Shown: one piece after another, positions 1 through 64,000 of the stretch
Position numbering within the stretch: position 1 is the first letter of the stretch
How the letters are laid out: every line of letters starts with the position of its first letter
Position numbers and translations under genes: made by a program
Assembly (NCBI RefSeq): GCF_000316685.1
Contig: NC_019680.1
Location: forward strand, 559,501-623,500
DNA length: 64,000 nucleotides
Origin: Synechococcus sp. PCC 6312
Lineage (GTDB): Bacteria > Cyanobacteriota > Cyanobacteriia > Thermosynechococcales > Thermosynechococcaceae
Direction: 5' to 3'
Notes under the pieces: model-generated
The model's database searches: none
Told to the model about the DNA's origin: nothing
The model's input: the letters and a program-made list of their open reading frames with translations, nothing else

Positions 1-2
1 AT

Positions 3-176
3 CCCCACTATCAAGTTTTCCATCAAGAGTTAACCGCGGATCAAGACGCGGCGGCAACTACGCCCCATTTAGCTGCAAAACACACCCAACGCCTCAGCCA
101 ACTCTCTCGCAAAGCCCAACGCCGCCAAAGTCATCAAACCAGCCAAAGTCTATGGCTCGATGATGCTGATAGTTGA
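3..176 (+). CDS. C-terminal end of an unknown protein (partial, start outside window)
   Basis: The third forward frame is open from the window edge to a TGA at 174-176, giving 57 residues ending in LWLDDADS. The stretch is hydrophilic, rich in Gln, His, Ala and Arg, and looks like a low-complexity tail rather than a folded domain. No family is recognised. The other two forward frames also run some way before stopping, so the frame choice rests on the protein-like composition and the position of the stop just before the convergent transporter gene. The upstream sequence would settle it. Confidence 0.4.
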   Translation, partial: PHYQVFHQELTADQDAAATTPHLAAKHTQRLSQLSRKAQRRQSHQTSQSLWLDDADS

Positions 177-202
177 AAGTTTATATTGGGTGCTGCAATG
201 TC

Positions 203-823
203 TTATCCGACTGGCCGCATCGCCCGCCAGGATTGGGAAAGCACTTGACCCGCCGACTTTGCAAAAACAACGGTTAACAATAAACCAACTGCTAAATCGG
301 GCAGGCTGGAATGAATTAGGAAAACAAGTGCCGCTGCGCCCAGGACAGACGTATTGGCAATAATATCGTTACGAGAGCATAACCAGACCGAGGACATATT
401 CAGGTTATCGTTGCGATGACGAGTTAAGAGAAACAGACACAGTAAATTTGCCAGTAACGCAATGACTCCAACCATCCCCATCAGGGTCGCTGCCGGCCTG
501 GAACCTGTAAAGAGTTGATAACTGGCCTGGGAAAAAGCCGCAATTGCCGAGCCAAACATCATCAGTCCCTTAAAGAAGGCCGCCCCGGCTTGCGCTCTCA
601 CAGGCTTGTTAATGACATACAAACTACTGCCATAGGCGAGAGCATCACCCAGCATATCCAAAGAATCTCCCGTCAAGGATAGGGAGTTTGCTTGAATACC
701 AGCCCCAAGTTCAACCACGAACATCACAGCATTAATCAGAAGAACGATCCACAACACCTTGGCTTGTTCTTTTCTGAGTTTTGATAACTCGCAAACCTTG
801 GCCTGGCAGCACTGATCTCCCAC
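203..823 (-). CDS. Short cation diffusion facilitator-like transporter (TM domain only)
   Basis: This 206-residue membrane protein resembles the transmembrane half of CDF metal/proton antiporters (CzcD-like). The N-terminus carries a Cys cluster (CCQAKVC, residues 5-11), followed by about five or six hydrophobic segments. The second segment holds an acidic site (GDSLDMLGDA, about residues 52-61) where CDF proteins bind metal; the later site reads SRNDIIAN in place of the usual HxxxD. The C-terminal cytoplasmic dimerisation domain of full-length CDFs (about 300 residues) is absent. The start is GTG, with AGGA only a few bases upstream. Substrate cannot be told. It is convergent with the partial gene at the window edge. 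Confidence 0.8.
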   Translation of the reverse strand: MGDQCCQAKVCELSKLRKEQAKVLWIVLLINAVMFVVELGAGIQANSLSLTGDSLDMLGDALAYGSSLYVINKPVRAQAGAAFFKGLMMFGSAIAAFSQASYQLFTGSRPAATLMGMVGVIALLANLLCLFLLTRHRNDNLNMSSVWLCSRNDIIANTSVLGAAALVFLIHSSLPDLAVGLLLTVVFAKSAGQVLSQSWRAMRPVG

Positions 824-936
824 GATTCCTGGCTCGGCAAAGACATTACTTCAGTAGTCTTATCACAAACTGGCTTGAGGTATCGGAACGCCGTGAACAA
901 CAGAGTCACAGACTTGCTGTCTATCCCGCCTGAAAA

Positions 937-2445
937 TTAGGGAATTTCATAACCAAAGCAGTTACTATCCACCATTCCCAAGTCAATATCACCCAGGCCA
1001 TACTCGGCCCAACGCCGCCCCACCATCGCAGCTACATCGGGATCCGACTCCAGCACATCCCCCCAAGCATGATCGGTTTCCGGCGGAATTTTAGTCGTGG
1101 CATCAATCCCCATCCGGCCCCCCAGGCCCACCTTTTCACTGGCAAAATCCAGGGTATCAAAGGGGGTTTCCGGCAAAATAAACACATCCCGCACCGGATC
1201 GACTTTCGAGCTAATGGCCCAGACCACCTGGCGCGGATCTCGGATATTGATACTTTTGTCCACGACAATCACAAACTTGGTATAGGTGAACTGGGGTAAG
1301 GCACTCCAAAAGGCTAAAGCAGCCCGCCGGGCCTGGCCTGGGTAGGCCTTATCAATGGAGATAATGGCCGCTTTATAACTGAGGGCTTCCATCGGTAAAA
1401 AGAAATCGACAATTTCCGCAACCTGTTGTCGCAAAATTGGCGTATAAATCCGATTGAGAACCATGGCCATCATCGCTTCTTCTTTCGGGGGGCGGCCGCT
1501 AAAGGTGGTTAGGTAAATGGGATTTTTCCGGTGAGTCAGGCAATGAAAGCGAATTAGGGGTGAATCTTCCACGCCGCCGTAATAGCCCATGTGATCACCA
1601 AAGGGGCCATCGGGTTGCATTTCCCCAGGGGTAATAGTGCCTTCTAAAACAAACTCAGAATCCGCCGGAACTTCTAGATCAACGGTTTTACATTTGGCTA
1701 AATTAATTCCACCGCCGCCATATAACCCGGCAAACAACCACTCAGACAAATCCACGGGAATCGGAGTTGCCGCTGCCAAAATGATTAAAGGATCTACACC
1801 CAAGGCAATGGCGACTTCTAATTTCTGCCCCTGCTCAGCGGCTTTGCGTAAATGTCTGGCTCCTCCCCGCACCGATAGCCAATGCACGGTCATGGTCGTT
1901 GGGGATTGTAATTGCAGCCGATAGACACCAACGTTGGGGGTTCCTGTTTCACAATCTTTCGTAATCACCAGGCCAAGGGTAATAATTTTGCCAGCATCAC
2001 CGGGATAGGGGCGAATCATTGGGATTTTGTTTAAGTCCAGGCCCTCGCCTTGAATCACCACTTGCTGACAGGGTGGAAATAAATCACGATTCGGTTTGGC
2101 TTTCACGACATCAAATAAGACTTTGCCAAAATCTATGGCCTGGCTAATTTTCTTTGGGGGTTTGGGTTGCTGTAAAAGGGCCAGCTTCTGACCTAATGCT
2201 TCCAACTCTTGGGGCTGTTCCATATTCATCGCCCAACAGGCCCGCTCAATGGTTCCCAATAAATTCACTGCCACCGGATAGGGGGAGCCTTTAACATTTT
2301 CAAACAACAGGCCTGGGCCACCACATTGAAGTAAGCGTTGGGCAATTTCGGCAATTTCCAAATCTGGATCAACGAGGGCTTTAATTCGGCGCAGTTGTCC
2401 CCGTTTTTCTAATAGTTGAATAAATCCGCGTAAATCCCTTGCCAT
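937..2445 (-). CDS. ubiD: UbiD-family prenylated-FMN decarboxylase
   Basis: At 502 residues this has the usual length of UbiD decarboxylases, which use prenylated FMN to remove the carboxylate from 4-hydroxy-3-polyprenylbenzoate. In cyanobacteria the pathway leads to plastoquinone. The N-terminus (MARDLRGFIQLLEKRGQL) and the internal GPFGDHMGYYGG segment are characteristic of the family. The C-terminal part has the expected substrate/cofactor region ending near GYEIP. ATG at 2445. The flavin prenyltransferase partner UbiX is not in this window. The gene stands alone on its strand, 52 bases downstream of the coiled-coil gene stop. Confidence 0.95.
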   Translation of the reverse strand: MARDLRGFIQLLEKRGQLRRIKALVDPDLEIAEIAQRLLQCGGPGLLFENVKGSPYPVAVNLLGTIERACWAMNMEQPQELEALGQKLALLQQPKPPKKISQAIDFGKVLFDVVKAKPNRDLFPPCQQVVIQGEGLDLNKIPMIRPYPGDAGKIITLGLVITKDCETGTPNVGVYRLQLQSPTTMTVHWLSVRGGARHLRKAAEQGQKLEVAIALGVDPLIILAAATPIPVDLSEWLFAGLYGGGGINLAKCKTVDLEVPADSEFVLEGTITPGEMQPDGPFGDHMGYYGGVEDSPLIRFHCLTHRKNPIYLTTFSGRPPKEEAMMAMVLNRIYTPILRQQVAEIVDFFLPMEALSYKAAIISIDKAYPGQARRAALAFWSALPQFTYTKFVIVVDKSINIRDPRQVVWAISSKVDPVRDVFILPETPFDTLDFASEKVGLGGRMGIDATTKIPPETDHAWGDVLESDPDVAAMVGRRWAEYGLGDIDLGMVDSNCFGYEIP

Positions 2446-2497
2446 GGTGTTATCTCTTGTGAGGTTAGTGAACTGGAAAATCTATCTGAGTGATGAA

Positions 2498-2911
2498 TTA
2501 GGCCTTATCCGCAAAGAAGATTACTTTTGCTAATAATCCCAAGGCTGTGGCAAATCCGGTAAACACAAATCCCAGGAGTTTATTGTCTGTGGCCTGTTGT
2601 TGTTTGCCTAAATCTGGAACTTCCGCTTTCAGATCATCTACTTTGTCATTGACGGCTTTGATTTCAGTACGGACGGTGATAAATTGCTGATCTACAGACT
2701 TGAATTGCTGATCTACGGTATTAAATCGCTCATCGGTCTTGGCCTGGTTGACCTTAACTTCAATTTTTAAGTCCTGAATATCTTGGCGCATGCCCTTGAT
2801 TTCCGACTGCATGGCCTCTTGATTGGTTTGCACGGTCTCCAGGACAGTGGTTAATCGCTCCAGTCCGCGTAAAATCAAAGCCGCATCAGACACTGTTAAT
2901 TGGTCAGTCAT
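2498..2911 (-). CDS. Small coiled-coil protein with C-terminal membrane anchor
   Basis: The protein has 137 residues when started at the ATG at 2911, which has GAGGAG eight to nine bases upstream; an in-frame TTG at 2917 is less likely. Residues about 15-105 form a continuous heptad-rich coiled coil with repeated VDQQF units, and residues about 112-130 form one hydrophobic helix (FVFTGFATALGLLAKVIFF). The build, coiled coil then tail anchor, resembles XhlA-type or DUF1640-like proteins, but I cannot assign a family. A 21-bp DNA duplication lies inside the coiled coil. Function unknown; probably membrane tethered and oligomeric. Confidence 0.75.
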   Translation of the reverse strand: MTDQLTVSDAALILRGLERLTTVLETVQTNQEAMQSEIKGMRQDIQDLKIEVKVNQAKTDERFNTVDQQFKSVDQQFITVRTEIKAVNDKVDDLKAEVPDLGKQQQATDNKLLGFVFTGFATALGLLAKVIFFADKA

Positions 2912-3041
2912 TACCAACTCTCCTCGAAAATGTTTAATTAGGCCTTAGCATCAGAAAATATCCCCTCTTAGAGATTATGAGTTTTACAGACACAACAGAT
3001 TGTTCAACTTTGAATTTCCCAAAATAACCAGCTCATCAGCC

Positions 3042-3515
3042 TTAAAAAACCTGGCTTTTAGTCGCTTCTGAAATCGTTGGCAGTTCGGCATAAATTCCCC
3101 GGAAGGACTGCACAATGGCAAAGATCACCCCTGCCAAGACCCCAATAAACACAAAGTTTGAAAATACCTTAGTCACAAAATCAAAGGAGCCGAGCAGATT
3201 CAAAACCATCATGATCAATTGCAATAGGAAAATCACAATTCCCATCAATAACGCTTGCATGGTGTTGTAACGGATAAAGTAACTAATCCGGCTGTTACGG
3301 ACAACCAAGAGATACAGTCCCATGAAAACAATAATCCCAGCCAGGGGAATCGAATAAATAAGGGCAATGGGTAAAATTGGAATCAATAATAACTGCAAGA
3401 CTGGAAACATTTGCATCAGCGAGCCACCAAATTGCATCCCATAGAAAAGAGGAAGTAAATAAGCTAAAGCCCCAAATATCCGATCCCAGACCGTTGCTAC
3501 TGCACGCCAACTCAC
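3042..3515 (-). CDS. Tic20-family membrane protein
   Basis: This 157-residue protein has four hydrophobic helices and the conserved sequence around RNSRISYFIRYNTMQALLMG, typical of the Tic20 family. Tic20 is a chloroplast inner-envelope protein-import component; the cyanobacterial homologues are inner-membrane proteins of unclear role. The start is GTG at 3515, with GGGGA eight bases upstream. The N-terminal MSWRAVATVWDRIFGALAYL leads directly into the first helix. It is transcribed in the same direction as its neighbours but with a 120-base gap to the next gene, so co-transcription is uncertain. Confidence 0.85.
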   Translation of the reverse strand: MSWRAVATVWDRIFGALAYLLPLFYGMQFGGSLMQMFPVLQLLLIPILPIALIYSIPLAGIIVFMGLYLLVVRNSRISYFIRYNTMQALLMGIVIFLLQLIMMVLNLLGSFDFVTKVFSNFVFIGVLAGVIFAIVQSFRGIYAELPTISEATKSQVF

Positions 3516-3555
3516 AAGCTTGTCCCCATTACGACAACATTAAAACCTGAAATCC

Positions 3556-3795
3556 TCAGGCCAACCCCTCGGATTCTGTTTCTAGCCTAACGGGGAGATT
3601 ATTAATTTGGGCCAAGTAAAATCCCATCTGGCAGCGAAATTTTGGACAACCACTATCCAGACCACAGGCCACCGATTCCCCACAACCGAGTTGTCCCTTT
3701 TCCCAGCGGGGCTGTCCCGATCGATTGGCCAGGAGGCAGGATGGGCAAACTTGCTGAGGCATTAGGACTTGACTTTGGGTGAGCATGACTAACAT
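3556..3795 (-). CDS. Small Cys-rich protein, probable metal-binding
   Basis: This is a 79-residue protein with seven cysteines: CPSC at 17-20, then C38, C44, C50 and C55 spaced in the central part. Such paired cysteines suggest a zinc or iron-sulphur site, though no named domain is recognised. ATG at 3795 is supported by GGAGG six bases upstream; a second in-frame Met is at 3786. It lies 40 bases upstream of the Tic20-like gene on the same strand and may be co-transcribed with it. I regard it as a real gene because of the strong ribosome-binding site and clean cysteine pattern. Confidence 0.65.
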   Translation of the reverse strand: MLVMLTQSQVLMPQQVCPSCLLANRSGQPRWEKGQLGCGESVACGLDSGCPKFRCQMGFYLAQINNLPVRLETESEGLA

Positions 3796-3872
3796 TGGCC
3801 ACCTCCAGGGATCAACCCATATTCTTTATTTTATGAGGCTGTGGTGGTGAGATTGTGCTACAGAAAACATCC

Positions 3873-5762
3873 TTAACCGCCATAACGCAAAAATTGCAAA
3901 ATACCGCGGGCAATGGCCTGGGCCATTTGGGATCGCCAGGCCGGGCTATTAAAATTAGCGGCATCCTCTGCCCCGGTGACAAAACCAGTTTCGACCAAGG
4001 CAGCGGGCATGGAGGTATTCCGAATCACATAAAAACGGGCGGCTCGAACACTGCGGTCACGAATATTAACACTCGACAAAATACTATTGTGAATCGCAGC
4101 GGCCAACCGACTGGATCTACCCGGAGCGTAATAGGTTTCCAGGCCATTGACATCGGGGCGACTCATGCTGATGGCATTGGCATGGATACTGACAAAAACA
4201 GCCGCTCTGGCCCGCTCAGCCATGGCCACACGGGGAGGTAAGTCTAGTTCAACGTTGGGAGGCAAGTCACTTTTACGAGTCAAAATCACTTGTACCCCTT
4301 GTTGCTGGAGAATGGCAGCTACCTGCAAACCAATGTCCAAAACAATATCTTTTTCCCGAATCCCCCCAATCCCAATCGCGCCTGGATCAATCCCCCCATG
4401 GCCTGGATCAATCACCACAACATTTGCACCTCGAGGCGTGGGCAAGGGCTGATCTGGATCAAAAGGGCGCGGGGCAGGAACGCTAACTTGGGATGGGGAT
4501 GTGGCAGTGGGCGGGGCCTGGCCTGGACGTTGCAGTTGGATCACAATGGAATCCCCGGTGGTTCGGGTTACTCCTAAAACCTTGACATCGGCAGAGGGGG
4601 TCAGTAATACGGAAATTGTGCTCTCATTATCTTGGCGAATTTGTAAATTAGCAGGACTACCCTCACCAGTCCGAGGTGGGCGAATATCCCCCAAACGAGC
4701 ATCCCGAAAGCGAATTCGATAGGCACTACCTTCCCAGCCAACCGTATAAAATAACGTCCGATCACCCTGAATAAAGAGTTCCTGCCCACCTAAATCTACT
4801 CGTTGGATGGTGGTTAGAGGACGACCAGGGGGCGCAGGGCGGGGAATGGTTTGGGCATTGGCAGGGGGAATGGCGTTGATGGCAATGCTTCCACCGGACG
4901 TGGGCGGGGGATTTTCTGGGGCAGGTGCGGGGAGTGGATTGGTAGCAATGTTACTAGGAACAACTAAAAACCCGCCGGTAGCACTGGAGCCAATTTGCCA
5001 ATCGGGACTATTAGGTTCCACTTGGAGCGTCAGCCGGACTGAGGGAGGATTACGCTGCTGCTGGCCAAAGCGTGCCCGTACCCGCCCAATTCCAAATCGC
5101 TCAAACCGGACTTCCCGGTTATTAAAGCCATTACCAAAGCGAATATTAGTCAGGTCAATATCAATCCGGCGGCGGTCGCGACTGCGCTCAATCTTTGTAA
5201 CGGTGGGAAGCTTCCCGTTTGTCGCAACAAAAAATCCTGTACTTGTGCTTTGAATCGCCGTAATTTCCGTAGGTTGCTCTCGGGTGGCTACAGGTTGGTT
5301 CGGGGCAGGGTTGGGGGGTGTGGGTAAACCAGGGGCAGGATTTGTGGCTGACATTAGGGTCGGCTCCGGAATCTGCACTAGCCAGTTTTGGGCCGTTAGA
5401 CCGCGAAACTTGACATCATTGGGATTTAGGGTGTAGCCGGGAGCTAATTCAACGACAATGCGTGTGGTTTGGGGGTCAAATTGGGCCACTCGCACCTGCC
5501 GAATCGCGCCAGCCCCTGATTGATTAATTTGAGGGCGGCCGAGAACTACCCCTGGCAAATCTATCACCAGACGCGTGGGGTCAAAAACCAATTGGGCCTG
5601 GGGTTGGACAGGCGCATCAGTGCGAATTTCCAGTTGATTAGTACCGGAATTAAACCGCCAAGATTGTAATCGGCCGGCTTGGGCAGGTAATCCTAGCAAG
5701 AGAACTCCTAATATCCCTAGGAGCCAACTTTTAGGAAGCTGAGATTGCCACCGATGTACCAT
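3873..5762 (-). CDS. amiC: N-acetylmuramoyl-L-alanine amidase with AMIN domains (AmiC type)
   Basis: This periplasmic zinc amidase cleaves the bond between MurNAc and the L-Ala of the peptide stem and is used in daughter-cell separation. The last 190 residues or so are an Amidase_3 domain with the expected zinc and catalytic set: DPGHGG, REKDIVLD, SIHANA and VETGF. The N-terminal part holds an AMIN domain and a second AMIN-like region joined by Pro-rich linkers; AMIN domains target the septum. I start at ATG 5762 because a signal peptide (SWLLGILGVLLLGLPAQA) follows at a normal distance; the frame stays open to 5888. Length is then 629 residues. Confidence 0.93.
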   Translation of the reverse strand: MVHRWQSQLPKSWLLGILGVLLLGLPAQAGRLQSWRFNSGTNQLEIRTDAPVQPQAQLVFDPTRLVIDLPGVVLGRPQINQSGAGAIRQVRVAQFDPQTTRIVVELAPGYTLNPNDVKFRGLTAQNWLVQIPEPTLMSATNPAPGLPTPPNPAPNQPVATREQPTEITAIQSTSTGFFVATNGKLPTVTKIERSRDRRRIDIDLTNIRFGNGFNNREVRFERFGIGRVRARFGQQQRNPPSVRLTLQVEPNSPDWQIGSSATGGFLVVPSNIATNPLPAPAPENPPPTSGGSIAINAIPPANAQTIPRPAPPGRPLTTIQRVDLGGQELFIQGDRTLFYTVGWEGSAYRIRFRDARLGDIRPPRTGEGSPANLQIRQDNESTISVLLTPSADVKVLGVTRTTGDSIVIQLQRPGQAPPTATSPSQVSVPAPRPFDPDQPLPTPRGANVVVIDPGHGGIDPGAIGIGGIREKDIVLDIGLQVAAILQQQGVQVILTRKSDLPPNVELDLPPRVAMAERARAAVFVSIHANAISMSRPDVNGLETYYAPGRSSRLAAAIHNSILSSVNIRDRSVRAARFYVIRNTSMPAALVETGFVTGAEDAANFNSPAWRSQMAQAIARGILQFLRYGG

Positions 5763-5999
5763 GCTGCTGCTCCAACCGGATGAATCAGTCATGTTCTTGG
5801 GCCTCAGTGCCATCCTCGTGGCCAGGCCGATGCCCAAAGACAAGCTTGGGTAGCTTACTCCAGTCTGGGCTATTTCGTAAACTGGCACATACCCTAGGAT
5901 TAAACTGCGCTCGAACCCGGCCTGGGATGCAAAAGTTAGCCAGCTTGTCGGCTAGGGCAAGACTAGCGGACTGGCTGCTCTTTAACCTCCAGACGAAAA

Positions 6000-6659
6000 T
6001 CAGCACCGATCAGGTTCCCCCTTGCCTCTACCAAATCCTATGGCTCGAATTGGCCCGAAACTCTGCCGATGCCAAGGGGTCACTCCTAACCGCTGGAGGG
6101 CCTGCTGATGTTCGCGAGTGCCATAGCCTTTGTTCCTTTCCCAACCATATTCTGGATAGCGATGCCCCAAATGGGATAACCACTGATCTCGAGAGACTTT
6201 GGCCAGGATAGCGGCACAGGCGATACTGTAACACTGGGTATCTCCTCGAACGATGGCTTGCCAGGCCCCACCCAAATTAGTTTTTGCCGATAACGTCCCA
6301 TCTACTAAGGCGTAATCCCAGGGGGTTACCTGCTCTAATGCTCGCTGCATGGCTAAATAGGTTGCTTGTTGGATATTGAGCCAATCAATTTCTGTCACCG
6401 TTGCCAGCCCCAGGCCCCAGCGCAGACATTGGCTCATAATTTGGGGCGCAAGAGCTTGACGCTGCCGGGCATTGAGGGTTTTGGAATCCCGGACAAGGGG
6501 AATTTGATCTGCCTGAGCCAGACCTGGAGGGAGCACCACCGCCGCCGCCACTACCGGCCCGGCCCAACACCCTCGCCCTACTTCATCAACACCAGCAACC
6601 CGCGAGAGTCCCTGCTGCCAGAGCCGTGATTCCTGTTCTAACGTTGGCGTAATTGGCAC
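6000..6659 (-). CDS. rnhB: Ribonuclease HII
   Basis: This 219-residue enzyme nicks RNA in RNA-DNA hybrids and at single ribonucleotides in DNA. The signature GVDEVGRGCWAGPVVAAAV at residues 23-41 supplies the catalytic Asp-Glu pair; further acidic residues come from RDSKTL and YALVDG. The C-terminus ends soon after a conserved SFGP segment. The start is GTG at 6659; no convincing Shine-Dalgarno sequence is seen, so another nearby start is possible. It sits upstream of the amidase on the same strand with a gap of over 200 bases in which no gene is seen. Confidence 0.95.
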   Translation of the reverse strand: MPITPTLEQESRLWQQGLSRVAGVDEVGRGCWAGPVVAAAVVLPPGLAQADQIPLVRDSKTLNARQRQALAPQIMSQCLRWGLGLATVTEIDWLNIQQATYLAMQRALEQVTPWDYALVDGTLSAKTNLGGAWQAIVRGDTQCYSIACAAILAKVSRDQWLSHLGHRYPEYGWERNKGYGTREHQQALQRLGVTPWHRQSFGPIRAIGFGRGKGEPDRC

Positions 6660-6728
6660 GGATTAGAGTCAGACCCCGATCTTCAGAGTCTCCTAGAGTT
6701 AAGTTTTAGATTTTGACCAGGCCTGCAG

Positions 6729-7445
6729 TTAACGGCGCCCACCCAACTCATCCATATCGAGGAACGTAGAGCGATTTTGATCAATGAACGTGGCTCGATC
6801 TAAGTTCATGTTATTGGGAGAAGTTGTTGATTTAACGGCTGTACCGTCAGAACCTGCTTTGGGATGGCGAGAAGTCCGCTCGGGCACTACAACTTTTTCC
6901 ATGATGAATTCAATAGTGCCAGGCTTAAGCCAACCGCGGGCCACCAAAATATCCCCAAGGCGCGAACCTGTTGCTCGTTGATCTGCTAATGCCACTTCAA
7001 TTTGGGCCGGCGTGACTAGTTCCGCGTCAACTAAATAATTACCGAGCCGCTTCGTAAAACTTTCATCCCCAGGCCGAGGCATAAAAGGGCGAGTCACAGA
7101 TTGGGGTGGGGTTGTGAGCCGAGGTGGCAGGGTTGGCTTATGGCGGGGAACTGAAGATAGTTCACTCTCAGATTGGCGCAGAGCAATGATTGCGTCTTTT
7201 AATTTAACGAGGCTCTTCGTGGCCTGCTGAAGTTGCCCCCGTTCTGCTGCCTGCTCTAACAACCGGGCTTGAACACCGATCAATGTCTGGTTCCCAGTGT
7301 TCGCCAAGACTTGTAACGTCCGAGCATATCCAGCTAAACCCAGAAAGTCATGCCCGGCCAAGGCTTCGCGAGCTTGATTAAAGGATGTTGTCAATTGCTT
7401 GAGTAGAGACTTGGCGAGTTGCTCATCCGGGGCAGGGTGGGGCAT
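6729..7445 (-). CDS. Cyanobacterial protein with C-terminal MshEN/GspE-N-like domain
   Basis: This 238-residue soluble protein has two parts. The N-terminal half (about 1-95) is helical and Gln/Ala/Leu rich. After a Pro/Arg linker, residues about 120-185 (KRLGNYLVDAELVTPAQIEV and on to GDILVARGWLKPGTIEF) match the small domain found at the N-terminus of GspE/PilB secretion ATPases, here without the ATPase. In other bacteria such MshEN-type domains can bind cyclic di-GMP; whether this one does cannot be read from sequence. ATG at 7445. The upstream DNA is the AT-rich gap described separately. Confidence 0.6.
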   Translation of the reverse strand: MPHPAPDEQLAKSLLKQLTTSFNQAREALAGHDFLGLAGYARTLQVLANTGNQTLIGVQARLLEQAAERGQLQQATKSLVKLKDAIIALRQSESELSSVPRHKPTLPPRLTTPPQSVTRPFMPRPGDESFTKRLGNYLVDAELVTPAQIEVALADQRATGSRLGDILVARGWLKPGTIEFIMEKVVVPERTSRHPKAGSDGTAVKSTTSPNNMNLDRATFIDQNRSTFLDMDELGGRR

Positions 7446-7890
7446 AGGATTAAATAGAAATTAGGATATGTACAAAAAATTTAAGTCTTTAAATTTAAAT
7501 GTATTGATGACAGGATGGATTGTCTAATAGACCTCAAAACCATGATTTTGGAGAGTTGCCGCTATTGTGGGGCTAACATCCTCGAAGTCTTTAGACCTAG
7601 TCTCATTTTAAGCATAATCTTTGAGATGGGCAGGTTTAGGGACAATAAACTTCAACACTACTTCAGCAAAACGTTACAAAAGCTGCCACTGCGCTAAACC
7701 CAGATGAATTTTAATGACTTAAATTTTAGAGTTAGTATTTCTTGCTTAGGTAGTTTTCTTCGGTAAGGCTACACAGACGGCGTTAACTGATTAAATATCC
7801 TAAAAATCATAGTTAGAAAAAGCTCGCCTTGGATTGCCTTAAAACTGCGAGGTGATAATTTTGAGCTTCTAAAACCCCACCACTTCAGGT
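7446..7890. other. AT-rich intergenic stretch without a convincing gene
   Basis: This 445-bp gap is visibly more AT-rich than its surroundings and holds no open frame with protein-like composition; the longest (7515-7697, +) encodes 60 residues with no recognisable domain. A 21-bp imperfect inverted repeat bounds 7476-7727. The left end is the leader of the gene starting at 7445, so a promoter on the minus strand is expected here. Confidence 0.6.
7476..7727. repeat. Inverted-repeat-bounded AT-rich element (MITE-like candidate)
   Basis: Left arm 7476-7496 and right arm 7707-7727 are inverted copies that pair at 19 of 21 positions; the outer 12 bases (AAAATTTAAGTC and GACTTAAATTTT) match perfectly. 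The arms enclose about 210 bp. No clear target-site duplication is seen outside the arms, and the AT-rich composition makes chance pairing more likely than usual, so this is only a candidate non-autonomous element. Confidence 0.35.
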
Positions 7891-8190
7891 TTAACGGAGT
7901 TGACCACTGAGAGAACGCTCCACGAATGGACTCTCATCGTAAATCGTGAGTTCCTTGGGCTTACAGCGCTTGACCTCACAGACAATCCCTATGGCATTTT
8001 CTTGTTGCAAGTCCTCAATGTAACCCACTTTTTCGGACTCTGCTTCTGCTGGACTCAAAAATGGGCCAAAGTAATAGGTGCAGCGGGGGGATTCTGTCTT
8101 AATCTCAATCCACCAGGCCAGGCCCAGATCATTGACGAGTCCCGCCAACCACTGACTGAATCCTGATTGCGCTGTTTCATAATCCTTCAC
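7891..8190 (-). CDS. DUF1816 domain protein
   Basis: This small cyanobacterial protein (99 residues from the start chosen) matches DUF1816 by its WWIEIKTESPRCTYYFGPF core followed by a GYIEDLQQE segment. The family is found next to or fused with phycobilisome and signalling proteins, but its role is not established. The longer frame begins at GTG 8196, only two bases after AGGAGG. The second GTG at 8190 lies eight bases after AGGAGG and is the better start, giving an N-terminus of MKDYETAQ. Upstream lies the leader shared with the divergent side of rlmB's terminator region. Confidence 0.8.
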   Translation of the reverse strand: MKDYETAQSGFSQWLAGLVNDLGLAWWIEIKTESPRCTYYFGPFLSPAEAESEKVGYIEDLQQENAIGIVCEVKRCKPKELTIYDESPFVERSLSGQLR

Positions 8191-8350
8191 CGGCACAACC
8201 TCCTAAACCACCACCAACTCGTTACGTCTCTGCATTGTGTATAACTGATCCCCCTGCAGATGTGTGGACTCGAAGTTCCAAATTGCGAATTGTTACATAC
8301 CTTAACATTTTGTTGTAATAAGTAACATCTCTTTCCGGTATCAGGCTAAA

Positions 8351-9865
8351 TCAAGGCGTGGGGGGTATTCCCAGGTCGATCACCGTGCGGGTTTTCGGGC
8401 GTTGGCGAAACACTTCATAGAGGGCAACTCCAGCCGCCACAGAGGCATTCAGGCTTTCTGTCTCACCCAATAAAGGGATTGAGACCAACTGATCACAATG
8501 CTTTTGGGCCTGGAGACTGAGACCATTTTCCTCTGCACCAATGACTAAGACTACGGGGCCGGTCAATTTTGTTTCCACAAGGGGCTGAGACCCATTTACC
8601 GCCAGGCCATAGAGCCAGAAACCAGCCTCTTTCAGGGTTTCTAGGGCTTGATTCATGTTCACAACCCGAGCTACAGCAAAATGATCTAAGGCTCCGGCAG
8701 CAACTTTGGCCACGGCTGGGGTAATCCCAACGGCCCGGCGCTGGGGGATGATCATCCCTTGGGCCCCAAAGGCCTCGGCACTGCGAATAATCGCCCCTAA
8801 ATTCTGGGGATCATTCAGACCCTCGGCGGCAATTAAGACGGGCTGATGGGTCTTGGCCTGGGCCTGGGCAATCAAATCCGCCAATTCCAAATAGCTATAG
8901 GCCGCCACCTGTGCTGCGACCCCTTGATGTCGCCCCTGATCCGTCAGGTAGTCCAAACGAGGGGGCAAGACAACATCAATCACCGCTCCATTAGTTTTGG
9001 CTTTTTCCAACAGTGTTAAAAAGCGGGGATCGTGACGGAGTGGGGCTGTAATCCAAATCCGGTTAAACCGCCGTTCTCCGGCCAAGGCCGTTAACACCGC
9101 ATGACGACCATAAATAAGATCAGTTTCAGCATCGGTTCCAAAAGCTGGGTTGCCAGGGGTTTCATCTGCTGCCAGATCATGGGGTAGTGCCGGTACGAGT
9201 CCCGAAGGCGTAGCAGAGCCCATAACCTTAGGTTCAAGATCAGCACTTTCACGACCCCAGGCCCCGTTTAACTGGAAAGACTCATCCTCTCTGGAGGGAT
9301 AAGCCTGCTTCAGGCGGGGTGGGGTTGGGGCAGAACGGGGGGGATGATCCCGAAAGTGGGCGGGACGCGGGCCATCTTGTCGGTAACGGGGGCGATCTTC
9401 ATACCGATCACCTCTTTCATGTCGATTGTCTGGACGATGACTTGGACGGTCTTGAGACTCGGAACGGCCATAACTGCGCTCAGGGCGGGGGCGGTCTTGA
9501 TACCGTTCGCTAGAATACCGAGTGTCTCCATCAGAGTGACGATCCTGATACCGAGGTTTTTCCCTGGGTTCATAACCAGAACTACGCTCTCGATCTCCTC
9601 GATCTCGGTTAAAGTTACCCCCAGGCCTGGGGCTAGGTCGTCTGGAACCATAGCTGGCATCTCCATCGGCCGGCCGGCGGGGGCGCGTGAAATCCCGTTG
9701 AGCATCCGCTCGGTTTGGCCGATCTCTGTTGTTAAATTCCCCATTATCCCGCTGCCGATCTCGAAACTCTGAATGACCCGGCCGGGGTTGGGATGACCGT
9801 AAACGGGGGGCGGCAGGACGGGAAGGGCGATCACCACCGGAAAAATTACGACGAGCTTTGGGCAT
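8351..9865 (-). CDS. rlmB: 23S rRNA 2'-O-methyltransferase RlmB-like (SpoU/TrmH family) with long disordered N-terminus
   Basis: The C-terminal 255 residues or so are a SpoU methyltransferase: a substrate-binding domain starting at [13 protein letters not shown], then motif 1 ([22 protein letters not shown]), motif 2 ([12 protein letters not shown]) and motif 3 ([17 protein letters not shown]). RlmB methylates G2251 of 23S rRNA using S-adenosylmethionine. The first 200 residues or so are low-complexity Arg/Asp/Pro/Gly with many DR and RP steps, unlike the ~245-residue E. coli enzyme. This tail may bind RNA. ATG at 9865; no strong ribosome-binding site. Function of the catalytic part is confident, the exact target less so. 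Confidence 0.9.
9621..9630. repeat. Copy of the HIP-like palindrome CCAGGCCTGG
   Basis: A perfect 10-bp palindrome that recurs through the window. Other exact copies verified by eye begin at 10410, 18717, 18861, 31269, 32585, 41457, 45831, 52747, 53637, 54816 and 62266; the half-versions CCAGGCC and GGCCTGG are far more frequent, in genes of both strands and in gaps. Chance expectation for one 10-mer in 64 kb is about 0.06. Confidence 0.9.
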
Positions 9866-10032
9866 AGAAATGGCTTAACCAGGCCAAGGGATGAGGAGAG
9901 GCACTTTCGCAATTCTAGTCTTTAATTCTGGTCGGCTGCTGGAGCGAACTGTGCCGGGGTATTGAAAGGCACAGATGAGGGACACCCCATGGACTAGGTT
10001 GCGGCTAATAAGTATGGCACACTGAGGGGGTA

Positions 10033-10680
10033 ATGCAGCATAACCTCAACTCCATGAATCCCGAACCGGAAATTCGCCACCTCTTGGATTTAATGCCTGC
10101 CTCGGGCCGGATGCATTGCAAAATTGTCTCCCGCCAGCTCCAATCCCAAGTGATTCACTACAATCCAGCCTTGCCTTGGTCAGATCGGGTGATTGAAATT
10201 AACTTTAATCTCTGGAGTCAGTTACCGCGCCCTTGCCGAGATTTGCTGCTGTTGCGAGCGGTGGCCTGGTTTAACTTAGGGCAACTAATCAAGCTCGATC
10301 TCTATCAAGGCCTGGCGGTGGCAGGGGGGGTGGCAGCCGTTGTCGAATTTGTCCAACTGGATCCCGTAGGTATTGTTGTCTCCGGGGGGTTAGCTGCATT
10401 TAGTGGACTCCAGGCCTGGCGGAATACGCGGGGATTGGCCGTGGAGATCGCTGCTGATAAAGAAGGGATTCGCTTGGCCCAGCGGCGCGGCTATGCCGAG
10501 GATGAGGCTGCTGATTATCTCCTCCAGGCCATAACCGAAACGGCTGCGTTAGAAGGTCGTCCAACTCTGGAGTTTGCCGAACTGGTACGGAGTCAAAACC
10601 TGAAGGCCTTAGCGGGGAATCCCCAGGCCATGCCTATGACCAGTCGCAGTCGGCAACGGGTTGAATCCCCATCTCGATAA
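10033..10680 (+). CDS. DUF3318 domain protein
   Basis: This 215-residue cyanobacterial protein matches DUF3318 by RHLLDLMPASGRMHCKI near the N-terminus and the long amphipathic segment around WSDRVIEINFNLWSQL. A hydrophobic region in the middle (about 95-130, GGVAAVVEF ... GGLAAFSGL) may touch a membrane. The function is unknown. ATG 10033 has GAGGGGG just upstream, while an in-frame ATG at 10054 gives MNPEPEIRHL; homology habit would favour the latter, the ribosome-binding site the former. It precedes rpmG on the same strand. Confidence 0.8.
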   Translation: MQHNLNSMNPEPEIRHLLDLMPASGRMHCKIVSRQLQSQVIHYNPALPWSDRVIEINFNLWSQLPRPCRDLLLLRAVAWFNLGQLIKLDLYQGLAVAGGVAAVVEFVQLDPVGIVVSGGLAAFSGLQAWRNTRGLAVEIAADKEGIRLAQRRGYAEDEAADYLLQAITETAALEGRPTLEFAELVRSQNLKALAGNPQAMPMTSRSRQRVESPSR

Positions 10681-10689
10681 ATTGATAAA

Positions 10690-10705
10690 TTAAGGGTTTC
10701 CTTAA
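10690..10705 (+). other. Small hairpin between DUF3318 gene and rpmG
   Basis: TTAAGG and CCTTAA pair across the loop GTTT just after the DUF3318 stop. There is no following T-run, so it is a weak terminator at best; it lies just upstream of a possible -10 (CATAAT, 10721-10726) for rpmG. Confidence 0.3.
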
Positions 10706-10776
10706 CTCTGATACTTATGGCATAATTAGAGACCGGCCCACTGATTATCACTTTAGGGAAACACTAGGCAGTCACC

Positions 10777-10971
10777 ATGGCAAAGGCAAAAGGAGCCAGG
10801 CTCATTATCACCCTGGAATGCACAGAATGTCGCACCAATACCGATAAGCGGTCGCCAGGCGTATCCCGTTACACCACCATGAAAAATCGTCGGAACACCA
10901 CCGCTCGGCTAGAGCTGAAAAAATTCTGTCCCCACTGCAACAAACACACGATTCATAAAGAAATTAAGTAG
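10777..10971 (+). CDS. rpmG: 50S ribosomal protein L33
   Basis: This is a 64-residue L33 of the large ribosomal subunit. The sequence has the typical core [14 protein letters not shown], a central [10 protein letters not shown] and the C-terminal [15 protein letters not shown]. Two CxxC pairs (CTEC and CPHC) are present, so this is the zinc-binding form. It lies 72 bases upstream of rpsR, and the rpmG-rpsR pair is common in cyanobacteria and plastids, so co-transcription is likely. Confidence 0.97.
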
Positions 10972-11043
10972 TAGTTGTTTTTCCTCGTCCGACTTACTCC
11001 AGCTTTTTAACCTTTACCTGACCTTATTACCCAAACTTGACCT

Positions 11044-11259
11044 ATGGCATTCTTTCGGCGGCGTGTTTCTCCCCTCCAACCTGGTGAACCCATTGATTAT
11101 AAAGATGTGGATTTACTGCGGCGGTTTATTACCGAACGTGGCAAAATTCTGCCCCGGCGCGTCACAGGTTTAACCGCTAAACAACAACGTCATCTCACCA
11201 TTGCGATTAAACGGGCCCGTGTCATGGCCTTGTTACCATTCCTGAACCCTGAAGGTTAA
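11044..11259 (+). CDS. rpsR: 30S ribosomal protein S18
   Basis: This is a 71-residue S18 of the small-subunit platform. The motifs [23 protein letters not shown] and [17 protein letters not shown] are split here as the two halves of the conserved core that binds S6 and 16S rRNA. Length and start agree with the family. It follows rpmG in the same direction and precedes a ribonuclease gene after a 258-base gap in which I see no gene, only a candidate ribosome-binding site near its end. Confidence 0.97.
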
Positions 11260-11517
11260 CTATCACGGGGATGGTCTTTCGGTTTCTCTCAGGTTGAGGA
11301 CAAATGGCTCTATTGGGATTGAACAGTAGGGCCAGGATCGTTAAGTTCCTCAATCCGTAACATCCGAATATCGCTCACAGAGTCCGCCAACCAAGATGGT
11401 TTCTGGCCTATCTTCCAGCTATCTATATTTAGTCTTTGTCCCTGCTCACAGCTCCTTTCAAGATTAGGGTTGGCCTGGGACAAGTTCATTTAAGCTAGGA
11501 AAGGACTATCAGCCAAG

Positions 11518-13542
11518 TTGGATTCGCTCGTGGAAAAGGGCACTTTAGTTGAATTTCGGGTCAATAATCAGCGGCGGCTGGGAGTGGTTGAGCGACCCGA
11601 AGGGAAAAAGCACTGGATCGTCATTGATAGCAATCACCAGGCCCACACGCTTCATCCCCGGCAAATTACCTATACCGTCACGGGTGAGCGTTACCAGACC
11701 CAGGAAATTCCCCAATTCCAAAAAGCAGTTGAACCATTCCTGGATCCGGAGAGCCTTGAGGTGGCCTGGGAAATTCTCTTAGAAGAAAATCGGGCCGTTA
11801 GTCCTGAAAGTCTGGCCCTGCTCTTATTCTCTGGACAAACCCCACTCCAATGTTACGCCGCCCATTATCTACTTTCTGAAGACAAGATCTATTTCAAACA
11901 AAAGGCTGAACTCTACGAAGCCCGCCCCACCAGCCAAGTTGCCGAAATTAAACATCAACTGGAAAAAGAACGACAGCGTCAACAGACCAAGGCCCAATTC
12001 TTAGCTAAACTTAACCAGGCCCTGGCCCAGGAAACTATCAGTTGGGAGCCAGCAGAGCGGAATAAATTTGAACCTCTGGAACGATTTGCCGCCTTGGGAG
12101 ACCTGGCCACTCAGAGCCAAATTAATGCTGCTTCTGAACTCTTAACTCAACTTAAACGCCCAACGACGGCCCTAGCTGCTTTTCAACTCTTGGTAGATTT
12201 GTCACTATGGAAGCACCATGAGAATTTAGCTCTCCATCGGAGTCAGATTCCGACAGCATTTAAGCCGGAGGTGGTGGACATGGCCCGACACTGTATTAGT
12301 AATCCGCCCCCAGATCTGGATGCCCCCATTCGGCAAGATCTGACCCATCTCAAGGTTTATACGATTGATGACGAAAGCACCCAAGAAATTGATGATGGCA
12401 TTAGTTTAGAAACCCTCCCTAATGGCCAAGAGCGGCTGTGGATTCATATTGCTGATCCGAGTCGCTGGTTACTGTTAGGCGATGGCCTGGAGCAGGAAGC
12501 CCGCCGCCGCGCTACCACCGTGTATTTACCCACAGGCATGATTCCCATGTTTCCCCCCGAACTTGCGACTGGGCCAATGAGCTTAGTGGCGGGTAAAACC
12601 TGTTGCGCCTTGAGTTTTGGCATCATTTTGCAGCCAGATGGTAGTATTGCGGACTATCAAATTTGTCCCAGCTTGATTAAACCCACCTATCGCCTCACCT
12701 ATGAGGATGTGGACATGATGCTGGAATTGGCTGTCCAAAATGAGCCAGAGTTGTTAGGCATCGGGGCCTGGATGCAGAAACGCCTGGCCTGGCGACAACA
12801 ACAAGGGGCGATTCAGATCAATATGCCAGAACCCGAGATTAAAGTCGTTGATGATGAAGTCGATATTCACCCCTTAGCGGATTCTGTGGCCCGTCAATTG
12901 GTCGCCGAAATGATGATCCTGACTGGGGAAGTCGCCGCTCGCTTTGGTGAAGCTCAGAATATTCCCTTACCCTTTCGCTCTCAAACCCAGCCCGAACTGC
13001 CTCCTGAAGAAGAATTACAACAACTCCCCCCCGGCCCTGTTCGCCAATGTGCCATCCGCCGCTGCATGCCCAAGAGTGAAATGAGTCCAACCCCGAATCG
13101 TCATGCCAGTCTCGGCTTAAATGCCTATTGCCAAGTGACTTCCCCAATTCGCCGCTACTCTGATCTCATTGCCCATATGCAGATTAAGGCGCACCTGAGA
13201 GGCGATAATGTCCCGTTTGCGGCCCCTGACTTAGGGGAACTGTTATTGGGGGTGGTTGCGGCAGTGCAGGAAACAATTTTGGTGGAGCGGCAAACAACGC
13301 GCTACTGGTGTTTGGAATTTCTCCGGCGGCATTCAGATCAGGTGTGGCAAGCCTTGATGTTGCGGTGGCTGCGGGAAGATGATTTGCTTGCCCTGGTGCT
13401 ACTAGAGGACTTGGGCGTTGAATTAGCCGTGCGGTTCCATCGGGTCGTGGGACTTGGAGAAACCCTCAATTTACGGGTTAGCCGTGTCGATCCCCGTGCC
13501 GATCAGATTGCCCTTGAAGAAGTAATCTTAGCTCACACTTAA
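11518..13542 (+). CDS. RNase II/R-family exoribonuclease (RNB domain)
   Basis: This 674-residue protein is a 3'-5' exoribonuclease of the RNB family. The catalytic core starts near residue 280 with the metal-binding Asp cluster in DDESTQEIDDGIS, followed by HIADPSRWLLLGDGLEQEA and YLPTGMIPMFP. The CQVTSPIRRYSDLIAHMQ segment is the second hallmark. The N-terminal region resembles the small RNA-binding part of cyanobacterial homologues (the Zam group), and the C-terminus carries an S1-like tail. TTG 11518 is about 12 bases after AGGAAAGGA; GTG 11530, giving MEKGTLVEF, is an alternative start. It is the third gene of the rpmG-rpsR direction set. Confidence 0.9.
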   Translation: MDSLVEKGTLVEFRVNNQRRLGVVERPEGKKHWIVIDSNHQAHTLHPRQITYTVTGERYQTQEIPQFQKAVEPFLDPESLEVAWEILLEENRAVSPESLALLLFSGQTPLQCYAAHYLLSEDKIYFKQKAELYEARPTSQVAEIKHQLEKERQRQQTKAQFLAKLNQALAQETISWEPAERNKFEPLERFAALGDLATQSQINAASELLTQLKRPTTALAAFQLLVDLSLWKHHENLALHRSQIPTAFKPEVVDMARHCISNPPPDLDAPIRQDLTHLKVYTIDDESTQEIDDGISLETLPNGQERLWIHIADPSRWLLLGDGLEQEARRRATTVYLPTGMIPMFPPELATGPMSLVAGKTCCALSFGIILQPDGSIADYQICPSLIKPTYRLTYEDVDMMLELAVQNEPELLGIGAWMQKRLAWRQQQGAIQINMPEPEIKVVDDEVDIHPLADSVARQLVAEMMILTGEVAARFGEAQNIPLPFRSQTQPELPPEEELQQLPPGPVRQCAIRRCMPKSEMSPTPNRHASLGLNAYCQVTSPIRRYSDLIAHMQIKAHLRGDNVPFAAPDLGELLLGVVAAVQETILVERQTTRYWCLEFLRRHSDQVWQALMLRWLREDDLLALVLLEDLGVELAVRFHRVVGLGETLNLRVSRVDPRADQIALEEVILAHT

Positions 13543-13564
13543 AGAATCTAATTCAGGCTCAAAC

Positions 13565-13924
13565 CTACCATTCATCCGAGGGTGGAGAACCAGCCGCAGC
13601 CTCGTTATCCCGTTTACTCCCTAGCAGATCCAACTTATCTACTTTGATTGTGGGAGAGGAGCGATTTGCACCAGTCGCCCGATCCTGCCAATGGTCAAAT
13701 TTTAGGGAGCCAGTCACGCCAATTAAGCTACCTTTGTGGACATAGTTAGCCGCAACTTCCGCTGTTTTCCCCCAGATTTCTAGGTTAAACCAATCCGGTG
13801 GATCGTCTTTTCGCATCCGGTTCACAGCCAGGGTTAAGCGACATTTGACAGAACCCGACTCAAAATATTTGACATCCGGCTCGCCACCAACTCGGCCAAC
13901 TAGGGTGACAACGTTAATACTCAT
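13565..13924 (-). CDS. ssb: Single-stranded DNA-binding protein (short cyanobacterial SSB)
   Basis: This is a 119-residue OB-fold protein. The N-terminus MSINVVTLVGRVGGEPDVKY, the WFNLEIWGKTAE strand and the KGSLIGVTGSL turn match bacterial SSB. It coats single-stranded DNA in replication, recombination and repair. The C-terminus is short and ends SPPSDEW, not the DDDIPF-type acidic tip that recruits partner proteins in most SSBs; one acidic pair and a terminal Trp remain. ATG at 13924. It converges with the RNB ribonuclease gene, stops 22 bases apart. Confidence 0.92.
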   Translation of the reverse strand: MSINVVTLVGRVGGEPDVKYFESGSVKCRLTLAVNRMRKDDPPDWFNLEIWGKTAEVAANYVHKGSLIGVTGSLKFDHWQDRATGANRSSPTIKVDKLDLLGSKRDNEAAAGSPPSDEW

Positions 13925-14089
13925 GGCTGGGGTAGTCCTAGAATTTTGGAGTTAAGCGTATTGACTCAGTTCTGACATTGAGGATAATCCTGGTCAGTCA
14001 AACCTTGGACATTAGTATAGAACAGGTTTTAGCGGATGACACCAGGCCAGGGCGAGGGCAACACTAGACCCTAGTGCAATCACCCACAG

Positions 14090-14995
14090 TTAGTTCTTAA
14101 AGTTCATATCCCCTTGGTAGCCGGATAAATTCGCCAGTTCGGGGAGAGGGCGAGTGCCGCTGTAGTTTTTTTGGGCAATTTCCCAGGTCGGATAACTTTT
14201 CACATCCTTAGCCCGACAGAGATCAGGTTGGGGATTTTGCCCCCCCGGATCACATTCCACGTAGGTAATTTGCTTAAAGGCGGTCTTGCCGAACAATTCT
14301 TTTTGATCATGGCAATGGGAACACCAATAGGCTCCATACATCACCGCCCCGGCCTGGGTTAAATGCTTAGCCAAACTCATTTCTGCCGGGCCTGAGGTAT
14401 TAACCACCGGAATCCCCGGCCCTGTGGCTACATCTGCCGCCCGAAAGTTATAAACGCCTAAAGTCCCAATCAGGGTTATCACAATCATAATTAAGCCAGT
14501 GAAAAATAGCTGACCCCGATCAGGCCAATCACGCCCGGCCAAGGTGAGTCCCAAAAAGGCCAAGCTAAAGGTTGCCGAGGCAATGCAATACAAACAGGCC
14601 GCTTTAATTGCGGTTGCCAGCACATACATTAGGTAGCCGCTAAAGACCGTCATGGCCACGGCCCCAAGAAAGAGGAAGAACCAGGTAATGTTTTCAAGTT
14701 TTTGCCGGGTGTCTTTTTGCTCAGGACGACGGAGCGCAAAGGGAGCCAGAGAGAAGCTAAACATCCCGCTGTAGGCCATGAAGCCGAATAAGGCTAGGGG
14801 TAAGCCAAAGACTTTTGCCCAAGGACTACTCAGAACCAGATCACAGTCAGCCGTGGGGCAAGCAACCGATTGATCACCAAACGCATGAATCGTTAAATAT
14901 CCAGTCACGATCATGCCCAGGCCAGCAATGATCCCAATTAAAACCCGTGACCAACGATGTAACCAAGGTGTAGAACGACGACGAGTGACCGGCAT
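14090..14995 (-). CDS. VKOR-thioredoxin fusion (disulphide-bond formation)
   Basis: Residues about 15-185 are a vitamin-K-epoxide-reductase membrane domain with four to five helices and its CxxC (CLYC) plus the upstream loop cysteines (CPTADC). The C-terminal 100 residues are a thioredoxin-like domain with CSHC. Such fusions, the bacterial counterparts of DsbB-DsbA, oxidise exported proteins and pass electrons to quinone; they are frequent in cyanobacteria. ATG 14995 (MPVTRRRS) gives 301 residues and precedes the first helix at a normal distance; the frame stays open to 15073. It is divergent from the DAHP synthase gene. Confidence 0.9.
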   Translation of the reverse strand: MPVTRRRSTPWLHRWSRVLIGIIAGLGMIVTGYLTIHAFGDQSVACPTADCDLVLSSPWAKVFGLPLALFGFMAYSGMFSFSLAPFALRRPEQKDTRQKLENITWFFLFLGAVAMTVFSGYLMYVLATAIKAACLYCIASATFSLAFLGLTLAGRDWPDRGQLFFTGLIMIVITLIGTLGVYNFRAADVATGPGIPVVNTSGPAEMSLAKHLTQAGAVMYGAYWCSHCHDQKELFGKTAFKQITYVECDPGGQNPQPDLCRAKDVKSYPTWEIAQKNYSGTRPLPELANLSGYQGDMNFKN

Positions 14996-15164
14996 AGCAC
15001 ATCTAACCCAATCGCAATAAGTAGCAGTCAGTCCCAGCCAAGGTAGGACATCCCGATCCGATTCTAAACGCAATGGTTAAATCTCAAACGACCCAAGCTC
15101 GATCCTGATTGGTGGCACAATTTGAAGTAACCAGACCATCGCAACCAGAATTTGAGGTTGACCC

Positions 15165-16232
15165 ATGATTATTGTGATGAAAAGCGGGACTCCCGACCCA
15201 GAAATTGAGCAGGTGTGCGAAACAATGGTGGCCTGGGGGTTTTCACCGGAGAAGATTGTCGGTAAACATAAGGTGGTCATTGGCCTGGTGGGAGATACGG
15301 TTGATTTAGATCCCTTGCAAATTCAAGAAAGTAATTCCTGGATTGAGCAGGTGTTACGGGTGGAGCAACCCTTTAAGCGGGCCAGTCGCGACTACCGCCA
15401 CGGAGAAGCCAGTGAAGTTGTGGTTGAAACCCCCAATGGGCGGATTTATATCGGCGAACATCATCCAGTGGTGGTGGTGGCGGGGCCTTGCTCAGTTGAA
15501 AATGAAGCGATGATTATTGCCACGGCCCAACGGGTCAAAGCAGCGGGGGCAAAATTTTTACGGGGCGGGGCCTATAAACCCAGAACCTCGCCTTATGCCT
15601 TCCAAGGTCATGGGGAAAGTGCCTTAGAACTCTTAGCCGCCGCGCGAGCCGCCACAGGCCTGGGGATTATTACAGAAGTGATGGATGGTGCGGATCTGGA
15701 GAAAATTGTCCAGGTGGCCGATGTGATTCAGGTGGGGGCGCGGAATATGCAAAATTTTTCCCTGCTTAAACAAGTCGGACAGCAGGATAAACCAGTCCTC
15801 TTAAAACGGGGGATGGCGGCAACCATTGAAGACTGGTTAATGGCAGCAGAATATATTTTGGCAGCAGGCAACTCCCAGGTGATTCTTTGTGAGCGGGGCA
15901 TCCGTACCTTTGATCGGCAATATACCCGCAATACGTTGGATTTAAGTTGTATCCCCGTGCTACGTCAACTGACCCATTTACCTATCATGATTGATCCGAG
16001 TCATGGGACGGGTTGGGCGGCCTATGTACCCACGATGGCCAAAGCGGCACTGGCGGCTGATGCAGATAGCTTGATGATTGAAGTCCATCCCAATCCCGCC
16101 AAAGCCCTTTCCGATGGCCCCCAATCCCTTACGCCAGATCAATTTGACCAGTTGATGGCCGATTTAGCCGTGATTGGTAATGCTGTCGCTCGCTGGCCCA
16201 AGAAAACGCCAGAACTAGCAGGGGTGTTGTAG
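15165..16232 (+). CDS. aroF: 3-deoxy-7-phosphoheptulonate synthase (DAHP synthase, type I beta)
   Basis: This enzyme joins phosphoenolpyruvate and erythrose 4-phosphate in the first step of the shikimate pathway. The 355 residues comprise a ferredoxin-like N-terminal regulatory segment (about 1-75, MIIVMKSGTPDPEIEQV) and a TIM-barrel with VVVAGPCSVENE, KFLRGGAYKPRTSPYAFQG, LLKRGM and IDPSHGTG. This layout is type I beta, as in Thermotoga. ATG 15165 has GAGG eight bases before it. The following gene is in the same direction after 74 bases. Confidence 0.96.
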   Translation: MIIVMKSGTPDPEIEQVCETMVAWGFSPEKIVGKHKVVIGLVGDTVDLDPLQIQESNSWIEQVLRVEQPFKRASRDYRHGEASEVVVETPNGRIYIGEHHPVVVVAGPCSVENEAMIIATAQRVKAAGAKFLRGGAYKPRTSPYAFQGHGESALELLAAARAATGLGIITEVMDGADLEKIVQVADVIQVGARNMQNFSLLKQVGQQDKPVLLKRGMAATIEDWLMAAEYILAAGNSQVILCERGIRTFDRQYTRNTLDLSCIPVLRQLTHLPIMIDPSHGTGWAAYVPTMAKAALAADADSLMIEVHPNPAKALSDGPQSLTPDQFDQLMADLAVIGNAVARWPKKTPELAGVL

Positions 16233-16306
16233 CGGCTAATCCAGGCCAAGAACTAATCAAGATAAAATCAAACTGACCCTACTCAGGCCACGCTGGTAAG
16301 TCCTTC

Positions 16307-17209
16307 ATGAACCTTGTTGACAATCGCAAGCCGGTACAACGCGTCCTTTGGCTGACGTTGTGGCTGAATATTTTTGTCATGGTGCTGAAAGCCGCGGTTG
16401 GCATCGTTACCAACTCCCTCAGTCTCCAGGCCGATGCCCTCCACAGCTTAACGGACGGGGCGAGTAATGTTTTGGGTCTGTTCACCATGCGTTTGGCTAA
16501 CCCCCATCCAGATCGAGATCACCCCTATGGCCATCAAAAATTTGAAGCCTTGGGCGCGTTGGGAATTGCCGCATTTCTGGGCATGGCCTGTTTTGAGATT
16601 CTCCAAAGTGCGGTGGAACGGATCACCCAGCAATCGAGTCAGGTGAAGCTCTCTGCGGCCGAATTGTGGTTACTCCTCCTTGTGTTGGGGGTGAACATTT
16701 TTGTAACGGTCTATGAACGGCGGGAAGGATTGCGTTTAGGGAGTCGGATTCTCCTTGCGGATGCTTACCATACCCTCAGTGATATTTGGGTGACGATTGC
16801 GGTTTTAACGGGCTTGGTGGGGATTTGGGCCTTTAACTGGCAATGGTTGGATATTGCCTTGGCGTTTCCGGTGGCCGGCCTAGTTTTCTATAGCGGCTGG
16901 CGGGTGTTACGGGGAAATATTCCTTGGCTTGTGGATGAGATGGCCATTGCCCCAGAGGCGATTCATCAGGTGGTGATGGGCGTACCGGGTGTTGTTAACT
17001 GTCATGATATTGCCTCGCGGGGCCTGGTGGGGCGGCAAGTGTTTATTGAAATGCACCTGATTGTCGAGACCAATAGCCTAGAGGACGCTCACGAAATTAC
17101 TGAAATTATTGAAGCCCGTTTACAAGAGGTTTTTCCCCCAGCCCGGGTCATGATTCATATGGAGCCGCAGAACTACAGTTCAGATCAGATTAGTTACCCA
17201 GAGACATAG
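16307..17209 (+). CDS. Cation diffusion facilitator family transporter
   Basis: This is a 300-residue CDF metal/proton antiporter with six hydrophobic helices. The paired metal sites are intact: ADALHSLTDG in helix 2 and ADAYHTLSD in helix 5. The C-terminal 80 residues form the cytoplasmic ferredoxin-like domain (VNCHDIASRGLVGRQVFIEM, later HEITEIIEARL). In contrast with the short CDF-like gene at 203-823, this one is complete. Substrate (zinc, manganese, iron) is not readable from these motifs, though HxxxD at both sites fits zinc or broader divalent specificity. Confidence 0.93.
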   Translation: MNLVDNRKPVQRVLWLTLWLNIFVMVLKAAVGIVTNSLSLQADALHSLTDGASNVLGLFTMRLANPHPDRDHPYGHQKFEALGALGIAAFLGMACFEILQSAVERITQQSSQVKLSAAELWLLLLVLGVNIFVTVYERREGLRLGSRILLADAYHTLSDIWVTIAVLTGLVGIWAFNWQWLDIALAFPVAGLVFYSGWRVLRGNIPWLVDEMAIAPEAIHQVVMGVPGVVNCHDIASRGLVGRQVFIEMHLIVETNSLEDAHEITEIIEARLQEVFPPARVMIHMEPQNYSSDQISYPET

Positions 17210-17393
17210 ATTTTTGTGCTGCTAAACTGATTAAACTATCCACCTCTGCCCTCTTTCCACTCTCCGCCTGAAATAGATTCCAAGTCACCCAGGCCATCTC
17301 CTCAGATTCGGTTTTCCCTCTGTTTTGCCCCCAGGCCCCAGGCGGGATCAAGGGTACGATGAGTCAAGATACGTTAGTCATGAGACCAAACCT

Positions 17394-17717
17394 ATGGGAT
17401 TCTTTGATTCTGAAATTGTCCAACGGGAAGCCCAAGACTTATTTGTTGACTACCAAAGTTTAGTCCAGTTGGGTGGGGATTACGGCAAGTTTGATCGGGA
17501 AGGGAAAAAACTCTACATCGAAAAAATGGAAGAGATGATGGATCGTTTTCGGATTTTCATGAAGCGGTTTGAACTCTCGGAAGACTTTGCGGCCCAAATG
17601 ACGGTCGAGCAACTGAAAACCCAACTGAACCAGTTTGGCGTTACACCCCAGCAAATGTTTGACCAAATGCATACTACACTAGAGCGCATGAAACGTGAGT
17701 TAGAGCAGAAGCCGTAA
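17394..17717 (+). CDS. DUF1825 family protein
   Basis: This is a 107-residue helical protein with the start MGFFDSEIVQREAQDLF that defines the DUF1825 family of cyanobacteria and plants' plastids. It is rich in Met, Glu and Lys, with no transmembrane helix, and is probably a small soluble bundle. The function is unknown. The frame is open from 17325, but ATG 17394 gives the family N-terminus. Only five bases separate its stop from the next gene, so the two are very likely translated from one message. Confidence 0.88.
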   Translation: MGFFDSEIVQREAQDLFVDYQSLVQLGGDYGKFDREGKKLYIEKMEEMMDRFRIFMKRFELSEDFAAQMTVEQLKTQLNQFGVTPQQMFDQMHTTLERMKRELEQKP

Positions 17718-17722
17718 ACTGC

Positions 17723-18583
17723 ATGGGTATGTTGATCAATCTGGATGGTGAAATTTCGACTAATGCCACTATTTCAGTCTTAGACCGAGGTTTTTTGTAT
17801 GGGGATAGTGTGTATGAGGTTGTCCGGACGTTTCAAGGGAAACCTTTTGGCCTGGTTGAACATTTAGCCCGCTTAAAACAGTCGGCGGCTTATTTGTACC
17901 TCAGCTTACCTTGGTTGGATGAATATATTATTCAAGAAGTTAATCGGACTTTGGCAGCAGCGGGGCCTGGGGAATACTACATTCGGATTGTCGTCACCCG
18001 TGGCGCGGATCCTCGCATTGGCCTACTGCCCCAAGCAGAAACTAAACCCAGATTACTCATTGCCCTACAACCTATTGCCCCGGAACCCCAATTGTCTTCA
18101 ACGGGTCTGAGGGTGACGGTTCCGCCTCGCCAACGGGTTTCGCTTAAGGCCCTAGATCCAGCTGCAAAAACGGGTAATTACCTGAATAATATTTTGGCCC
18201 TCCTAGAAGCCCAGGCCAACGGGGCCGATGATGCCATTTTGCTTAACCCAGAGGGCGCGATTACGGAAGCGACAACGAGTAATTTATGGATTGTTCGCAA
18301 AGGAATGGTGGAAACACCAACCAAGGAATCGGGAATTCTGCACGGGATTACGCGGCAGTTTTTATTAGATATTCTTTGCGAAAAAGACATTCCCCATCAG
18401 GAGCGAGAGCTATTTCCGGTAGATTTAGTCACCGCCGATGAGGCATTTCTAAGTTCTTCAGTGCGGCTATTGATGCCCATTGCCCAAGTGGATGATTATC
18501 CTTTCCCAGAATGTCCAGGCCCGGTAACGAAATTACTTTGGACAGCTTTGATTGCCAAAATGGCCCAGACCACCGCCAGTTAA
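17723..18583 (+). CDS. Class IV aminotransferase (BCAT / aminodeoxychorismate lyase type)
   Basis: This 286-residue PLP enzyme belongs to fold type IV. The catalytic lysine is in AAKTGNYLNN (residues 150-159), the phosphate-binding region follows in EGAITEATTSNLW, and the N-terminal LDRGFLYGDSVYEVVRTF is typical. Members act on branched-chain amino acids, D-alanine or 4-amino-4-deoxychorismate; the motifs do not decide among these. The length fits all three. It lies five bases after the DUF1825 gene on the same strand. ATG 17723 and ATG 17729 are both possible starts. Confidence 0.88.
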   Translation: MGMLINLDGEISTNATISVLDRGFLYGDSVYEVVRTFQGKPFGLVEHLARLKQSAAYLYLSLPWLDEYIIQEVNRTLAAAGPGEYYIRIVVTRGADPRIGLLPQAETKPRLLIALQPIAPEPQLSSTGLRVTVPPRQRVSLKALDPAAKTGNYLNNILALLEAQANGADDAILLNPEGAITEATTSNLWIVRKGMVETPTKESGILHGITRQFLLDILCEKDIPHQERELFPVDLVTADEAFLSSSVRLLMPIAQVDDYPFPECPGPVTKLLWTALIAKMAQTTAS

Positions 18584-18632
18584 CCCTGATCAGGCATCAC
18601 CACATTATTCAAAAAATGAGAAAACTAAAAAT

Positions 18633-19265
18633 CTAGGCATTTGTCCCGCTCTTGGGAAATAGGTCACTGAGGGGACGGAGTTTAGCGGGGGCCTGTAACA
18701 GTTCAAAATCCCGTAACCAGGCCTGGCCAGGGGCCATAAATTCTAGGGCGAGTTTAATTAAACCTGGCTCCGTTTCCGGGGTGGGTAAATGCACGCAAAC
18801 CTCCAGCAAATGCCACTCCCCATCGGCCGGTAGCGTCACCCCATGTGTCCAAGTCCAACCCCAGGCCTGGTGACGACCAAGAGACAATTTTGGCGGCAAA
18901 CCTTGGTACTCTGCTTTAGCCCAGGCCCGACAGAGGAGCAATTGATCCCCTTGGCGCATGGAAGGAATTTCTAACCAGAGATAATGCTCAGGCAGTTCTA
19001 GGAGGGGAATACTTTGGGGCCAATAGGCTCTCAGTTGCCAAGCACCCGCATCGAGGGGCCAAGTTTGTCCACATTGGGGCGTATCCACACCGGCCTGGTA
19101 AACATAAAGGCGTTGCCAAGGCGCGGCTGGCTGAGGAACTTTAAGCATGGGTAATAGGGTTTGCTCGATGGTGGTGTTCAGAACTGCCAGGCCATGGGCT
19201 AAACCCACCTGTAATTCCATTTCCAGGCCCCGTAGCAGATTATCCCACCACCCCAAAATATTCAT
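18633..19265 (-). CDS. Conserved hypothetical protein, beta-rich
   Basis: This 210-residue soluble protein is not recognised. After a short helical N-terminus (about 1-40) the rest alternates hydrophobic and polar residues and is very rich in Trp, Pro and Leu (for example LPEHYLWLEIPSM and HQAWGWTWTHG), which suggests a beta-sandwich of the kind seen in carbohydrate-binding modules. There is no signal peptide or membrane helix. ATG at 19265. Codon use and the recurrent CCAGGCC motif match its neighbours, so it is not a recent arrival. It is convergent with the aminotransferase gene. Confidence 0.6.
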   Translation of the reverse strand: MNILGWWDNLLRGLEMELQVGLAHGLAVLNTTIEQTLLPMLKVPQPAAPWQRLYVYQAGVDTPQCGQTWPLDAGAWQLRAYWPQSIPLLELPEHYLWLEIPSMRQGDQLLLCRAWAKAEYQGLPPKLSLGRHQAWGWTWTHGVTLPADGEWHLLEVCVHLPTPETEPGLIKLALEFMAPGQAWLRDFELLQAPAKLRPLSDLFPKSGTNA

Positions 19266-19440
19266 ATCGGCCTCACTCTAGTCCGGTTGCCCCGATTATC
19301 TTCTGATCATAAGTGAGAGATTTAGTCATGGATCGGAATCAAAATTGCCCCAGATTAGATCCGGAGCCAGATACCAAGCTAGGATAGAGGTAATTTTCGG
19401 TTTAGTTTTATTTCAATATTATTGCGCGCGAGGAAAACCG

Positions 19441-19779
19441 ATGAACTTTCGCCATACACTCTCTCTAGCCCTAAGTCTCACCACTCTCTCTTTGGCCCCA
19501 GCCGCCCTAGCCCAGCAAACAACAACTCAAAACCCTCTCCAAGGCTGGCAAGAAGGACAAAAATCCAATGATATTGGCGGCTTACTCAATGGCGGTGGTC
19601 AGGGTGGGAGCCTTTCCTTACCCAGCTTGCTGAATCAGATTCGGAACCTAGATGCCCGAAGTTATAGCGAAGTTGCCCAAGATCAAATGGAAAACCTTAA
19701 CTCGGAAGCGGCCCAGTTCCGACTTCGCCAACAACAACTCCAGAACCAGACCCAACCGGCAATCACTCCGGCACCCTAA
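19441..19779 (+). CDS. Small exported protein of unknown function
   Basis: This is a 112-residue precursor starting at ATG 19441, with GAGG seven bases before it; the frame is open further upstream to 19345 but without a ribosome-binding site. Residues 1-23 form a standard signal peptide (MNFRHTLSLALSL ... APAALAQ) with an AXA cleavage site. The mature part is Gln- and Asn-rich, with a Gly/Ser loop (GGLLNGGGQGGS) and a predicted helical C-terminal section. No domain is recognised. It is likely periplasmic. gpsA follows in the same direction 40 bases later. Confidence 0.75.
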   Translation: MNFRHTLSLALSLTTLSLAPAALAQQTTTQNPLQGWQEGQKSNDIGGLLNGGGQGGSLSLPSLLNQIRNLDARSYSEVAQDQMENLNSEAAQFRLRQQQLQNQTQPAITPAP

Positions 19780-19819
19780 TCGGTTTAACTTGGACATAGG
19801 GTTGTTCATGTAGGGATTT

Positions 19820-20773
19820 ATGGTAGCGGCGGATTGGCCGGTTCATTCAGTCCAAGACAATATCCTGCTGTTGGGCTTGGGGGCTTGGGGCAAGACCATC
19901 TTAAGTTTGTTGGATCGGCAAGGGTTTTCTGTCCGCATCTGGCAGCGTCACCAAGGCCCCTTAACCCCAGGCCAGCTTGAGCCAACCCAAATTATTATCT
20001 CCACCTTGCCCATTCAAGGGGTGCGGGGGATTGCCCAACAAGTCCAAGCCTTAAATCCTCCCCCCGGCCTGGTTTTGATTAGCGCGACGAAGGGACTGGA
20101 ACCTCAAACAGCGGCCACCGCAACTCAAATTTGGGCGGATCTTTTACCCCAGTGCCCGATTGTGGTTCTCTCTGGCCCTAACTTAGCCGCTGAAATCAAT
20201 CAGGGTTTACCGGCCGCCGCGGTGATTGGGGGAGATTTAGAGATTGCGGCCCAGGCCCAGAATTTATTTGCCATGCCGACATTTCGGGTTTATACCAATC
20301 CAGATCGGCGGGGGGTGGAGTTGGGGGGGGTTTTAAAAAATGTCATGGCGATTGCCTGTGGAGTCAATGATGGTCTGGGCCTGGGGGTGAATGCGCGCTC
20401 GGCTTTAATTACGCGGGGGCTGTTGGAAATGGTCCGGGTGGGAACCCACTGGGGCGGTGATGTTCAGACTTTTTATGGGTTATCTGGCCTGGGTGATTTA
20501 TTGGCTACCTGTACGAGTCCCTTAAGTCGCAATTATCAAGTGGGTTGGCATTTAGCTCAGGGAACCGCCCTCAAAGATGCTTTAGAACGGGTGATCGGGA
20601 CAGCCGAAGGAGTAAACACGGCTTTGGTTTTAAGCGACTATGCCCAGGCCCATGATCTAGATGTCCCCATTACCCAGGCCGTAACTACCGTATTGCGGGA
20701 TGAGGTGACTCCCCAGCAAGCCCTGAGCCAACTCCTAGAGCGGCCCTTCAAGGTAGAAACCTTAGATCACTGA
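19820..20773 (+). CDS. gpsA: Glycerol-3-phosphate dehydrogenase [NAD(P)+]
   Basis: This 317-residue enzyme reduces dihydroxyacetone phosphate to sn-glycerol 3-phosphate for lipid synthesis. The N-terminal Rossmann motif is LLLGLGAWGKTI, the central region carries VLSGPNLAAEI, and the C-terminal helical domain has the catalytic lysine in ELGGVLKNVMAIACG and the loop FYGLSGLGDLLATC. ATG 19820 has AGGG five bases before it. The preceding short exported-protein gene and the downstream ArsR gene run in the same direction. Confidence 0.96.
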   Translation: MVAADWPVHSVQDNILLLGLGAWGKTILSLLDRQGFSVRIWQRHQGPLTPGQLEPTQIIISTLPIQGVRGIAQQVQALNPPPGLVLISATKGLEPQTAATATQIWADLLPQCPIVVLSGPNLAAEINQGLPAAAVIGGDLEIAAQAQNLFAMPTFRVYTNPDRRGVELGGVLKNVMAIACGVNDGLGLGVNARSALITRGLLEMVRVGTHWGGDVQTFYGLSGLGDLLATCTSPLSRNYQVGWHLAQGTALKDALERVIGTAEGVNTALVLSDYAQAHDLDVPITQAVTTVLRDEVTPQQALSQLLERPFKVETLDH

Positions 20774-20825
20774 TGCAGGGAACCTGTTTGCATCCCCAAC
20801 CTGGAGAATTTGTTAGGATTTGAGG

Positions 20826-21146
20826 ATGATTGCTCAAATTACCTCTCCAGATCAAACGGTTTTACTCGGGTTTCATGCCCTTTCCGATCCAATTCGCTTG
20901 GATGTTTTAACCCTATTGCAGCAAGAAGAGTTATGTGTTTGTGACCTTTGTACCCGCCTCCAAGTCAGCCAGTCTAAACTATCATTCCATTTACGGACTC
21001 TCAAGAATGCTGGCCTGGTTTTAACCCGTCAGTCTGGACGCTGGATTTACTATCGGTTGAACATACCAGCCTTTGCCAATTTGGAACAGTATTTGGCCGA
21101 ATATCGCCATCTCCAACCCCGAACTTCACAGCGGCAATGTTCCTAA
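20826..21146 (+). CDS. ArsR/SmtB-family transcriptional regulator
   Basis: This is a 106-residue winged-helix repressor. The ELCVCDLC segment at the start of the DNA-binding domain places paired cysteines where arsenic-responsive ArsR proteins bind As(III) or Sb(III), which release the protein from DNA. The recognition helix region is QSKLSFHLRTLKNAGLV. ATG 20826 has AGGA seven bases upstream; an in-frame TTG at 20820 is unlikely. No arsenic transporter or reductase lies beside it; the next 320 bases contain only a decayed gene. Confidence 0.9.
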   Translation: MIAQITSPDQTVLLGFHALSDPIRLDVLTLLQQEELCVCDLCTRLQVSQSKLSFHLRTLKNAGLVLTRQSGRWIYYRLNIPAFANLEQYLAEYRHLQPRTSQRQCS

Positions 21147-21311
21147 TCATTTCAACAGGACTATCCACAGCTATCCTAGTCTTGTTTTCTCATTCTGTCT
21201 CATCTGGGCAACCCAATAAATAAGATTGGAAACAGTTCATTTCTAATTTTGGAATCACAAAATCAAAAAGCAAGTAATTGTTAGTTTAAGCACCCCATCA
21301 AGGTTGGACGA

Positions 21312-21493
21312 GTGACTATAGCGGGTAAGCCCGGTGATGGCCTGGTAGTTGACAGAATGAATCGTATTCTCAAACAGGCAGGCCTAAAAAAGGACTTAAG
21401 CTCGAAGGCTGGGACATCCCTAGGCCTAATAGTTCCTATGCCGATGTGGAAATTCACGGATAGATTAAAGCTGATGCAAAAACTTATGAGTTT
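21312..21493 (+). pseudogene. Decayed open frame of unknown family
   Basis: Frame 1 reads protein-like to about 21395 (RILKQAGLKKDL). From there the protein-like text moves to another frame (KLEGWDIPRPNSSYADVEIHG), meets a TAG at 21454-21456, and resumes as IKADAKTYEFGE before a stop at about 21501. The frame change falls by an A-run at 21387-21393. I do not recognise the parent family. It lies between arsR and the convergent queE, overlapping the latter's end slightly. Confidence 0.35.
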
Positions 21494-22268
21494 GGGGAAT
21501 GACTCGAACTTGAGATAAATGTTGTTTCAGTAAGCCTTGCCAGGCCAGGACTTGGGTTGGGGTGGGTGGGTGGGTTAAACGGCCAGTCCCAATGGGGGTA
21601 ATGGGTTGCAAGATGAGCGGAATATCGGGGTTAATTTCGGCGACTAAGGCCCTGGCCTGGTTTAGGTCTTGGGTTGTCGTGTGGGCAGAAATAATCACTT
21701 TACAAAATACATCTTTGTTTGCGGCATGACAGGCCTGGAGAAAAGCGCGATGGGCTGGCCAATGGGATTCACCGGCGACACTGGGTAACTTAATGTCCAT
21801 GCCGATACTATCTAACTGGGGGAGGAGTTGCGCGAGGGCCTCGGGGTGGTGTCCGCCTGATTCAAGATAGATGGGGAGTTGGGTGCGCACTTTCAGACTG
21901 GGTAAAAGCTGCTGCAAGAAATCTACGGCTAAGAGGGGTTCCCCGCCAGTCAAGCTAATGCTGTCATGGAGATGCGTGATATTTAATTGCTCAGCCCAGG
22001 CCAATACTTGCCCTAAAGAGACGGGATTCTTGACCGTGATAAAATCGCGCTGGCCTGGAGTTTGTTCAATTCGCCCCTGGGCCTGGGGATGCCATGTATG
22101 GGCACTATCGCAATAGGTACAGCGTAAATCACAGCTGGCAAACCGGATAAACAACTGCCGCGTCCCCACATTCATCCCCTCCCCCTGAATTGCTGAGAAC
22201 ATTTCAACGAGGGATGTAATTGGCTCTAGGGTATTTGGAATAATCGCCGAAAATGTAGCACTAGTCAT
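21465..22268 (-). CDS. queE: 7-carboxy-7-deazaguanine synthase (QueE, radical SAM)
   Basis: This radical-SAM enzyme converts 6-carboxytetrahydropterin to 7-carboxy-7-deazaguanine in the queuosine/7-deazaguanine pathway. The N-terminus has MFSAIQGEGMNVGTRQLFIRF, and the cluster motif CDLRCTYCD (CxxxCxxC) follows. SLTGGEPLL is the SAM-binding GGE motif. I use ATG 22268 (267 residues): the longer frame to 22310 would overlap the upstream cupin gene by 28 bases. Other queuosine genes are not in this window. The two genes, cupin then queE, are probably co-transcribed. Confidence 0.93.
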   Translation of the reverse strand: MTSATFSAIIPNTLEPITSLVEMFSAIQGEGMNVGTRQLFIRFASCDLRCTYCDSAHTWHPQAQGRIEQTPGQRDFITVKNPVSLGQVLAWAEQLNITHLHDSISLTGGEPLLAVDFLQQLLPSLKVRTQLPIYLESGGHHPEALAQLLPQLDSIGMDIKLPSVAGESHWPAHRAFLQACHAANKDVFCKVIISAHTTTQDLNQARALVAEINPDIPLILQPITPIGTGRLTHPPTPTQVLAWQGLLKQHLSQVRVIPQTHKFLHQL

Positions 22269-22282
22269 AAATATTTTTAAGG

Positions 22283-22777
22283 TTATTCCAGAGATTGTGA
22301 ACGGCTCCAAAAAAGCTCTAAGGCTGACTCATCAACGATATAGGCTGACTCACTATCCCGAATCACTCGTTTACCAAGCCGAGGAAAAAGGCCAATATCT
22401 AAGCGCCCTGCTTCTCCACCTATCAGGTAAACAAGGTCTGCATCGAATGGATTACGAAGATGATGGGGTTCTTGAGGTAGCCCAAATCCCATAAAGTCTC
22501 CTGATTCAACTTCATATTCCTGATCTCCAATTTCGGCAATCCCGCGACCCGACAAGATATAAACCCATTCTTCTTCATTCTGATGCGCATGATAAATAAA
22601 AGACTCTTTACCTGACGGGACACGCGCAATGGTGACCCCAATACGTTTTAGACCGACAGATCGTCCGAGAAACCGGAGGTAAACTTCTGAATTGGGGTTA
22701 AGGGGATGGTGAAATTCCAAGGGAGCCATTGTATTAATGTCAGATGCTTTTAGGAGAGCAAAGTTTTGATGAGTCAT
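22283..22777 (-). CDS. Cupin-domain protein
   Basis: This 164-residue protein is a single double-stranded beta-helix. The two cupin motifs carry likely metal ligands in HAHQNEEEWVYILSG (residues 64-78) and the downstream PHHLRNP (about 104-110). The family covers dioxygenases, isomerases and binding proteins, and the sequence does not say which; the HxHxxxxE pattern favours an active metal site. ATG 22777. It lies 14 bases upstream of queE, so a shared message is likely, though a functional link to 7-deazaguanine chemistry is not implied. Confidence 0.85.
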   Translation of the reverse strand: MTHQNFALLKASDINTMAPLEFHHPLNPNSEVYLRFLGRSVGLKRIGVTIARVPSGKESFIYHAHQNEEEWVYILSGRGIAEIGDQEYEVESGDFMGFGLPQEPHHLRNPFDADLVYLIGGEAGRLDIGLFPRLGKRVIRDSESAYIVDESALELFWSRSQSLE

Positions 22778-23199
22778 GTGAATGTCCTTCTATCGTTACT
22801 ATCGTTAAATCTTTAATGGCTGCTTCAGAAAAGTTTCCTGTGCTTTCTAAGCCATTGTTAAATTTCACTTAAAATTAGCCCACCCTCAGCACAGCATTGG
22901 TGTCTTCAGCAATATACTTCCCGCCAATTCCCAAGCCTTAGTTAGTTCATTGAAACAGTTAAAACCATGGGAATCCTTAATATCTAAGATTATTTCCACA
23001 CAAATATCCTAGATGACTCGGCTTAAGCTCAATCATTGAAACATGAATATTCATGATCCTTAATAACAGATCATTAGGCTGAGATTTTTAATTTAGCTTA
23101 ACAAAATTACTGTGGAATTTAGGGTAATCTAAAAAGGATTTCCAAGTTTTCTCTTTTAAATTTTTAATCAGGTATCCCATTTTTAAGGACTCATTACCC
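22778..23199. other. Divergent regulatory region between cupin gene and pfkA
   Basis: This 422-bp AT-rich gap holds no gene. It contains a perfect 14-bp palindrome (23042-23055) and an overlapping 6-bp inverted repeat with a 10-bp spacer (23053-23074), described separately. pfkA has AAGGA before its ATG. Promoters for both directions are expected here, but I cannot place -35/-10 boxes with confidence. Confidence 0.6.
23042..23074 (+). promoter_or_regulatory. Candidate operator: nested palindromes upstream of pfkA
   Basis: CATGAATATTCATG (23042-23055) is a perfect 14-bp palindrome. Overlapping its right end, ATGATC (23053-23058) and GATCAT (23069-23074) form an inverted repeat with a 10-bp spacer. 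Both are 125-160 bases upstream of the pfkA start, a position suited to a dimeric regulator or to a structured leader. Confidence 0.35.
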
Positions 23200-24288
23200 A
23201 TGGCTGCTCAGAAACGGATTGGAATTTTAACCAGTGGTGGAGATTGTGCTGGCTTAAATGCGGCCATTCGGGCAGTTGTTCATCATGCTATTGGAACCTA
23301 TGGCTGGGAAGTCATCGGCATCCAGGAAGCCACCCACGGACTGATGCACCGCCCCCCCAAATCTACCCATTTGAATCTTGAGGGGATTGATCAATTACTC
23401 CTCCAAGGGGGAACAATTCTGGGGACGACCAATAAGGGAAATCCCTTTGCGTTTCCAATGGCTGGTGGGACCTTTCAGGATCGCAGTGCCGAGATTATTG
23501 CTGGGTACCACGAATTAAAGTTAGACGCGTTGGTGGGGATTGGTGGGGATGGCAGTTTGGCCATTTTGCGGCGGATTGCAAACCAGGGAAACCTAAATCT
23601 TGTCGCCATTCCCAAAACAATTGATAACGATGTTGGGGCGACTGAGCTTTCCATTGGATTTGATACGGCCACCAATATTGCCACTGAGGCCCTAGATCGG
23701 TTGCACTTTACGGCCGCTAGTCACAGTCGGGTCATGGTCTTGGAAGTGATGGGGCGCGATGCCGGCCATATTGCGTTGTCGGCGGGAATTGCGGGTGGGG
23801 CTGATATTATTTTGATTCCTGAAATTCCTTACAACTTGGATAATGTCGCGGAGAAAATTCGTCAACGCCAGGCCCAGGGTAAGAAGTTTTGTCTAGTCAT
23901 GGTTTCCGAGGCGGTTCGGACTGAGTTAGGGGAGCAAGTGACCCAAATTAGCCAGATGGGAGAAGACCGTTACGGGGGGATTGGGAAATATATTGCTGAG
24001 CAAATTGCGGCCCGCACGGGGGCAGAATCACGGGTGACGGTCTTGGGGCATATTCAACGGGGGGGAATTCCTTCACCCGCGGATCGGCTCTTGGGGACTG
24101 TGTTTGGGGTGGCAGCGGTAAATTTAATTGCCGAGGAGAAATACGATCACATGGTGGCCTGGATCAACCGTGAGGTGGTGAGTGTCCCCATTGCTGAGGC
24201 GATCAAGACCTATCGGAATGTGGACTTGCATGGCACTCTGATCAAAACGGCGCGGGGAATGGGCATTTGTTTAGGGGATGATTATTAA
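23200..24288 (+). CDS. pfkA: 6-phosphofructokinase (mixed-substrate, group III type)
   Basis: This 362-residue enzyme phosphorylates fructose 6-phosphate at C1. The nucleotide-site motif LTSGGDCAGLN is at 11-20, GGDGS at 115-119, and the catalytic PKTIDND at 138-144; MGRDAGHIAL and the HIQRGG motif follow. The combination of Gly after GGD (as in ATP enzymes) with Lys in PKTIDND (as in pyrophosphate enzymes) is the signature of the mixed-substrate group III. Arg72 of the E. coli enzyme appears replaced (TTNKGN). Actual phosphoryl donor needs assay. AAGGA precedes the ATG by ten bases. Confidence 0.95.
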   Translation: MAAQKRIGILTSGGDCAGLNAAIRAVVHHAIGTYGWEVIGIQEATHGLMHRPPKSTHLNLEGIDQLLLQGGTILGTTNKGNPFAFPMAGGTFQDRSAEIIAGYHELKLDALVGIGGDGSLAILRRIANQGNLNLVAIPKTIDNDVGATELSIGFDTATNIATEALDRLHFTAASHSRVMVLEVMGRDAGHIALSAGIAGGADIILIPEIPYNLDNVAEKIRQRQAQGKKFCLVMVSEAVRTELGEQVTQISQMGEDRYGGIGKYIAEQIAARTGAESRVTVLGHIQRGGIPSPADRLLGTVFGVAAVNLIAEEKYDHMVAWINREVVSVPIAEAIKTYRNVDLHGTLIKTARGMGICLGDDY

Positions 24289-24360
24289 GGACTAGCCCAG
24301 CAGCCAACCTAGTTAATTCAGTTACAATACTTAACATCACTGCCTCAGCGGGGAATTGCG

Positions 24361-26301
24361 ATGAAGACTGCCTTACCGCCTGCTCATTCCGGCTCAACTT
24401 TTCGTGACTTTCCCGCTGATTCAACTGAAATTGCGGTGGACGCTGTGAGTTTACCCGATACTCCCTTGGCTGAAGTTTATAATCCCGAAGAAATTAATGC
24501 TCGCTATCGGCAACAGCCCCTGCGGGTTTTCTGGCGGTGGATTCAAATCCTGGTTCCGGTGATTAGTATTTTCTTGAATCGCTGGTGGGATGGGGTAACT
24601 GGGCAAACCAAAAAGAATTTACGCCAGCGGGCTGTTCAACTTCGGGAGACTCTGACGAAACTGGGGCCGGCCTATATCAAGGTTGGGCAAGCTCTTTCTA
24701 CCCGGCCAGATCTAGTTCCGGCCATTTATTTAGAAGAATTGACCAAACTACAGGATCAACTGCCAGCCTTTTCCAATGACATTGCTTTCCAATTTATTGA
24801 GGAAGAACTGGGGGCCAGGCCTGAGGAACTGTATGCGGAACTGAGTCCAAACCCGATTGCGGCGGCTTCCTTGGGACAGGTCTATCGGGGGCGATTAAAA
24901 ACTGGGGAAGAGGTGGCTGTTAAAGTCCAACGCCCTGGCCTGGCAGAGCAGATTACCTTAGACATCTACATTGTCCGGGGCCTGGCGGAGTTTATCCAAA
25001 AAACTCGTAAACTTCGCAGTGACTTAGTCGCAATTTTGGATGAATTTTCTGGCCGCCTCTTTGAGGAGATGGACTATACCCAAGAAGGCCGCAATGCGGA
25101 ACGGTTTGCCCGCCTGTATGGCTATCTACCGGATATTTTTGTCCCCCGGATTTTTTGGCAATACACCAATCGCCGTGTCCTGACGATGGAATGGGTGAAC
25201 GGGACAAAACTCAATCAGCCCAACTTGATTCAGGCCCAAGGGATTGACCCACGCTATTTGGTGAATGTCGGTGTCCAGTGTTCGTTGCGGCAATTATTGG
25301 AACATGGTTTCTTTCATGCGGATCCCCACCCCGGTAATTTGTTAGCAATGCCCAATGGAAAACTGGCCTATCTCGACTTTGGGATGATGAGTGAAATCGA
25401 ACCGGCCCAGCGTTATGGGTTAATCAACGCCATCGTCCATATTGTCAATCGGGAGTTTGAGAGCCTGGCTGAGGATTATGTGCATTTGGGCTTTTTGACC
25501 CCGGATACGGATTTGCGCCCCATTATTCCGGCCTTGGGAATTGTCTTTAACAATGCCTTGGGAGCCAGTGTTGCGGAATTAAATATTCAACGGATTTTTG
25601 ATCAACTCTCTGAGGTGATGTATGAATATCCGTTCCGCGTCCCGGCTTATTATGCCCTGATTGTCCGTTCTTTGTTGACGATGGAAGGCATTGCAATGGG
25701 GGTGGATACAAATTTCAAGGTACTGAATGCTGCCTATCCTTACATTGCAAAACGCCTGCTCACAGACCCGGCCCCAGAATTACGGACAAGCCTGAAAAAT
25801 CTGCTGTTCAAAGATGGAAGTTTTCGTTGGAATCGTCTCGAAAATCTGCTGCGAAATGCGCGGGATAGTCGGGATTATGATTTTGATATGGCTTTAAACC
25901 AGGCCATTGAGTTTTTATTTTCAGAGCGGGGGGAGTTTATTCGCAATAAATTAGCCGATGAACTGGTGAAAAGTTTGGATCAGTGGGGACAACAGGCCTG
26001 GCATCAGTTCCCTAACCCTTGGCGTACCCCTAGCCCCATTACCGCCGTTCCCGCTGTTACCCCGGATCAACAGGGCCTGGAGCATATTCGCCGGATTGCG
26101 GGAATTTTACAGGATACCCCTGGCTTTGATGCGGCAAAACTCCTCCCCATTGTCTCGCGAGTTCTCTTTAAGCCGGAAACCCAACAACTGGGACAACGGA
26201 TCGCGACAGGCCTGGTGCAACGGGTCTTAACTCGCTTTATTCGGGAATTTCTCTTAGGGCGAGATCAAGCTGAGGAGCAGGTCTATACCCCGGCCCTTTA
26301 G
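24361..26301 (+). CDS. ABC1/UbiB-family protein-kinase-like protein
   Basis: This 646-residue atypical kinase belongs to the AarF/UbiB/ABC1K group, which supports quinone biosynthesis and, in plastids, plastoglobule lipid metabolism. The family KxGQ motif is in GPAYIKVGQALSTRPD, followed by the Ala-rich loop AAASLGQVYRG, the VAVKVQRPG lysine strand, HADPHPGNLL (catalytic loop) and LDFGMM (metal-binding DFG). Hydrophobic stretches near the C-terminus suggest membrane association. ATG 24361 is the first codon. It follows pfkA by 72 bases and might share its message. Confidence 0.93.
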   Translation: MKTALPPAHSGSTFRDFPADSTEIAVDAVSLPDTPLAEVYNPEEINARYRQQPLRVFWRWIQILVPVISIFLNRWWDGVTGQTKKNLRQRAVQLRETLTKLGPAYIKVGQALSTRPDLVPAIYLEELTKLQDQLPAFSNDIAFQFIEEELGARPEELYAELSPNPIAAASLGQVYRGRLKTGEEVAVKVQRPGLAEQITLDIYIVRGLAEFIQKTRKLRSDLVAILDEFSGRLFEEMDYTQEGRNAERFARLYGYLPDIFVPRIFWQYTNRRVLTMEWVNGTKLNQPNLIQAQGIDPRYLVNVGVQCSLRQLLEHGFFHADPHPGNLLAMPNGKLAYLDFGMMSEIEPAQRYGLINAIVHIVNREFESLAEDYVHLGFLTPDTDLRPIIPALGIVFNNALGASVAELNIQRIFDQLSEVMYEYPFRVPAYYALIVRSLLTMEGIAMGVDTNFKVLNAAYPYIAKRLLTDPAPELRTSLKNLLFKDGSFRWNRLENLLRNARDSRDYDFDMALNQAIEFLFSERGEFIRNKLADELVKSLDQWGQQAWHQFPNPWRTPSPITAVPAVTPDQQGLEHIRRIAGILQDTPGFDAAKLLPIVSRVLFKPETQQLGQRIATGLVQRVLTRFIREFLLGRDQAEEQVYTPAL

Positions 26302-26305
26302 GAAT

Positions 26306-26854
26306 TTATCTCTGTACCCGCCGCCTATAGGCCTGTTGTCGCCAGTCTTTGGCACTCCGAATTGCTAACCAGAGTAGGAGTAGGGCAATCAGTCCTCCTT
26401 GTTTTGGGGCATGAACGGCAAAGAGCACCAGCAAAATACACAATAAATCTTGTCCAATAATAAACCAATGGGGTAGCTTACCCAAGCGAAAAAACCAGCC
26501 GACTTGAACCAGTTGCAACAATAAGGCTAATAAACCGCCAATCACGCCAATGAGCCAGGCTGGGGTATCGGTTAAACCAGCTAAGGTCATCCCTAAAATT
26601 GCCCCGACTGCTGGACTAAAGATCAGTTGGATAAGCATCAAAAATCGCTGTCCCCAGGGATGGGTAAGCATAAACAACTCCAGACCTGACCAGGCTGCTA
26701 AGACTCCCACCACCCAGGCCGGGTCAAAGCGCGCCAAAATTGGGACTTTCGACCATAGGGATTCCCCTTGAACCAGGCCAATCACCAAAAGCGGTAAAGC
26801 TAGCCTGAGTCCCCCTGCGGCTGATACAGACAAAATCGCCAGAAGTTCGACCAT
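26306..26854 (-). CDS. DUF4126 membrane protein
   Basis: This is a 182-residue integral membrane protein with five or six hydrophobic helices (for example VGVLAAWSGLELFMLTH and GAILGMTLAGL). The opening AILSVSAAGGLRLALPLLVIGL is typical of DUF4126, which has no assigned role. There is no catalytic motif. ATG 26854. It is convergent with the UbiB gene (stops four bases apart) and divergent from the glycosyltransferase gene beyond a 300-base gap. Confidence 0.82.
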   Translation of the reverse strand: MVELLAILSVSAAGGLRLALPLLVIGLVQGESLWSKVPILARFDPAWVVGVLAAWSGLELFMLTHPWGQRFLMLIQLIFSPAVGAILGMTLAGLTDTPAWLIGVIGGLLALLLQLVQVGWFFRLGKLPHWFIIGQDLLCILLVLFAVHAPKQGGLIALLLLWLAIRSAKDWRQQAYRRRVQR

Positions 26855-27154
26855 GATGGTTTTAGACTAACGGCATAAGATGGGGGGATGTTCAAAGGTG
26901 GCGTTCTGTCCTGCTGCCCAAGGCCAACCCAATCTTGCCTCCTGGTAGCGTGAATCTGAGAGCTTGTTCACTTTTTTATTGGGTGACTCTCCCAAACTAA
27001 CGGGAAAAATCTGTGGAGGCCTTTTGTTGGGTCTTTAGTCATTTGGTCTTATCACTTCTTATCACTATAGAAATAGACAATCACAAGTTGAAAAATCATT
27101 GATAGACAATAGGTTTAATAGTCTTAATTGTTCAGATTTTTGGCGTAATCTTAT
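26855..27154. promoter_or_regulatory. Divergent promoter region with a 10-bp tandem repeat
   Basis: This 300-bp gap separates the DUF4126 gene (minus) from the GT39 gene (plus) and holds no gene. It contains CTTATCACTT directly followed by CTTATCACTA (27048-27067), two head-to-tail near-identical 10-mers about 90 bases upstream of the GT39 start. Such repeats one helical turn apart may be a protein-binding site. No clear -35/-10 pair was found. Confidence 0.4.
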
Positions 27155-28777
27155 ATGACTGATTCCCCCAGGCCGGGTTGGTTCAAACATCCCCTGTTCC
27201 CTTACTTGCTTTTGATGGTTTGGAGTGGAATTTTGTTTCTGGCGAGTTCCGGTGAGCAAAGTTTAATGGCCCACGATGAAGGCTGGTACGCGATGCAGGC
27301 CCGCTGGATGATCCTCAAGGGAGATGGGTTGACCCAGTGGTGGTGGGATGTACCGATTTTTGATCGGATGGTGGGGGCGCATTGGCTGATTGCCGGGGCT
27401 TATAAACTCTTTGGGGTGAGTGATGGGGTGGCCCGGTTACCGAGTCTAGTTTTGGGAATTGGCACAGTCTTGTTAACCTTTCGCCTGGGATGCTTGCTGT
27501 TGCCGAGAACAGTGGCCGGCCTGGGGGCGTTAATTCTGCCGCTTTGCCCCTTGTTTTTGTCCCATGGACGGATGGCAACCCAGGATATGCCCTTGGTGTT
27601 TGTGGAAGTCCTGCTGGTTTTGGCCTTGGTTTGCGCGGATCGGTATCGAGACCAGCAATGGCTATTTTGGGGGTGGGGCCTGGTGGCCGGGGCTTGTGTG
27701 GGCCTGGGATTTTTGATCAAGAGTGTGATGATTTTTCTACCAGTCATTGCCCTGATCCCTTTTTTTTGGAACCATAAGCATTTTTTCCGAAATCCAGGCC
27801 TGTATCTGGGCCTGATCCTCGGATTCATTTTGCCTGTGGGCTGGTTGCTGCAATCGGTACAGGTCTATGGGGGGCGGGTATTAGAGGAGATGTTTGGCAA
27901 GTTGGTGATGTTGGGGGAAAAGTCTTATCACGGGGATGGAAATATTTTTTACTATTTCTGGAATATTCCGGCTAATGGTTTTCCCTGGGTATTTTTTGCA
28001 GTGGGGGGCTGGCTCTGGTGGTGGCTCCATGGACGGCGGATCCAACCCTTTGGTCTCAAAACGCCGATGGGCTTGTTGCTGGGTCTTTATCCGCTGATTT
28101 TATTTTGCTTGCTTACTCTTTTTTCAACTCGGATTTCCTACTACAGTTTGCAGCTTTATCCCTGGCTGGCCTTGTGGGCGGGGGTTGGTTTGTGTGAACT
28201 CTCTCGGCAATGGCAAAGGCGTTGGCTGTGGATTCGGGGCATCAGTGGGGGCTTGGCACTTTTAGGCCTGGGATTGTGGGGGGTGGCCATTGGTTTGAGA
28301 ACGGGGCTGATTCTGGCGGATGATCCGGTGCGAGCCTATATTCCTCTGGGGGTGATTGTTGGGGCGGGCTGGTTGGTTTTGGGAATAACTTCTGTGAAAA
28401 ACTGGCGGCGGGCCTGGGTTTGGACTTGGTTATTAACCTCTTGGCTGGGCCTGACTACGGCGGGATTTTTAGGGTTGATTGGCAATTATTCCCCAGGCCT
28501 GAAGACGGAACTCACCCAAGTCCGGATAGCGTCCATTCTCCAAACCGAACCCATTCACTTCCTTGTCCAGGAACCACTGACGGGGCCGGAACATCAAACG
28601 TGGGTATTACTCAGTTTCTATACTCCAAATCTGGGAGAACGCTTACCTTGGCCACTAAACTCTCCCCCTTCTGGCTACGCCTGGGTCAGTCCCAATCTCC
28701 CCTTAACCGATGCCCTCAACTCCCAGGCCAAAACTATTGCTACCGTAGAACAATGGCGACTTCTAAAATTTCCTTGA
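27155..28777 (+). CDS. Membrane glycosyltransferase, GT39/ArnT-like
   Basis: This 540-residue polytopic protein has ten or more hydrophobic helices and the early acidic motif AHDEGWYAMQARWM, the DE pair in the first periplasmic loop that is catalytic in GT39/GT83 enzymes. These transfer sugars from polyprenyl-phosphate donors to proteins or lipid A. Donor and acceptor are unknown here. ATG 27155. The final 25 bases overlap the start of the next gene in another frame, which suggests translational coupling. The C-terminal 100 residues are less hydrophobic and probably periplasmic. Confidence 0.85.
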   Translation: MTDSPRPGWFKHPLFPYLLLMVWSGILFLASSGEQSLMAHDEGWYAMQARWMILKGDGLTQWWWDVPIFDRMVGAHWLIAGAYKLFGVSDGVARLPSLVLGIGTVLLTFRLGCLLLPRTVAGLGALILPLCPLFLSHGRMATQDMPLVFVEVLLVLALVCADRYRDQQWLFWGWGLVAGACVGLGFLIKSVMIFLPVIALIPFFWNHKHFFRNPGLYLGLILGFILPVGWLLQSVQVYGGRVLEEMFGKLVMLGEKSYHGDGNIFYYFWNIPANGFPWVFFAVGGWLWWWLHGRRIQPFGLKTPMGLLLGLYPLILFCLLTLFSTRISYYSLQLYPWLALWAGVGLCELSRQWQRRWLWIRGISGGLALLGLGLWGVAIGLRTGLILADDPVRAYIPLGVIVGAGWLVLGITSVKNWRRAWVWTWLLTSWLGLTTAGFLGLIGNYSPGLKTELTQVRIASILQTEPIHFLVQEPLTGPEHQTWVLLSFYTPNLGERLPWPLNSPPSGYAWVSPNLPLTDALNSQAKTIATVEQWRLLKFP

Positions 28778-29691
28778 CCCCTAAATTTCCCGGCCAATAT
28801 GGTGAACAGCGGGACTTGGCCTGGCGCGGCTGGCAAACTCGTTATACCTATGTGCAACCGGAAAACCCTCGCTCCCATCCCATCCCGATTATTTTGCTGC
28901 ATGGCTTTGGGGCTTCCTTGGGTCATTGGCGGCATAACTTATTTGTGTTGGGGCAGTTCCATCCGGTTTATGCCTTGGATTTGGTAGGTTTTGGGGCAAC
29001 AGAAAAACCCCAGGCCCCCTATGATGCCTATTTTTGGGCCCGCCAAGTCCACGATTTTTGGCAAACTATTGTTCAGAAACCCGCCATTCTAGTGGGAAAT
29101 TCCATTGGCTCTTTAATTGCCCTGACTACGGCGTTGACCTATCCCGAGGTTGCGGCGGGCCTGGTATTAATCAGTGTTCCAGATCCGGCTGTTCGGCAAG
29201 AGATGATCCCGGCCTGGTGCGCGCCTGTGGTGAATTGGGTCGAGGGCCTGGTGGCGGCTCCTTGGCTCTTAAAAACAATTTTTTATTGGGTGCGGCGACC
29301 GGGAATTATCCAAGCTTGGGCCGGAATTGCCTATGGAGACAAATCAGCGGTGGATCAAGAATTAGTTGAAATCCTCTTAAATCCAGCCTTTGATCGGGGA
29401 GCCGCAGCAGCCTTTGTCCAGATCATTAAGTCCATGACCAGTCCTAACTTTGGCCCCAAGGTTAAACCTAGCCTCGCCCAATTGGACATCCCGACCCTGA
29501 TTCTTTGGGGTGAACAAGACCGGATGATCCCGCCCCAATTTGCGAGCCAATTTGCCGCCTGCAACCCCCAAATTAGCCTTAAAATGCTCCCCCAGGCCGG
29601 TCATTGTCCCCAAGATGAGCAACCGGAACTTGTTAATCAAGAAATTCTGGCCTGGATAGAGAGCAGCGTTAGGCAAAACACACTGAAGTAA
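28753..29691 (+). CDS. Alpha/beta-hydrolase
   Basis: This 312-residue protein has a complete alpha/beta-hydrolase triad: nucleophile Ser in VGNSIGSL, acid in WGEQDRMIP and His in AGHCPQDE. The oxyanion-hole motif is LLHGFGASLGHWRHN. I start it at ATG 28753 (MATSKISLTPKF), because the much longer frame upstream lies inside the GT39 gene. This gives a 25-base overlap with GT39, typical of coupled genes. Substrate unknown; esterase, lipase and peptide-ester activities are all seen in the family, with haloalkane or pheophytin hydrolase relatives also possible. Confidence 0.92.
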   Translation: MATSKISLTPKFPGQYGEQRDLAWRGWQTRYTYVQPENPRSHPIPIILLHGFGASLGHWRHNLFVLGQFHPVYALDLVGFGATEKPQAPYDAYFWARQVHDFWQTIVQKPAILVGNSIGSLIALTTALTYPEVAAGLVLISVPDPAVRQEMIPAWCAPVVNWVEGLVAAPWLLKTIFYWVRRPGIIQAWAGIAYGDKSAVDQELVEILLNPAFDRGAAAAFVQIIKSMTSPNFGPKVKPSLAQLDIPTLILWGEQDRMIPPQFASQFAACNPQISLKMLPQAGHCPQDEQPELVNQEILAWIESSVRQNTLK

Positions 29692-29699
29692 AACGTTAA

Positions 29700-31967
29700 T
29701 TACTCATGAGCGCGATCAATCTTGAACACCAAAACCGCCAAGGGGGGTAAGCAAATATCGAGGGAATAACGGCGATTGTGGAACACCCATTCATCAGCCC
29801 ATTTGCCCCCTAAATTACCCATATTGCTGCCCCCATATTCGCGAGCATCACTGTTAAAGATTTCATTGTAAAACCCATGTTCCGGGACACCAATGCGGTA
29901 ATGGCTATGGGGTTGCGGTGTAAAGTTACAGATAACAACCACAAAATCCGAATAATCCTTAGCCCAACGCACAAAAGCAACAACACTATGGCGATTATCA
30001 TTACAGTCAATCCATTCAAACCCCGCTTCCCCAAAGTCTTGACTGTACAGGGCGGGTTCCTGACGGTAGAGGCGGTTCAGATCAGTGATACATTGCTTCA
30101 ACTGTTGATGGGGTTCGTATTGGAGTAAGTGCCATTCGAGATCGCCCCAGACATTCCACTCATTCCATTGCCCAAACTCCATCCCCATAAACATGGTTTT
30201 CTTGCCGGGATGAGTAAACATATAGCTAAACAGGGCTCGGACATTGGCGAACTTCTGCCAGCGATCACCGGGAACTTTGCCGATAATATGACTCTTGCCA
30301 TGTACCACTTCATCATGGGAGAGAGCCAGCATAAAGTTTTCGCTGTGATGATACCAAATGCTGAAGGTTAAGTTGTTTTGATGGAATTGGCGGAACCAGG
30401 GATCCATGCTGAAGTAATCCAAGGTGTCGTGCATCCAACCCATGTTCCACTTCAGGTTAAAGCCCAGGCCCCCGGCATAGGTCGGCCAAGACACCATCGG
30501 CCAAGAGGTCGATTCTTCGGCGATTGAGAGCACCCCAGGGAAATAACTAAAGAGCACGTGATTCACTTGCCGGAGGAAATTTGCCGCCTCTAGGTTTTCT
30601 CGCCCGCCGTATTCATTGGCCACCCATTCTCCACCTTCTCGTTGATAGTCTAGGTAGAGCATAGAGGCTACCGCATCCACCCGAATCCCGTCAATGTGGT
30701 ATTTGTCAAACCAGAACAGGGCATTGGCGACGAGGAAATTGCGGACTTCATGGCGGCCGTAGTTAAAGACCAGAGTGCCCCATTCCTTGTGTTCGCCTTT
30801 GCGGGGGTCGGAATGTTCGTAGAGGTGTGTGCCATCAAAAAAGGCCAGGCCATGCCCATCTTTCGGAAAATGCCCCGGTACCCAATCCACAATCACGCCA
30901 ATCCCGGCCTGGTGGCATTGATCGACAAAGTACATAAAGTCGTCCGGGGTGCCATAGCGGGAGGTGGGAGCAAAATATCCCGTGACCTGATAGCCCCAAG
31001 AGCCATCAAAGGGATGTTCGGCAATCGGCAAAAGTTCAATGTGGGTATAGCCGAGGTCTTTAACGTAGGGAATTAATTTGGCGGCCAGTTCTCGATAGGT
31101 CAAAAAGCGGGCCCAGGGTTTGAGATCGGCGACAGGAATTGCCGGTTCAGGTTCGCCATTGGGGAGCAGGGCTGGGGTGTCCATTGAGCCATGAAGCCAA
31201 GAGCCTAAGTGGACTTCATAGATCGAAACGGGTTGAGTTAAGGGTTCACTATTGCGCCGTTGTTCCAACCAGGCCTGGTCTGACCACTGGTAATTATTGA
31301 GGTTGGTGACAATCGAGGCCGTTTTGGGGCGCGGTTCCTGTTGAAAACCGTAGGGATCGGATTTTTCGTAGATATGCCCGGCTTGATTTTTAATTTCGTA
31401 CTTGTAATGCTCACCGTCCTCTAGGCCTGGGATAAATAACTCCCAAATGCCACCATCGCGCCGGGCCATCTGATGTTGCCGCCCATCCCAAGAGTTGAAA
31501 TCCCCCAAAATTGAAACATTGCGGGCATTGGGGGCCCACACGGCAAAATAAACCCCGGCCACACCATCTACTGTTAACAGATGTGCGCCAAGTTTTTCAT
31601 AAATCCGGTGGTGATTGCCCTCGCAAAACAGGTGAATGTCAAAGTCTGTCAACAACGAGGAATGAAAGGCATAGGGATCGTAAATGACCCGCTCATGGCC
31701 GTTTTCTTTAACCTTGAGTTGGTAGTTGGTGAGTTCTGGGGTCTCAATCACACATTCAAAAAAGTTGGGATGATGCTGAGGCTGCATCGGATATTCTTTT
31801 CGTTCTTCTGGACACAACACCGTGACTTGCTCAGCATTGGGTAAATAGGCCCGGACAATCCAGGCCTGCCGCCCATTTTCTTCATAACGATGACAGCCTA
31901 AAACTTGGAACGGATCATCATGGTGATTGGAAACAATACGAGCAACTTGTTCGGCGGAAATCGTCAT
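29700..31967 (-). CDS. glgB: 1,4-alpha-glucan branching enzyme
   Basis: This 755-residue GH13 enzyme makes the alpha-1,6 branches of glycogen. An N-terminal CBM48-type region (about 125-225; [22 protein letters not shown]) precedes the barrel. The catalytic residues are the nucleophile Asp431 in [10 protein letters not shown], the acid/base Glu484 in SIAEEST and the transition-state Asp in [10 protein letters not shown]. Length equals typical glgB with an extra N-terminal domain, common in cyanobacteria. ATG 31967. It stands alone, eight bases from the convergent alpha/beta-hydrolase stop. Confidence 0.97.
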
Positions 31968-32145
31968 AGGGATTAACTATCTCAGGGTTTATAAAAAAAT
32001 TTGGACTAACTCAGGGATGGGCAAGCTATAAAAAAGTTAACAATTTATGGAACTAACTTGTCACCTTACACCGATAAAGTTTTCTATGGCCTGTCCGAAA
32101 TAAACTCCATCTCGATAACTAACCCCGCGTGATAGTGCTATAGAT

Positions 32146-32172
32146 AAAAATAAACCCCGGCAAACTGGGGGC
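32146..32172 (+). other. Small GC hairpin upstream of the 124-residue gene
   Basis: The run CCCCGG, loop CAAA, CTGGGG forms a six-pair stem (one G-T) at about 32155-32170. A-rich DNA lies on its left, so read from the minus strand it would be a stem followed by T-rich sequence, a weak intrinsic terminator. Read from the plus strand it falls in the leader of the gene at 32205. Its role is undecided. Confidence 0.3.
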
Positions 32173-32204
32173 TGAGATTCCTCTGATTAATCCTTGACTG
32201 AGCC

Positions 32205-32579
32205 ATGAATTACTCCCCTGAAACCCTTGCCAGAGCTATGCGGGCCGTGCGTTGTAGCCCATTTTTGCCCCAGTTGTTCTTGGACTTACAAAAACAGCGG
32301 GTAGCCTTGGGAGATATTTCCGGCTCCTTAGGGGTGAAAAATGGCTATACCACACAAGCTTTACCTGAACTGGTCATCGAAAACTCTTTGATGTGGTTAA
32401 CCCAAGTGGGCTTACTCCGGCGAGAAGTTGACGGACAGGGCTTGACCGATAGTTTTCGACTCACTCCCTTAGGCCGCCAATTAACCCAAAAGGAACAGGC
32501 TGGGGCTTGGAGTCAACCCGCTTGGCATGAACGTCTGCAGGATTTTTTCAGTCATTGGTGGCATGGAATTTTGACCTAA
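32205..32579 (+). CDS. Conserved cyanobacterial protein (Npun_F0494-like)
   Basis: This 124-residue soluble helical protein opens with MNYSPETLARAMRAVRCSPF, a pattern I associate with a small uncharacterised cyanobacterial family typified by Npun_F0494. The middle contains a predicted helix-turn-helix-like run (LVIENSLMWLTQVGLLRREVDG), so a DNA-binding role is conceivable but unproven. ATG 32205. It lies between the divergent glgB and the convergent ppc; only 22 bases separate its stop from that of ppc. Confidence 0.65.
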   Translation: MNYSPETLARAMRAVRCSPFLPQLFLDLQKQRVALGDISGSLGVKNGYTTQALPELVIENSLMWLTQVGLLRREVDGQGLTDSFRLTPLGRQLTQKEQAGAWSQPAWHERLQDFFSHWWHGILT

Positions 32580-32601
32580 AACCCCCAGGCCTGGCTGTTG
32601 A

Positions 32602-35600
32602 TCACCCCGTATTTCGCATTCCGGCCGCAATCCCGTTAATCGTCAACAACGCCCCCCGTAACAATTCACTGCGGCTATAGCGTGACCGGAGAATCGCCCC
32701 AGAGGTACTCGTACTGTTGTGTTGGCGTAATCGCTTCAGTAAGGAGACTTGGAGAACCCCCAGCGGCACAATCGTACTGTTGCGTAAATGGACAGACCGT
32801 TGCAGGGGCAAATCTCCATCCAAGAGGCGTTGATGCCCGGTAATCGTCAAAATCAGTTCCGAAGTGCGGCGATATTCCTCAGCAATTTGAGCAAAGAGGG
32901 TTTCAAAGCTTTCTCGGTCTTGCTCATGACTCAATTCTTGAACGTAATGGTGGGCAATCTCCAAATCCACTTTGGCGAGAGTCATTTCGGCCTTGGAAAT
33001 CACCATCCGAAAAAAGGGCCATTTGTAATAGAAATAGCGCAGGAGCGAGAGATGTTCGGCCGGTTTTTCATCAATAAATTCTTTAATCGCTGTGCCAACT
33101 CCATACCAGGCCGGGAGTAAAAAGCGCGATTGTGTCCAACTAAAGACCCAAGGAATTGCCCGCAAACTGGCCAGATTTTTCTTGCCGCCGCGCCGCGTGG
33201 GCCGAGAGCTAATTTGGAGTTGACTAATTTCTTCAATCGGGGTGACTTGGTGGAAAAAGTCAATAAATTCTGGTCGTTCGTAGATTAAATTCCGATAGCA
33301 CTGTCGGGAACGGGTGGCCAACTCCTCCATAATTTCATGCCAGGGTTCAATCTCATCAATGCTGGTGCGCAAAAGGCTGGCCTGGATCACCGCCGTGGTA
33401 ATGGTTTCCAAATTATAGAGAGCGAGATCGGGGAGGGAATATTTCGAGGCGAGGACTTCCCCCTGTTCCGTAATTTTGATCCGCCCGTTGATGGTTTGTC
33501 CGGGTTGAGCCAAAATTGCCGCATAGGCCGGGCCACCCCCACGACCGACTGATCCCCCCCGCCCATGGAAAATCCGCAGTTGGAAGCCATATTTTTCGGC
33601 CGTTTTTTGGAGGGATTGTTGGGCTTTATAGATTTCCCAGTTGCTACTTAAAAACCCTGAATCCTTATTACTGTCGGAGTAGCCGAGCATCACCTCCTGC
33701 AGGCCTGGGCAATCATTACTGTTCAGGTAGGGTTTGTAAAAGGGGAGTTCAAACAGTTGGGTTAAGACATGGGGGGCGCGCTTTAAGTCTTCGACAGTTT
33801 CAAACAACGGCACGACATGGAGCGTACTTTTGCCAGTGGCTGGATCGTAGAGGCCTGCTTCTTTGGCTAACAGCAACACTTCCAATAAATCACTGGCCTC
33901 GTGGCTCATGGAAATAACATAAGTCGTGCAGATTTCCGGGCCAAATTCCTGTTGGAGCCGCTTCACCATCCGCAAGGTTTCAATAATTTCCTTAGTCCGC
34001 TCGGAAAAAGGCAACTCGGAGGGAATTAAGGGGCGGCGAGTGGCCAATTCTGCGGCTAACCAACGCGTCCGCTCACTTTCTGATAACTCACTGTAGGGGC
34101 AGGGAAGAATCTGGAGATATTCGGTGATTTCGGCAATTGTATCGGAGTGACTCGTACTTTCTTGACGAATATCTAAAATGGCTAGGTTAAACCCAAAGAT
34201 TTCCACCTGGCAGATCAGATCATCCAATTCTCGACAGGCCAGGCCGGTGGCCGCTAAATTCCGCTGAATCAGGTTTAACTCTGCTAAAAAATCAGTCCCA
34301 GTTCCATAAAATTGGCCATTGTTCAAGGCATCAGCCGCGGCCGAGGGAGCACAATTGGCCTGGATCTGTTGGTTCCGCTGGCGGGTATTTTGCAGCCGTT
34401 TCAGGACATAGGCTAATTTCAGGCGATAGGGTTCTTGGCGAAAGCGAACTGAATGTTGTTGATAAATATCGGGGAGTTGTTGTTGATCCTGCTCCAGAGA
34501 TTCCAACAGTTCTGGTAAAACATCGCACCAATGTAAAGACAAACTCAACAGGGTAATCAGGCGTTCCACCGAGGAAACATATTTCTCTAAAACCAAGTTG
34601 CGCTGATAACAAGCGGTTTGCCAGGTGACTTCGGGAACAACAGAAGGATTACCATCTCGATCCGAGCCGACCCAAGACCCAAATTTACAGAAGTTATAGC
34701 GGGGGGGCTTCAGTTGGGGAAAACTCTGGTGCAGGGCTTTTTGAAAGCGGCGATAGAGTTGAGGAATCGCATCAAACAAGACCTCTTTGAAATAGTGGAG
34801 GCTATATTCCACCTCATCTAAGACTTCGGGCTTGAATTGATGGAGTTCATCGGTGCGCCACCAGAGCCGAATTTCTTCTGTGAGTTGGGCCGTGAGTTCT
34901 TCAGCATCGGTGGTGACAATTTGCCCAACCATATCCAGTTGATCCAGTTGTTCGAGGATATGGGCAACCCGCCGTTGTTTATCCCGAATCGTTTGCCGGA
35001 CAATTTCGGTGGGGTGGGCGGTGAAAACCAGTTTAATATCCAGTTGATCAATCAGCCGTTGAATATGTTGGGGCGGGACATTGAGTGCTTTTAGGCGAGG
35101 AAATAACCAGGAAAGCTTCCCTTGGGGCTGGGTTTGGGGAGCAATTTCATAAAGACTATGCTCTAATCGCTCACTGGGGCCACTCCGCACATCCGCAGAA
35201 CCACTTTGCACCGGAAAGGACTCCCCACTCACCCCCGACAAGTGATCAGCAGTTAAGGCACGCATTGGCGAGGTTTCAATGACGGTGCGCTGGCGATTTT
35301 GCTCTTGCTCGTAGTGCTGCTCAACAATATTAATCAACTGAAAATAGATGTTGAAGGCCCGCGCTGCGCGGATGGCCTGGTTCAGTTCTAAAGATTCAAT
35401 CACCTGTAAACATTCGGTCTGGACTCCCGGAATGACTTGCCCCTCCGAGGAGGATAATGCCCCTAACTGTCGCAATAGTTCTACCAGTTCTTGCCCAGAT
35501 TCTGCCGCCAAGACCACCGCGAGAACATTCTCGACCAATTGCAGACGCTTGTGCAGAGCTTGATCTGTGCTGGTCTCCTCGATCCGCTCTTGATTGGGAA

Positions 35601-35619
35601 CGTTCAATAGCGATGTCAT
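32602..35619 (-). CDS. ppc: Phosphoenolpyruvate carboxylase
   Basis: This 1005-residue enzyme carboxylates phosphoenolpyruvate to oxaloacetate, feeding nitrogen assimilation and C4 acids in cyanobacteria. Catalytic motifs are intact: [34 protein letters not shown] and [21 protein letters not shown]. The C-terminus MRNTG is the family's invariant end. The N-terminus is long (about 170 residues before the core) and lacks the plant phosphorylation serine. ATG 35619. Its leader faces the divergent capA gene across 171 bases. Confidence 0.97.
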
Positions 35620-35790
35620 AATTTACCCCGAACGGCAAACGTCTTTGATAATTCTAGAGTCTTCAGCCCGATTTGCTCCAATTTAAGCACTGTCCACTTC
35701 TAGCGCGACAAGAAAATTTGATCTCGTTAACATATCTTTGAGAGATTTAGAACCCATTGAAGCCTCCCAGACCCCGAAAGGATTCAATTT

Positions 35791-37521
35791 ATGCAGGCGA
35801 CCCTTGAGCAAATTTGGCAGGCGGCCCGTCAAGGAGAACCCACAGCCATTGCCACCTTAATTAACCGCAGCTTGCATCCCAAAGGCATCCATGTCCTTGC
35901 CCGTCGCCAAGGGAGTTGTCTGCAAATTATGCTAGAGGCCGCCAAATCATTGCCCCCAGACAGTTGCTTACAATATATTCTCAAGGGTTTAAAAAAACTT
36001 GACCCCGATGGGATTCTCAATGTTCGCTTGCATGGCCGTCTCCTGGGAGATGAATGGCCGGAATGGACTCAAACTCTAGACCTCAAAACCACCTTACCCA
36101 ACTCAGCCCCCCCTCCCGTTCAGTCAACAGCGACTCCGGTTTTAAAAATTCCTGTGGATGCGGGGATTGTCGCTAACGGACTCGAGAAAACAGTCACGCC
36201 TGCAACGATTGGCCTATCTCCAGCCATTCAATTACCTGCAACCGCCTTACCCATCGTGCCGGAGCCAGCCATCCCCGTCCTGAAGCGCACTCACCCCGGA
36301 TTACTGTTGCTCGGCCTGGGAACGTCCCTCATTTTGGCCTGGGTTTGGTATGTCCAAAACGTCTCGCCTGGAGCCTGGAGCGATTTAGCCAATTGGGGCC
36401 GTTTTGAGAGTGGGCCTAGCAGTGATGCCCCCGCCCTAATCACCTCCCCTCAATCTGCACCAACCGCCACCCCAGACAGTCCAACTCCAGCCCCTGTGAC
36501 AGTTCCAGAGCGGCAAACAATCCGGATCAAAGCCGTTGGCGATATGGTTCCAGGGACAAGTTATCCAGTCCGGCGCAAACCCCAAGACCCAAACAGTCTC
36601 CTGGCCAAAATTAAGCCCTATTTACAGGGGGCCGATATTCTCTTTGGTAACTATGAAAGTACGCTAACGAATCACCCCTATCCCTTCAAAAACACCAGTA
36701 AGGGGATGGTTTTTGCCTTTCGTTCCCCACCCGAGTATGCCAAAATCTTCCAGGCCGTGGGCTTTAACATTCTCAATATTGCCAACAACCACAGCTATGA
36801 CTTTAATGAAAAGGGCTTCCGGGACACGATGCAAAGCATTGAACGGGCCGGGATGAAGGCGGTTGGGGACAAAAATCAAATCGTTTATATTACTGCCAAT
36901 GAAATTACCACAGCCTGGATTGGATTTGCGACCTATGACGGGCAAAATAGGGTGCAGGATATCAAGGCGGGCCAGGCCCTGGTTAAAAAAGCGAGCCAAA
37001 ATGCCGATGTGGTGGTGATTTCCTTCCATGCCGGCGCAGAAGGATCCGATGCTGTCCGTACCCGTAACAAGGTGGAATATTTTTATGGCGAAAATCGTGG
37101 CAATATTGTCCAGTTTTCCCGCGCGATGGTGGATGCTGGAGCCGATTTAATCCTTGGTCATGGACCCCACGTCCCGCGAGCTTTAGAACTCTATAACGGT
37201 CGTTTAATTGCCTATTCTTTGGGGAACTTTTTGGGGTACAAATCCTTTGCCACCGCTGGTAATCTGGGTAAGTCCTTAATTTTAGATGCAGAGTTGGATG
37301 CCACAGGTCAATTTGTTGGCGGCAAGGTGATTCCGGTCAAACTTGATGACAGTGGCATTCCTCAATTGGATAATAATTTTTCCACAGTCAAATTGATCCG
37401 CAACCTCACCCAATCAGACTTTCCCAAAACCCCCCTCACCATTGGCCGCTTTGGCGAACTCTCACCCCCAGAACCTGTCAGTCCTAGTCCAATCTCCCCG
37501 TCACTTCGAGAAAAACCATAA
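35791..37521 (+). CDS. CapA-family protein with N-terminal cyanobacterial domain
   Basis: This 576-residue protein has three parts. Residues about 1-100 form a small domain (LEQIWQAARQGEPTAIATLI) that also precedes other cyanobacterial proteins. A single transmembrane helix (LLLLGLGTSLILAWVWYV) lies near residue 170. Residues about 245-500 are a CapA/PgsA metallophosphoesterase-like domain with AVGDMVPG, FGNYEST, NNHSYDF, ISFHAG and LGHGPHVP. CapA proteins take part in poly-gamma-glutamate or other polymer export. Pro/Thr/Ser-rich linkers flank the helix. AAGGA precedes the ATG. No other cap/pgs genes are nearby. Confidence 0.88.
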   Translation: MQATLEQIWQAARQGEPTAIATLINRSLHPKGIHVLARRQGSCLQIMLEAAKSLPPDSCLQYILKGLKKLDPDGILNVRLHGRLLGDEWPEWTQTLDLKTTLPNSAPPPVQSTATPVLKIPVDAGIVANGLEKTVTPATIGLSPAIQLPATALPIVPEPAIPVLKRTHPGLLLLGLGTSLILAWVWYVQNVSPGAWSDLANWGRFESGPSSDAPALITSPQSAPTATPDSPTPAPVTVPERQTIRIKAVGDMVPGTSYPVRRKPQDPNSLLAKIKPYLQGADILFGNYESTLTNHPYPFKNTSKGMVFAFRSPPEYAKIFQAVGFNILNIANNHSYDFNEKGFRDTMQSIERAGMKAVGDKNQIVYITANEITTAWIGFATYDGQNRVQDIKAGQALVKKASQNADVVVISFHAGAEGSDAVRTRNKVEYFYGENRGNIVQFSRAMVDAGADLILGHGPHVPRALELYNGRLIAYSLGNFLGYKSFATAGNLGKSLILDAELDATGQFVGGKVIPVKLDDSGIPQLDNNFSTVKLIRNLTQSDFPKTPLTIGRFGELSPPEPVSPSPISPSLREKP

Positions 37522-37674
37522 TCTCCAATTAACGTTCTTTGGGTAGGATTAAGCCTCAGGTTCAGTCTAGTCCCTCCAATCGGCCCTGAGTTAGGGACGG
37601 GTCTCAAGGCAGAAATGACTATCGTTACTATTACCTGAGAATCTTGTAGTTTGTGCCAGAGTTAGTTGTTTGAT

Positions 37675-38892
37675 ATGTCACCCTCCCAGGAAATTCCGCC
37701 TCAGCCCCGCCCCTATCAAGAGCTATCTCCACGGTCGCAACGCCAACGCCTACAAGAATTGGCTCTAGTCTTTTTAAAACTGGGCACCTTTGCCTTTGGG
37801 GGGCCAGCAGCGCACTTAGCCATGATGGATGAGGAGGTGGTCGGACGGCGGCAGTGGTTAACCCGCGAAAAACTTTTAGACTTAATCGGGATTACGAACC
37901 TGATTCCCGGCCCCAACTCCACGGAACTGGCCATTTATATCGGGGCAGAACGGGCCGGTTGGCGCGGCCTAATTGTGGCTGGATGCTGTTTTATTTTGCC
38001 AGCGATGCTGATTGTCTGGGGCTTGGCAGCACTCTATGTCCAAACGGCCCAAGTGCCCCAAGTGGAATGGCTTCTTTATGGCATTAAGCCGGTGATCATT
38101 GCTATTGTCCTCCAGGCCCTTTGGAAACTGGGTCGGAAAGCGATCAAGGACAATGTAACTCTCGTGGCGGCGGGGGCGGCGGTAGGGGCTTATTTCCTTG
38201 GGTGGTCAGAAGTTTTAACCCTCGCAGTGTTGGGGTTAGGGGTCATGCTGATCAAGGCCTGGCAACGAGGCAACCAGATCACGCCTGGCCTGGTGGGACT
38301 GCCGACTGGTTTTCTGGCCCAAATGACTACGACACCTCCAGAATTAAGTGCCAGTTGGGTCAATATTTTTTTAATTTTCCTAAAAATTGGCCTGGTCTTG
38401 TACGGGGGCGGCTATGTCTTATTAGCGTTCTTGCAGCGGGAATTTGTCGATCAAACCCATTGGCTCACCTCCCAACAATTATTGGACGCAGTGGCGATTG
38501 GGCAAGTGACTCCGGGGCCATTGTTTACAACCGCAACGTTTATTGGCTATCTCTTGGCAGGCAATTCTGGGGCGGTCGCCGGCACGGTGGGAATTTTCTT
38601 GCCTTCGTTTCTGCTTGTTGCGTTGATCAATCCCTGGGTCAATCAATTAAGACGCTCGGCCTGGGTGGCGGGGGCCTTAGACGGGGTTAATGCGGCGGCT
38701 TTGGGGCTCATGGCTGGGGTGACGGTGACTTTGACCCAGGCGGCGGTGGTGGATCCAGTCACGATTGGGGTCGCGGTTGTCAGTGCGGTGGTTTTATTTA
38801 AGTGGCAAGTCAACTCGGCCTGGTTGATTTTAGCGGGGGGCCTGGTCGGTTTTGTCACCCAAGAGCTAGGAACTAACTTTCTTGGCAATTAA
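37675..38892 (+). CDS. chrA: Chromate transporter (two-domain ChrA)
   Basis: This 405-residue protein has about ten membrane helices in two homologous halves, each with the CHR signature: FLKLGTFAFGGPAAHLAMM with LIPGPNSTELAIYIG in the first and FLKIGLVLYGGGYVLLAFL with VTPGPLFTTATFIGY in the second. ChrA proteins export chromate or sulphate analogues. I use ATG 37675; an in-frame TTG at 37666 exists. The last 27 bases overlap the convergent small gene. No chromate-responsive regulator is beside it. Confidence 0.93.
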   Translation: MSPSQEIPPQPRPYQELSPRSQRQRLQELALVFLKLGTFAFGGPAAHLAMMDEEVVGRRQWLTREKLLDLIGITNLIPGPNSTELAIYIGAERAGWRGLIVAGCCFILPAMLIVWGLAALYVQTAQVPQVEWLLYGIKPVIIAIVLQALWKLGRKAIKDNVTLVAAGAAVGAYFLGWSEVLTLAVLGLGVMLIKAWQRGNQITPGLVGLPTGFLAQMTTTPPELSASWVNIFLIFLKIGLVLYGGGYVLLAFLQREFVDQTHWLTSQQLLDAVAIGQVTPGPLFTTATFIGYLLAGNSGAVAGTVGIFLPSFLLVALINPWVNQLRRSAWVAGALDGVNAAALGLMAGVTVTLTQAAVVDPVTIGVAVVSAVVLFKWQVNSAWLILAGGLVGFVTQELGTNFLGN

Positions 38893-39207
38893 TTCGTAGT
38901 CATCGCCATGATGAAAAGAGAGGTCACATTTGAGCGTATTGGCAGCCAATAAGGTTAAGGTTCCCCGGCCAGAGACTGGATCACATTTATCCTGTCCGTC
39001 CCAGTCAAAATTAAATTCTGATTTTGCGCGCCCTTTTGTTTGCTTAGATGTTCTGGGAATAATGCAGCCATACACATAAATAAACTGAAATTCTCCATGC
39101 CCGTCTGCATCAATCCGAATGTAGGCCTGTATCTCTAGATTAAGATCTGAAACGGAAAAATCGGGACTCTCCGTAATATGCCACAGGCCAGTAAAGGCAT
39201 TACTCAC
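38866..39207 (-). CDS. Small conserved protein translationally coupled to trpB
   Basis: This 113-residue soluble protein is not recognised. It has a beta-strand-like alternation ([42 protein letters not shown]) suggesting a small beta-sandwich or lipocalin-like fold. The start is GTG at 39207, eight bases inside the end of trpB (GTGAGTAA), so it is read by coupled translation after TrpB. Its own end overlaps the convergent chrA by 27 bases. Codon use is somewhat more AT-rich than its neighbours. I judge it real because of the tight coupling. Confidence 0.6.
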
Positions 39208-40462
39208 TTTTTTCAGTTAAGTACTTAGCGACGGTTTGCACATCCTTATCCCCCCGCCCGGAACAGTTAATGACAATCCGCTCATGATTCCTCAGTTGGG
39301 GGCAGAGGACTTCTAAATAAGCTAGGGCGTGGGCCGTTTCGAGGGCGGGGATAATCCCTTCCAATTGGGATAATCGTTGCAGTGCCTCCAAGGCTTCATC
39401 ATCGGTGACACTGTAATATTCTGCTCGACCCAAATCTTTCAAATAGCTATGTTCGGGGCCAACTCCCGGATAATCCAGGCCAGCACTAATGGAATGAGCC
39501 TCTAGGACTTGGCCATCATCATCCTGGAGAAGGTAGCTCATGGCTCCGTGGAGAACCCCAACTTGCCCTTGAGTGAGGGTGGCGGCATGATGTCCCGTAT
39601 TAATCCCTGAGCCAGCCGCTTCCACGCCAATTAACCGCACTTGGGTTTCGGGGACAAATTCATGGAACAATCCCATCGCATTGGAGCCACCCCCCACACA
39701 GGCCAGGAGGATATCCGGTAGCCCACCCCATTTTTCTAAGCCCTGTTGCCGGGTTTCTTGGCCAATCACCGCATGAAAATCTCGCACAATCATCGGATAG
39801 GGATGGGGCCCCGCCACGGATCCCAAAATATAGTGAGTCGTTTCCACATTGGTAACCCAATCCCGAATGGCCTGGGAGGTGGCATCTTTGAGGGTTCCAG
39901 TCCCACTACTGACGGGTTCAACGGTTGCCCCTAGCAGACGCATCCGAAAGACATTCAAGGCCTGGCGTTCCATATCCTGCACCCCCATATAGATGATGCA
40001 TTCCAGGCCAAAGCGGGCACAAACTGTCGCAGTGGCAACCCCATGTTGGCCGGCCCCTGTTTCGGCAATAATCCGCTTTTTCCCCATCCGTTTTGCGAGC
40101 AGAACTTGCCCGAGGGCGTTGTTAATTTTGTGCGCGCCGGTATGATTGAGGTCTTCCCGCTTCAAATAAATTTTTGGGCCATGGCCATCGGCTTGGGCAT
40201 AGTACTCGGTCAAACGTTCAGCAAAGTATAAAGGCGTTGCCCGCCCCACGTAGTCTCGTAACAATTGGGAGAGTTCTGCCTGAAATTCCGGGTTGGTTTT
40301 GTATTGACTGTAGGCTTGCTCTAATTCTGTCAGGGCTGGCATAAGGGTTTCGGGGACATATTTACCGCCAAATTGCCCAAAACGACCGAGGGAATCGGGG
40401 CGGTGCGACAGATCAAGGGCTTCAGGTGTGGGGGTTAAGGTCGGGGCAACAGCAAGAGTCAC
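39200..40462 (-). CDS. trpB: Tryptophan synthase beta chain
   Basis: This 420-residue PLP enzyme joins indole with serine in the last step of tryptophan synthesis, in an alpha2beta2 complex with TrpA. The PLP lysine is in [14 protein letters not shown], the phosphate site in [10 protein letters not shown], and [16 protein letters not shown] marks the N-terminal domain. The first 20 residues or so are a variable extension. Start used is the first codon of the frame at 40462; an internal start is possible because nothing upstream fixes it. TrpA is not in the window; the coupled small gene follows. Confidence 0.96.
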
Positions 40463-40592
40463 TGGGGAAATTCCAACATCAATTCAGGTATAGCTTTAAT
40501 TCTAAGGCTCTTAATATCCCGCAACCACTGGCCTGGGGTATCTCCTACGCAGATCAGGCCCCAATCCGCAGTCAAGCTTCAAAGAGGTCGCC

Positions 40593-40829
40593 CTACGCTA
40601 AGCCAATCAGAAAATTCTGGGAACGATCCTGAGCCATATCCCGAATCAGATTAATGCGGGCGGCGGCATAGTCCCGTAAACAGGCGACTTGGCTTGGTTC
40701 CAATGGCTGCTGTCTGGTGAACTGGACAACCAACCACTGACAGAGGGCTGAATCATCCAGGCCAAGCAGGATTCCCGTTTGAGTTTGCTCAACAAAATTC
40801 CAAAATTGGCGGAGTAGCGTTGGAGGCAT
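40593..40829 (-). CDS. Small helical protein of unknown function
   Basis: This is a 78-residue protein from ATG 40829, with GAGGG seven bases upstream; an in-frame GTG at 40841 is less likely. It is predicted all-helical (LLRQFWNFVEQTQTGILLGL, then a short loop and RDYAAARINLIRDMAQDR). It carries one Cys and no known motif. It lies 130 bases upstream of trpB on the same strand in a stretch otherwise without genes. The strong ribosome-binding site is the main support. Confidence 0.6.
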   Translation of the reverse strand: MPPTLLRQFWNFVEQTQTGILLGLDDSALCQWLVVQFTRQQPLEPSQVACLRDYAAARINLIRDMAQDRSQNFLIGLA

Positions 40830-40841
40830 AGGAACCCTCAC

Positions 40842-41282
40842 TTAAGAATTTCTTTATATTGTTACCCTAGCTGGTGATTTTTGGAAATGGATCAGCCCGT
40901 AGAAAGACGCAACTAAAGTTACTGAATCCTCATGAACTTTTATCACGAACTAATACGGAAGCTAACAAATCATCAGACTTTACCCATTGATCTGGGTGTT
41001 CTAGGCAACCAGTTTCCCAATTTCTTAGTTTAGGGGCTGTTAGCAAGAAGATAATCGCTGTTTATCAATCGTAAAAAACGTATTTTCAAGCAAAATGTTA
41101 TGTAATCCTATTAGTCCTAAGCAAAATATCGACTCTATATCTCTCTCTATTGCTCTGTATTTGCCTGTGGATCGGTGCAGATTGGCTTTTGATCATCATC
41201 GTGGTTTCAGCCCGCCGATTTGAAATAGTATCGGACATACTAATGACGATTCCCTTGCTTGCGCCCCTCAGCCAGACTCCCT
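40842..41282. other. AT-rich intergenic region, no gene seen
   Basis: About 440 bases with no convincing open frame, between the 78-residue gene (minus) and the ATPase-like gene (plus). It includes a short symmetrical CGTAAAAAACG near 41071 and several short T- and A-runs. Promoters for both flanking genes must lie here but no -35/-10 pair is convincing. Confidence 0.5.
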
Positions 41283-43058
41283 ATGGATTATCAGGTTCTT
41301 CACCACAGCCCCGGCCGACTCCGCCTCCATATCCACCGATTACGGCACGATCGGGCCTATGGACAAACCTTAGAGAATCTGGTGTTGGCCTTACCCCTAG
41401 TCTTAGGAGCTAGGTTAAATCGGTTGGCCGCATCGTTAGTGGTTCATTACTACACCCCAGGCCTGGCCCCTGGCAATGCTGAAGCTCTTGTGGCCAAATG
41501 CTTAGACCAAGCGGATACGGCCCATCCCCTAGTCCCCACGGAACCCTTTCCCACCCCTAGTGCCACAGCGATTCGGGATTGGGAAGCCGAAGTTGAAGCT
41601 GAACGTCCTCCAGAATCCGATTGGGAACGTTTGGGATTTCCCTTGATGAGCTTGACGTTGGCCCTATTGGCGGCTCCTTGGGAGATTCCCCCCTTAGTTG
41701 TGGGTATTGCGGTTTTGGCCGGGGCCTGGCCTTGGTTACAACGGACTCAAGCGAGGTGGATCGAAGAACAGTCTATTTCGGTGGATTTATTAGATACCCT
41801 CTGGCTGGGGTTACATACCTTGAATGGAGAATTCATCGCGCCAGCCTTGAAAACCTCGCTTGTCTCTGGACGAGCAGACTTACGAGATCGCCGGCGCGAA
41901 TTTAGCCCCTACCCCAGTTTTTTATTAAATTCCGATCAAGGTATCACCGTAGAGCGTGATCGAGAGCGTCTTAACTTAACGACCGTGGAACTTCAGCCAG
42001 GAGATCGGCTTTGGATTGAAGCTGGACAAATTATCCCCGTGGATGGGCCAATTGTGGCTGGGGTGGGAATGTTGGGCCTCGTCCATCAGGGACAAACACT
42101 CACCACCATTTCTGTAAAGCCAGAGCAATTTGTTTATGCCGGTTCGCAACTTTTGAGTGGGCAAATCCAAGTGGCCACAACTCGCGTCGGCTGGCAAACT
42201 CGCATTGGCCTGGTCACAGAACTTCGCCAAGCCGAACCCGTTTACGATAGCCAACTAGCCCAGGCCCAGGCCCAATTTGCCCATCAAGCCGTATTACCGA
42301 CCTTAGCCTTATCGGGATGTGTATTAGCGGCAACTGGCAATTTAGCCCCGGCTTTAGCCCCCTTACAACTGGATTTTGGCAGTGGCATTCAACTCTCCTT
42401 ACGCACCGTCTTTTTGTCTGCCCTGATTGCCGCAGCCCAGGCCGGGGTCTATGTTCCCAGTGCTGCACGTTTAGAATGCCTGGCCCATCTTCAGGTTTTA
42501 GTGGTGGATCAACGGGGCCTGGACATAACGCCTCTGGAAATGATGGAATTAGAATGCCTTGCGACCGATACTGGCTTAAAACTCTTCACCATCACTGGCC
42601 TAGCAGATGTGGACTGGCTCATGGAGTTAGATCAGACTAGGGGAATTGGAGTCATAACCGGGCCTGGGCAAGCCTTCGACTATTCACCTAATTGGTTAAG
42701 AATCTTCTGGGGGAGTCACACCATCCATCCCCAAGAACCAGAGATTGTTGTTCTTGAGCCGACGGTGAGAAAACTACACTGGGCGATAACAATTGCTCAC
42801 CAGGCCCTAGCTCGCACCTATCAAAATACCGCTTTAATTTCTCTACCCAATCTAATTATAGTGGCCGCAGGAGTCATGACCGGGTTATCCCCTGTTATGA
42901 ATGTTCTTACCAACAATGCCACGGCTTTTCTGGTGGAGTTTCTACCACAACCTCCCTTTTTGCCACCACCTGCAAGCAGGTCTCTCCTGCCATTACCTGG
43001 GCTGGGTACAGTTGCTCAGAATTTGCCCGAAAATGAGAAAAAGGTTAAATTATCGTAA
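41283..43058 (+). CDS. Degenerate P1B-type ATPase-like membrane protein (catalytic motifs lost)
   Basis: This 591-residue protein keeps the frame of a heavy-metal P-type ATPase but not its chemistry. Residues 1-60 are an HMA_2-type domain (HHSPGRLRLHIHRL) without CxxC. Helices follow at about 117-155. The actuator region at 235-300 is clear (VELQPGDRLWIEAGQIIPVDG) but HQGQ (268-271) stands where TGE belongs. The helix preceding the phosphorylation site lacks CPC. The site itself reads VVDQRGLDIT (407-416) for DKTGTLT: the Asp is kept, KTG is not. The nucleotide domain is much shortened. The C-terminal helix pair (LSPVMNVLTNNATAF) resembles the family's end. ATG 41283 is chosen; TTG 41259 is possible. 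Confidence 0.8.
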   Translation: MDYQVLHHSPGRLRLHIHRLRHDRAYGQTLENLVLALPLVLGARLNRLAASLVVHYYTPGLAPGNAEALVAKCLDQADTAHPLVPTEPFPTPSATAIRDWEAEVEAERPPESDWERLGFPLMSLTLALLAAPWEIPPLVVGIAVLAGAWPWLQRTQARWIEEQSISVDLLDTLWLGLHTLNGEFIAPALKTSLVSGRADLRDRRREFSPYPSFLLNSDQGITVERDRERLNLTTVELQPGDRLWIEAGQIIPVDGPIVAGVGMLGLVHQGQTLTTISVKPEQFVYAGSQLLSGQIQVATTRVGWQTRIGLVTELRQAEPVYDSQLAQAQAQFAHQAVLPTLALSGCVLAATGNLAPALAPLQLDFGSGIQLSLRTVFLSALIAAAQAGVYVPSAARLECLAHLQVLVVDQRGLDITPLEMMELECLATDTGLKLFTITGLADVDWLMELDQTRGIGVITGPGQAFDYSPNWLRIFWGSHTIHPQEPEIVVLEPTVRKLHWAITIAHQALARTYQNTALISLPNLIIVAAGVMTGLSPVMNVLTNNATAFLVEFLPQPPFLPPPASRSLLPLPGLGTVAQNLPENEKKVKLS

Positions 43059-43138
43059 ACCCAGGCCACATCAGCCCCACAGACCTAATTGTAGGCCTTA
43101 GAATTTAAGCGAAGTGCTGTGAAGGAAGGCATTAACGT

Positions 43139-43282
43139 ATGGCTGCTGATTTTGATCGGGGCATCATGAAATTCAAAGGGGCAGATAGCCGGCCGATGGT
43201 GGCAATCTCTGCGGTTCTCGTCCTCGGGTTTATTGGCCTTTTAATTTGGTGGGGGCTAAAAACCGCCTATGCCTTTAGTTAA
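43139..43282 (+). CDS. Small single-helix membrane protein (47 residues)
   Basis: ATG 43139 to TAA 43282 encodes a protein of charged/polar N-terminus (MAADFDRGIMKFKGADSRPM) and one hydrophobic helix (VAISAVLVLGFIGLLIWWGL), ending AYAFS. GGAAGG lies about ten bases upstream. Charge distribution predicts the N-terminus in the cytoplasm. Small one-helix proteins of this type are common accessory subunits of photosystems and cytochrome b6f; I cannot match it to a named one. It lies 80 bases after the ATPase-like gene and could share its message. Confidence 0.65.
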   Translation: MAADFDRGIMKFKGADSRPMVAISAVLVLGFIGLLIWWGLKTAYAFS

Positions 43283-43293
43283 TTTTGGCCGGT

Positions 43294-43890
43294 CTAACTT
43301 TTGGTGGACTTAGAGCCTCTGGATAAGCGGCGGAGATAGGTTAACCCCTTCTGCTGGCGTTCGGGGCTGTAGTCAAGTCCAAGCATTTTATAGGCATCCT
43401 TATCGTGCAAGACCCGAAACTGAGGATAATTAATCAAAAACTTCCCATCTAGAGTGCGGACTTGTGAGGTACTGTCTTCCGGAATACCACCCAGTTCCTG
43501 AAATGCTTCTCTGGGGTATAGCCAAGGTTCCTCTGGGGGTTCATTACCCGTTGGGATAGATTCCTCCAGTTCGTGGAGCTTTTCCGAGAGTCCCTTGAAA
43601 ATTTCCCCAGTTTTAGGGCCAGTTGTTTGAAACTTACGCAAGAACCATTGTTTAACACTATTGAAAAAATAGGCAAAAATTCGCACCGCAACTCGGAAAA
43701 ATTGCTTCGCCACTGCCCCAAATCCAGCGGCCGCAGGTGGCTTCAGAAGTTGTTTCGGAATAGATTCGGGTGGCGGTTCAATAACCACAATGGTTGACCA
43801 ACCACAATGGGGGCAAACTTGGCGGCCAGATTTTAATGGCACACCCAGCCGGGTCGCGCAGCGGGGACAAGTTTCTAGCATCTCACCCAA
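43294..43890 (-). CDS. Zinc-ribbon protein of unknown function
   Basis: This 198-residue protein begins with a zinc ribbon: CPRC at 8-11 and CPHC at 26-29. A Pro-rich joint and a basic helical region around residues 50-90 (RVAVRIFAYFFNSVKQWFLRKF) follow; this helix is amphipathic and may lie on the membrane. The C-terminal third (DGKFLINYPQFRVLHDKDAYKML) looks folded but unassigned, ending in a basic tail. ATG 43890. It converges with the 47-residue gene, stops 11 bases apart. Confidence 0.7.
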   Translation of the reverse strand: MGEMLETCPRCATRLGVPLKSGRQVCPHCGWSTIVVIEPPPESIPKQLLKPPAAAGFGAVAKQFFRVAVRIFAYFFNSVKQWFLRKFQTTGPKTGEIFKGLSEKLHELEESIPTGNEPPEEPWLYPREAFQELGGIPEDSTSQVRTLDGKFLINYPQFRVLHDKDAYKMLGLDYSPERQQKGLTYLRRLSRGSKSTKS

Positions 43891-44083
43891 GTTCCATAGG
43901 AGACCTTGACCAATACTTTATCAGGATTAACCCTATAGTCTCTGCCCCTTGTCGCCTCCAGACACCAAACTGATCGGATAGGGAGTGAATTAGGTATTTG
44001 GGCAAACAAAAAGCCAGTCAATCACCTTGAGATTGCCGGCCTGGAGGATTTTAAAGTTCACAAACAAGCGGAAATGCAGTCCA

Positions 44084-45541
44084 TTAGCCCCTCGTGAGGA
44101 AAAGCATCGGGTTGATAGCCCCGCGCCCCATGGGACGAATTTCAAAATGAACGTGAGGGCCAGTGCTGCGACCGGTGCTGCCCATATCTGCAATTAGCTC
44201 ACCCTGCTGGACATATTGGCCTTCCCGAACCCGAAGCCGCTGATTATGTCCGTAAAGAGTTAACGTGCCATCATTATGCCGAATTTCGACTAGATTGCCA
44301 TAGCCACCATCATTCCAGCGGGCGTAGGTAATAACACCCGGAGCCGAAGCTAAGACCGGCGTTCCTACAGGGGCGGCAATATCAATTCCCCGGTGCATCC
44401 GGCCCCAACGTGGCCCAAAGCCTGAGGTCAAGACCCCTTGGGCTGGCCAAATGAACCGCAAAGTAATGGAATTGGGTAAGTAGCGATCAGAGGGTTGGAG
44501 GGGGGGTAATTCGATATTGGGTAAGGTTGGCGCTGTGGACTGACGGGCAATGAGAGAAATGGGGGCCACCTCAGTGAGGCTAGAGGTTGTCCGAGCACTG
44601 CCCCGATTTGGATTGACAGAAGTTGATGTAGTCGTAGTTGTGGGAGTTGTAGGACTTACTGGAGGGGTTATACCAGGGAGTGTTCGGGGGAGGGTGACAG
44701 TCCGAGCCAGACGGATGCGTTGATCATTGCGGCCAATACTAACAGCAGTGCTACGAGTGACTGCGGCCTGGGGCAAGACCGTTTGATCTAGGGCCGGGAG
44801 AGACGCATCAGCCGGGTTAGTGGCTCTGTTTTGGGGGGCCAACGCAATGGGCTGTGTAGAGGCAGCGTTACTGTTAAGAGTTGTCACCGGGGCGGATTGC
44901 GAGGCGGCTTCTGTCTCGTTCATTAACTCTTCATAGACATTACCACCAACAGCCTGATAGCCAGGGATAGCAAACTTAGGAATCGAGGTTAAGTCTAGGG
45001 TGAGGTCTTGGTAAGGAGCACCACCGTGATCACGGAGATCAACAACCTTAAATGCGGTGTTTGCTGCCTCCTGATCTACATCCAGGCCAGTTACGGAGGG
45101 TAATCCAGCTAACGAAAGTTGCAAAGCTTGTAGGGTTGAGCCAATTAGTGCTGCTCCAGAATTTCTGCCACTAATCTTGGCTAAATCTGAGGTGACGGGG
45201 CTAAAACCAGTAAAATTCTCCCCAGCAAAGACGGAAAAGGGGCTTGGAGGCATCAGAGAGGAAGCAGGGGTTGTCTTCCTGAGGGAGAGTGTTGCTGGAG
45301 ATCCCATACCAGTCAGTACAGGTGCAAAGGCTAAGGCTTGTCCAGGCACTGGGGTGAGTGCTGTGGTTTCGGGTAAGGCAAGAGTAGCCGCTTGGGTTGG
45401 AGAGACTCCCCCTAGGGTGAGTGCTGTAACTCCTACTGCCAGGCCTGTCACCATAGTACATTTTTTGCTAGTCCAGTTAAGAGCTTGGGCGACCCGATTG
45501 CAGGTTGAGGCAGTCACCCCTAGGCGGTTAGTGGAAAGCAT
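44084..45541 (-). CDS. M23-family peptidoglycan peptidase (LytM/NlpD-like)
   Basis: The last 120 residues or so are a LytM domain with the zinc ligands in MHRGIDIAAPVGTP and the HVHFEIRP motif; it is the type that cuts peptide cross-links or activates amidases. A long Thr/Pro/Ser-rich region (about 280-380) precedes it. The N-terminus has a signal-like helix ending SPTQA. I start at ATG 45541 since AGGAGG lies nine bases before it; the frame extends to ATG 45559, but that codon precedes the ribosome-binding site. The leader is long and structured (see regulatory entry). Confidence 0.88.
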   Translation of the reverse strand: MLSTNRLGVTASTCNRVAQALNWTSKKCTMVTGLAVGVTALTLGGVSPTQAATLALPETTALTPVPGQALAFAPVLTGMGSPATLSLRKTTPASSLMPPSPFSVFAGENFTGFSPVTSDLAKISGRNSGAALIGSTLQALQLSLAGLPSVTGLDVDQEAANTAFKVVDLRDHGGAPYQDLTLDLTSIPKFAIPGYQAVGGNVYEELMNETEAASQSAPVTTLNSNAASTQPIALAPQNRATNPADASLPALDQTVLPQAAVTRSTAVSIGRNDQRIRLARTVTLPRTLPGITPPVSPTTPTTTTTSTSVNPNRGSARTTSSLTEVAPISLIARQSTAPTLPNIELPPLQPSDRYLPNSITLRFIWPAQGVLTSGFGPRWGRMHRGIDIAAPVGTPVLASAPGVITYARWNDGGYGNLVEIRHNDGTLTLYGHNQRLRVREGQYVQQGELIADMGSTGRSTGPHVHFEIRPMGRGAINPMLFLTRG

Positions 45542-45780
45542 CAAATGGAACCTCCTCATACAGTGATTCGTCTCTAATAGTTAGCCCTGACAGGGATACT
45601 TAACCTTAAAAAGAGCGATTGAGAGCAATACGTTTAGTTAGTACGCCCATTGCAGCAAGCTTATCCTACTGCTAGACGTAACATATCTAAACTTCTAGGT
45701 GACTTTACCGAATCTCTAGGGGGAGATCAAGCCTGTGACACTTTTAGCCAAGGCAAATTATTTTATATGAATAAAAGCAT
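45542..45780 (-). promoter_or_regulatory. Long 5' leader of the M23 peptidase gene
   Basis: More than 200 non-coding bases precede the gene. On the transcript strand, an 11-base CCCTGACAGGG hairpin (45585-45595) lies some 25 bases before the AGGAGG, and CTAGA and TCTAG pair further upstream (about 45675-45705). Cyanobacterial and other wall-hydrolase genes are often preceded by cyclic di-AMP riboswitches, but I could not identify that consensus here. Confidence 0.35.
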
Positions 45781-46290
45781 TTCTCAAAAAGATTCTGTCG
45801 TATTTTATTTTAGAATTTCCTGAGCCATTGCCAGGCCTGGGATTTCGGCAGATCTGGAGTTAACCCCTGGCGTTAAAATTGAGGGTAGGTTAATCAGATT
45901 ATTGAAATTTTTGTTTGAATTGTATAGGTTCTTTTAATAATGTAGCGATGACTACTTTAGTTGCGAGAGAGCAACGCTTTCCCCAAGAAAAACCGAAACT
46001 ACCTATCCAGATTATGGGTTCAGGCAGAGCGAACCATGCCAATTTAGTGGTGCAGTCTTCAGATTGGCACAGGGTTAGGAGTTGGGAAAGACCATGAATC
46101 GTTTCTTTAGAAAAACTTATGCAGTCTTTGGCAACCGTTATTGGTTCTGGGCAACCCGCTGTCATTCTCCAGATGGCCATGACAAAGGAGTTACACGCGT
46201 GGGTCGCCAAAAGGCAAATGGTAGGATGCAGATGAGCCTGGCACATATCACTTATATGTAGCCTGTAATCTTGATTGGACGTTTTATCCT
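45781..46290. other. Region between M23 and lpxD genes with unassigned small open frames
   Basis: No recognised gene. A plus frame 45948-46097 (49 residues) overlaps a second, 46094-46261 (55 residues), by ATGA; the first frame also continues protein-like past its stop. A minus frame 45899-46246 (115 residues, Cys-rich) covers the same DNA. None resembles a family I know. The right end must contain the lpxD promoter. Confidence 0.4.
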
Positions 46291-47304
46291 ATGGAAATTG
46301 TCGAATTGGCCGCGCGACTCCAGGCCCAGCTTGACCCAATGACAAATCTAGAAATTCTCGGAGTTGCCCCAATTGACCAGGCCCAGGAGAGCGATATCAC
46401 GTTTCTCGCCAATCCCAAATATGCCCATAAGCTCCAGGATTGCCAAGCAGGAGCAATTCTTGTTAATGAAGATTTTGAGGCCCCTGCCCCCTGCCCCCTC
46501 CTACGGGTCAAGCATCCCTATTTAGCCTTTGCCCAGGCCATTGAATTGTTTTATCCACCGACACCGCTGCCAACCCAAATTCATCCCACTGCTGTGATTG
46601 GGCAAAATGTTCGCTTTGGTCAAGATGTGGCCATTGGGGCCTATGTTGTCATTGGAGACAATGTGGTGATCGGTGATCGGGTGACAGTCCATCCCCATTG
46701 TGTGATTTATCAGGGGGCGAGCCTAGGTGACGATACGCTCCTCCATAGTCATGTGGTGATTCGAGAGCAGGTCAAACTGGGCAATCAGGTGATTATCCAG
46801 AATGGAGTCGTAATTGGGGCGGATGGCTATGGGTTTGTCACCTTACCCAATGGACAACATCACAAAATCCCCCAAGTCGGGACGGTGGTGATTGAAGATC
46901 AAGTGGAAATTCAAGCCAACACCACCATTGATCGGGCAACCCTTGGGGAAACCCGCCTAGGCAAGGGCACAAAGGTAGATAATCTGGTTCAGATTGCCCA
47001 TAACTGCACAGTGGGTCAGCATTCCCTCTTATGTGGACAGGTTGGCCTGGCGGGTTCAACCCAAGTCGGTAATCATGTAGTTCTGGCGGGACAGGTGGGG
47101 GCGGCGGGGCACTTAAGTATTGGGGATGGGACAATGGCTGGGGCCAAAACGGGCATTAATAATTCTCTCCCAGCCGGAAGTCGGGTCAGTGGTTATCCGG
47201 CGATGGATCATAAGTTATGGTTACGCATGGTCGCTGAACTTAAGCAATTGCCCCAATTAATAAAGCGACTCCGCAAACTCGAAAACCAGCTTTCCCAAGA
47301 TTGA
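46291..47304 (+). CDS. lpxD: UDP-3-O-acylglucosamine N-acyltransferase
   Basis: LpxD adds the N-linked acyl chain to UDP-3-O-acylglucosamine in lipid A synthesis. The 337 residues comprise the N-terminal uridine-binding domain (about 1-100, ITFLANPKYAHKLQ), a left-handed beta-helix made of hexapeptide repeats (about 105-290, many [IV]G-D-x-[VT] units) and a C-terminal helix. The catalytic His lies in IQIAHNCTVG-like DNLVQIAHNCTVG. ATG 46291. The other lpx genes (A, B, C) are not in this window. Confidence 0.96.
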   Translation: MEIVELAARLQAQLDPMTNLEILGVAPIDQAQESDITFLANPKYAHKLQDCQAGAILVNEDFEAPAPCPLLRVKHPYLAFAQAIELFYPPTPLPTQIHPTAVIGQNVRFGQDVAIGAYVVIGDNVVIGDRVTVHPHCVIYQGASLGDDTLLHSHVVIREQVKLGNQVIIQNGVVIGADGYGFVTLPNGQHHKIPQVGTVVIEDQVEIQANTTIDRATLGETRLGKGTKVDNLVQIAHNCTVGQHSLLCGQVGLAGSTQVGNHVVLAGQVGAAGHLSIGDGTMAGAKTGINNSLPAGSRVSGYPAMDHKLWLRMVAELKQLPQLIKRLRKLENQLSQD

Positions 47305-47484
47305 CTCCCATCTGCCTATCCAGATCACGCCATCAATTCAGAATTACCCCAAGTTTCAGCCCCAAAGCCAGAAGTGTTGTCTAGGAGTCATTGCCTGACA
47401 GAATCAGACTCCACAGCCTCAAATAGTGAATCAAAAATTACTCGATCCATTCTCCAGACTCAAATTCCCTTGGGCAATAGGGAG

Positions 47485-48516
47485 CTATTGTAGGGATAAC
47501 TCTGGATGACATTGGCTTAACATATTGGCCGCAAACTGTCCCATGTAGGCTTGGTTAAAGGGGAAGCTTTGGTCGTAGGTTTGGGTTTGACCTAAATCCA
47601 GGCAATTTTGGAAATAGGCACTAGCCCCTAGCGGAAACTGTAGGGAATTGAGGAACAGGCCAGCTAAATAATTCAAGGGCGGGTAGTGCGGATACCAGGC
47701 CAGGCCCCGTTGTCCAATCAAGCGCACCGTTTCCCAATCTTCTAGCTCTAACAATTTGCACCCGAGGCGATATAAGGCTTCTGGCAACGCGGGAAAGTTA
47801 GTGATCGGGGCATTATCCAGGAGGTGGGGCAAAATACGTTCAAAAAGTTCTTCCTGGCAGGCCTGGGCAGCAGCAGCTTGATCCGTAGCTTCATAGAGAT
47901 CGCTGAGGGCAAACAACAAGGTTAAACTCAGGCCACGGGAAGCCCGAATTGCTTCCAGGATCGGGATATTCCGCGACTTAATTTTGCTCATCATCACATC
48001 GGGCCCATAGCCATAATGATCAATCACCAGGCCAGGTAAATGCTCAACCTGGGGAATTTCCGGTCGGAGGGAGACCAGTTGCTCATGGAACGGCTCGGCA
48101 TAGCGCAAATAACTCTGATTCCGAAAGAGGCGAGTAATCCGAAAGGGGGAAAACTGGCTTTGGGTGGCGAATTCTTGACGGGTGAGAGTATAGACTTCAA
48201 TTTCCGGGCGGTCCTGGAGTTGGGCTTTGAAATCAGGCGTTTCGACCCGTAAAACTTCATCCGCATCAAGGACTAATATCCATGATCCACAGGCCTGGTC
48301 GAGAGAATGATTCCGGGCGGCTGAAAAATCATTACCCCAGGCAAACTCAAAAACCTTGGCCCCAAACTCCGCCGCAATTTTAACAGTGTCATCCGTTGAG
48401 CCAGTATCCACCACAATTAATTCATCGGCATAGGGCTGCACACTCTCCAAACAGCGGCCCAACTGATGCGCTTCGTCTTTAACAATCATGCAGAGGGATA
48501 ACAGGGGGGATTTCAT
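47485..48516 (-). CDS. Family 2 glycosyltransferase with C-terminal helical repeats
   Basis: This 343-residue protein starts directly with the GT-A fold (LSLCMIVKDEAHQLGRCLES). The nucleotide-sugar Asp is in VDTGSTDDT and the metal-binding DxD in LVLDADE. The C-terminal 150 residues are helical and resemble tetratricopeptide repeats. Such proteins are common in cyanobacteria near surface-polysaccharide or glycolipid loci, but no such cluster is present here. ATG 48516. Acceptor and donor unknown. It is convergent with lpxD across 180 gene-free bases. Confidence 0.9.
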   Translation of the reverse strand: MKSPLLSLCMIVKDEAHQLGRCLESVQPYADELIVVDTGSTDDTVKIAAEFGAKVFEFAWGNDFSAARNHSLDQACGSWILVLDADEVLRVETPDFKAQLQDRPEIEVYTLTRQEFATQSQFSPFRITRLFRNQSYLRYAEPFHEQLVSLRPEIPQVEHLPGLVIDHYGYGPDVMMSKIKSRNIPILEAIRASRGLSLTLLFALSDLYEATDQAAAAQACQEELFERILPHLLDNAPITNFPALPEALYRLGCKLLELEDWETVRLIGQRGLAWYPHYPPLNYLAGLFLNSLQFPLGASAYFQNCLDLGQTQTYDQSFPFNQAYMGQFAANMLSQCHPELSLQ

Positions 48517-48657
48517 AGTTATGGGAGATTAGTCAGGTAACGTGTTCGGGCGACCGTAGATCAAGAATCGGGCAATGACAGGATTATGGCAGGATTGAAT
48601 CAGCTGCAGCCCAGTATCGGGCATTAATCTTAGCTTTGCCGTGATCATTTATAGCCA

Positions 48658-49323
48658 ATGACTCGTGATTCCGAACCCCCAAAATACGCAGTTGGAGAGC
48701 AAGCCCAGCTTTTTTCCCGCCAACAACTCCGAGAAGCTGCCGCAACCTACACTGTTCAACCCGGCCTGGGCCTTTCCCCATCCCAACTCTTGGCCTGGCA
48801 GCAAAAAATTTACGACTATCAACAATCCCTAGATTGGCAATCTCCAGTGGCACAGCTTTCACTATTCGATCTCAACTCAGCCAAGCATCGTCAGCCAGAG
48901 ACTAATTCCTCTGATCCGATCAAGAATTCCACAGACGATCAGCCACTTACTCAAAGCCTTAATCCCTTTACCCTCAAGCAACAAAACACGGAATTTTGGC
49001 GATGGCAAGCCAACACATCTGGACAACCCGCTCTTTACTTTGTCATTGATTACCACTGGCCAATCTTGCTCTATGTTGGGGAGACCTTGGACGATCAATC
49101 CCGTTGGCGAGGGGAACATGGCTGTAAACGCTATTTGCAAAACTATGTCACTGCTTTACGGACGGTTAATCTGCAGGTATCCGTGGGGATTGGCTTTTGG
49201 CCTGGGGCGGCGGCTGACCGGAAACTACGTCAACAGCAGGAACGAGAGCTAATTTTACATTGGCGTTCCCCCTTCAACAAAGAAAACTGGCAGTATTGGC
49301 AAACTCCCTTTGTGGACAGTTAA
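48658..49323 (+). CDS. GIY-YIG-like nuclease family protein
   Basis: This 221-residue protein has a Gln-rich helical N-terminal half (about 1-115) without known motifs. The C-terminal half resembles the GIY-YIG nuclease fold: YFVIDY and LLYVGET are the two strand motifs, SRWRGEH supplies the Arg and His, ERELIL the catalytic-position Glu, and SPFNKEN the Asn. The first motif has F-V in place of G-I, so activity is uncertain. ATG 48658. It is divergent from the glycosyltransferase gene and convergent with fbaA. Confidence 0.7.
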   Translation: MTRDSEPPKYAVGEQAQLFSRQQLREAAATYTVQPGLGLSPSQLLAWQQKIYDYQQSLDWQSPVAQLSLFDLNSAKHRQPETNSSDPIKNSTDDQPLTQSLNPFTLKQQNTEFWRWQANTSGQPALYFVIDYHWPILLYVGETLDDQSRWRGEHGCKRYLQNYVTALRTVNLQVSVGIGFWPGAAADRKLRQQQERELILHWRSPFNKENWQYWQTPFVDS

Positions 49324-49332
49324 AGTAGCCAC

Positions 49333-49366
49333 TAAAAAACCAGGCCACCTCCAAGGGCAACCTGGT
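49333..49366 (-). terminator. Intrinsic terminator of fbaA
   Basis: Read on the minus strand, ACCAG (49366-49362) pairs with CTGGT (49343-49339); a GCC/GGC extension sits inside beyond a small bulge. The stem is followed at once by a T-run (complement of the A-run at 49334-49339). It lies about 30 bases after the fbaA stop and close to the stop of the convergent gene. Confidence 0.7.
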
Positions 49367-49396
49367 CAAGCATTTTAAGTTGATTCAGCCAAAAAT

Positions 49397-50476
49397 TTAG
49401 ACGGCTAACACTTTCCGAGCTACTTGGGTTAACTCACCCTTGGCATATTTGGCAGCGTAGTCTTCCAAGCTGACTTGTTTGATTTTGCTGGCATTACCGG
49501 CTGTCCCAAACTGGTCATAGCGATCCGCACAAACTTTTTCCATGTATTTGATGGAGGGCTTGAGGAAATGGCGAGGATCAAACTCTTTCGGATTGGCCGC
49601 CAAGGCTTCCCGCACAGCCGCGGTGATCGCTAAACGATTGTCAGTATCAATGTTGACTTTCCGCACACCACTCTTGATCCCTTTTTGGATTTCTTCCACG
49701 GGCACGCCATAGGTTTCCGGGATCGCCCCGCCAAACTCGTTGATCAAAGCAATCAAATCTTCCGGCACAGAAGAAGACCCATGCATGACTAAGTGGGTGT
49801 TGGGCAAGCGGCTGTGAATTTCTTCAATCCGGCTAATGGCCAGGATTTCCCCAGTCGGTTTGCGGGTAAATTTATAGGCTCCGTGACTGGTTCCAATGGC
49901 AACGGCCAAGGCATCCACTTGGGTGCGCTCAACAAAATCAACAGCTTCATCGGGATCGGTCAAGAGCATGGAGTGGTCGAGTTCACCTTCAAACCCGTGT
50001 CCGTCTTCTGCTTCCCCTTTACCCGTTTCCAGGGAGCCTAGGCAGCCCAGTTCACCCTCTACAGAAGCACCAATGGCATGGGCCACTTTCACGACTTCAC
50101 TGGTGACAGCGACATTGTAGTCGTAGCTGGCGGGGGTTTTGGCATCGGCTTCTAAGGAACCGTCCATCATCACACTGGTAAAGCCATTTTTAATAGCCGA
50201 ATAACAAGTGGCCGGTTCGTTCCCGTGATCTTGGTGCATAACAATGGGGATATGGGGATAGGTTTCCACGGCCGCTAAGATTAAGTGACGCAAGAAATTT
50301 TCACCGGCATATTTCCGGGCCCCCCGAGAGGCTTGTAAAATCACTGGGCTATTAGTGGCGTTGGCAGCCTGCATAATGGCCTGGATTTGTTCCATATTAT
50401 TGACGTTAAATGCGGGGATGCCGTATCCATTCTCAGCCGCATGATCCAAAAGCAGCCGCATGGGGACGAGTGCCAT
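49397..50476 (-). CDS. fbaA: Fructose-bisphosphate aldolase, class II
   Basis: This 359-residue zinc aldolase makes or splits fructose 1,6-bisphosphate (and in cyanobacteria sedoheptulose bisphosphate), serving glycolysis and the Calvin cycle. Zinc and substrate motifs are intact: VMHQDHGNE, the Glu/His region in [24 protein letters not shown] and [11 protein letters not shown]. Length matches the Calvin-cycle subtype. ATG 50476 has AGGAGG six bases upstream, a strong translation signal for a highly expressed gene, and a clear terminator lies downstream. It is divergent from gshA across 213 bases. Confidence 0.97.
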
Positions 50477-50689
50477 AAATTCCTCCTAAGGGTAATTTCC
50501 TGGTGTAAAACAACCTTAAATCTTATGGTCAATCTTAGGATACTTTGCCAACTGATGTTACGGCTTGGGGGCAGCGGGGCTGAAAAAAGCTGATTTACTG
50601 ATGATGAGCACGATTCCAACGGCAAACAATTGGGTTGATTCCGGTTCAGTGGCATAATCAAGATTAACGCTGGGGCGAGAGGCATTGCT

Positions 50690-51844
50690 GTGTTATCGAA
50701 AGGATTTGAGGTTGAAATTTATACCGGCAGGCCCAATGGCAAGATTGTTGGTTTATCAGATCAAATTGTCCAGGCCTTAGATGGCTTTGTCCGTGAACCC
50801 GATAGCCGCAATGTGGAATATACAACGCCACCCGTTTATCTCTATGATCAAGCCCTTTGTGATCTGCTGCGGCCCAGGATGCGACTCCGGCGATATTTAC
50901 GGGGCTTGGGGGACTATACCTTAATTCCAGGGAGCACCCTGTCTTTGGGGGAAAGCCAAACATTTTATCGCTCAGATCCCCAAAATCCCTATCATGACTA
51001 TATTGAGCAGACCTATCACACCAAAGTTGTTACGGCTAGCATTCACATCAATGTTGGTATCTCAGATTTAGAAACCTTGATCCGGGCCTGCCGCTTAATT
51101 CGAGTCGAAGCCCCTCTGTTTTTAGCCTTAAGTGCTGCCTCCCCCTTCTTAGATGGTGAAGTCACGGGCTACCACTCCACCCGTTGGGCCGTCTTTCCGA
51201 AAACCCCGACCGTTGTCCCCCTGTTTACCTCACATCAGCATTTTATTGCTTGGACAAAAGAACAACTTGGCCTGGGAACGATGCAAAATGTCCGCCATCT
51301 CTGGAGTGCAGTCCGGCCCAATGGTGATCGCCGCCCCTATGATTTAAATCGCTTAGAACTGCGCATTTGTGACCTAGTGACCGATCCGATTTCTTTGTTA
51401 GCGATTACGGCTCTGTTGGAAGCTCGCTTACTCCAAGTCATCGAAAATCCTGAACTTGATCCTCTGATTCAAAGTAATTTAGTTCGCTCTGGCCTGGATT
51501 TGGCAGCCTTGGCCGATGAGAATGAAATTGCCGTGGCCCACCATAGCATGACCGCTGAGTTAAAACATTGGCAGGATGGACGAAAAATTTCCGCTTCTGA
51601 TTGGATTAGTGAACTATACGAACAGGTTTATCCGACCGCCAAACAACAGGGGTTTAGTTGCTTCCTTAATCCAGTTAAGAAAATCCTCCGAGAGGGTAAC
51701 ACGGCTCAAAAATGGTTGAAGCAATATACTCAAGGTCAATCGGTAACGAGTATTATCCAAGAGGCAATTTTGCAACTCCAGGCCGAGGAATCAGATTTAG
51801 AGGATAAACTTTGTCAAACCTTGCCTGATTTAATTCCGGTTTAG
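50690..51844 (+). CDS. gshA: Glutamate-cysteine ligase (cyanobacterial type)
   Basis: This is the first enzyme of glutathione synthesis, joining glutamate and cysteine with ATP. The 384 residues match the cyanobacterial family distinct from E. coli GshA: GFEVEIYTGRPNGKIVGLS at the N-terminus, SRNVEYTTPPVYLY and SIHINVGI in the core, RLELRICDL towards the end. The start is GTG 50690. It ends one base before the frame of trmL begins, so the two genes are tightly linked. Confidence 0.92.
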   Translation: MLSKGFEVEIYTGRPNGKIVGLSDQIVQALDGFVREPDSRNVEYTTPPVYLYDQALCDLLRPRMRLRRYLRGLGDYTLIPGSTLSLGESQTFYRSDPQNPYHDYIEQTYHTKVVTASIHINVGISDLETLIRACRLIRVEAPLFLALSAASPFLDGEVTGYHSTRWAVFPKTPTVVPLFTSHQHFIAWTKEQLGLGTMQNVRHLWSAVRPNGDRRPYDLNRLELRICDLVTDPISLLAITALLEARLLQVIENPELDPLIQSNLVRSGLDLAALADENEIAVAHHSMTAELKHWQDGRKISASDWISELYEQVYPTAKQQGFSCFLNPVKKILREGNTAQKWLKQYTQGQSVTSIIQEAILQLQAEESDLEDKLCQTLPDLIPV

Positions 51845-51856
51845 TTGCTCTCACCT

Positions 51857-52321
51857 ATGCCTCGTGTGGTTTTGATTTATCCCGAAATTCCGCCCAATAC
51901 TGGCAATATTGCGAGATCCTGCGCGGCAACGGGAACCGAATTACATTTAATTGAACCCCTCGGTTTTCGGATTACGGATCGGGATTTGAAACGGGCAGGA
52001 ATTGATTATTGGCCCTATGTGGATGTCAATTGTCACCGTTGTTGGGAGGAATTTCACGAAATGGCCCAGGCCCGGGGTGGTCGGTATGTGGGCTTTATGG
52101 CGCGGGGTAAAACAAATTATTGGGAGGTGAGGTATCAAGAAACGGACTGGTTGTTGTTTGGCAGCGAAAGTAGTGGGATTCCCCCGGAAATTGCCGCGGT
52201 TTGTGATGTATCTGCTTTTATTCCCATGCCCCAGGCCAAGGTACGGAGTTTGAATTTATCAGTCAGTGCCGCCTTGGGATTATTTGAGGCTTATCGTCAG
52301 TTAACGTTTGCTAAAGATTAG
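51857..52321 (+). CDS. trmL: tRNA (cytidine/uridine-34 2'-O)-methyltransferase
   Basis: This 154-residue SPOUT (knotted) methyltransferase modifies the wobble ribose of certain leucine tRNAs using S-adenosylmethionine. Motifs are IYPEIPPNTGNIARSCAATG near the N-terminus, LLFGSESSGIPPEI and the knot end IPMPQAKVRSLNLSVSAAL. Start is ATG 51857 (MPRVVLIYPE), 12 bases into a frame that opens at TTG 51845. It lies twelve bases after the gshA stop and is probably translated from the same message. Confidence 0.95.
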   Translation: MPRVVLIYPEIPPNTGNIARSCAATGTELHLIEPLGFRITDRDLKRAGIDYWPYVDVNCHRCWEEFHEMAQARGGRYVGFMARGKTNYWEVRYQETDWLLFGSESSGIPPEIAAVCDVSAFIPMPQAKVRSLNLSVSAALGLFEAYRQLTFAKD

Positions 52322-52344
52322 TAAATCAATTTTATTCAGATTTT

Positions 52345-52803
52345 TTAATCGCATTCAAATTCAATCGGTGCATCAAAAATTTCATCAACTGAAAACGAAC
52401 AAACTTCTGGGAGTTCTGATAGTTTTAAGGGTGTTTCACGGTCAACTAAATCTAGTCCATTTAAATAGCCTTCAGCTATCGCTTCTGACCAATAGGACTT
52501 TAGACTTGGGTTTTTGCTGATTAGTCGCTTAATTTGCCGCCGCTGTTCTCGAATTGTAGCCTGCCAACTTTTACTACGGTATTGGGGTTGATATTGCCAT
52601 TTCAATAAATGTCCCAACAGAATTCCCAAGCGATTTTCGAGTTCCTGTTGTTGCTGTTTACCCAATGCTGCAATCTCCTCGGCCAAGTTCTCAAAATCTA
52701 GCTGTTCAATGTTATGAGTGCGTAAATACTCTGCTTGCTTCTGAGTCCAGGCCTGGAAATCAAGATCGTAAAGAGAAAGAGGAGCAGAAATTTGAGGATT
52801 CAT
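52345..52803 (-). CDS. DUF29 family protein
   Basis: This 152-residue helical protein has the DUF29 pattern: DLDFQAWTQKQAEYLR near the start, LDFENLAEEIAALGK in the middle, then a helix with repeated basic residues (REQRRQIKRLISKNPSL). DUF29 proteins are abundant in cyanobacteria, often in several copies, and have no assigned function; toxin-antitoxin or stress roles have been suggested without proof. ATG 52803. It converges with trmL across 23 bases and stands alone on its strand. Confidence 0.85.
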   Translation of the reverse strand: MNPQISAPLSLYDLDFQAWTQKQAEYLRTHNIEQLDFENLAEEIAALGKQQQQELENRLGILLGHLLKWQYQPQYRSKSWQATIREQRRQIKRLISKNPSLKSYWSEAIAEGYLNGLDLVDRETPLKLSELPEVCSFSVDEIFDAPIEFECD

Positions 52804-53040
52804 GTCGATGATGCAACCGTGAGCTAGAAACTGAACTGTTTTGTATCAGTACCCTTGATTTCTTGGACAAGAATATAATTGAAAAGAGATTTTTTCAGCC
52901 AGCAAACCAACCCTATTCTACTAGCCAATTTAAGATATTCCAGTACATCCCCATAATTTCACTATGATTACTAACAAAGTAGATAATTTTTATATTACCG
53001 ACTAGTCAGTGGATGGATAACTTATCAAAGAGTTGCGAAC

Positions 53041-54609
53041 TTGAGTATTCTAAAGCGGGTTAGGTTGTCAGGAACAGGGCGAGGGCTTACTTTATTTTTC
53101 CTTGGGTTACTGACCGGATTATCCTTGCCACCGTGGGGAATTTGGGGTCTGGCCTGGGTTGGGTTAGCTCCGGTGTGGATCGTTGCAACAGTTAACGCTG
53201 ACAAAAAAGGAATTGGGGCTAGATTTCGGCAGGGATTTTTTTGGGCTGCGTGTTGGGGATTGGGGTTTTATGGTTGGGGCCTGGCCTGGATTACCGGGCT
53301 ACATCCCTTGACGTGGATGGGGTTATCTCCGGTGCAGAGCCTTGCCGTGGCATTGGGAGCCTGGTTCATTGTTACAGTCTGGGGGGTAGTGCTGGTCGGG
53401 GCCTGGGGAGGAATCATGGCAGCCCTGATCACTCAGGAAAAATCTTGGCTGTTGGAATTGCTGATGGGGGTGACACTTTGGTGCTTATTAGAGGGCCTTT
53501 GGACACGCTCGCCCCTCTGGTGGACATCCTATGCTTTAACTCAGAGTCCGGGAAATTTAGCAATTCTCCATTGGGGACAAGTATCAGGCCCTAATACTAT
53601 TTGTGGGTTGTTACTGCTGGTGAATGGGATGATAGCCCAGGCCTGGAAGCAATCCTTAACCTATCCCAAACGTCTCAAACTCTGGTTACTCCCAATCTTA
53701 GTTTGGGGAATCACCCAAGGGATTGGCTGGCTCTGGCTCCAAACACCCTTATCCCCCCATAACCAGGCCCCACTGCAAATTGGGCTGATCCAGGGCAATA
53801 TCCCCACCCGAATTAAACTCACGCCTCGCGGCATTAACCAGGCCCTAGAACGATACAGTCAAAGCTATCAGAGCTTAGTTAATCAAGGGGCGGATGTGGT
53901 TTTAACTCCAGAAGCGGCCATTCCCCTAGTCTGGCCTGATCCAAGATTAAATGAGCTAAATCATGGGATTGCTGAACATCAAATTCCCCTGTGGTTGGGG
54001 GTTTTTATGCCTGTCCCCAATCAAACCAATACCCTGACCCAAAGTTTAATTACCCTGACGGGGAAAACAACTCCTTTTAGTCAGTTCAATAAAGTCAAGT
54101 TAGTCCCCTTGGGTGAATATATCCCTGAATTTTTACAAGGGTTTATCTCCCGCCTTTCCACCGCCACATCCCAATTACGCCCAGGCACGTTAGATCAACA
54201 GTTTCAAACCCCCTTTGGCCCAGCTATTGTTGGCATTTGCTTTGACTCAGCATTTTCCGGTGTGTTTCGAGCTCAAGCCCAGCGGGGTGGACAGTGGATT
54301 ATGACCGTAGCGAATAATGATCCCTACGATGCCACGATGATGCGACAACACCAGGCCCAGGACATTCTCAGAGCCATTGAAACCGACCGTTATGGGATCC
54401 GCGCCACCAATACCGGGCTTTCTGGCGTAACAGACCCCCATGGACACACCCTTTGGTTATCTGATTATCGAGAGTGGCAAACCTATCTGGCCAAAATCTA
54501 TCTGCGACAAACCCAAACCCTCTATGTCCAATATGGAGACTGGTTAACCCCTATTCTGGTGGGGCTAGGAGGGGTATGGTGGCTGCAAACAACGCTCTCA
54601 AAGTCATGA
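53041..54609 (+). CDS. lnt: Apolipoprotein N-acyltransferase
   Basis: Lnt transfers an acyl chain to the N-terminal cysteine of lipoproteins, the last step of lipoprotein maturation. Residues about 1-240 form six to eight membrane helices rich in Trp, Gly and Leu. The C-terminal nitrilase-like domain carries the triad Glu (LTPEAAIP), Lys (FNKVKLVPLGEYIP) and Cys (GICFDSAF). The start is TTG 53041; no clear ribosome-binding site is visible, so a nearby alternative is possible. A SpoIID-domain gene follows in the same direction. Confidence 0.95.
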   Translation: MSILKRVRLSGTGRGLTLFFLGLLTGLSLPPWGIWGLAWVGLAPVWIVATVNADKKGIGARFRQGFFWAACWGLGFYGWGLAWITGLHPLTWMGLSPVQSLAVALGAWFIVTVWGVVLVGAWGGIMAALITQEKSWLLELLMGVTLWCLLEGLWTRSPLWWTSYALTQSPGNLAILHWGQVSGPNTICGLLLLVNGMIAQAWKQSLTYPKRLKLWLLPILVWGITQGIGWLWLQTPLSPHNQAPLQIGLIQGNIPTRIKLTPRGINQALERYSQSYQSLVNQGADVVLTPEAAIPLVWPDPRLNELNHGIAEHQIPLWLGVFMPVPNQTNTLTQSLITLTGKTTPFSQFNKVKLVPLGEYIPEFLQGFISRLSTATSQLRPGTLDQQFQTPFGPAIVGICFDSAFSGVFRAQAQRGGQWIMTVANNDPYDATMMRQHQAQDILRAIETDRYGIRATNTGLSGVTDPHGHTLWLSDYREWQTYLAKIYLRQTQTLYVQYGDWLTPILVGLGGVWWLQTTLSKS

Positions 54610-54731
54610 CCGCGCCCCATCAGCACAACCTCGGAACAAATGCCCCCTTATCCCGTTCTGGTATAAACTGATTTCTCAATTGCGAATCCTTATTTAGTCC
54701 CCCTTCTACCCCACCCCCTGGTCACGATGCT

Positions 54732-55898
54732 ATGCTCCTCCTCAGCCGTCTCTTATTGCGTCAAATTGCCCCGCCTAGTTTCCTGGGACTCATCACTTGG
54801 TGGCTGTTAATCACCCCAGGCCTGGCCTTGGAATTACGGGTAGCGGTGCAGCAAAATCTCTCACAGGTGAAGGTCGCGAGTTCAACCCCAGCCAATATTC
54901 TTGATAGTAATGGGCGGCAAATTGCCAATTTACAAGTCTTACAGGGAACGGCAGTTTTATCGGGCAGTGGCGTTAGTTTGGGGCGGATGTCGGGGTCGCG
55001 TTTATGGATTGAACCCACCCAAGGCGGCTTAGTCCAAGTGGGAGAACGGTGGTATCGGGGGCGGTTGGAATTGATTGGCACGGGTAAGGGACTGGCGGCT
55101 GTGAATCACATTGATTTAGAAGCCTATCTTCCCAGTGTCGTGGGCAAGGAAATGTATCCCACCTGGCCCCTAGAATCTCTCAAAGCCCAGGCCGTTGCCG
55201 CCCGTACCTATGCCCTTTATCGGCGCGGCCGGGAACTTAGACGGGGAACAAGTCTATTTGACTTAGGTGATTCTGTCTTATTCCAGGCCTATCCAGGAGT
55301 GGCGACAGAAACAGCAAGTACTATTACCGCAGTGCAAGCAACCCAGGGCCAAGTCCTCACCTACAACGGGCAACTCATCGAAGCGGTCTTTCATTCGGCA
55401 TCCGGTGGGCATACCGAAAACTCGGAGCAGGTCTGGTCTGGAGCGGTTCCCTACCTCCGCGGCGTGCCTGACTTTGACCAAACAGCCCCCGTGTATCAAT
55501 GGACAATTCAACTCACAGCAACCCAACTGCGGCAACGCATTCCCGGTATTGGTAACATTTTGGCGTTTCAACCGACTCAAGTTAGCCCTCAAGGTCGGAT
55601 TATGCAAGTTCAGGTGATTGGGGATGCTGGCACAAGGACAATGACAGGGCCGCAGATTCGTTCAGCCTTGGGCCTCCGTTCAACCCTCTTTACGACTCAA
55701 CCGGAACTCCCCCTCGTTGCCAGCCAAACTAACTCCCGCATTCCACCGAGTAGTTTTCTCATTTCGGGGCGTGGGAGTGGCCATGGCCTGGGGATGAGTC
55801 AGTGGGGAGCCTTGGGCATGGCCAATCAGGGTTATACCTATGACCAAATTCTCACCTACTATTACCAAGGAGTCACCATTAGCCAGATGAGGAATTAA
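54732..55898 (+). CDS. SpoIID/LytB-domain protein
   Basis: This 388-residue exported protein carries the SpoIID domain from about residue 120 to the end: YLPSVVGKEMYPTWPLESLKAQAVAARTYAL, split around its conserved Glu, then AVFHSASGGHTE and GRGSGHGLGMSQWGA. SpoIID proteins are lytic transglycosylases acting on denuded glycan strands in spore formers, and the cyanobacterial ones are presumed wall enzymes working beside amidases such as AmiC. Residues 1-33 include a signal-anchor (LGLITWWLLITPGLALE). ATG 54732; ATG 54726 is in another frame. It follows lnt by about 120 bases. Confidence 0.9.
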   Translation: MLLLSRLLLRQIAPPSFLGLITWWLLITPGLALELRVAVQQNLSQVKVASSTPANILDSNGRQIANLQVLQGTAVLSGSGVSLGRMSGSRLWIEPTQGGLVQVGERWYRGRLELIGTGKGLAAVNHIDLEAYLPSVVGKEMYPTWPLESLKAQAVAARTYALYRRGRELRRGTSLFDLGDSVLFQAYPGVATETASTITAVQATQGQVLTYNGQLIEAVFHSASGGHTENSEQVWSGAVPYLRGVPDFDQTAPVYQWTIQLTATQLRQRIPGIGNILAFQPTQVSPQGRIMQVQVIGDAGTRTMTGPQIRSALGLRSTLFTTQPELPLVASQTNSRIPPSSFLISGRGSGHGLGMSQWGALGMANQGYTYDQILTYYYQGVTISQMRN

Positions 55899-55935
55899 TC
55901 TTAGCCCACCCCTCAAATGAGAAGAGAACTTAGGC

Positions 55936-56322
55936 TCAGGGTTTAAGGGCGTGGTGTTTCAGGTCTTCTAAGGCAACATGGTTTAGAGCCGCGATATGGG
56001 TTGATTCCAGGATAACGGGCGGGGCTACTCCCATCACTAGTGCTTCATGCCAGCGGCTTGCACATAAACACCAGCGATCTCCCGGTTTCAGGCCTGGAAA
56101 ATTGAAGTGGGGCGCGGGTGTCGTCAGATCATTCCCTTGGTCTTTGGTGTAATTCAAAAAGGCGGGCGTAACTTGGGCGCAAACCACATGGACACCCCGA
56201 TCATCTGGCCCTGTCTCGCAGCAACCCGTGCGATAAAAGCCTGTCATGGGATTGGTACTGCAAGTTTGGAGGGGAGTTCCGAGAACATTTTTAGGGGACT
56301 GATTTAACTCATCGAGGTTCAA
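55936..56322 (-). CDS. DUF2237 protein with TTG start
   Basis: This 128-residue protein matches DUF2237: NVLGTPLQTCSTNPMTGFYRTGCCET at the start and GLKPGDRWCLCASRW later, with six conserved cysteines. The family is widespread in bacteria and plants, and its function is unknown; the cysteines suggest metal binding or redox chemistry. The start is TTG 56322, supported by GGAGG seven bases upstream (a rare start with a strong site). It is convergent with the SpoIID gene and lies downstream of leuB with a 200-base gap. Confidence 0.85.
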   Translation of the reverse strand: MNLDELNQSPKNVLGTPLQTCSTNPMTGFYRTGCCETGPDDRGVHVVCAQVTPAFLNYTKDQGNDLTTPAPHFNFPGLKPGDRWCLCASRWHEALVMGVAPPVILESTHIAALNHVALEDLKHHALKP

Positions 56323-56520
56323 AATGGGGCCTCCAGGATGTGAAATTTATACGCATGGTATTACCCTTTCAGGGCTGGATTAGGGCAAGGCAGAGAGCCG
56401 TTCATTGGCACGCCCAAGCAGAGTTCTAGCTCATTCTGGACACTGCCGAGCACCTATTCCCCAGTTTAAACCCCGGAAATCCGAGAATTTGGAGTCATTA
56501 ACGTTGACAGTGCGGATCCT

Positions 56521-57600
56521 TTAGCCAAGAACATCCAGGAGGGCTTGGCCCATTTCTTGGCAGCCTAAAAGGGTCATCCCCGGCCCCATCAAATCCCCTG
56601 TCCGTTTGCCCTGATCCAAAACGGTTAAGACTGCCTGTTCAATGGCCTGGGCCGGGCCGGGTTGATGAAGACCATAACGGAGCATCATCGCAGCACTCAG
56701 TACCATAGCCAAAGGATTTGCTTTATTTTGACCGGCAATATCTGGAGCAGAGCCATGAACGGGTTCAAACACCCCAGGCCCGGTAGATCCCAAACTGGCT
56801 GAAGGGAGCATCCCAATACTGCCTGTTAACATCGCCGCTGCATCCGATAAAATGTCCCCAAATAGGTTCCCAGTCACAATCGTGTCAAATTGCTTAGGAG
56901 CGCGTACCAACTGCATCGCCGCATTATCCACATAGAGATGACTGAGTTCCACATCAGGATAGTCTTGGGCTAACAAACTCATCCGATCCCGCCAGAGTTG
57001 GGAGACTTCTAAGACATTAGCCTTATCTACCGAACAGAGTCTTTTCCCCCGCTGTCGGGCTGTCTCAAAGGCCACTCGCCCAATCCGATCAATTTCCGAC
57101 TCGGTATAAGCCATCGTGTTTACACCCCGTTTTTCCCCGGATTCCGTGCTAAAAATCCCCTTGGGCTGACCAAAGTAAATTCCTCCCGTCAGTTCCCGCA
57201 CCACCATAATATCTACACCGGCGACAATTTCTGGCTTCAGGGAAGACGCCTCAATCAGTTGCGGCAAAATCTGGGCGGGCCGTAAATTGGCAAACAACCC
57301 CAGGCCAGCCCGCAGTCCCAACAAACCCGTCTCTGGGCGTAAATGCCGGGGTAAATTGTCCCATTTGTAGCCCCCAATGGCAGCTAATAACACCGCATCA
57401 CTCTGCCGACAAGTTGCCAATGTTTCCGGGGGTAAGGGGTCTCCAGTCGCATCAATCGCCGCACCGCCCATCAAGGCTGGGGTAAATTTCCAAGAGAGAC
57501 CAAATTTTGGGGCCACCGCTTCAAGAACAGCAACAGCAACGGCCATAATTTCCGGGCCAATGCCATCACCAGCCAAGAGAGTAATGCGATAGGAGGTCAT
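56521..57600 (-). CDS. leuB: 3-isopropylmalate dehydrogenase
   Basis: This enzyme oxidises 3-isopropylmalate to ketoisocaproate in leucine synthesis. The 359 residues contain [18 protein letters not shown] at the N-terminus, [10 protein letters not shown], the substrate Arg/Lys region [10 protein letters not shown], and the NAD-binding [20 protein letters not shown] signature. ATG 57600 (MTSYRITLL) is chosen; the frame extends upstream to 57633 but that part is not family-like. The phycobilin-lyase gene ends 40 bases upstream on the same strand. Confidence 0.97.
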
Positions 57601-57639
57601 AGGAATCAGGGTTTCCAGCAGAAAAATGGTCAAAGGGAG

Positions 57640-58200
57640 TTATTGACTGGCCGCAACGGTGGCAGCTTCCTCAGGGGGGTTGGTGACACCCAAACGAATT
57701 TCTGAGCAGAAGGTAGCCATACTAAAGCCACCAAATCGCTTCAGAATACTGGTGCGCAGGCGCAAATTGGGACTGGCAAACCAAAGCCGTTCTTCGGAGT
57801 ACATGGTTTCATATTCCGTAATCAGGGTGAGGGAACCATCATCCCCCATCACATATCGTCCAGCCACGGGTGTTTTTTCCGCATAACCGACTTCCCGTAA
57901 AAGTTTACCTGTTTGGGAATCCGGGGCATCGGGAACCGTGACTAAAACCGTAGAGCCTTCATGCTTTTCTTCATCCCAGGCCATGGTGCCATCCCAACTG
58001 ACCCGTGCCCCACAACTGGCTAAGGCCGGATCAACTTGATATTGTTCACACAAAGCAATAACCGCTGAATCCGTAACTGGAACTAACTCAATCCTTAACT
58101 GAGACTGGCCCGACTCGGTTTGTTTGAAGGCCAGGTGATGACTAGTCCGTTGAGAAAACCAGCGACCGGAACTCTGGCCAAAAAATTCTTGAATATCCAT
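57640..58200 (-). CDS. cpcS: Phycobilin lyase, CpcS/CpeS family
   Basis: This 186-residue lipocalin-like protein attaches phycocyanobilin to cysteines of phycobiliproteins. The sequence starts [23 protein letters not shown], as in CpcS-type lyases, and the barrel strands ([42 protein letters not shown]) follow with the terminal motif [14 protein letters not shown]. It implies that the organism builds phycobilisomes. ATG 58200. It precedes leuB on the same strand with 40 bases between; whether they share a message is unclear. Confidence 0.93.
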
Positions 58201-58265
58201 GTATCTAATTGATGAATGTTTATTTATTTTAGGCTGATTCCTCCGCCCAATTTCGCTCTTTGTCC

Positions 58266-58799
58266 CTAGGCCTGGTTGCTAATGTCGGCCCCCAGTAATC
58301 GAGAAATAAAAATTTCTAAGGAGCGGATTAGGAAAATGCCGCGGGCTGGGTGGGCTTTGTTGGCCATAGGACGGACTAAAATTGTAAACATTCCTAAGCG
58401 GTTGCCGGCCAAAACATCCGTGAAGACTCGATCTCCGACCATCGCGACTTGGGCATTGGGTAAATTCATCGCGTGTAGAGCCTGGCGCAGTTTACGACGA
58501 GAGGGTTTGGCCGCTCCCATCAAAAACGGGACTCCCAAGGTTTCGGCAATCCGGCGAATCCGACTGTGATTGAGATTGTTACTAACCAACCAGAGGGACA
58601 CCTGCCCTTTAATGTCCGTTAACCAGGCCAGGACTTCTGGTGGGACATCCTCCTCCCAAGTTGGTACGAGGGTATCATCCACATCCAGAATCAAACCCTT
58701 GAGATCATGCTCTAACAACAACGATGGTGTCAGCAACAGGACATTTTCCCCGAGAACAAGATTGGGCTGGAGTAGGGACGCAAAATCCAACGGGGTCAT
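58266..58799 (-). CDS. YqeG-family HAD phosphatase
   Basis: This 177-residue protein is a small HAD-superfamily phosphatase (IIIA subfamily). The nucleophile motif is [10 protein letters not shown], followed by VSNNLNHSR (motif II) and a lysine in GAAKPSRRK (motif III); the metal motif [12 protein letters not shown] completes the set. The family is tied to phosphatidylglycerophosphate dephosphorylation in some plants (PTPMT/YqeG-like PGP phosphatase), so a lipid role is plausible. ATG 58799 follows AGGA by seven bases; GTG 58802 is in frame. It is fifth in the rplU-rpmA-ruvX-DUF3727 direction set. Confidence 0.9.
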
Positions 58800-58881
58800 C
58801 ACTAAATCCTGAATGTGATCAATCGAATGATCAAGTCATACTTAAAAACGATAGTTAATCTGATCCCAAAACCAGGGTAGC

Positions 58882-59505
58882 TTACCAATCCTCTTCCTCA
58901 TCACCCACCCAGTCAACGAGGTGCTTTTCGAGATGCTCTTCAATTAAGGGTTGAATGTGTTGAAAATCCTGGGGGGAGAGAACTTCTGGTTTATGACCAG
59001 GCCGGAGGCGGGCCACCAAGAGCATTGGACTGAGGGGCATATAGATGGCATATTCTCGATCCTGATGAAAGAACTTGGAACCCAGGGGCTGATATTCTTC
59101 CTCCTGTTCGCTGCCTTCATCTTCTTCAAAGGTGACAATTTCCACCTCATCTGCCAATGGCACTTCCCCTTCCACGGTTAGGAAATGGGCCGTTCGTTTC
59201 AACATCAAGTTTTGTTCTGCCAAGATAGCCCGAGCAATATCAAAAACCGGGTCAATGTCCTCATCTTCCAGGGGTATTAAGGTTTCTTCATCATCGCTAT
59301 CAGCCAGCACCACAAAGATTTCCACCGGAAAATCAATCGGCTGTAACAGCGCATATTCTTGATCACTAAATTTCAGACTAAATTCAATAAAACAATCGAG
59401 TGCTCGCCCAAACTCATCGAGCAGGGTCACTTGCTCACGCTCTTGCTGAGGATCCGTGGGTGACCACTCTGAGTTATTGTTCTGCCCGGTGTTGTTTCGA
59501 CCCAT
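58882..59505 (-). CDS. DUF3727 protein
   Basis: This 207-residue protein is very acidic, with Glu/Asp clusters (ADSDDEETLIPLEDEDID, FEEDEGSEQEEEY). Two DUF1292-like/DUF3727 units are visible: LLDEFGRALDCFIEFSLKF near the start, and KFFHQDREYAIYMPLSPMLLVARL later. It is a cyanobacterial and plastid family with no assigned function. ATG 59505. Its position next to ruvX and YqeG is conserved across cyanobacteria as far as I recall, which argues for a shared message. Confidence 0.85.
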   Translation of the reverse strand: MGRNNTGQNNNSEWSPTDPQQEREQVTLLDEFGRALDCFIEFSLKFSDQEYALLQPIDFPVEIFVVLADSDDEETLIPLEDEDIDPVFDIARAILAEQNLMLKRTAHFLTVEGEVPLADEVEIVTFEEDEGSEQEEEYQPLGSKFFHQDREYAIYMPLSPMLLVARLRPGHKPEVLSPQDFQHIQPLIEEHLEKHLVDWVGDEEEDW

Positions 59506-59531
59506 GATGATTGTTTAGTTATCCCTTATGG

Positions 59532-59993
59532 CTACGAAGCATAACACTTGGCTGTCACCGCTGAACGTTGCTGATCAAGCCATTGTTGGAGAATGATCGC
59601 CGCCGCTTGGCTATCAACCGTCAGTTGGGAGGTGGATCGCTGCCGATGGGAATGCCGCCGATAGCCCCGTTGCCGTAACATTTCTTCGGCCTGGTAAGAG
59701 GTGAGCCGCTCATCCACAAAAACAACAGGGAGATTTAGGACTTCTGCCAACCGTTCTCCCCAGCGTTGGACATGACGGGCCTGGGTCCCAATTTCGCCGT
59801 TCATCCGAAAAGGCAAACCAACGACTAGCTGCTGAACCTCGCGTTGCTGGCAAATGCGACCAATGGCCTGGGCATCTTCCGTAAAGGAGCGATGAATCAA
59901 AGTCTCCAGGCCAAAGGCAATTAGACCCAATTGATCGCAGGCCGCTAAGCCAATCCGTTTCCGGCCAAAATCCAGGCCTAGGGCCGAAATCAT
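59532..59993 (-). CDS. ruvX: RuvX/YqgF Holliday-junction-resolvase-like nuclease
   Basis: This 153-residue RNase-H-fold protein has the N-terminal ALGLDFGRKRIGLA with the catalytic Asp, the FVDERLTSYQAEE segment and the C-terminal VDSQAAAIILQQWLD with the last acidic residue. YqgF proteins are proposed to resolve Holliday junctions or process pre-16S rRNA. ATG 59993 lies three bases after the rpmA stop (TAATTGATG), so translation is coupled; an in-frame TTG at 59996 is also possible. Confidence 0.93.
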   Translation of the reverse strand: MISALGLDFGRKRIGLAACDQLGLIAFGLETLIHRSFTEDAQAIGRICQQREVQQLVVGLPFRMNGEIGTQARHVQRWGERLAEVLNLPVVFVDERLTSYQAEEMLRQRGYRRHSHRQRSTSQLTVDSQAAAIILQQWLDQQRSAVTAKCYAS

Positions 59994-59996
59994 CAA

Positions 59997-60257
59997 TTAT
60001 GCTTCCAAAGGATAAACACTAATCCGTTTGCGACTTTTACCAAACCGTTCAAAGGTCACTACTCCCTCAATGGTGGCAAACAAAGTATCATCACTCCCCC
60101 GGCCCACATTGGTTCCAGGATGGACTTTTGTGCCCCGTTGCCGAATGAGAATATTACCCGCTTTGACCACTTCCCCACCGAAGCGTTTGACCCCCAGGCG
60201 TTGCGCGTTTGAGTCACGACCGTTACGGGTACTGCCGGTGCCTTTCTTATGTGCCAT
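59997..60257 (-). CDS. rpmA: 50S ribosomal protein L27
   Basis: This 86-residue ribosomal protein sits by the peptidyl-transferase centre. The sequence [19 protein letters not shown] at the N-terminus and [19 protein letters not shown] in the middle are typical; there is no N-terminal cleavable extension of the Firmicute kind. It follows rplU, with an 84-base spacer that can form a hairpin, and precedes ruvX by three bases. Confidence 0.98.
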
Positions 60258-60300
60258 TGGTTGATTCTCCCTTAATTTTGTGAGCAGATTAACAGATTAA

Positions 60301-60334
60301 CTCGGTAAAAACACTGGATGGTTGACGAACCGAG
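60301..60334 (-). other. Hairpin in the rplU-rpmA spacer
   Basis: CTCGGT (60301-60306) and ACCGAG (60329-60334) are inverted copies spaced by 22 bases; two tandem AGATTAAC octamers lie immediately beyond on the transcript (about 60284-60299). Placed between two ribosomal protein genes, it may affect mRNA processing or translation. There is no T-run to make it a terminator. Confidence 0.3.
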
Positions 60335-60341
60335 ATCAAGA

Positions 60342-60704
60342 TTAGGCGGTGACAACTTCGGCTGAGGTTTCCCCAACAATCGAGCGACCGTCAACCAAAA
60401 TATCTGTCACCATAATCCGGGTTAGCTCTTGACGATGCCCTTGCTTTTTACGGGTCTTTTTCTTGGGCTGCATTTTGTAAATCACGATTTTCGGCCCCCG
60501 CAGATGTTGCATAACCTCAGCCGTCACCACCGCTCCAGTCACCAAAGGTTGGCCGACGAGAACCTCTGTCCCAGTTTGTACCAGGAGGACTTGATCCAGG
60601 GTTAAGGTTGTTTCTGGGTCAGCAGGGATCTGATTCACATCAAAAAATCGGCCGGGTTCGACTCGCAGTTGTTGGCCGCTGGTGGCAATAATGGCATAGG
60701 TCAT
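60342..60704 (-). CDS. rplU: 50S ribosomal protein L21
   Basis: This 120-residue large-subunit protein has the start [21 protein letters not shown] and the basic core [20 protein letters not shown] that binds 23S rRNA. A cyanobacterial C-terminal extension follows ([18 protein letters not shown]). ATG 60704. It is the first gene of the block that runs on through rpmA, ruvX, DUF3727 and yqeG. Its promoter should be in the 177-base gap to the sugar-kinase gene, where an AT-rich stretch is seen near 60780-60815. Confidence 0.97.
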
Positions 60705-60881
60705 CGCAAAAACTCCATATGCTGCCGTAGAGGTGGGGTGGGGTCAATAACCGTCCCTTGTAACCTGGTTCGAGCAGTCTAAAATAATCTGACAATTTTC
60801 AATCATAGTTAATTTTAGGGAGTTCCGTCAATCTTTGGGTCCAGGGGTTATGGCGCAGTCCTGATCAAATGTGCTGATTCC

Positions 60882-61859
60882 TTAAAGACGGTCTAAAAAC
60901 CTCTGCACCTCTGAGGCTGTGGGTTGGGGAGCAGTTGCGCCGGCTCCTTGGGTAACCATCGCCCCGACTGCACTGGCAAATTGGAGGGATTGAGTGAGGA
61001 ATGTTGCATTGGTGAAGGCATTTTGCAGCTCCTTCACTGGACAGAGGCAATGGAGGAGTCCGGCGACAAAGCCATCCCCCGCCCCTGTGGTATCCGTAAC
61101 CTTGACCCTAAAAGCCGGTAATTCTCCCGAAATTATCCCTGTTGAAAATTGACAGCCCCGTTCCCCATCCGTCACCACCACCAGGCCAATGTGTCCTTGC
61201 ACCTGATCTTTAATTCTGGCTGGCTCTGTGGTCTGAAATAGCCAAGCGGCCTCTTCCGCTGCGAGTTTAATCACCTGGGCCTGGGGTAAAAGTTCCAGAA
61301 TTAAGGATTTTGCTAAGTCAGGGTCTTTCCAGAAAATCGGCCGCCAGTTGACATCTATTAACACCTTGATTTGCTGGAGGTGAGCCAATTCCAAAACTCG
61401 GCCCAAGGCCTGTCCGGTAGTGGCTGTGGCAAATCCTAAGGTTCCTAAGACTAAAAATTGGGCCGACTCGATGAGGGATTTGGGTAAGGCCTTAGCCTGG
61501 AGCTGTTCATCGGCAAAGAAAGGGGAATCTGCCGGAGCAAACCCGACAAACTCGCGGTCGCCATTGGCCTGGTGTTGAACTAGAACTTGACGGGTGGGGG
61601 CCTGGTTTACCCGTTGAATACCGGTCAGATTAACCCCCAGGCCCTGTAATTGTTCAACAATCCGATCTCCAATCGCATCTTTCCCGACTGCCCCAATAAA
61701 CCCCGCCGGAGTTCCCAGCTTGACCAGGCCAGCGGCGACATTGGCCGGCGCACCCCCTAAATAACAATGCCGTTGATTATCTTTCGTAATACAGTCTTCT
61801 AAGACCTCCCCAAAACAGAGCACAGAGGGCAGCATCAGCACAGAAGCAGCAGAATGCAT
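60882..61859 (-). CDS. PfkB-family carbohydrate kinase (fructokinase-like)
   Basis: This 325-residue kinase is of the ribokinase/PfkB fold. PfkB signature 1 is GGAPANVAAGLVKLG, and signature 2, with the catalytic base Asp, is DTTGAGDGFVAGL. The CFGEVLEDC start and the substrate loop suggest fructose or another ketose as substrate; fructokinases of this type handle sucrose-derived fructose in cyanobacteria. Start ATG 61859 opens the frame; ATG 61835 (MLPSVLCFGE) would agree better with family length. No ribosome-binding site decides between them. Confidence 0.9.
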   Translation of the reverse strand: MHSAASVLMLPSVLCFGEVLEDCITKDNQRHCYLGGAPANVAAGLVKLGTPAGFIGAVGKDAIGDRIVEQLQGLGVNLTGIQRVNQAPTRQVLVQHQANGDREFVGFAPADSPFFADEQLQAKALPKSLIESAQFLVLGTLGFATATTGQALGRVLELAHLQQIKVLIDVNWRPIFWKDPDLAKSLILELLPQAQVIKLAAEEAAWLFQTTEPARIKDQVQGHIGLVVVTDGERGCQFSTGIISGELPAFRVKVTDTTGAGDGFVAGLLHCLCPVKELQNAFTNATFLTQSLQFASAVGAMVTQGAGATAPQPTASEVQRFLDRL

Positions 61860-61912
61860 AATAGAAGCAGTAAAACAACAATGTTGGTTGCATTATTCCA
61901 CGGGATTGCCCT

Positions 61913-62401
61913 ATGCCCCAAAATCAGACCGCCTACTCCTCGGACGATTTACAAGGAATTTTGAAAATTGCCCTCTCTCGTCAACAAAACCAGGGAGAAT
62001 TTTCTTGGGGTGATCTGGTGGAAATTGCGGGGGAACTGGGCCTAACTCCGGGTGACTTAGTCATTGCGGAAAAGGAATGGCAAGCTAAGCAAACCATCCA
62101 GGCCAAGCAGGCAGAATTTGATTTACTCAGGCAACGGCAATTGGGGCAACGGGTCGGGCGTTACCTTCTGATTGGCAGTGCTTGTGTGGGCTTAAATGCA
62201 CTCATGGGTTGGGGCACACCTTGGTCGCTCTATGTATTGCTGGGTTTAAGCCTGCGCCTCAGTCTCCAGGCCTGGGTCGTCTATCAGCCCAAGGGGGAAG
62301 CTTACGAGCAAGCCTTTCAACGCTGGTATCGGCAGCATCAGTTCCGGGGGTGGCTGAGTCGGTGGACAAGTCGGTTACTCCAAAGCACATTGCCCCAATA
62401 A
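61913..62401 (+). CDS. 2TM-domain protein
   Basis: This 162-residue protein has a soluble helical N-terminus (about 1-70, LQGILKIALSRQQNQGEF ... GDLVEIAGELGL) and two hydrophobic helices (LIGSACVGLNALMGW and LYVLLGLSLRLSLQAWVVY) in the arrangement of the 2TM domain. A basic C-terminus follows. Domains of this kind are found on many bacterial proteins of unknown role. ATG 61913. It is divergent from the sugar kinase gene (54 bases) and convergent with the next small gene (ten bases). Confidence 0.75.
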   Translation: MPQNQTAYSSDDLQGILKIALSRQQNQGEFSWGDLVEIAGELGLTPGDLVIAEKEWQAKQTIQAKQAEFDLLRQRQLGQRVGRYLLIGSACVGLNALMGWGTPWSLYVLLGLSLRLSLQAWVVYQPKGEAYEQAFQRWYRQHQFRGWLSRWTSRLLQSTLPQ

Positions 62402-62411
62402 GTTCCTCGAC

Positions 62412-62732
62412 TCAAGCATCTTGGGCTGGACAGACTGGCAGGGCCATAAACTGGGGGTTGAAATGGGCATCAAACGCTGCTTGTCCCTGGAGTAAATACC
62501 AGACTCCTTCCATCATGCTGGCAACCCTGGCAACGCCCCAGGCCGGCAACAGCACCCCTAGCAGTAAGTAGAGACAACCCCAAAGATATTGACGCAGATA
62601 AAATTTATGCAGGCCAGGCAGTAACAATCCGGCAACGGCTAAGAGAATCGCGACGGCCCGATTTTTGTAGATGGGTTTGGGCCTAATCTGACCTGACAGT
62701 GGCACAAAAAATTTCCCTAAATGTCCGTTCAT
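62412..62732 (-). CDS. TM2-domain protein
   Basis: This 106-residue membrane protein matches the TM2 domain: AILLAVAGLLLPGLHKFYLRQYLWGCLYLLLG has the two helices joined by a short loop with the HKFY pattern, split here across residues 27-58. The C-terminal part is soluble and ends with two isolated cysteines. The domain's role is unknown. ATG 62732. It is convergent with the 2TM gene, and the two small membrane proteins may be related in function, but this is inference from position only. Confidence 0.75.
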   Translation of the reverse strand: MNGHLGKFFVPLSGQIRPKPIYKNRAVAILLAVAGLLLPGLHKFYLRQYLWGCLYLLLGVLLPAWGVARVASMMEGVWYLLQGQAAFDAHFNPQFMALPVCPAQDA

Positions 62733-62923
62733 TGGTTTTACATATCCTCACCCAGCTTAGGCATAACTTGTGAAAGCTACCGTTACCTAGACTACGAGCA
62801 TCGCCCGGAATTTATAGCATATGGCTGAGAGTGTTAGTGCGTACGGTTAAGGAACGGTTAGCCCCCACCCGGCCTGGAAACAATCGGGCATAATGAACAC
62901 AAGTTAAATAGGTATAAATCTCT

Positions 62924-63778
62924 ATGACCGCTGCCCAAGAATTACCACCACAAAACTTAAAACCGGCCTGGAAAACGATTTTTTTCATGGCGTTGGTGCA
63001 TTTGGGGGCCTTGTGCGCCTTAATTCCTGGCACCTTTAGTTGGTCAGGCTTAGCCGTTGGCGGAGTTTTATTTTGGCTGACTGGGGGCCTGGGAATTACC
63101 TTAGGCTGGCATCGCCTCTTGACCCATCGGAGTTTTCAATTACCCAAATTTTTAGAATATTTCTTTGCCTTTTGTGGGGCCTTGGCCTGTGAAGGGGGCG
63201 TGATCGAATGGGTGGGTCTGCATCGGAACCATCATCTCCACTCGGATCATGAACAGGATCAACATAATTCTCGGCGCGGGTTTTGGTGGAGCCACATGGG
63301 TTGGATGCTCTCAGAAATCCCAGCCAAGGTAGAAATTGACCGCCTGACGAAAGATATTAATCAAGACCCGGTTTATCGCTTCTTAGATGATCACTTTATC
63401 TTGATCCAAGTCGCCTTTGGCCTGGTGTTGTATGCCCTTGGGGGATGGTCTTGGGTCATCTGGGGAATTTTTGTCCGTCTCGTGGCGGTGTACCATGTCA
63501 CTTGGTTTGTCAACAGTGCCACCCATCAATTTGGTTATCGCACCTTTGAAACTGATGACTACTCGACCAACTGCTGGTGGGTGGCCCTTTTGGCCTTTGG
63601 CGAGGGCTGGCACAATAACCATCACACCTACCCCCACTCCGCCCGACATGGGTTGCAATGGTGGGAATTCGACCTAACTTGGCAGACGATTCGCCTCTTA
63701 AAGGGCTTGGGCTTAGCTAAAAAAGTCCGCTTGGTCACGGCAACTGGGGGGATGGCGGGGGAGCCAGTTGAAGACTGA
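62924..63778 (+). CDS. desC: Acyl-lipid/acyl-CoA delta-9 desaturase (DesC type)
   Basis: This 284-residue membrane di-iron enzyme adds the first double bond (delta-9) to fatty acyl chains of membrane lipids. The three histidine boxes are HRLLTH, HRNHH and HNNHH, with a further functional His in VNSATHQFG. Four hydrophobic helices flank them. The start is ATG 62924, and the sequence has the length of cyanobacterial DesC1. Its neighbour downstream is the end of the pgeF gene on the opposite strand. Confidence 0.96.
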   Translation: MTAAQELPPQNLKPAWKTIFFMALVHLGALCALIPGTFSWSGLAVGGVLFWLTGGLGITLGWHRLLTHRSFQLPKFLEYFFAFCGALACEGGVIEWVGLHRNHHLHSDHEQDQHNSRRGFWWSHMGWMLSEIPAKVEIDRLTKDINQDPVYRFLDDHFILIQVAFGLVLYALGGWSWVIWGIFVRLVAVYHVTWFVNSATHQFGYRTFETDDYSTNCWWVALLAFGEGWHNNHHTYPHSARHGLQWWEFDLTWQTIRLLKGLGLAKKVRLVTATGGMAGEPVED

Positions 63779-63810
63779 TGGCCGGATCAGAGGGCAATCT
63801 CAAGACAAGG

Positions 63811-64000
63811 TTAGTTGGCAACAATTCCCGACCACTGTACCTGTTTGATTCGCTCTCGCCGATAGGAAAAGAATCGTTGGTGATCCTGGAATGTGCAGCA
63901 AGGGGCGATTGCAATTTGCTCAGGGGCGATGCCAAGATGCTCAAGTTGTAAAGCATTAACTCGCCGCACATCCAGCCGGACTCGACCGGGGGTGGGGTCT
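63811..64000 (-). CDS. pgeF: PgeF/YfiH-family purine-nucleoside oxidase (C-terminal part, cut by window edge)
   Basis: The minus frame from the window edge to TAA at 63811-63813 reads VRLDVRRVNALQLEHLGI and then IAIAPCCTF and HQRFFSYRRER, ending SGIVAN. This is the conserved C-terminus of the PgeF/laccase-domain family: the Cys pair and later FSYRR are typical of its metal site region. The family acts on purine nucleosides and peptidoglycan-linked by-products. The first 200 residues or so lie beyond the window. The frame is not the longest one here; it was found by reading the strand. Confidence 0.85.
   Translation of the reverse strand, partial: DPTPGRVRLDVRRVNALQLEHLGIAPEQIAIAPCCTFQDHQRFFSYRRERIKQVQWSGIVAN

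Follow-up and report, generated by a model that had tools for sequence, protein, structure and literature searches.

What becomes of an ion pump that keeps the architecture of its family and loses the motifs of its transport cycle? The question arises from one gene in the window, the stretch of 64,000 nucleotides of Synechococcus sp. PCC 6312 analysed here, from a genome of 3,720,499 bases in 2 contigs. The open frame occupies positions 41283-43058 of the plus strand, from an ATG at 41283 to a TAA at 43056-43058, and its 591 codons specify an intact protein of 591 amino acids. An alternative TTG start lies upstream at 41259, and the ATG is preferred because relatives begin at ATG in alignment. 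Neither sigma-70 promoters nor terminators were found in a scan of the gene's surroundings. An earlier note on this DNA had described an intact P1B-like frame without TGE and DKTGT, and this description holds, HQGQ and DQRGL standing at the two sites. The gene is divided as follows.

41283..43058, plus strand: pseudo-P1B-ATPase gene (591 aa and stop); ATG supported by alignment with relatives
41283..41462, plus strand: N-terminal HMA_2 domain, aa 1-60; H7, R12, R14 and R44 invariant; sub-cutoff match to Pfam PF19991
41619..41897, plus strand: membrane helices MA, MB, M1 and M2, aa 113-205; class-specific E134, W151, K190 and R197
41898..42242, plus strand: actuator-domain remnant, aa 206-320; fold of the CopA A domain (2hc8, Z 17)
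42084..42101, plus strand: former TGE site, aa 268-273, now HQGQTL
42252..42440, plus strand: helices M3-M4, aa 324-386; Q329, M4 motif LDFGSGI; D364 invariant in both pseudo-pumps and intact pumps
42441..42764, plus strand: remnant of the P domain, aa 387-494; N domain lost
42507..42521, plus strand: DQRGL in place of DKTGT, aa 409-413
42765..42941, plus strand: helices M5-M6, aa 495-553; N515, P522, N523, N545 and E552 as in intact pumps; N540 class-specific
42942..43055, plus strand: C-terminal tail, low model confidence

Domain searches and structure prediction address the fold. In NCBIfam the protein falls among the heavy-metal P-type ATPases, with scores far under the cut-offs; in Pfam its residues 222-351 match the actuator domain E1-E2_ATPase (7e-12), and no match to the Hydrolase domain is returned. 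At its N terminus the HMA_2 family (PF19991), which we take to be the published CoBaHMA domain, is matched weakly (21.9 bits against a cut-off of 30), and three relatives that were scanned give clear matches (32.9-48.1 bits). An AlphaFold2 model built on 33 sequences (pLDDT 82, pTM 0.73) has as its best PDB match Legionella CopA (7r0g, Z 23 over 455 residues). In this model MA/MB, M1-M6 and the A and P domains follow one another as in P1B enzymes; taken by itself, the A domain matches CopA 2hc8 with Z 17, and the P remnant aligns with only the P half of the CopA P/N structure 3a1d (124 of 272 residues). The comparison with CopA that the earlier note had proposed thus returns a P1B fold, and an unrelated fold is excluded because the model matches solved P1B ATPases; the protein is accordingly assigned, as modelled, to the P1B ATPase fold family. 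Like the CopA-type enzymes (Legionella 7r0g; Archaeoglobus 2hc8, 3a1d), it has MA, MB, M1-M6, an A domain and a Rossmann-like P remnant; unlike CopA, it has no N domain and none of DKTGT, TGE, TGD and GDGxND, and carries DFGSG in M4 where CopA has CPC.

Related to it, too, are the intact HMA_2 pumps, such as C1:826-829k in its own genome and two in another (G007:C134:17688 and 23014), which form the sister clade in the tree and share the HMA_2 domain, the helices and D364, N523 and E552; unlike the pseudo-pump, they keep TGES, DKTGT, HP, TGD, GDGIND and the N domain. Losses were scored in 36 pseudo-pumps, the window protein included, and 45 related intact HMA_2 pumps. In the window protein the TGE site reads VHQGQTLT and the DKTGT site DQRGL, with the Asp retained, and TGD, GDGxND and the HP motif are all gone in the alignment with the 45 intact relatives. 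The homologue search confirmed the same losses elsewhere: DKTG is absent from all 36 pseudo-pumps and present in 45/45 intact pumps, TGE survives in 2/36 against 44/45, and the phospho-Asp is kept in 27/36. Since the median distance from the phospho-Asp to M5 is 111 residues in pseudo-pumps and 239 in intact relatives, the N domain is missing outright; the nucleotide domain had been called much shortened, which was right as to a reduction and understated its extent. The loss is graded, from a relative in which LTGE and DQTG are still there (L130) to the window protein, and in four relatives (L039, L141, L169, L170) the actuator domain is gone as well while the HMA_2 domain and helices are kept. 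Chance is excluded as the cause because the losses are common to the 36 proteins, which constitute a single clade.

The absence of CPC was considered as a further mark of a dead pump and rejected. The M4 motif of the window protein is LDFGSGI, and intact relatives, which read LDFGTG, LDLGTG or LDFSHG, likewise lack CPC; its absence is therefore a trait of the subfamily, and counting it among the losses, as had been done, was wrong.

Judged from the motifs, a phosphorylation cycle would be impossible for the pseudo-pump by any known route. It could still work as a pump if the ATP-hydrolysing part were supplied in trans by a partner, and intact HMA_2 pumps do occur in every pseudo-pump genome checked and lie directly upstream of the pseudo-pump at two loci (L170, L172). 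Against this stand the loss of DKTG in 36/36 and of TGE in 34/36 proteins, and to our knowledge no P-type ATPase cycles with a P/N domain provided in trans, which makes such an arrangement very improbable.

Is the protein, then, simply decaying? Relatives were found by an alignment-based scan of genome contigs, a single-protein scan having given no matches, and most close relatives belong to Thermosynechococcus. In the tree the pseudo-pumps group as a single clade inside the intact HMA_2 pumps, with an SH-aLRT of 85, which rises to 100 once the intact pumps that diverge most and the two pseudo-pump rows of greatest length are dropped. Both groups share H7, R12 and R14 in the HMA_2 domain, D364 in M4, N515, P522 and N523 in M5, and N545 and E552 in M6. 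Six further residues (E134, W151, K190, R197, Q329 and N540) are specific to the pseudo-clade, each being found in at least 33 of the 36 proteins, differing in most intact pumps, and present without exception in the window protein. Selection was measured on nine Thermosynechococcus orthologues, about 44% identical to the window protein, which give an overall dN/dS of 0.110, against 0.07-0.11 for intact pumps of the same genomes. By region the values are 0.05-0.07 for the helices, 0.09 for HMA_2, 0.13 for the A domain, 0.20 for the P remnant and 0.27 for the tail. The gene is thus under purifying selection, which is concentrated on the membrane helices and the HMA_2 domain and is strongest on the helices.

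Neutral erosion of the catalytic parts would fit the fast evolution of P remnant and tail, and the loss of the A domain in four relatives. The slow helices, the frames that remain open in nearly all genomes, and the existence of one old clade that spans many families and has invariant residues of its own argue against it, so that a decaying pseudogene lineage is hardly credible. As an account of the whole protein decay is refuted by dN/dS and clade-specific conservation, and it could hold for the soluble P remnant only. The earlier note's view that the gene is under selection and no fresh pseudogene is borne out (one clade, dN/dS 0.11, class-specific invariant residues), and the remaining domains, whose lack of conservation would have spoken for neutral decay, are conserved in homologues. 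That the gene encodes a conserved pseudo-pump is nearly certain, and the pseudo-pumps would constitute a protein family with a new job.

The conserved residues bear on what that job may be. As the main rival to the reading preferred below, the membrane core might serve as an ATP-independent cation conduit, a channel or facilitator (e.g. for Ca2+ leak or uptake) gated by HMA_2. At the cation-site positions, D364 in M4, N523 in M5 and N545/E552 in M6, the residues are those of intact pumps, the clade has gained polar or charged residues in or near the helices (K190, R197, Q329, N540), and the flux would be balanced by the Cax antiporter and P2-ATPase of the neighbourhoods described below. However, conservation of the cation-site residues may be structural, and the AlphaFold2 model is a static monomer; a conduit is considered unlikely. 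Retention of cation-site-like residues would also suit a sensor or signalling protein that binds metal in its membrane part or HMA_2 domain and relays this to a partner, as would an extra C-terminal helix-turn-helix-like segment that several relatives have in common with neighbouring HMA_2 proteins. But the CxxC metal motif is missing from the HMA_2 domain, the segment is absent from the window protein and no kinase or regulator gene consistently adjoins, so that sensing is an improbable role.

Gene neighbourhoods point in another direction. PCC 6312 and the T. elongatus BP-1 clade form intracellular amorphous CaCO3, and the PCC 6312 granule has a membrane or shell around it (PMC6087745). In this genome, as in Thermosynechococcus, the pseudo-pump stands alone with no calcium partner gene adjoining; elsewhere the genome carries a triple-GlyZip calcyanin (C1:3560567-3561610), a Cax-type Ca2+/H+ antiporter (C1:3480949) and the intact HMA_2 pump named above. 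In other cyanobacteria the pseudo-pump lies inside a conserved cluster with Cax (15/22 named loci), two intact HMA_2 pumps, a P2-type ATPase, an ArsA-like protein, and DUF1345, DUF5132 and MntP-like proteins. At five loci (L155, L158, L159, L160, L166), from Anabaena azotica, Fischerella muscicola, Westiellopsis, Chlorogloeopsis and Pelatocladus, a gene for a calcyanin-like GlyZip protein follows immediately past Cax; of these five proteins, the one from Pelatocladus alone fits the three-zipper profile over its whole length. In Calothrix sp. HK-06 the pseudo-pump has as its immediate downstream neighbour a beta-carbonic anhydrase (PF00484, 8e-49; L151:12012-12641, minus strand), and three related loci (L152, L153, L167) have proteins that correspond to it in size and place.

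The ArsA-like protein occurs in a general form in 315/390 genomes, the only form in the genome of PCC 6312, so that a test of co-occurrence can draw only on the clustered form, whose copies share at least 55% identity. Some ArsA-like proteins (PF02374 and ArsA_HSP20) have an altered or missing Walker A and may be a second pseudo-ATPase; they include L223:1498-2586 (G000:C1:3359898-3360980) and the cluster copies L051:8821, L130:17236, L133:15366, L134:17311 and L136:3227, and the clustered copies adjoin or lie near the pseudo-pump.

Other features of these loci were recorded in passing. A C-terminal segment, xLAKRLGVxSQxLTxxRxKPxFxxWTxARDPEGxAWxYD, occurs alike in pseudo-pumps, in some of the intact HMA_2 pumps and in small HMA_2 proteins that the cluster encodes (L130, L133, L136, L111, L154, L155, L158-L160, L163, L166), and one such segment gives a weak Xre-like HTH match. 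A 354-aa protein with its HMA_2 domain at the C terminus is encoded at L059:3426-4490 (G000:C1:2122425-2123489) and has a relative in a second genome (G270; L142:1707-2699). Two records titled Gracilibacteria and Clostridia (L163, JAAUUT010000071.1; L169, PUMD01000018.1) carry the cyanobacterial cluster or pseudo-pump and are probably mis-binned contigs.

Calcyanin, the ccyA product, is described as a protein that marks cyanobacteria with intracellular ACC (Benzerara et al. 2022, as cited in PMC12836880 and PMC11773610). Many calcyanins have the same type of N-terminal HMA_2 domain as the pseudo-pump, and the genes co-occur and in some genomes adjoin; calcyanin differs in being an HMA_2 and glycine-zipper protein that is not P-type ATPase-like. 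Across 390 genomes of the class, calcyanin was found in 25 (four calls, all of family f2, being weak), the pseudo-pump in 21 and both in 16, leaving 9/25 calcyanin genomes without a pseudo-pump and 5/21 pseudo-pump genomes without a full triple-GlyZip calcyanin. By genus, triple-GlyZip calcyanin is present in 7/10 pseudo-pump genera. The association, strong yet incomplete, has a Fisher p of 1.9e-7 at genus level, 9e-9 without the weak calls and 3e-4 at family level, values that overstate the case because kinship is uncorrected. Some HMA_2 pump is present in 25/25 calcyanin genomes. Taken with the gene neighbourhoods, this co-occurrence makes a link between the pseudo-pump and calcium likely. 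The proposal that the protein is a metal sensor, chaperone or regulator was too broad, as the genomic context suggests calcium and probably CaCO3 handling, not general heavy-metal homeostasis.

A second dead pump was encountered in Microcystis. Only 1/26 Microcystis genomes (G271) has HMA_2 pumps, of which it has two, and no other Microcystis that the class search covered has a full calcyanin. The pump at L145:2911-5157 adjoins calcyanin and reads FAKTGT for FDKTGT and NGD for TGE; because of AKTGT and NGD it too is taken to be dead. It retains the N domain and falls outside the pseudo-pump clade, on a long branch whose position in the tree is poorly resolved; it is taken to be separately derived and unrelated to that clade.

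The best explanation of the pseudo-P1B-ATPase, and on balance a probable one, is that it serves the cyanobacterial calcium and intracellular CaCO3 machinery as a membrane partner or scaffold without catalytic activity. A non-pumping partner is probable because the catalytic parts are lost, the membrane core is conserved and calcium and granule-marker genes are in its company. The ancestor would have been an intact HMA_2 (CoBaHMA-type) cation pump that lost its N domain and all catalytic motifs and was then kept for a new, ATP-independent job. Its partners in a calcium system would be intact HMA_2 pumps, calcyanin-like glycine-zipper proteins, the Ca2+/H+ antiporter and, in some cases, beta-carbonic anhydrase; this system probably produces intracellular amorphous calcium carbonate. 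In the weakest step of this scheme, the partner or scaffold would pair with intact HMA_2 pumps and/or dock calcyanin through HMA_2 contacts, and so set where or how much calcium accumulates. Counting against the explanation are the isolated position of the gene in PCC 6312 and in Thermosynechococcus, and the genomes that have calcyanin but no pseudo-pump, or a pseudo-pump but no full triple-GlyZip calcyanin. A more specific proposal, plausible yet held tentatively and leaning toward doubt, is that the pseudoenzyme works alongside calcyanin and HMA_2 pumps as a catalytically inactive membrane subunit devoted to the intracellular CaCO3 compartment of cyanobacteria, and that catalytic loss beside calcyanin took place at least twice.

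Among kinases and proteases pseudoenzymes are familiar, but few have been described among P-type ATPases. In the literature searched dead P-type ATPases are rare, the nearest being TMEM94/ERMA, a human P-type-ATPase-like protein (PMC12134183; disputed by PMC13322241); papers on calcyanin and CoBaHMA lay outside the search and may mention the present protein. TMEM94/ERMA likewise has P-type architecture, no TGES and a questioned phosphorylation cycle, but it belongs to an unrelated subfamily with ten helices, keeps an N-like domain and the Asp, and has no tie to HMA_2 or calcyanin. For the intracellular CaCO3 trait the main gene described to date is that of calcyanin, and the candidate genes now comprise the pseudo-pump, HMA_2 pumps, Cax, the P2 ATPase, carbonic anhydrase and the ArsA-like protein. 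A conserved pseudo-pump tied to calcium genes, together with a second, separate case, would give a handle on the formation of intracellular CaCO3 granules.
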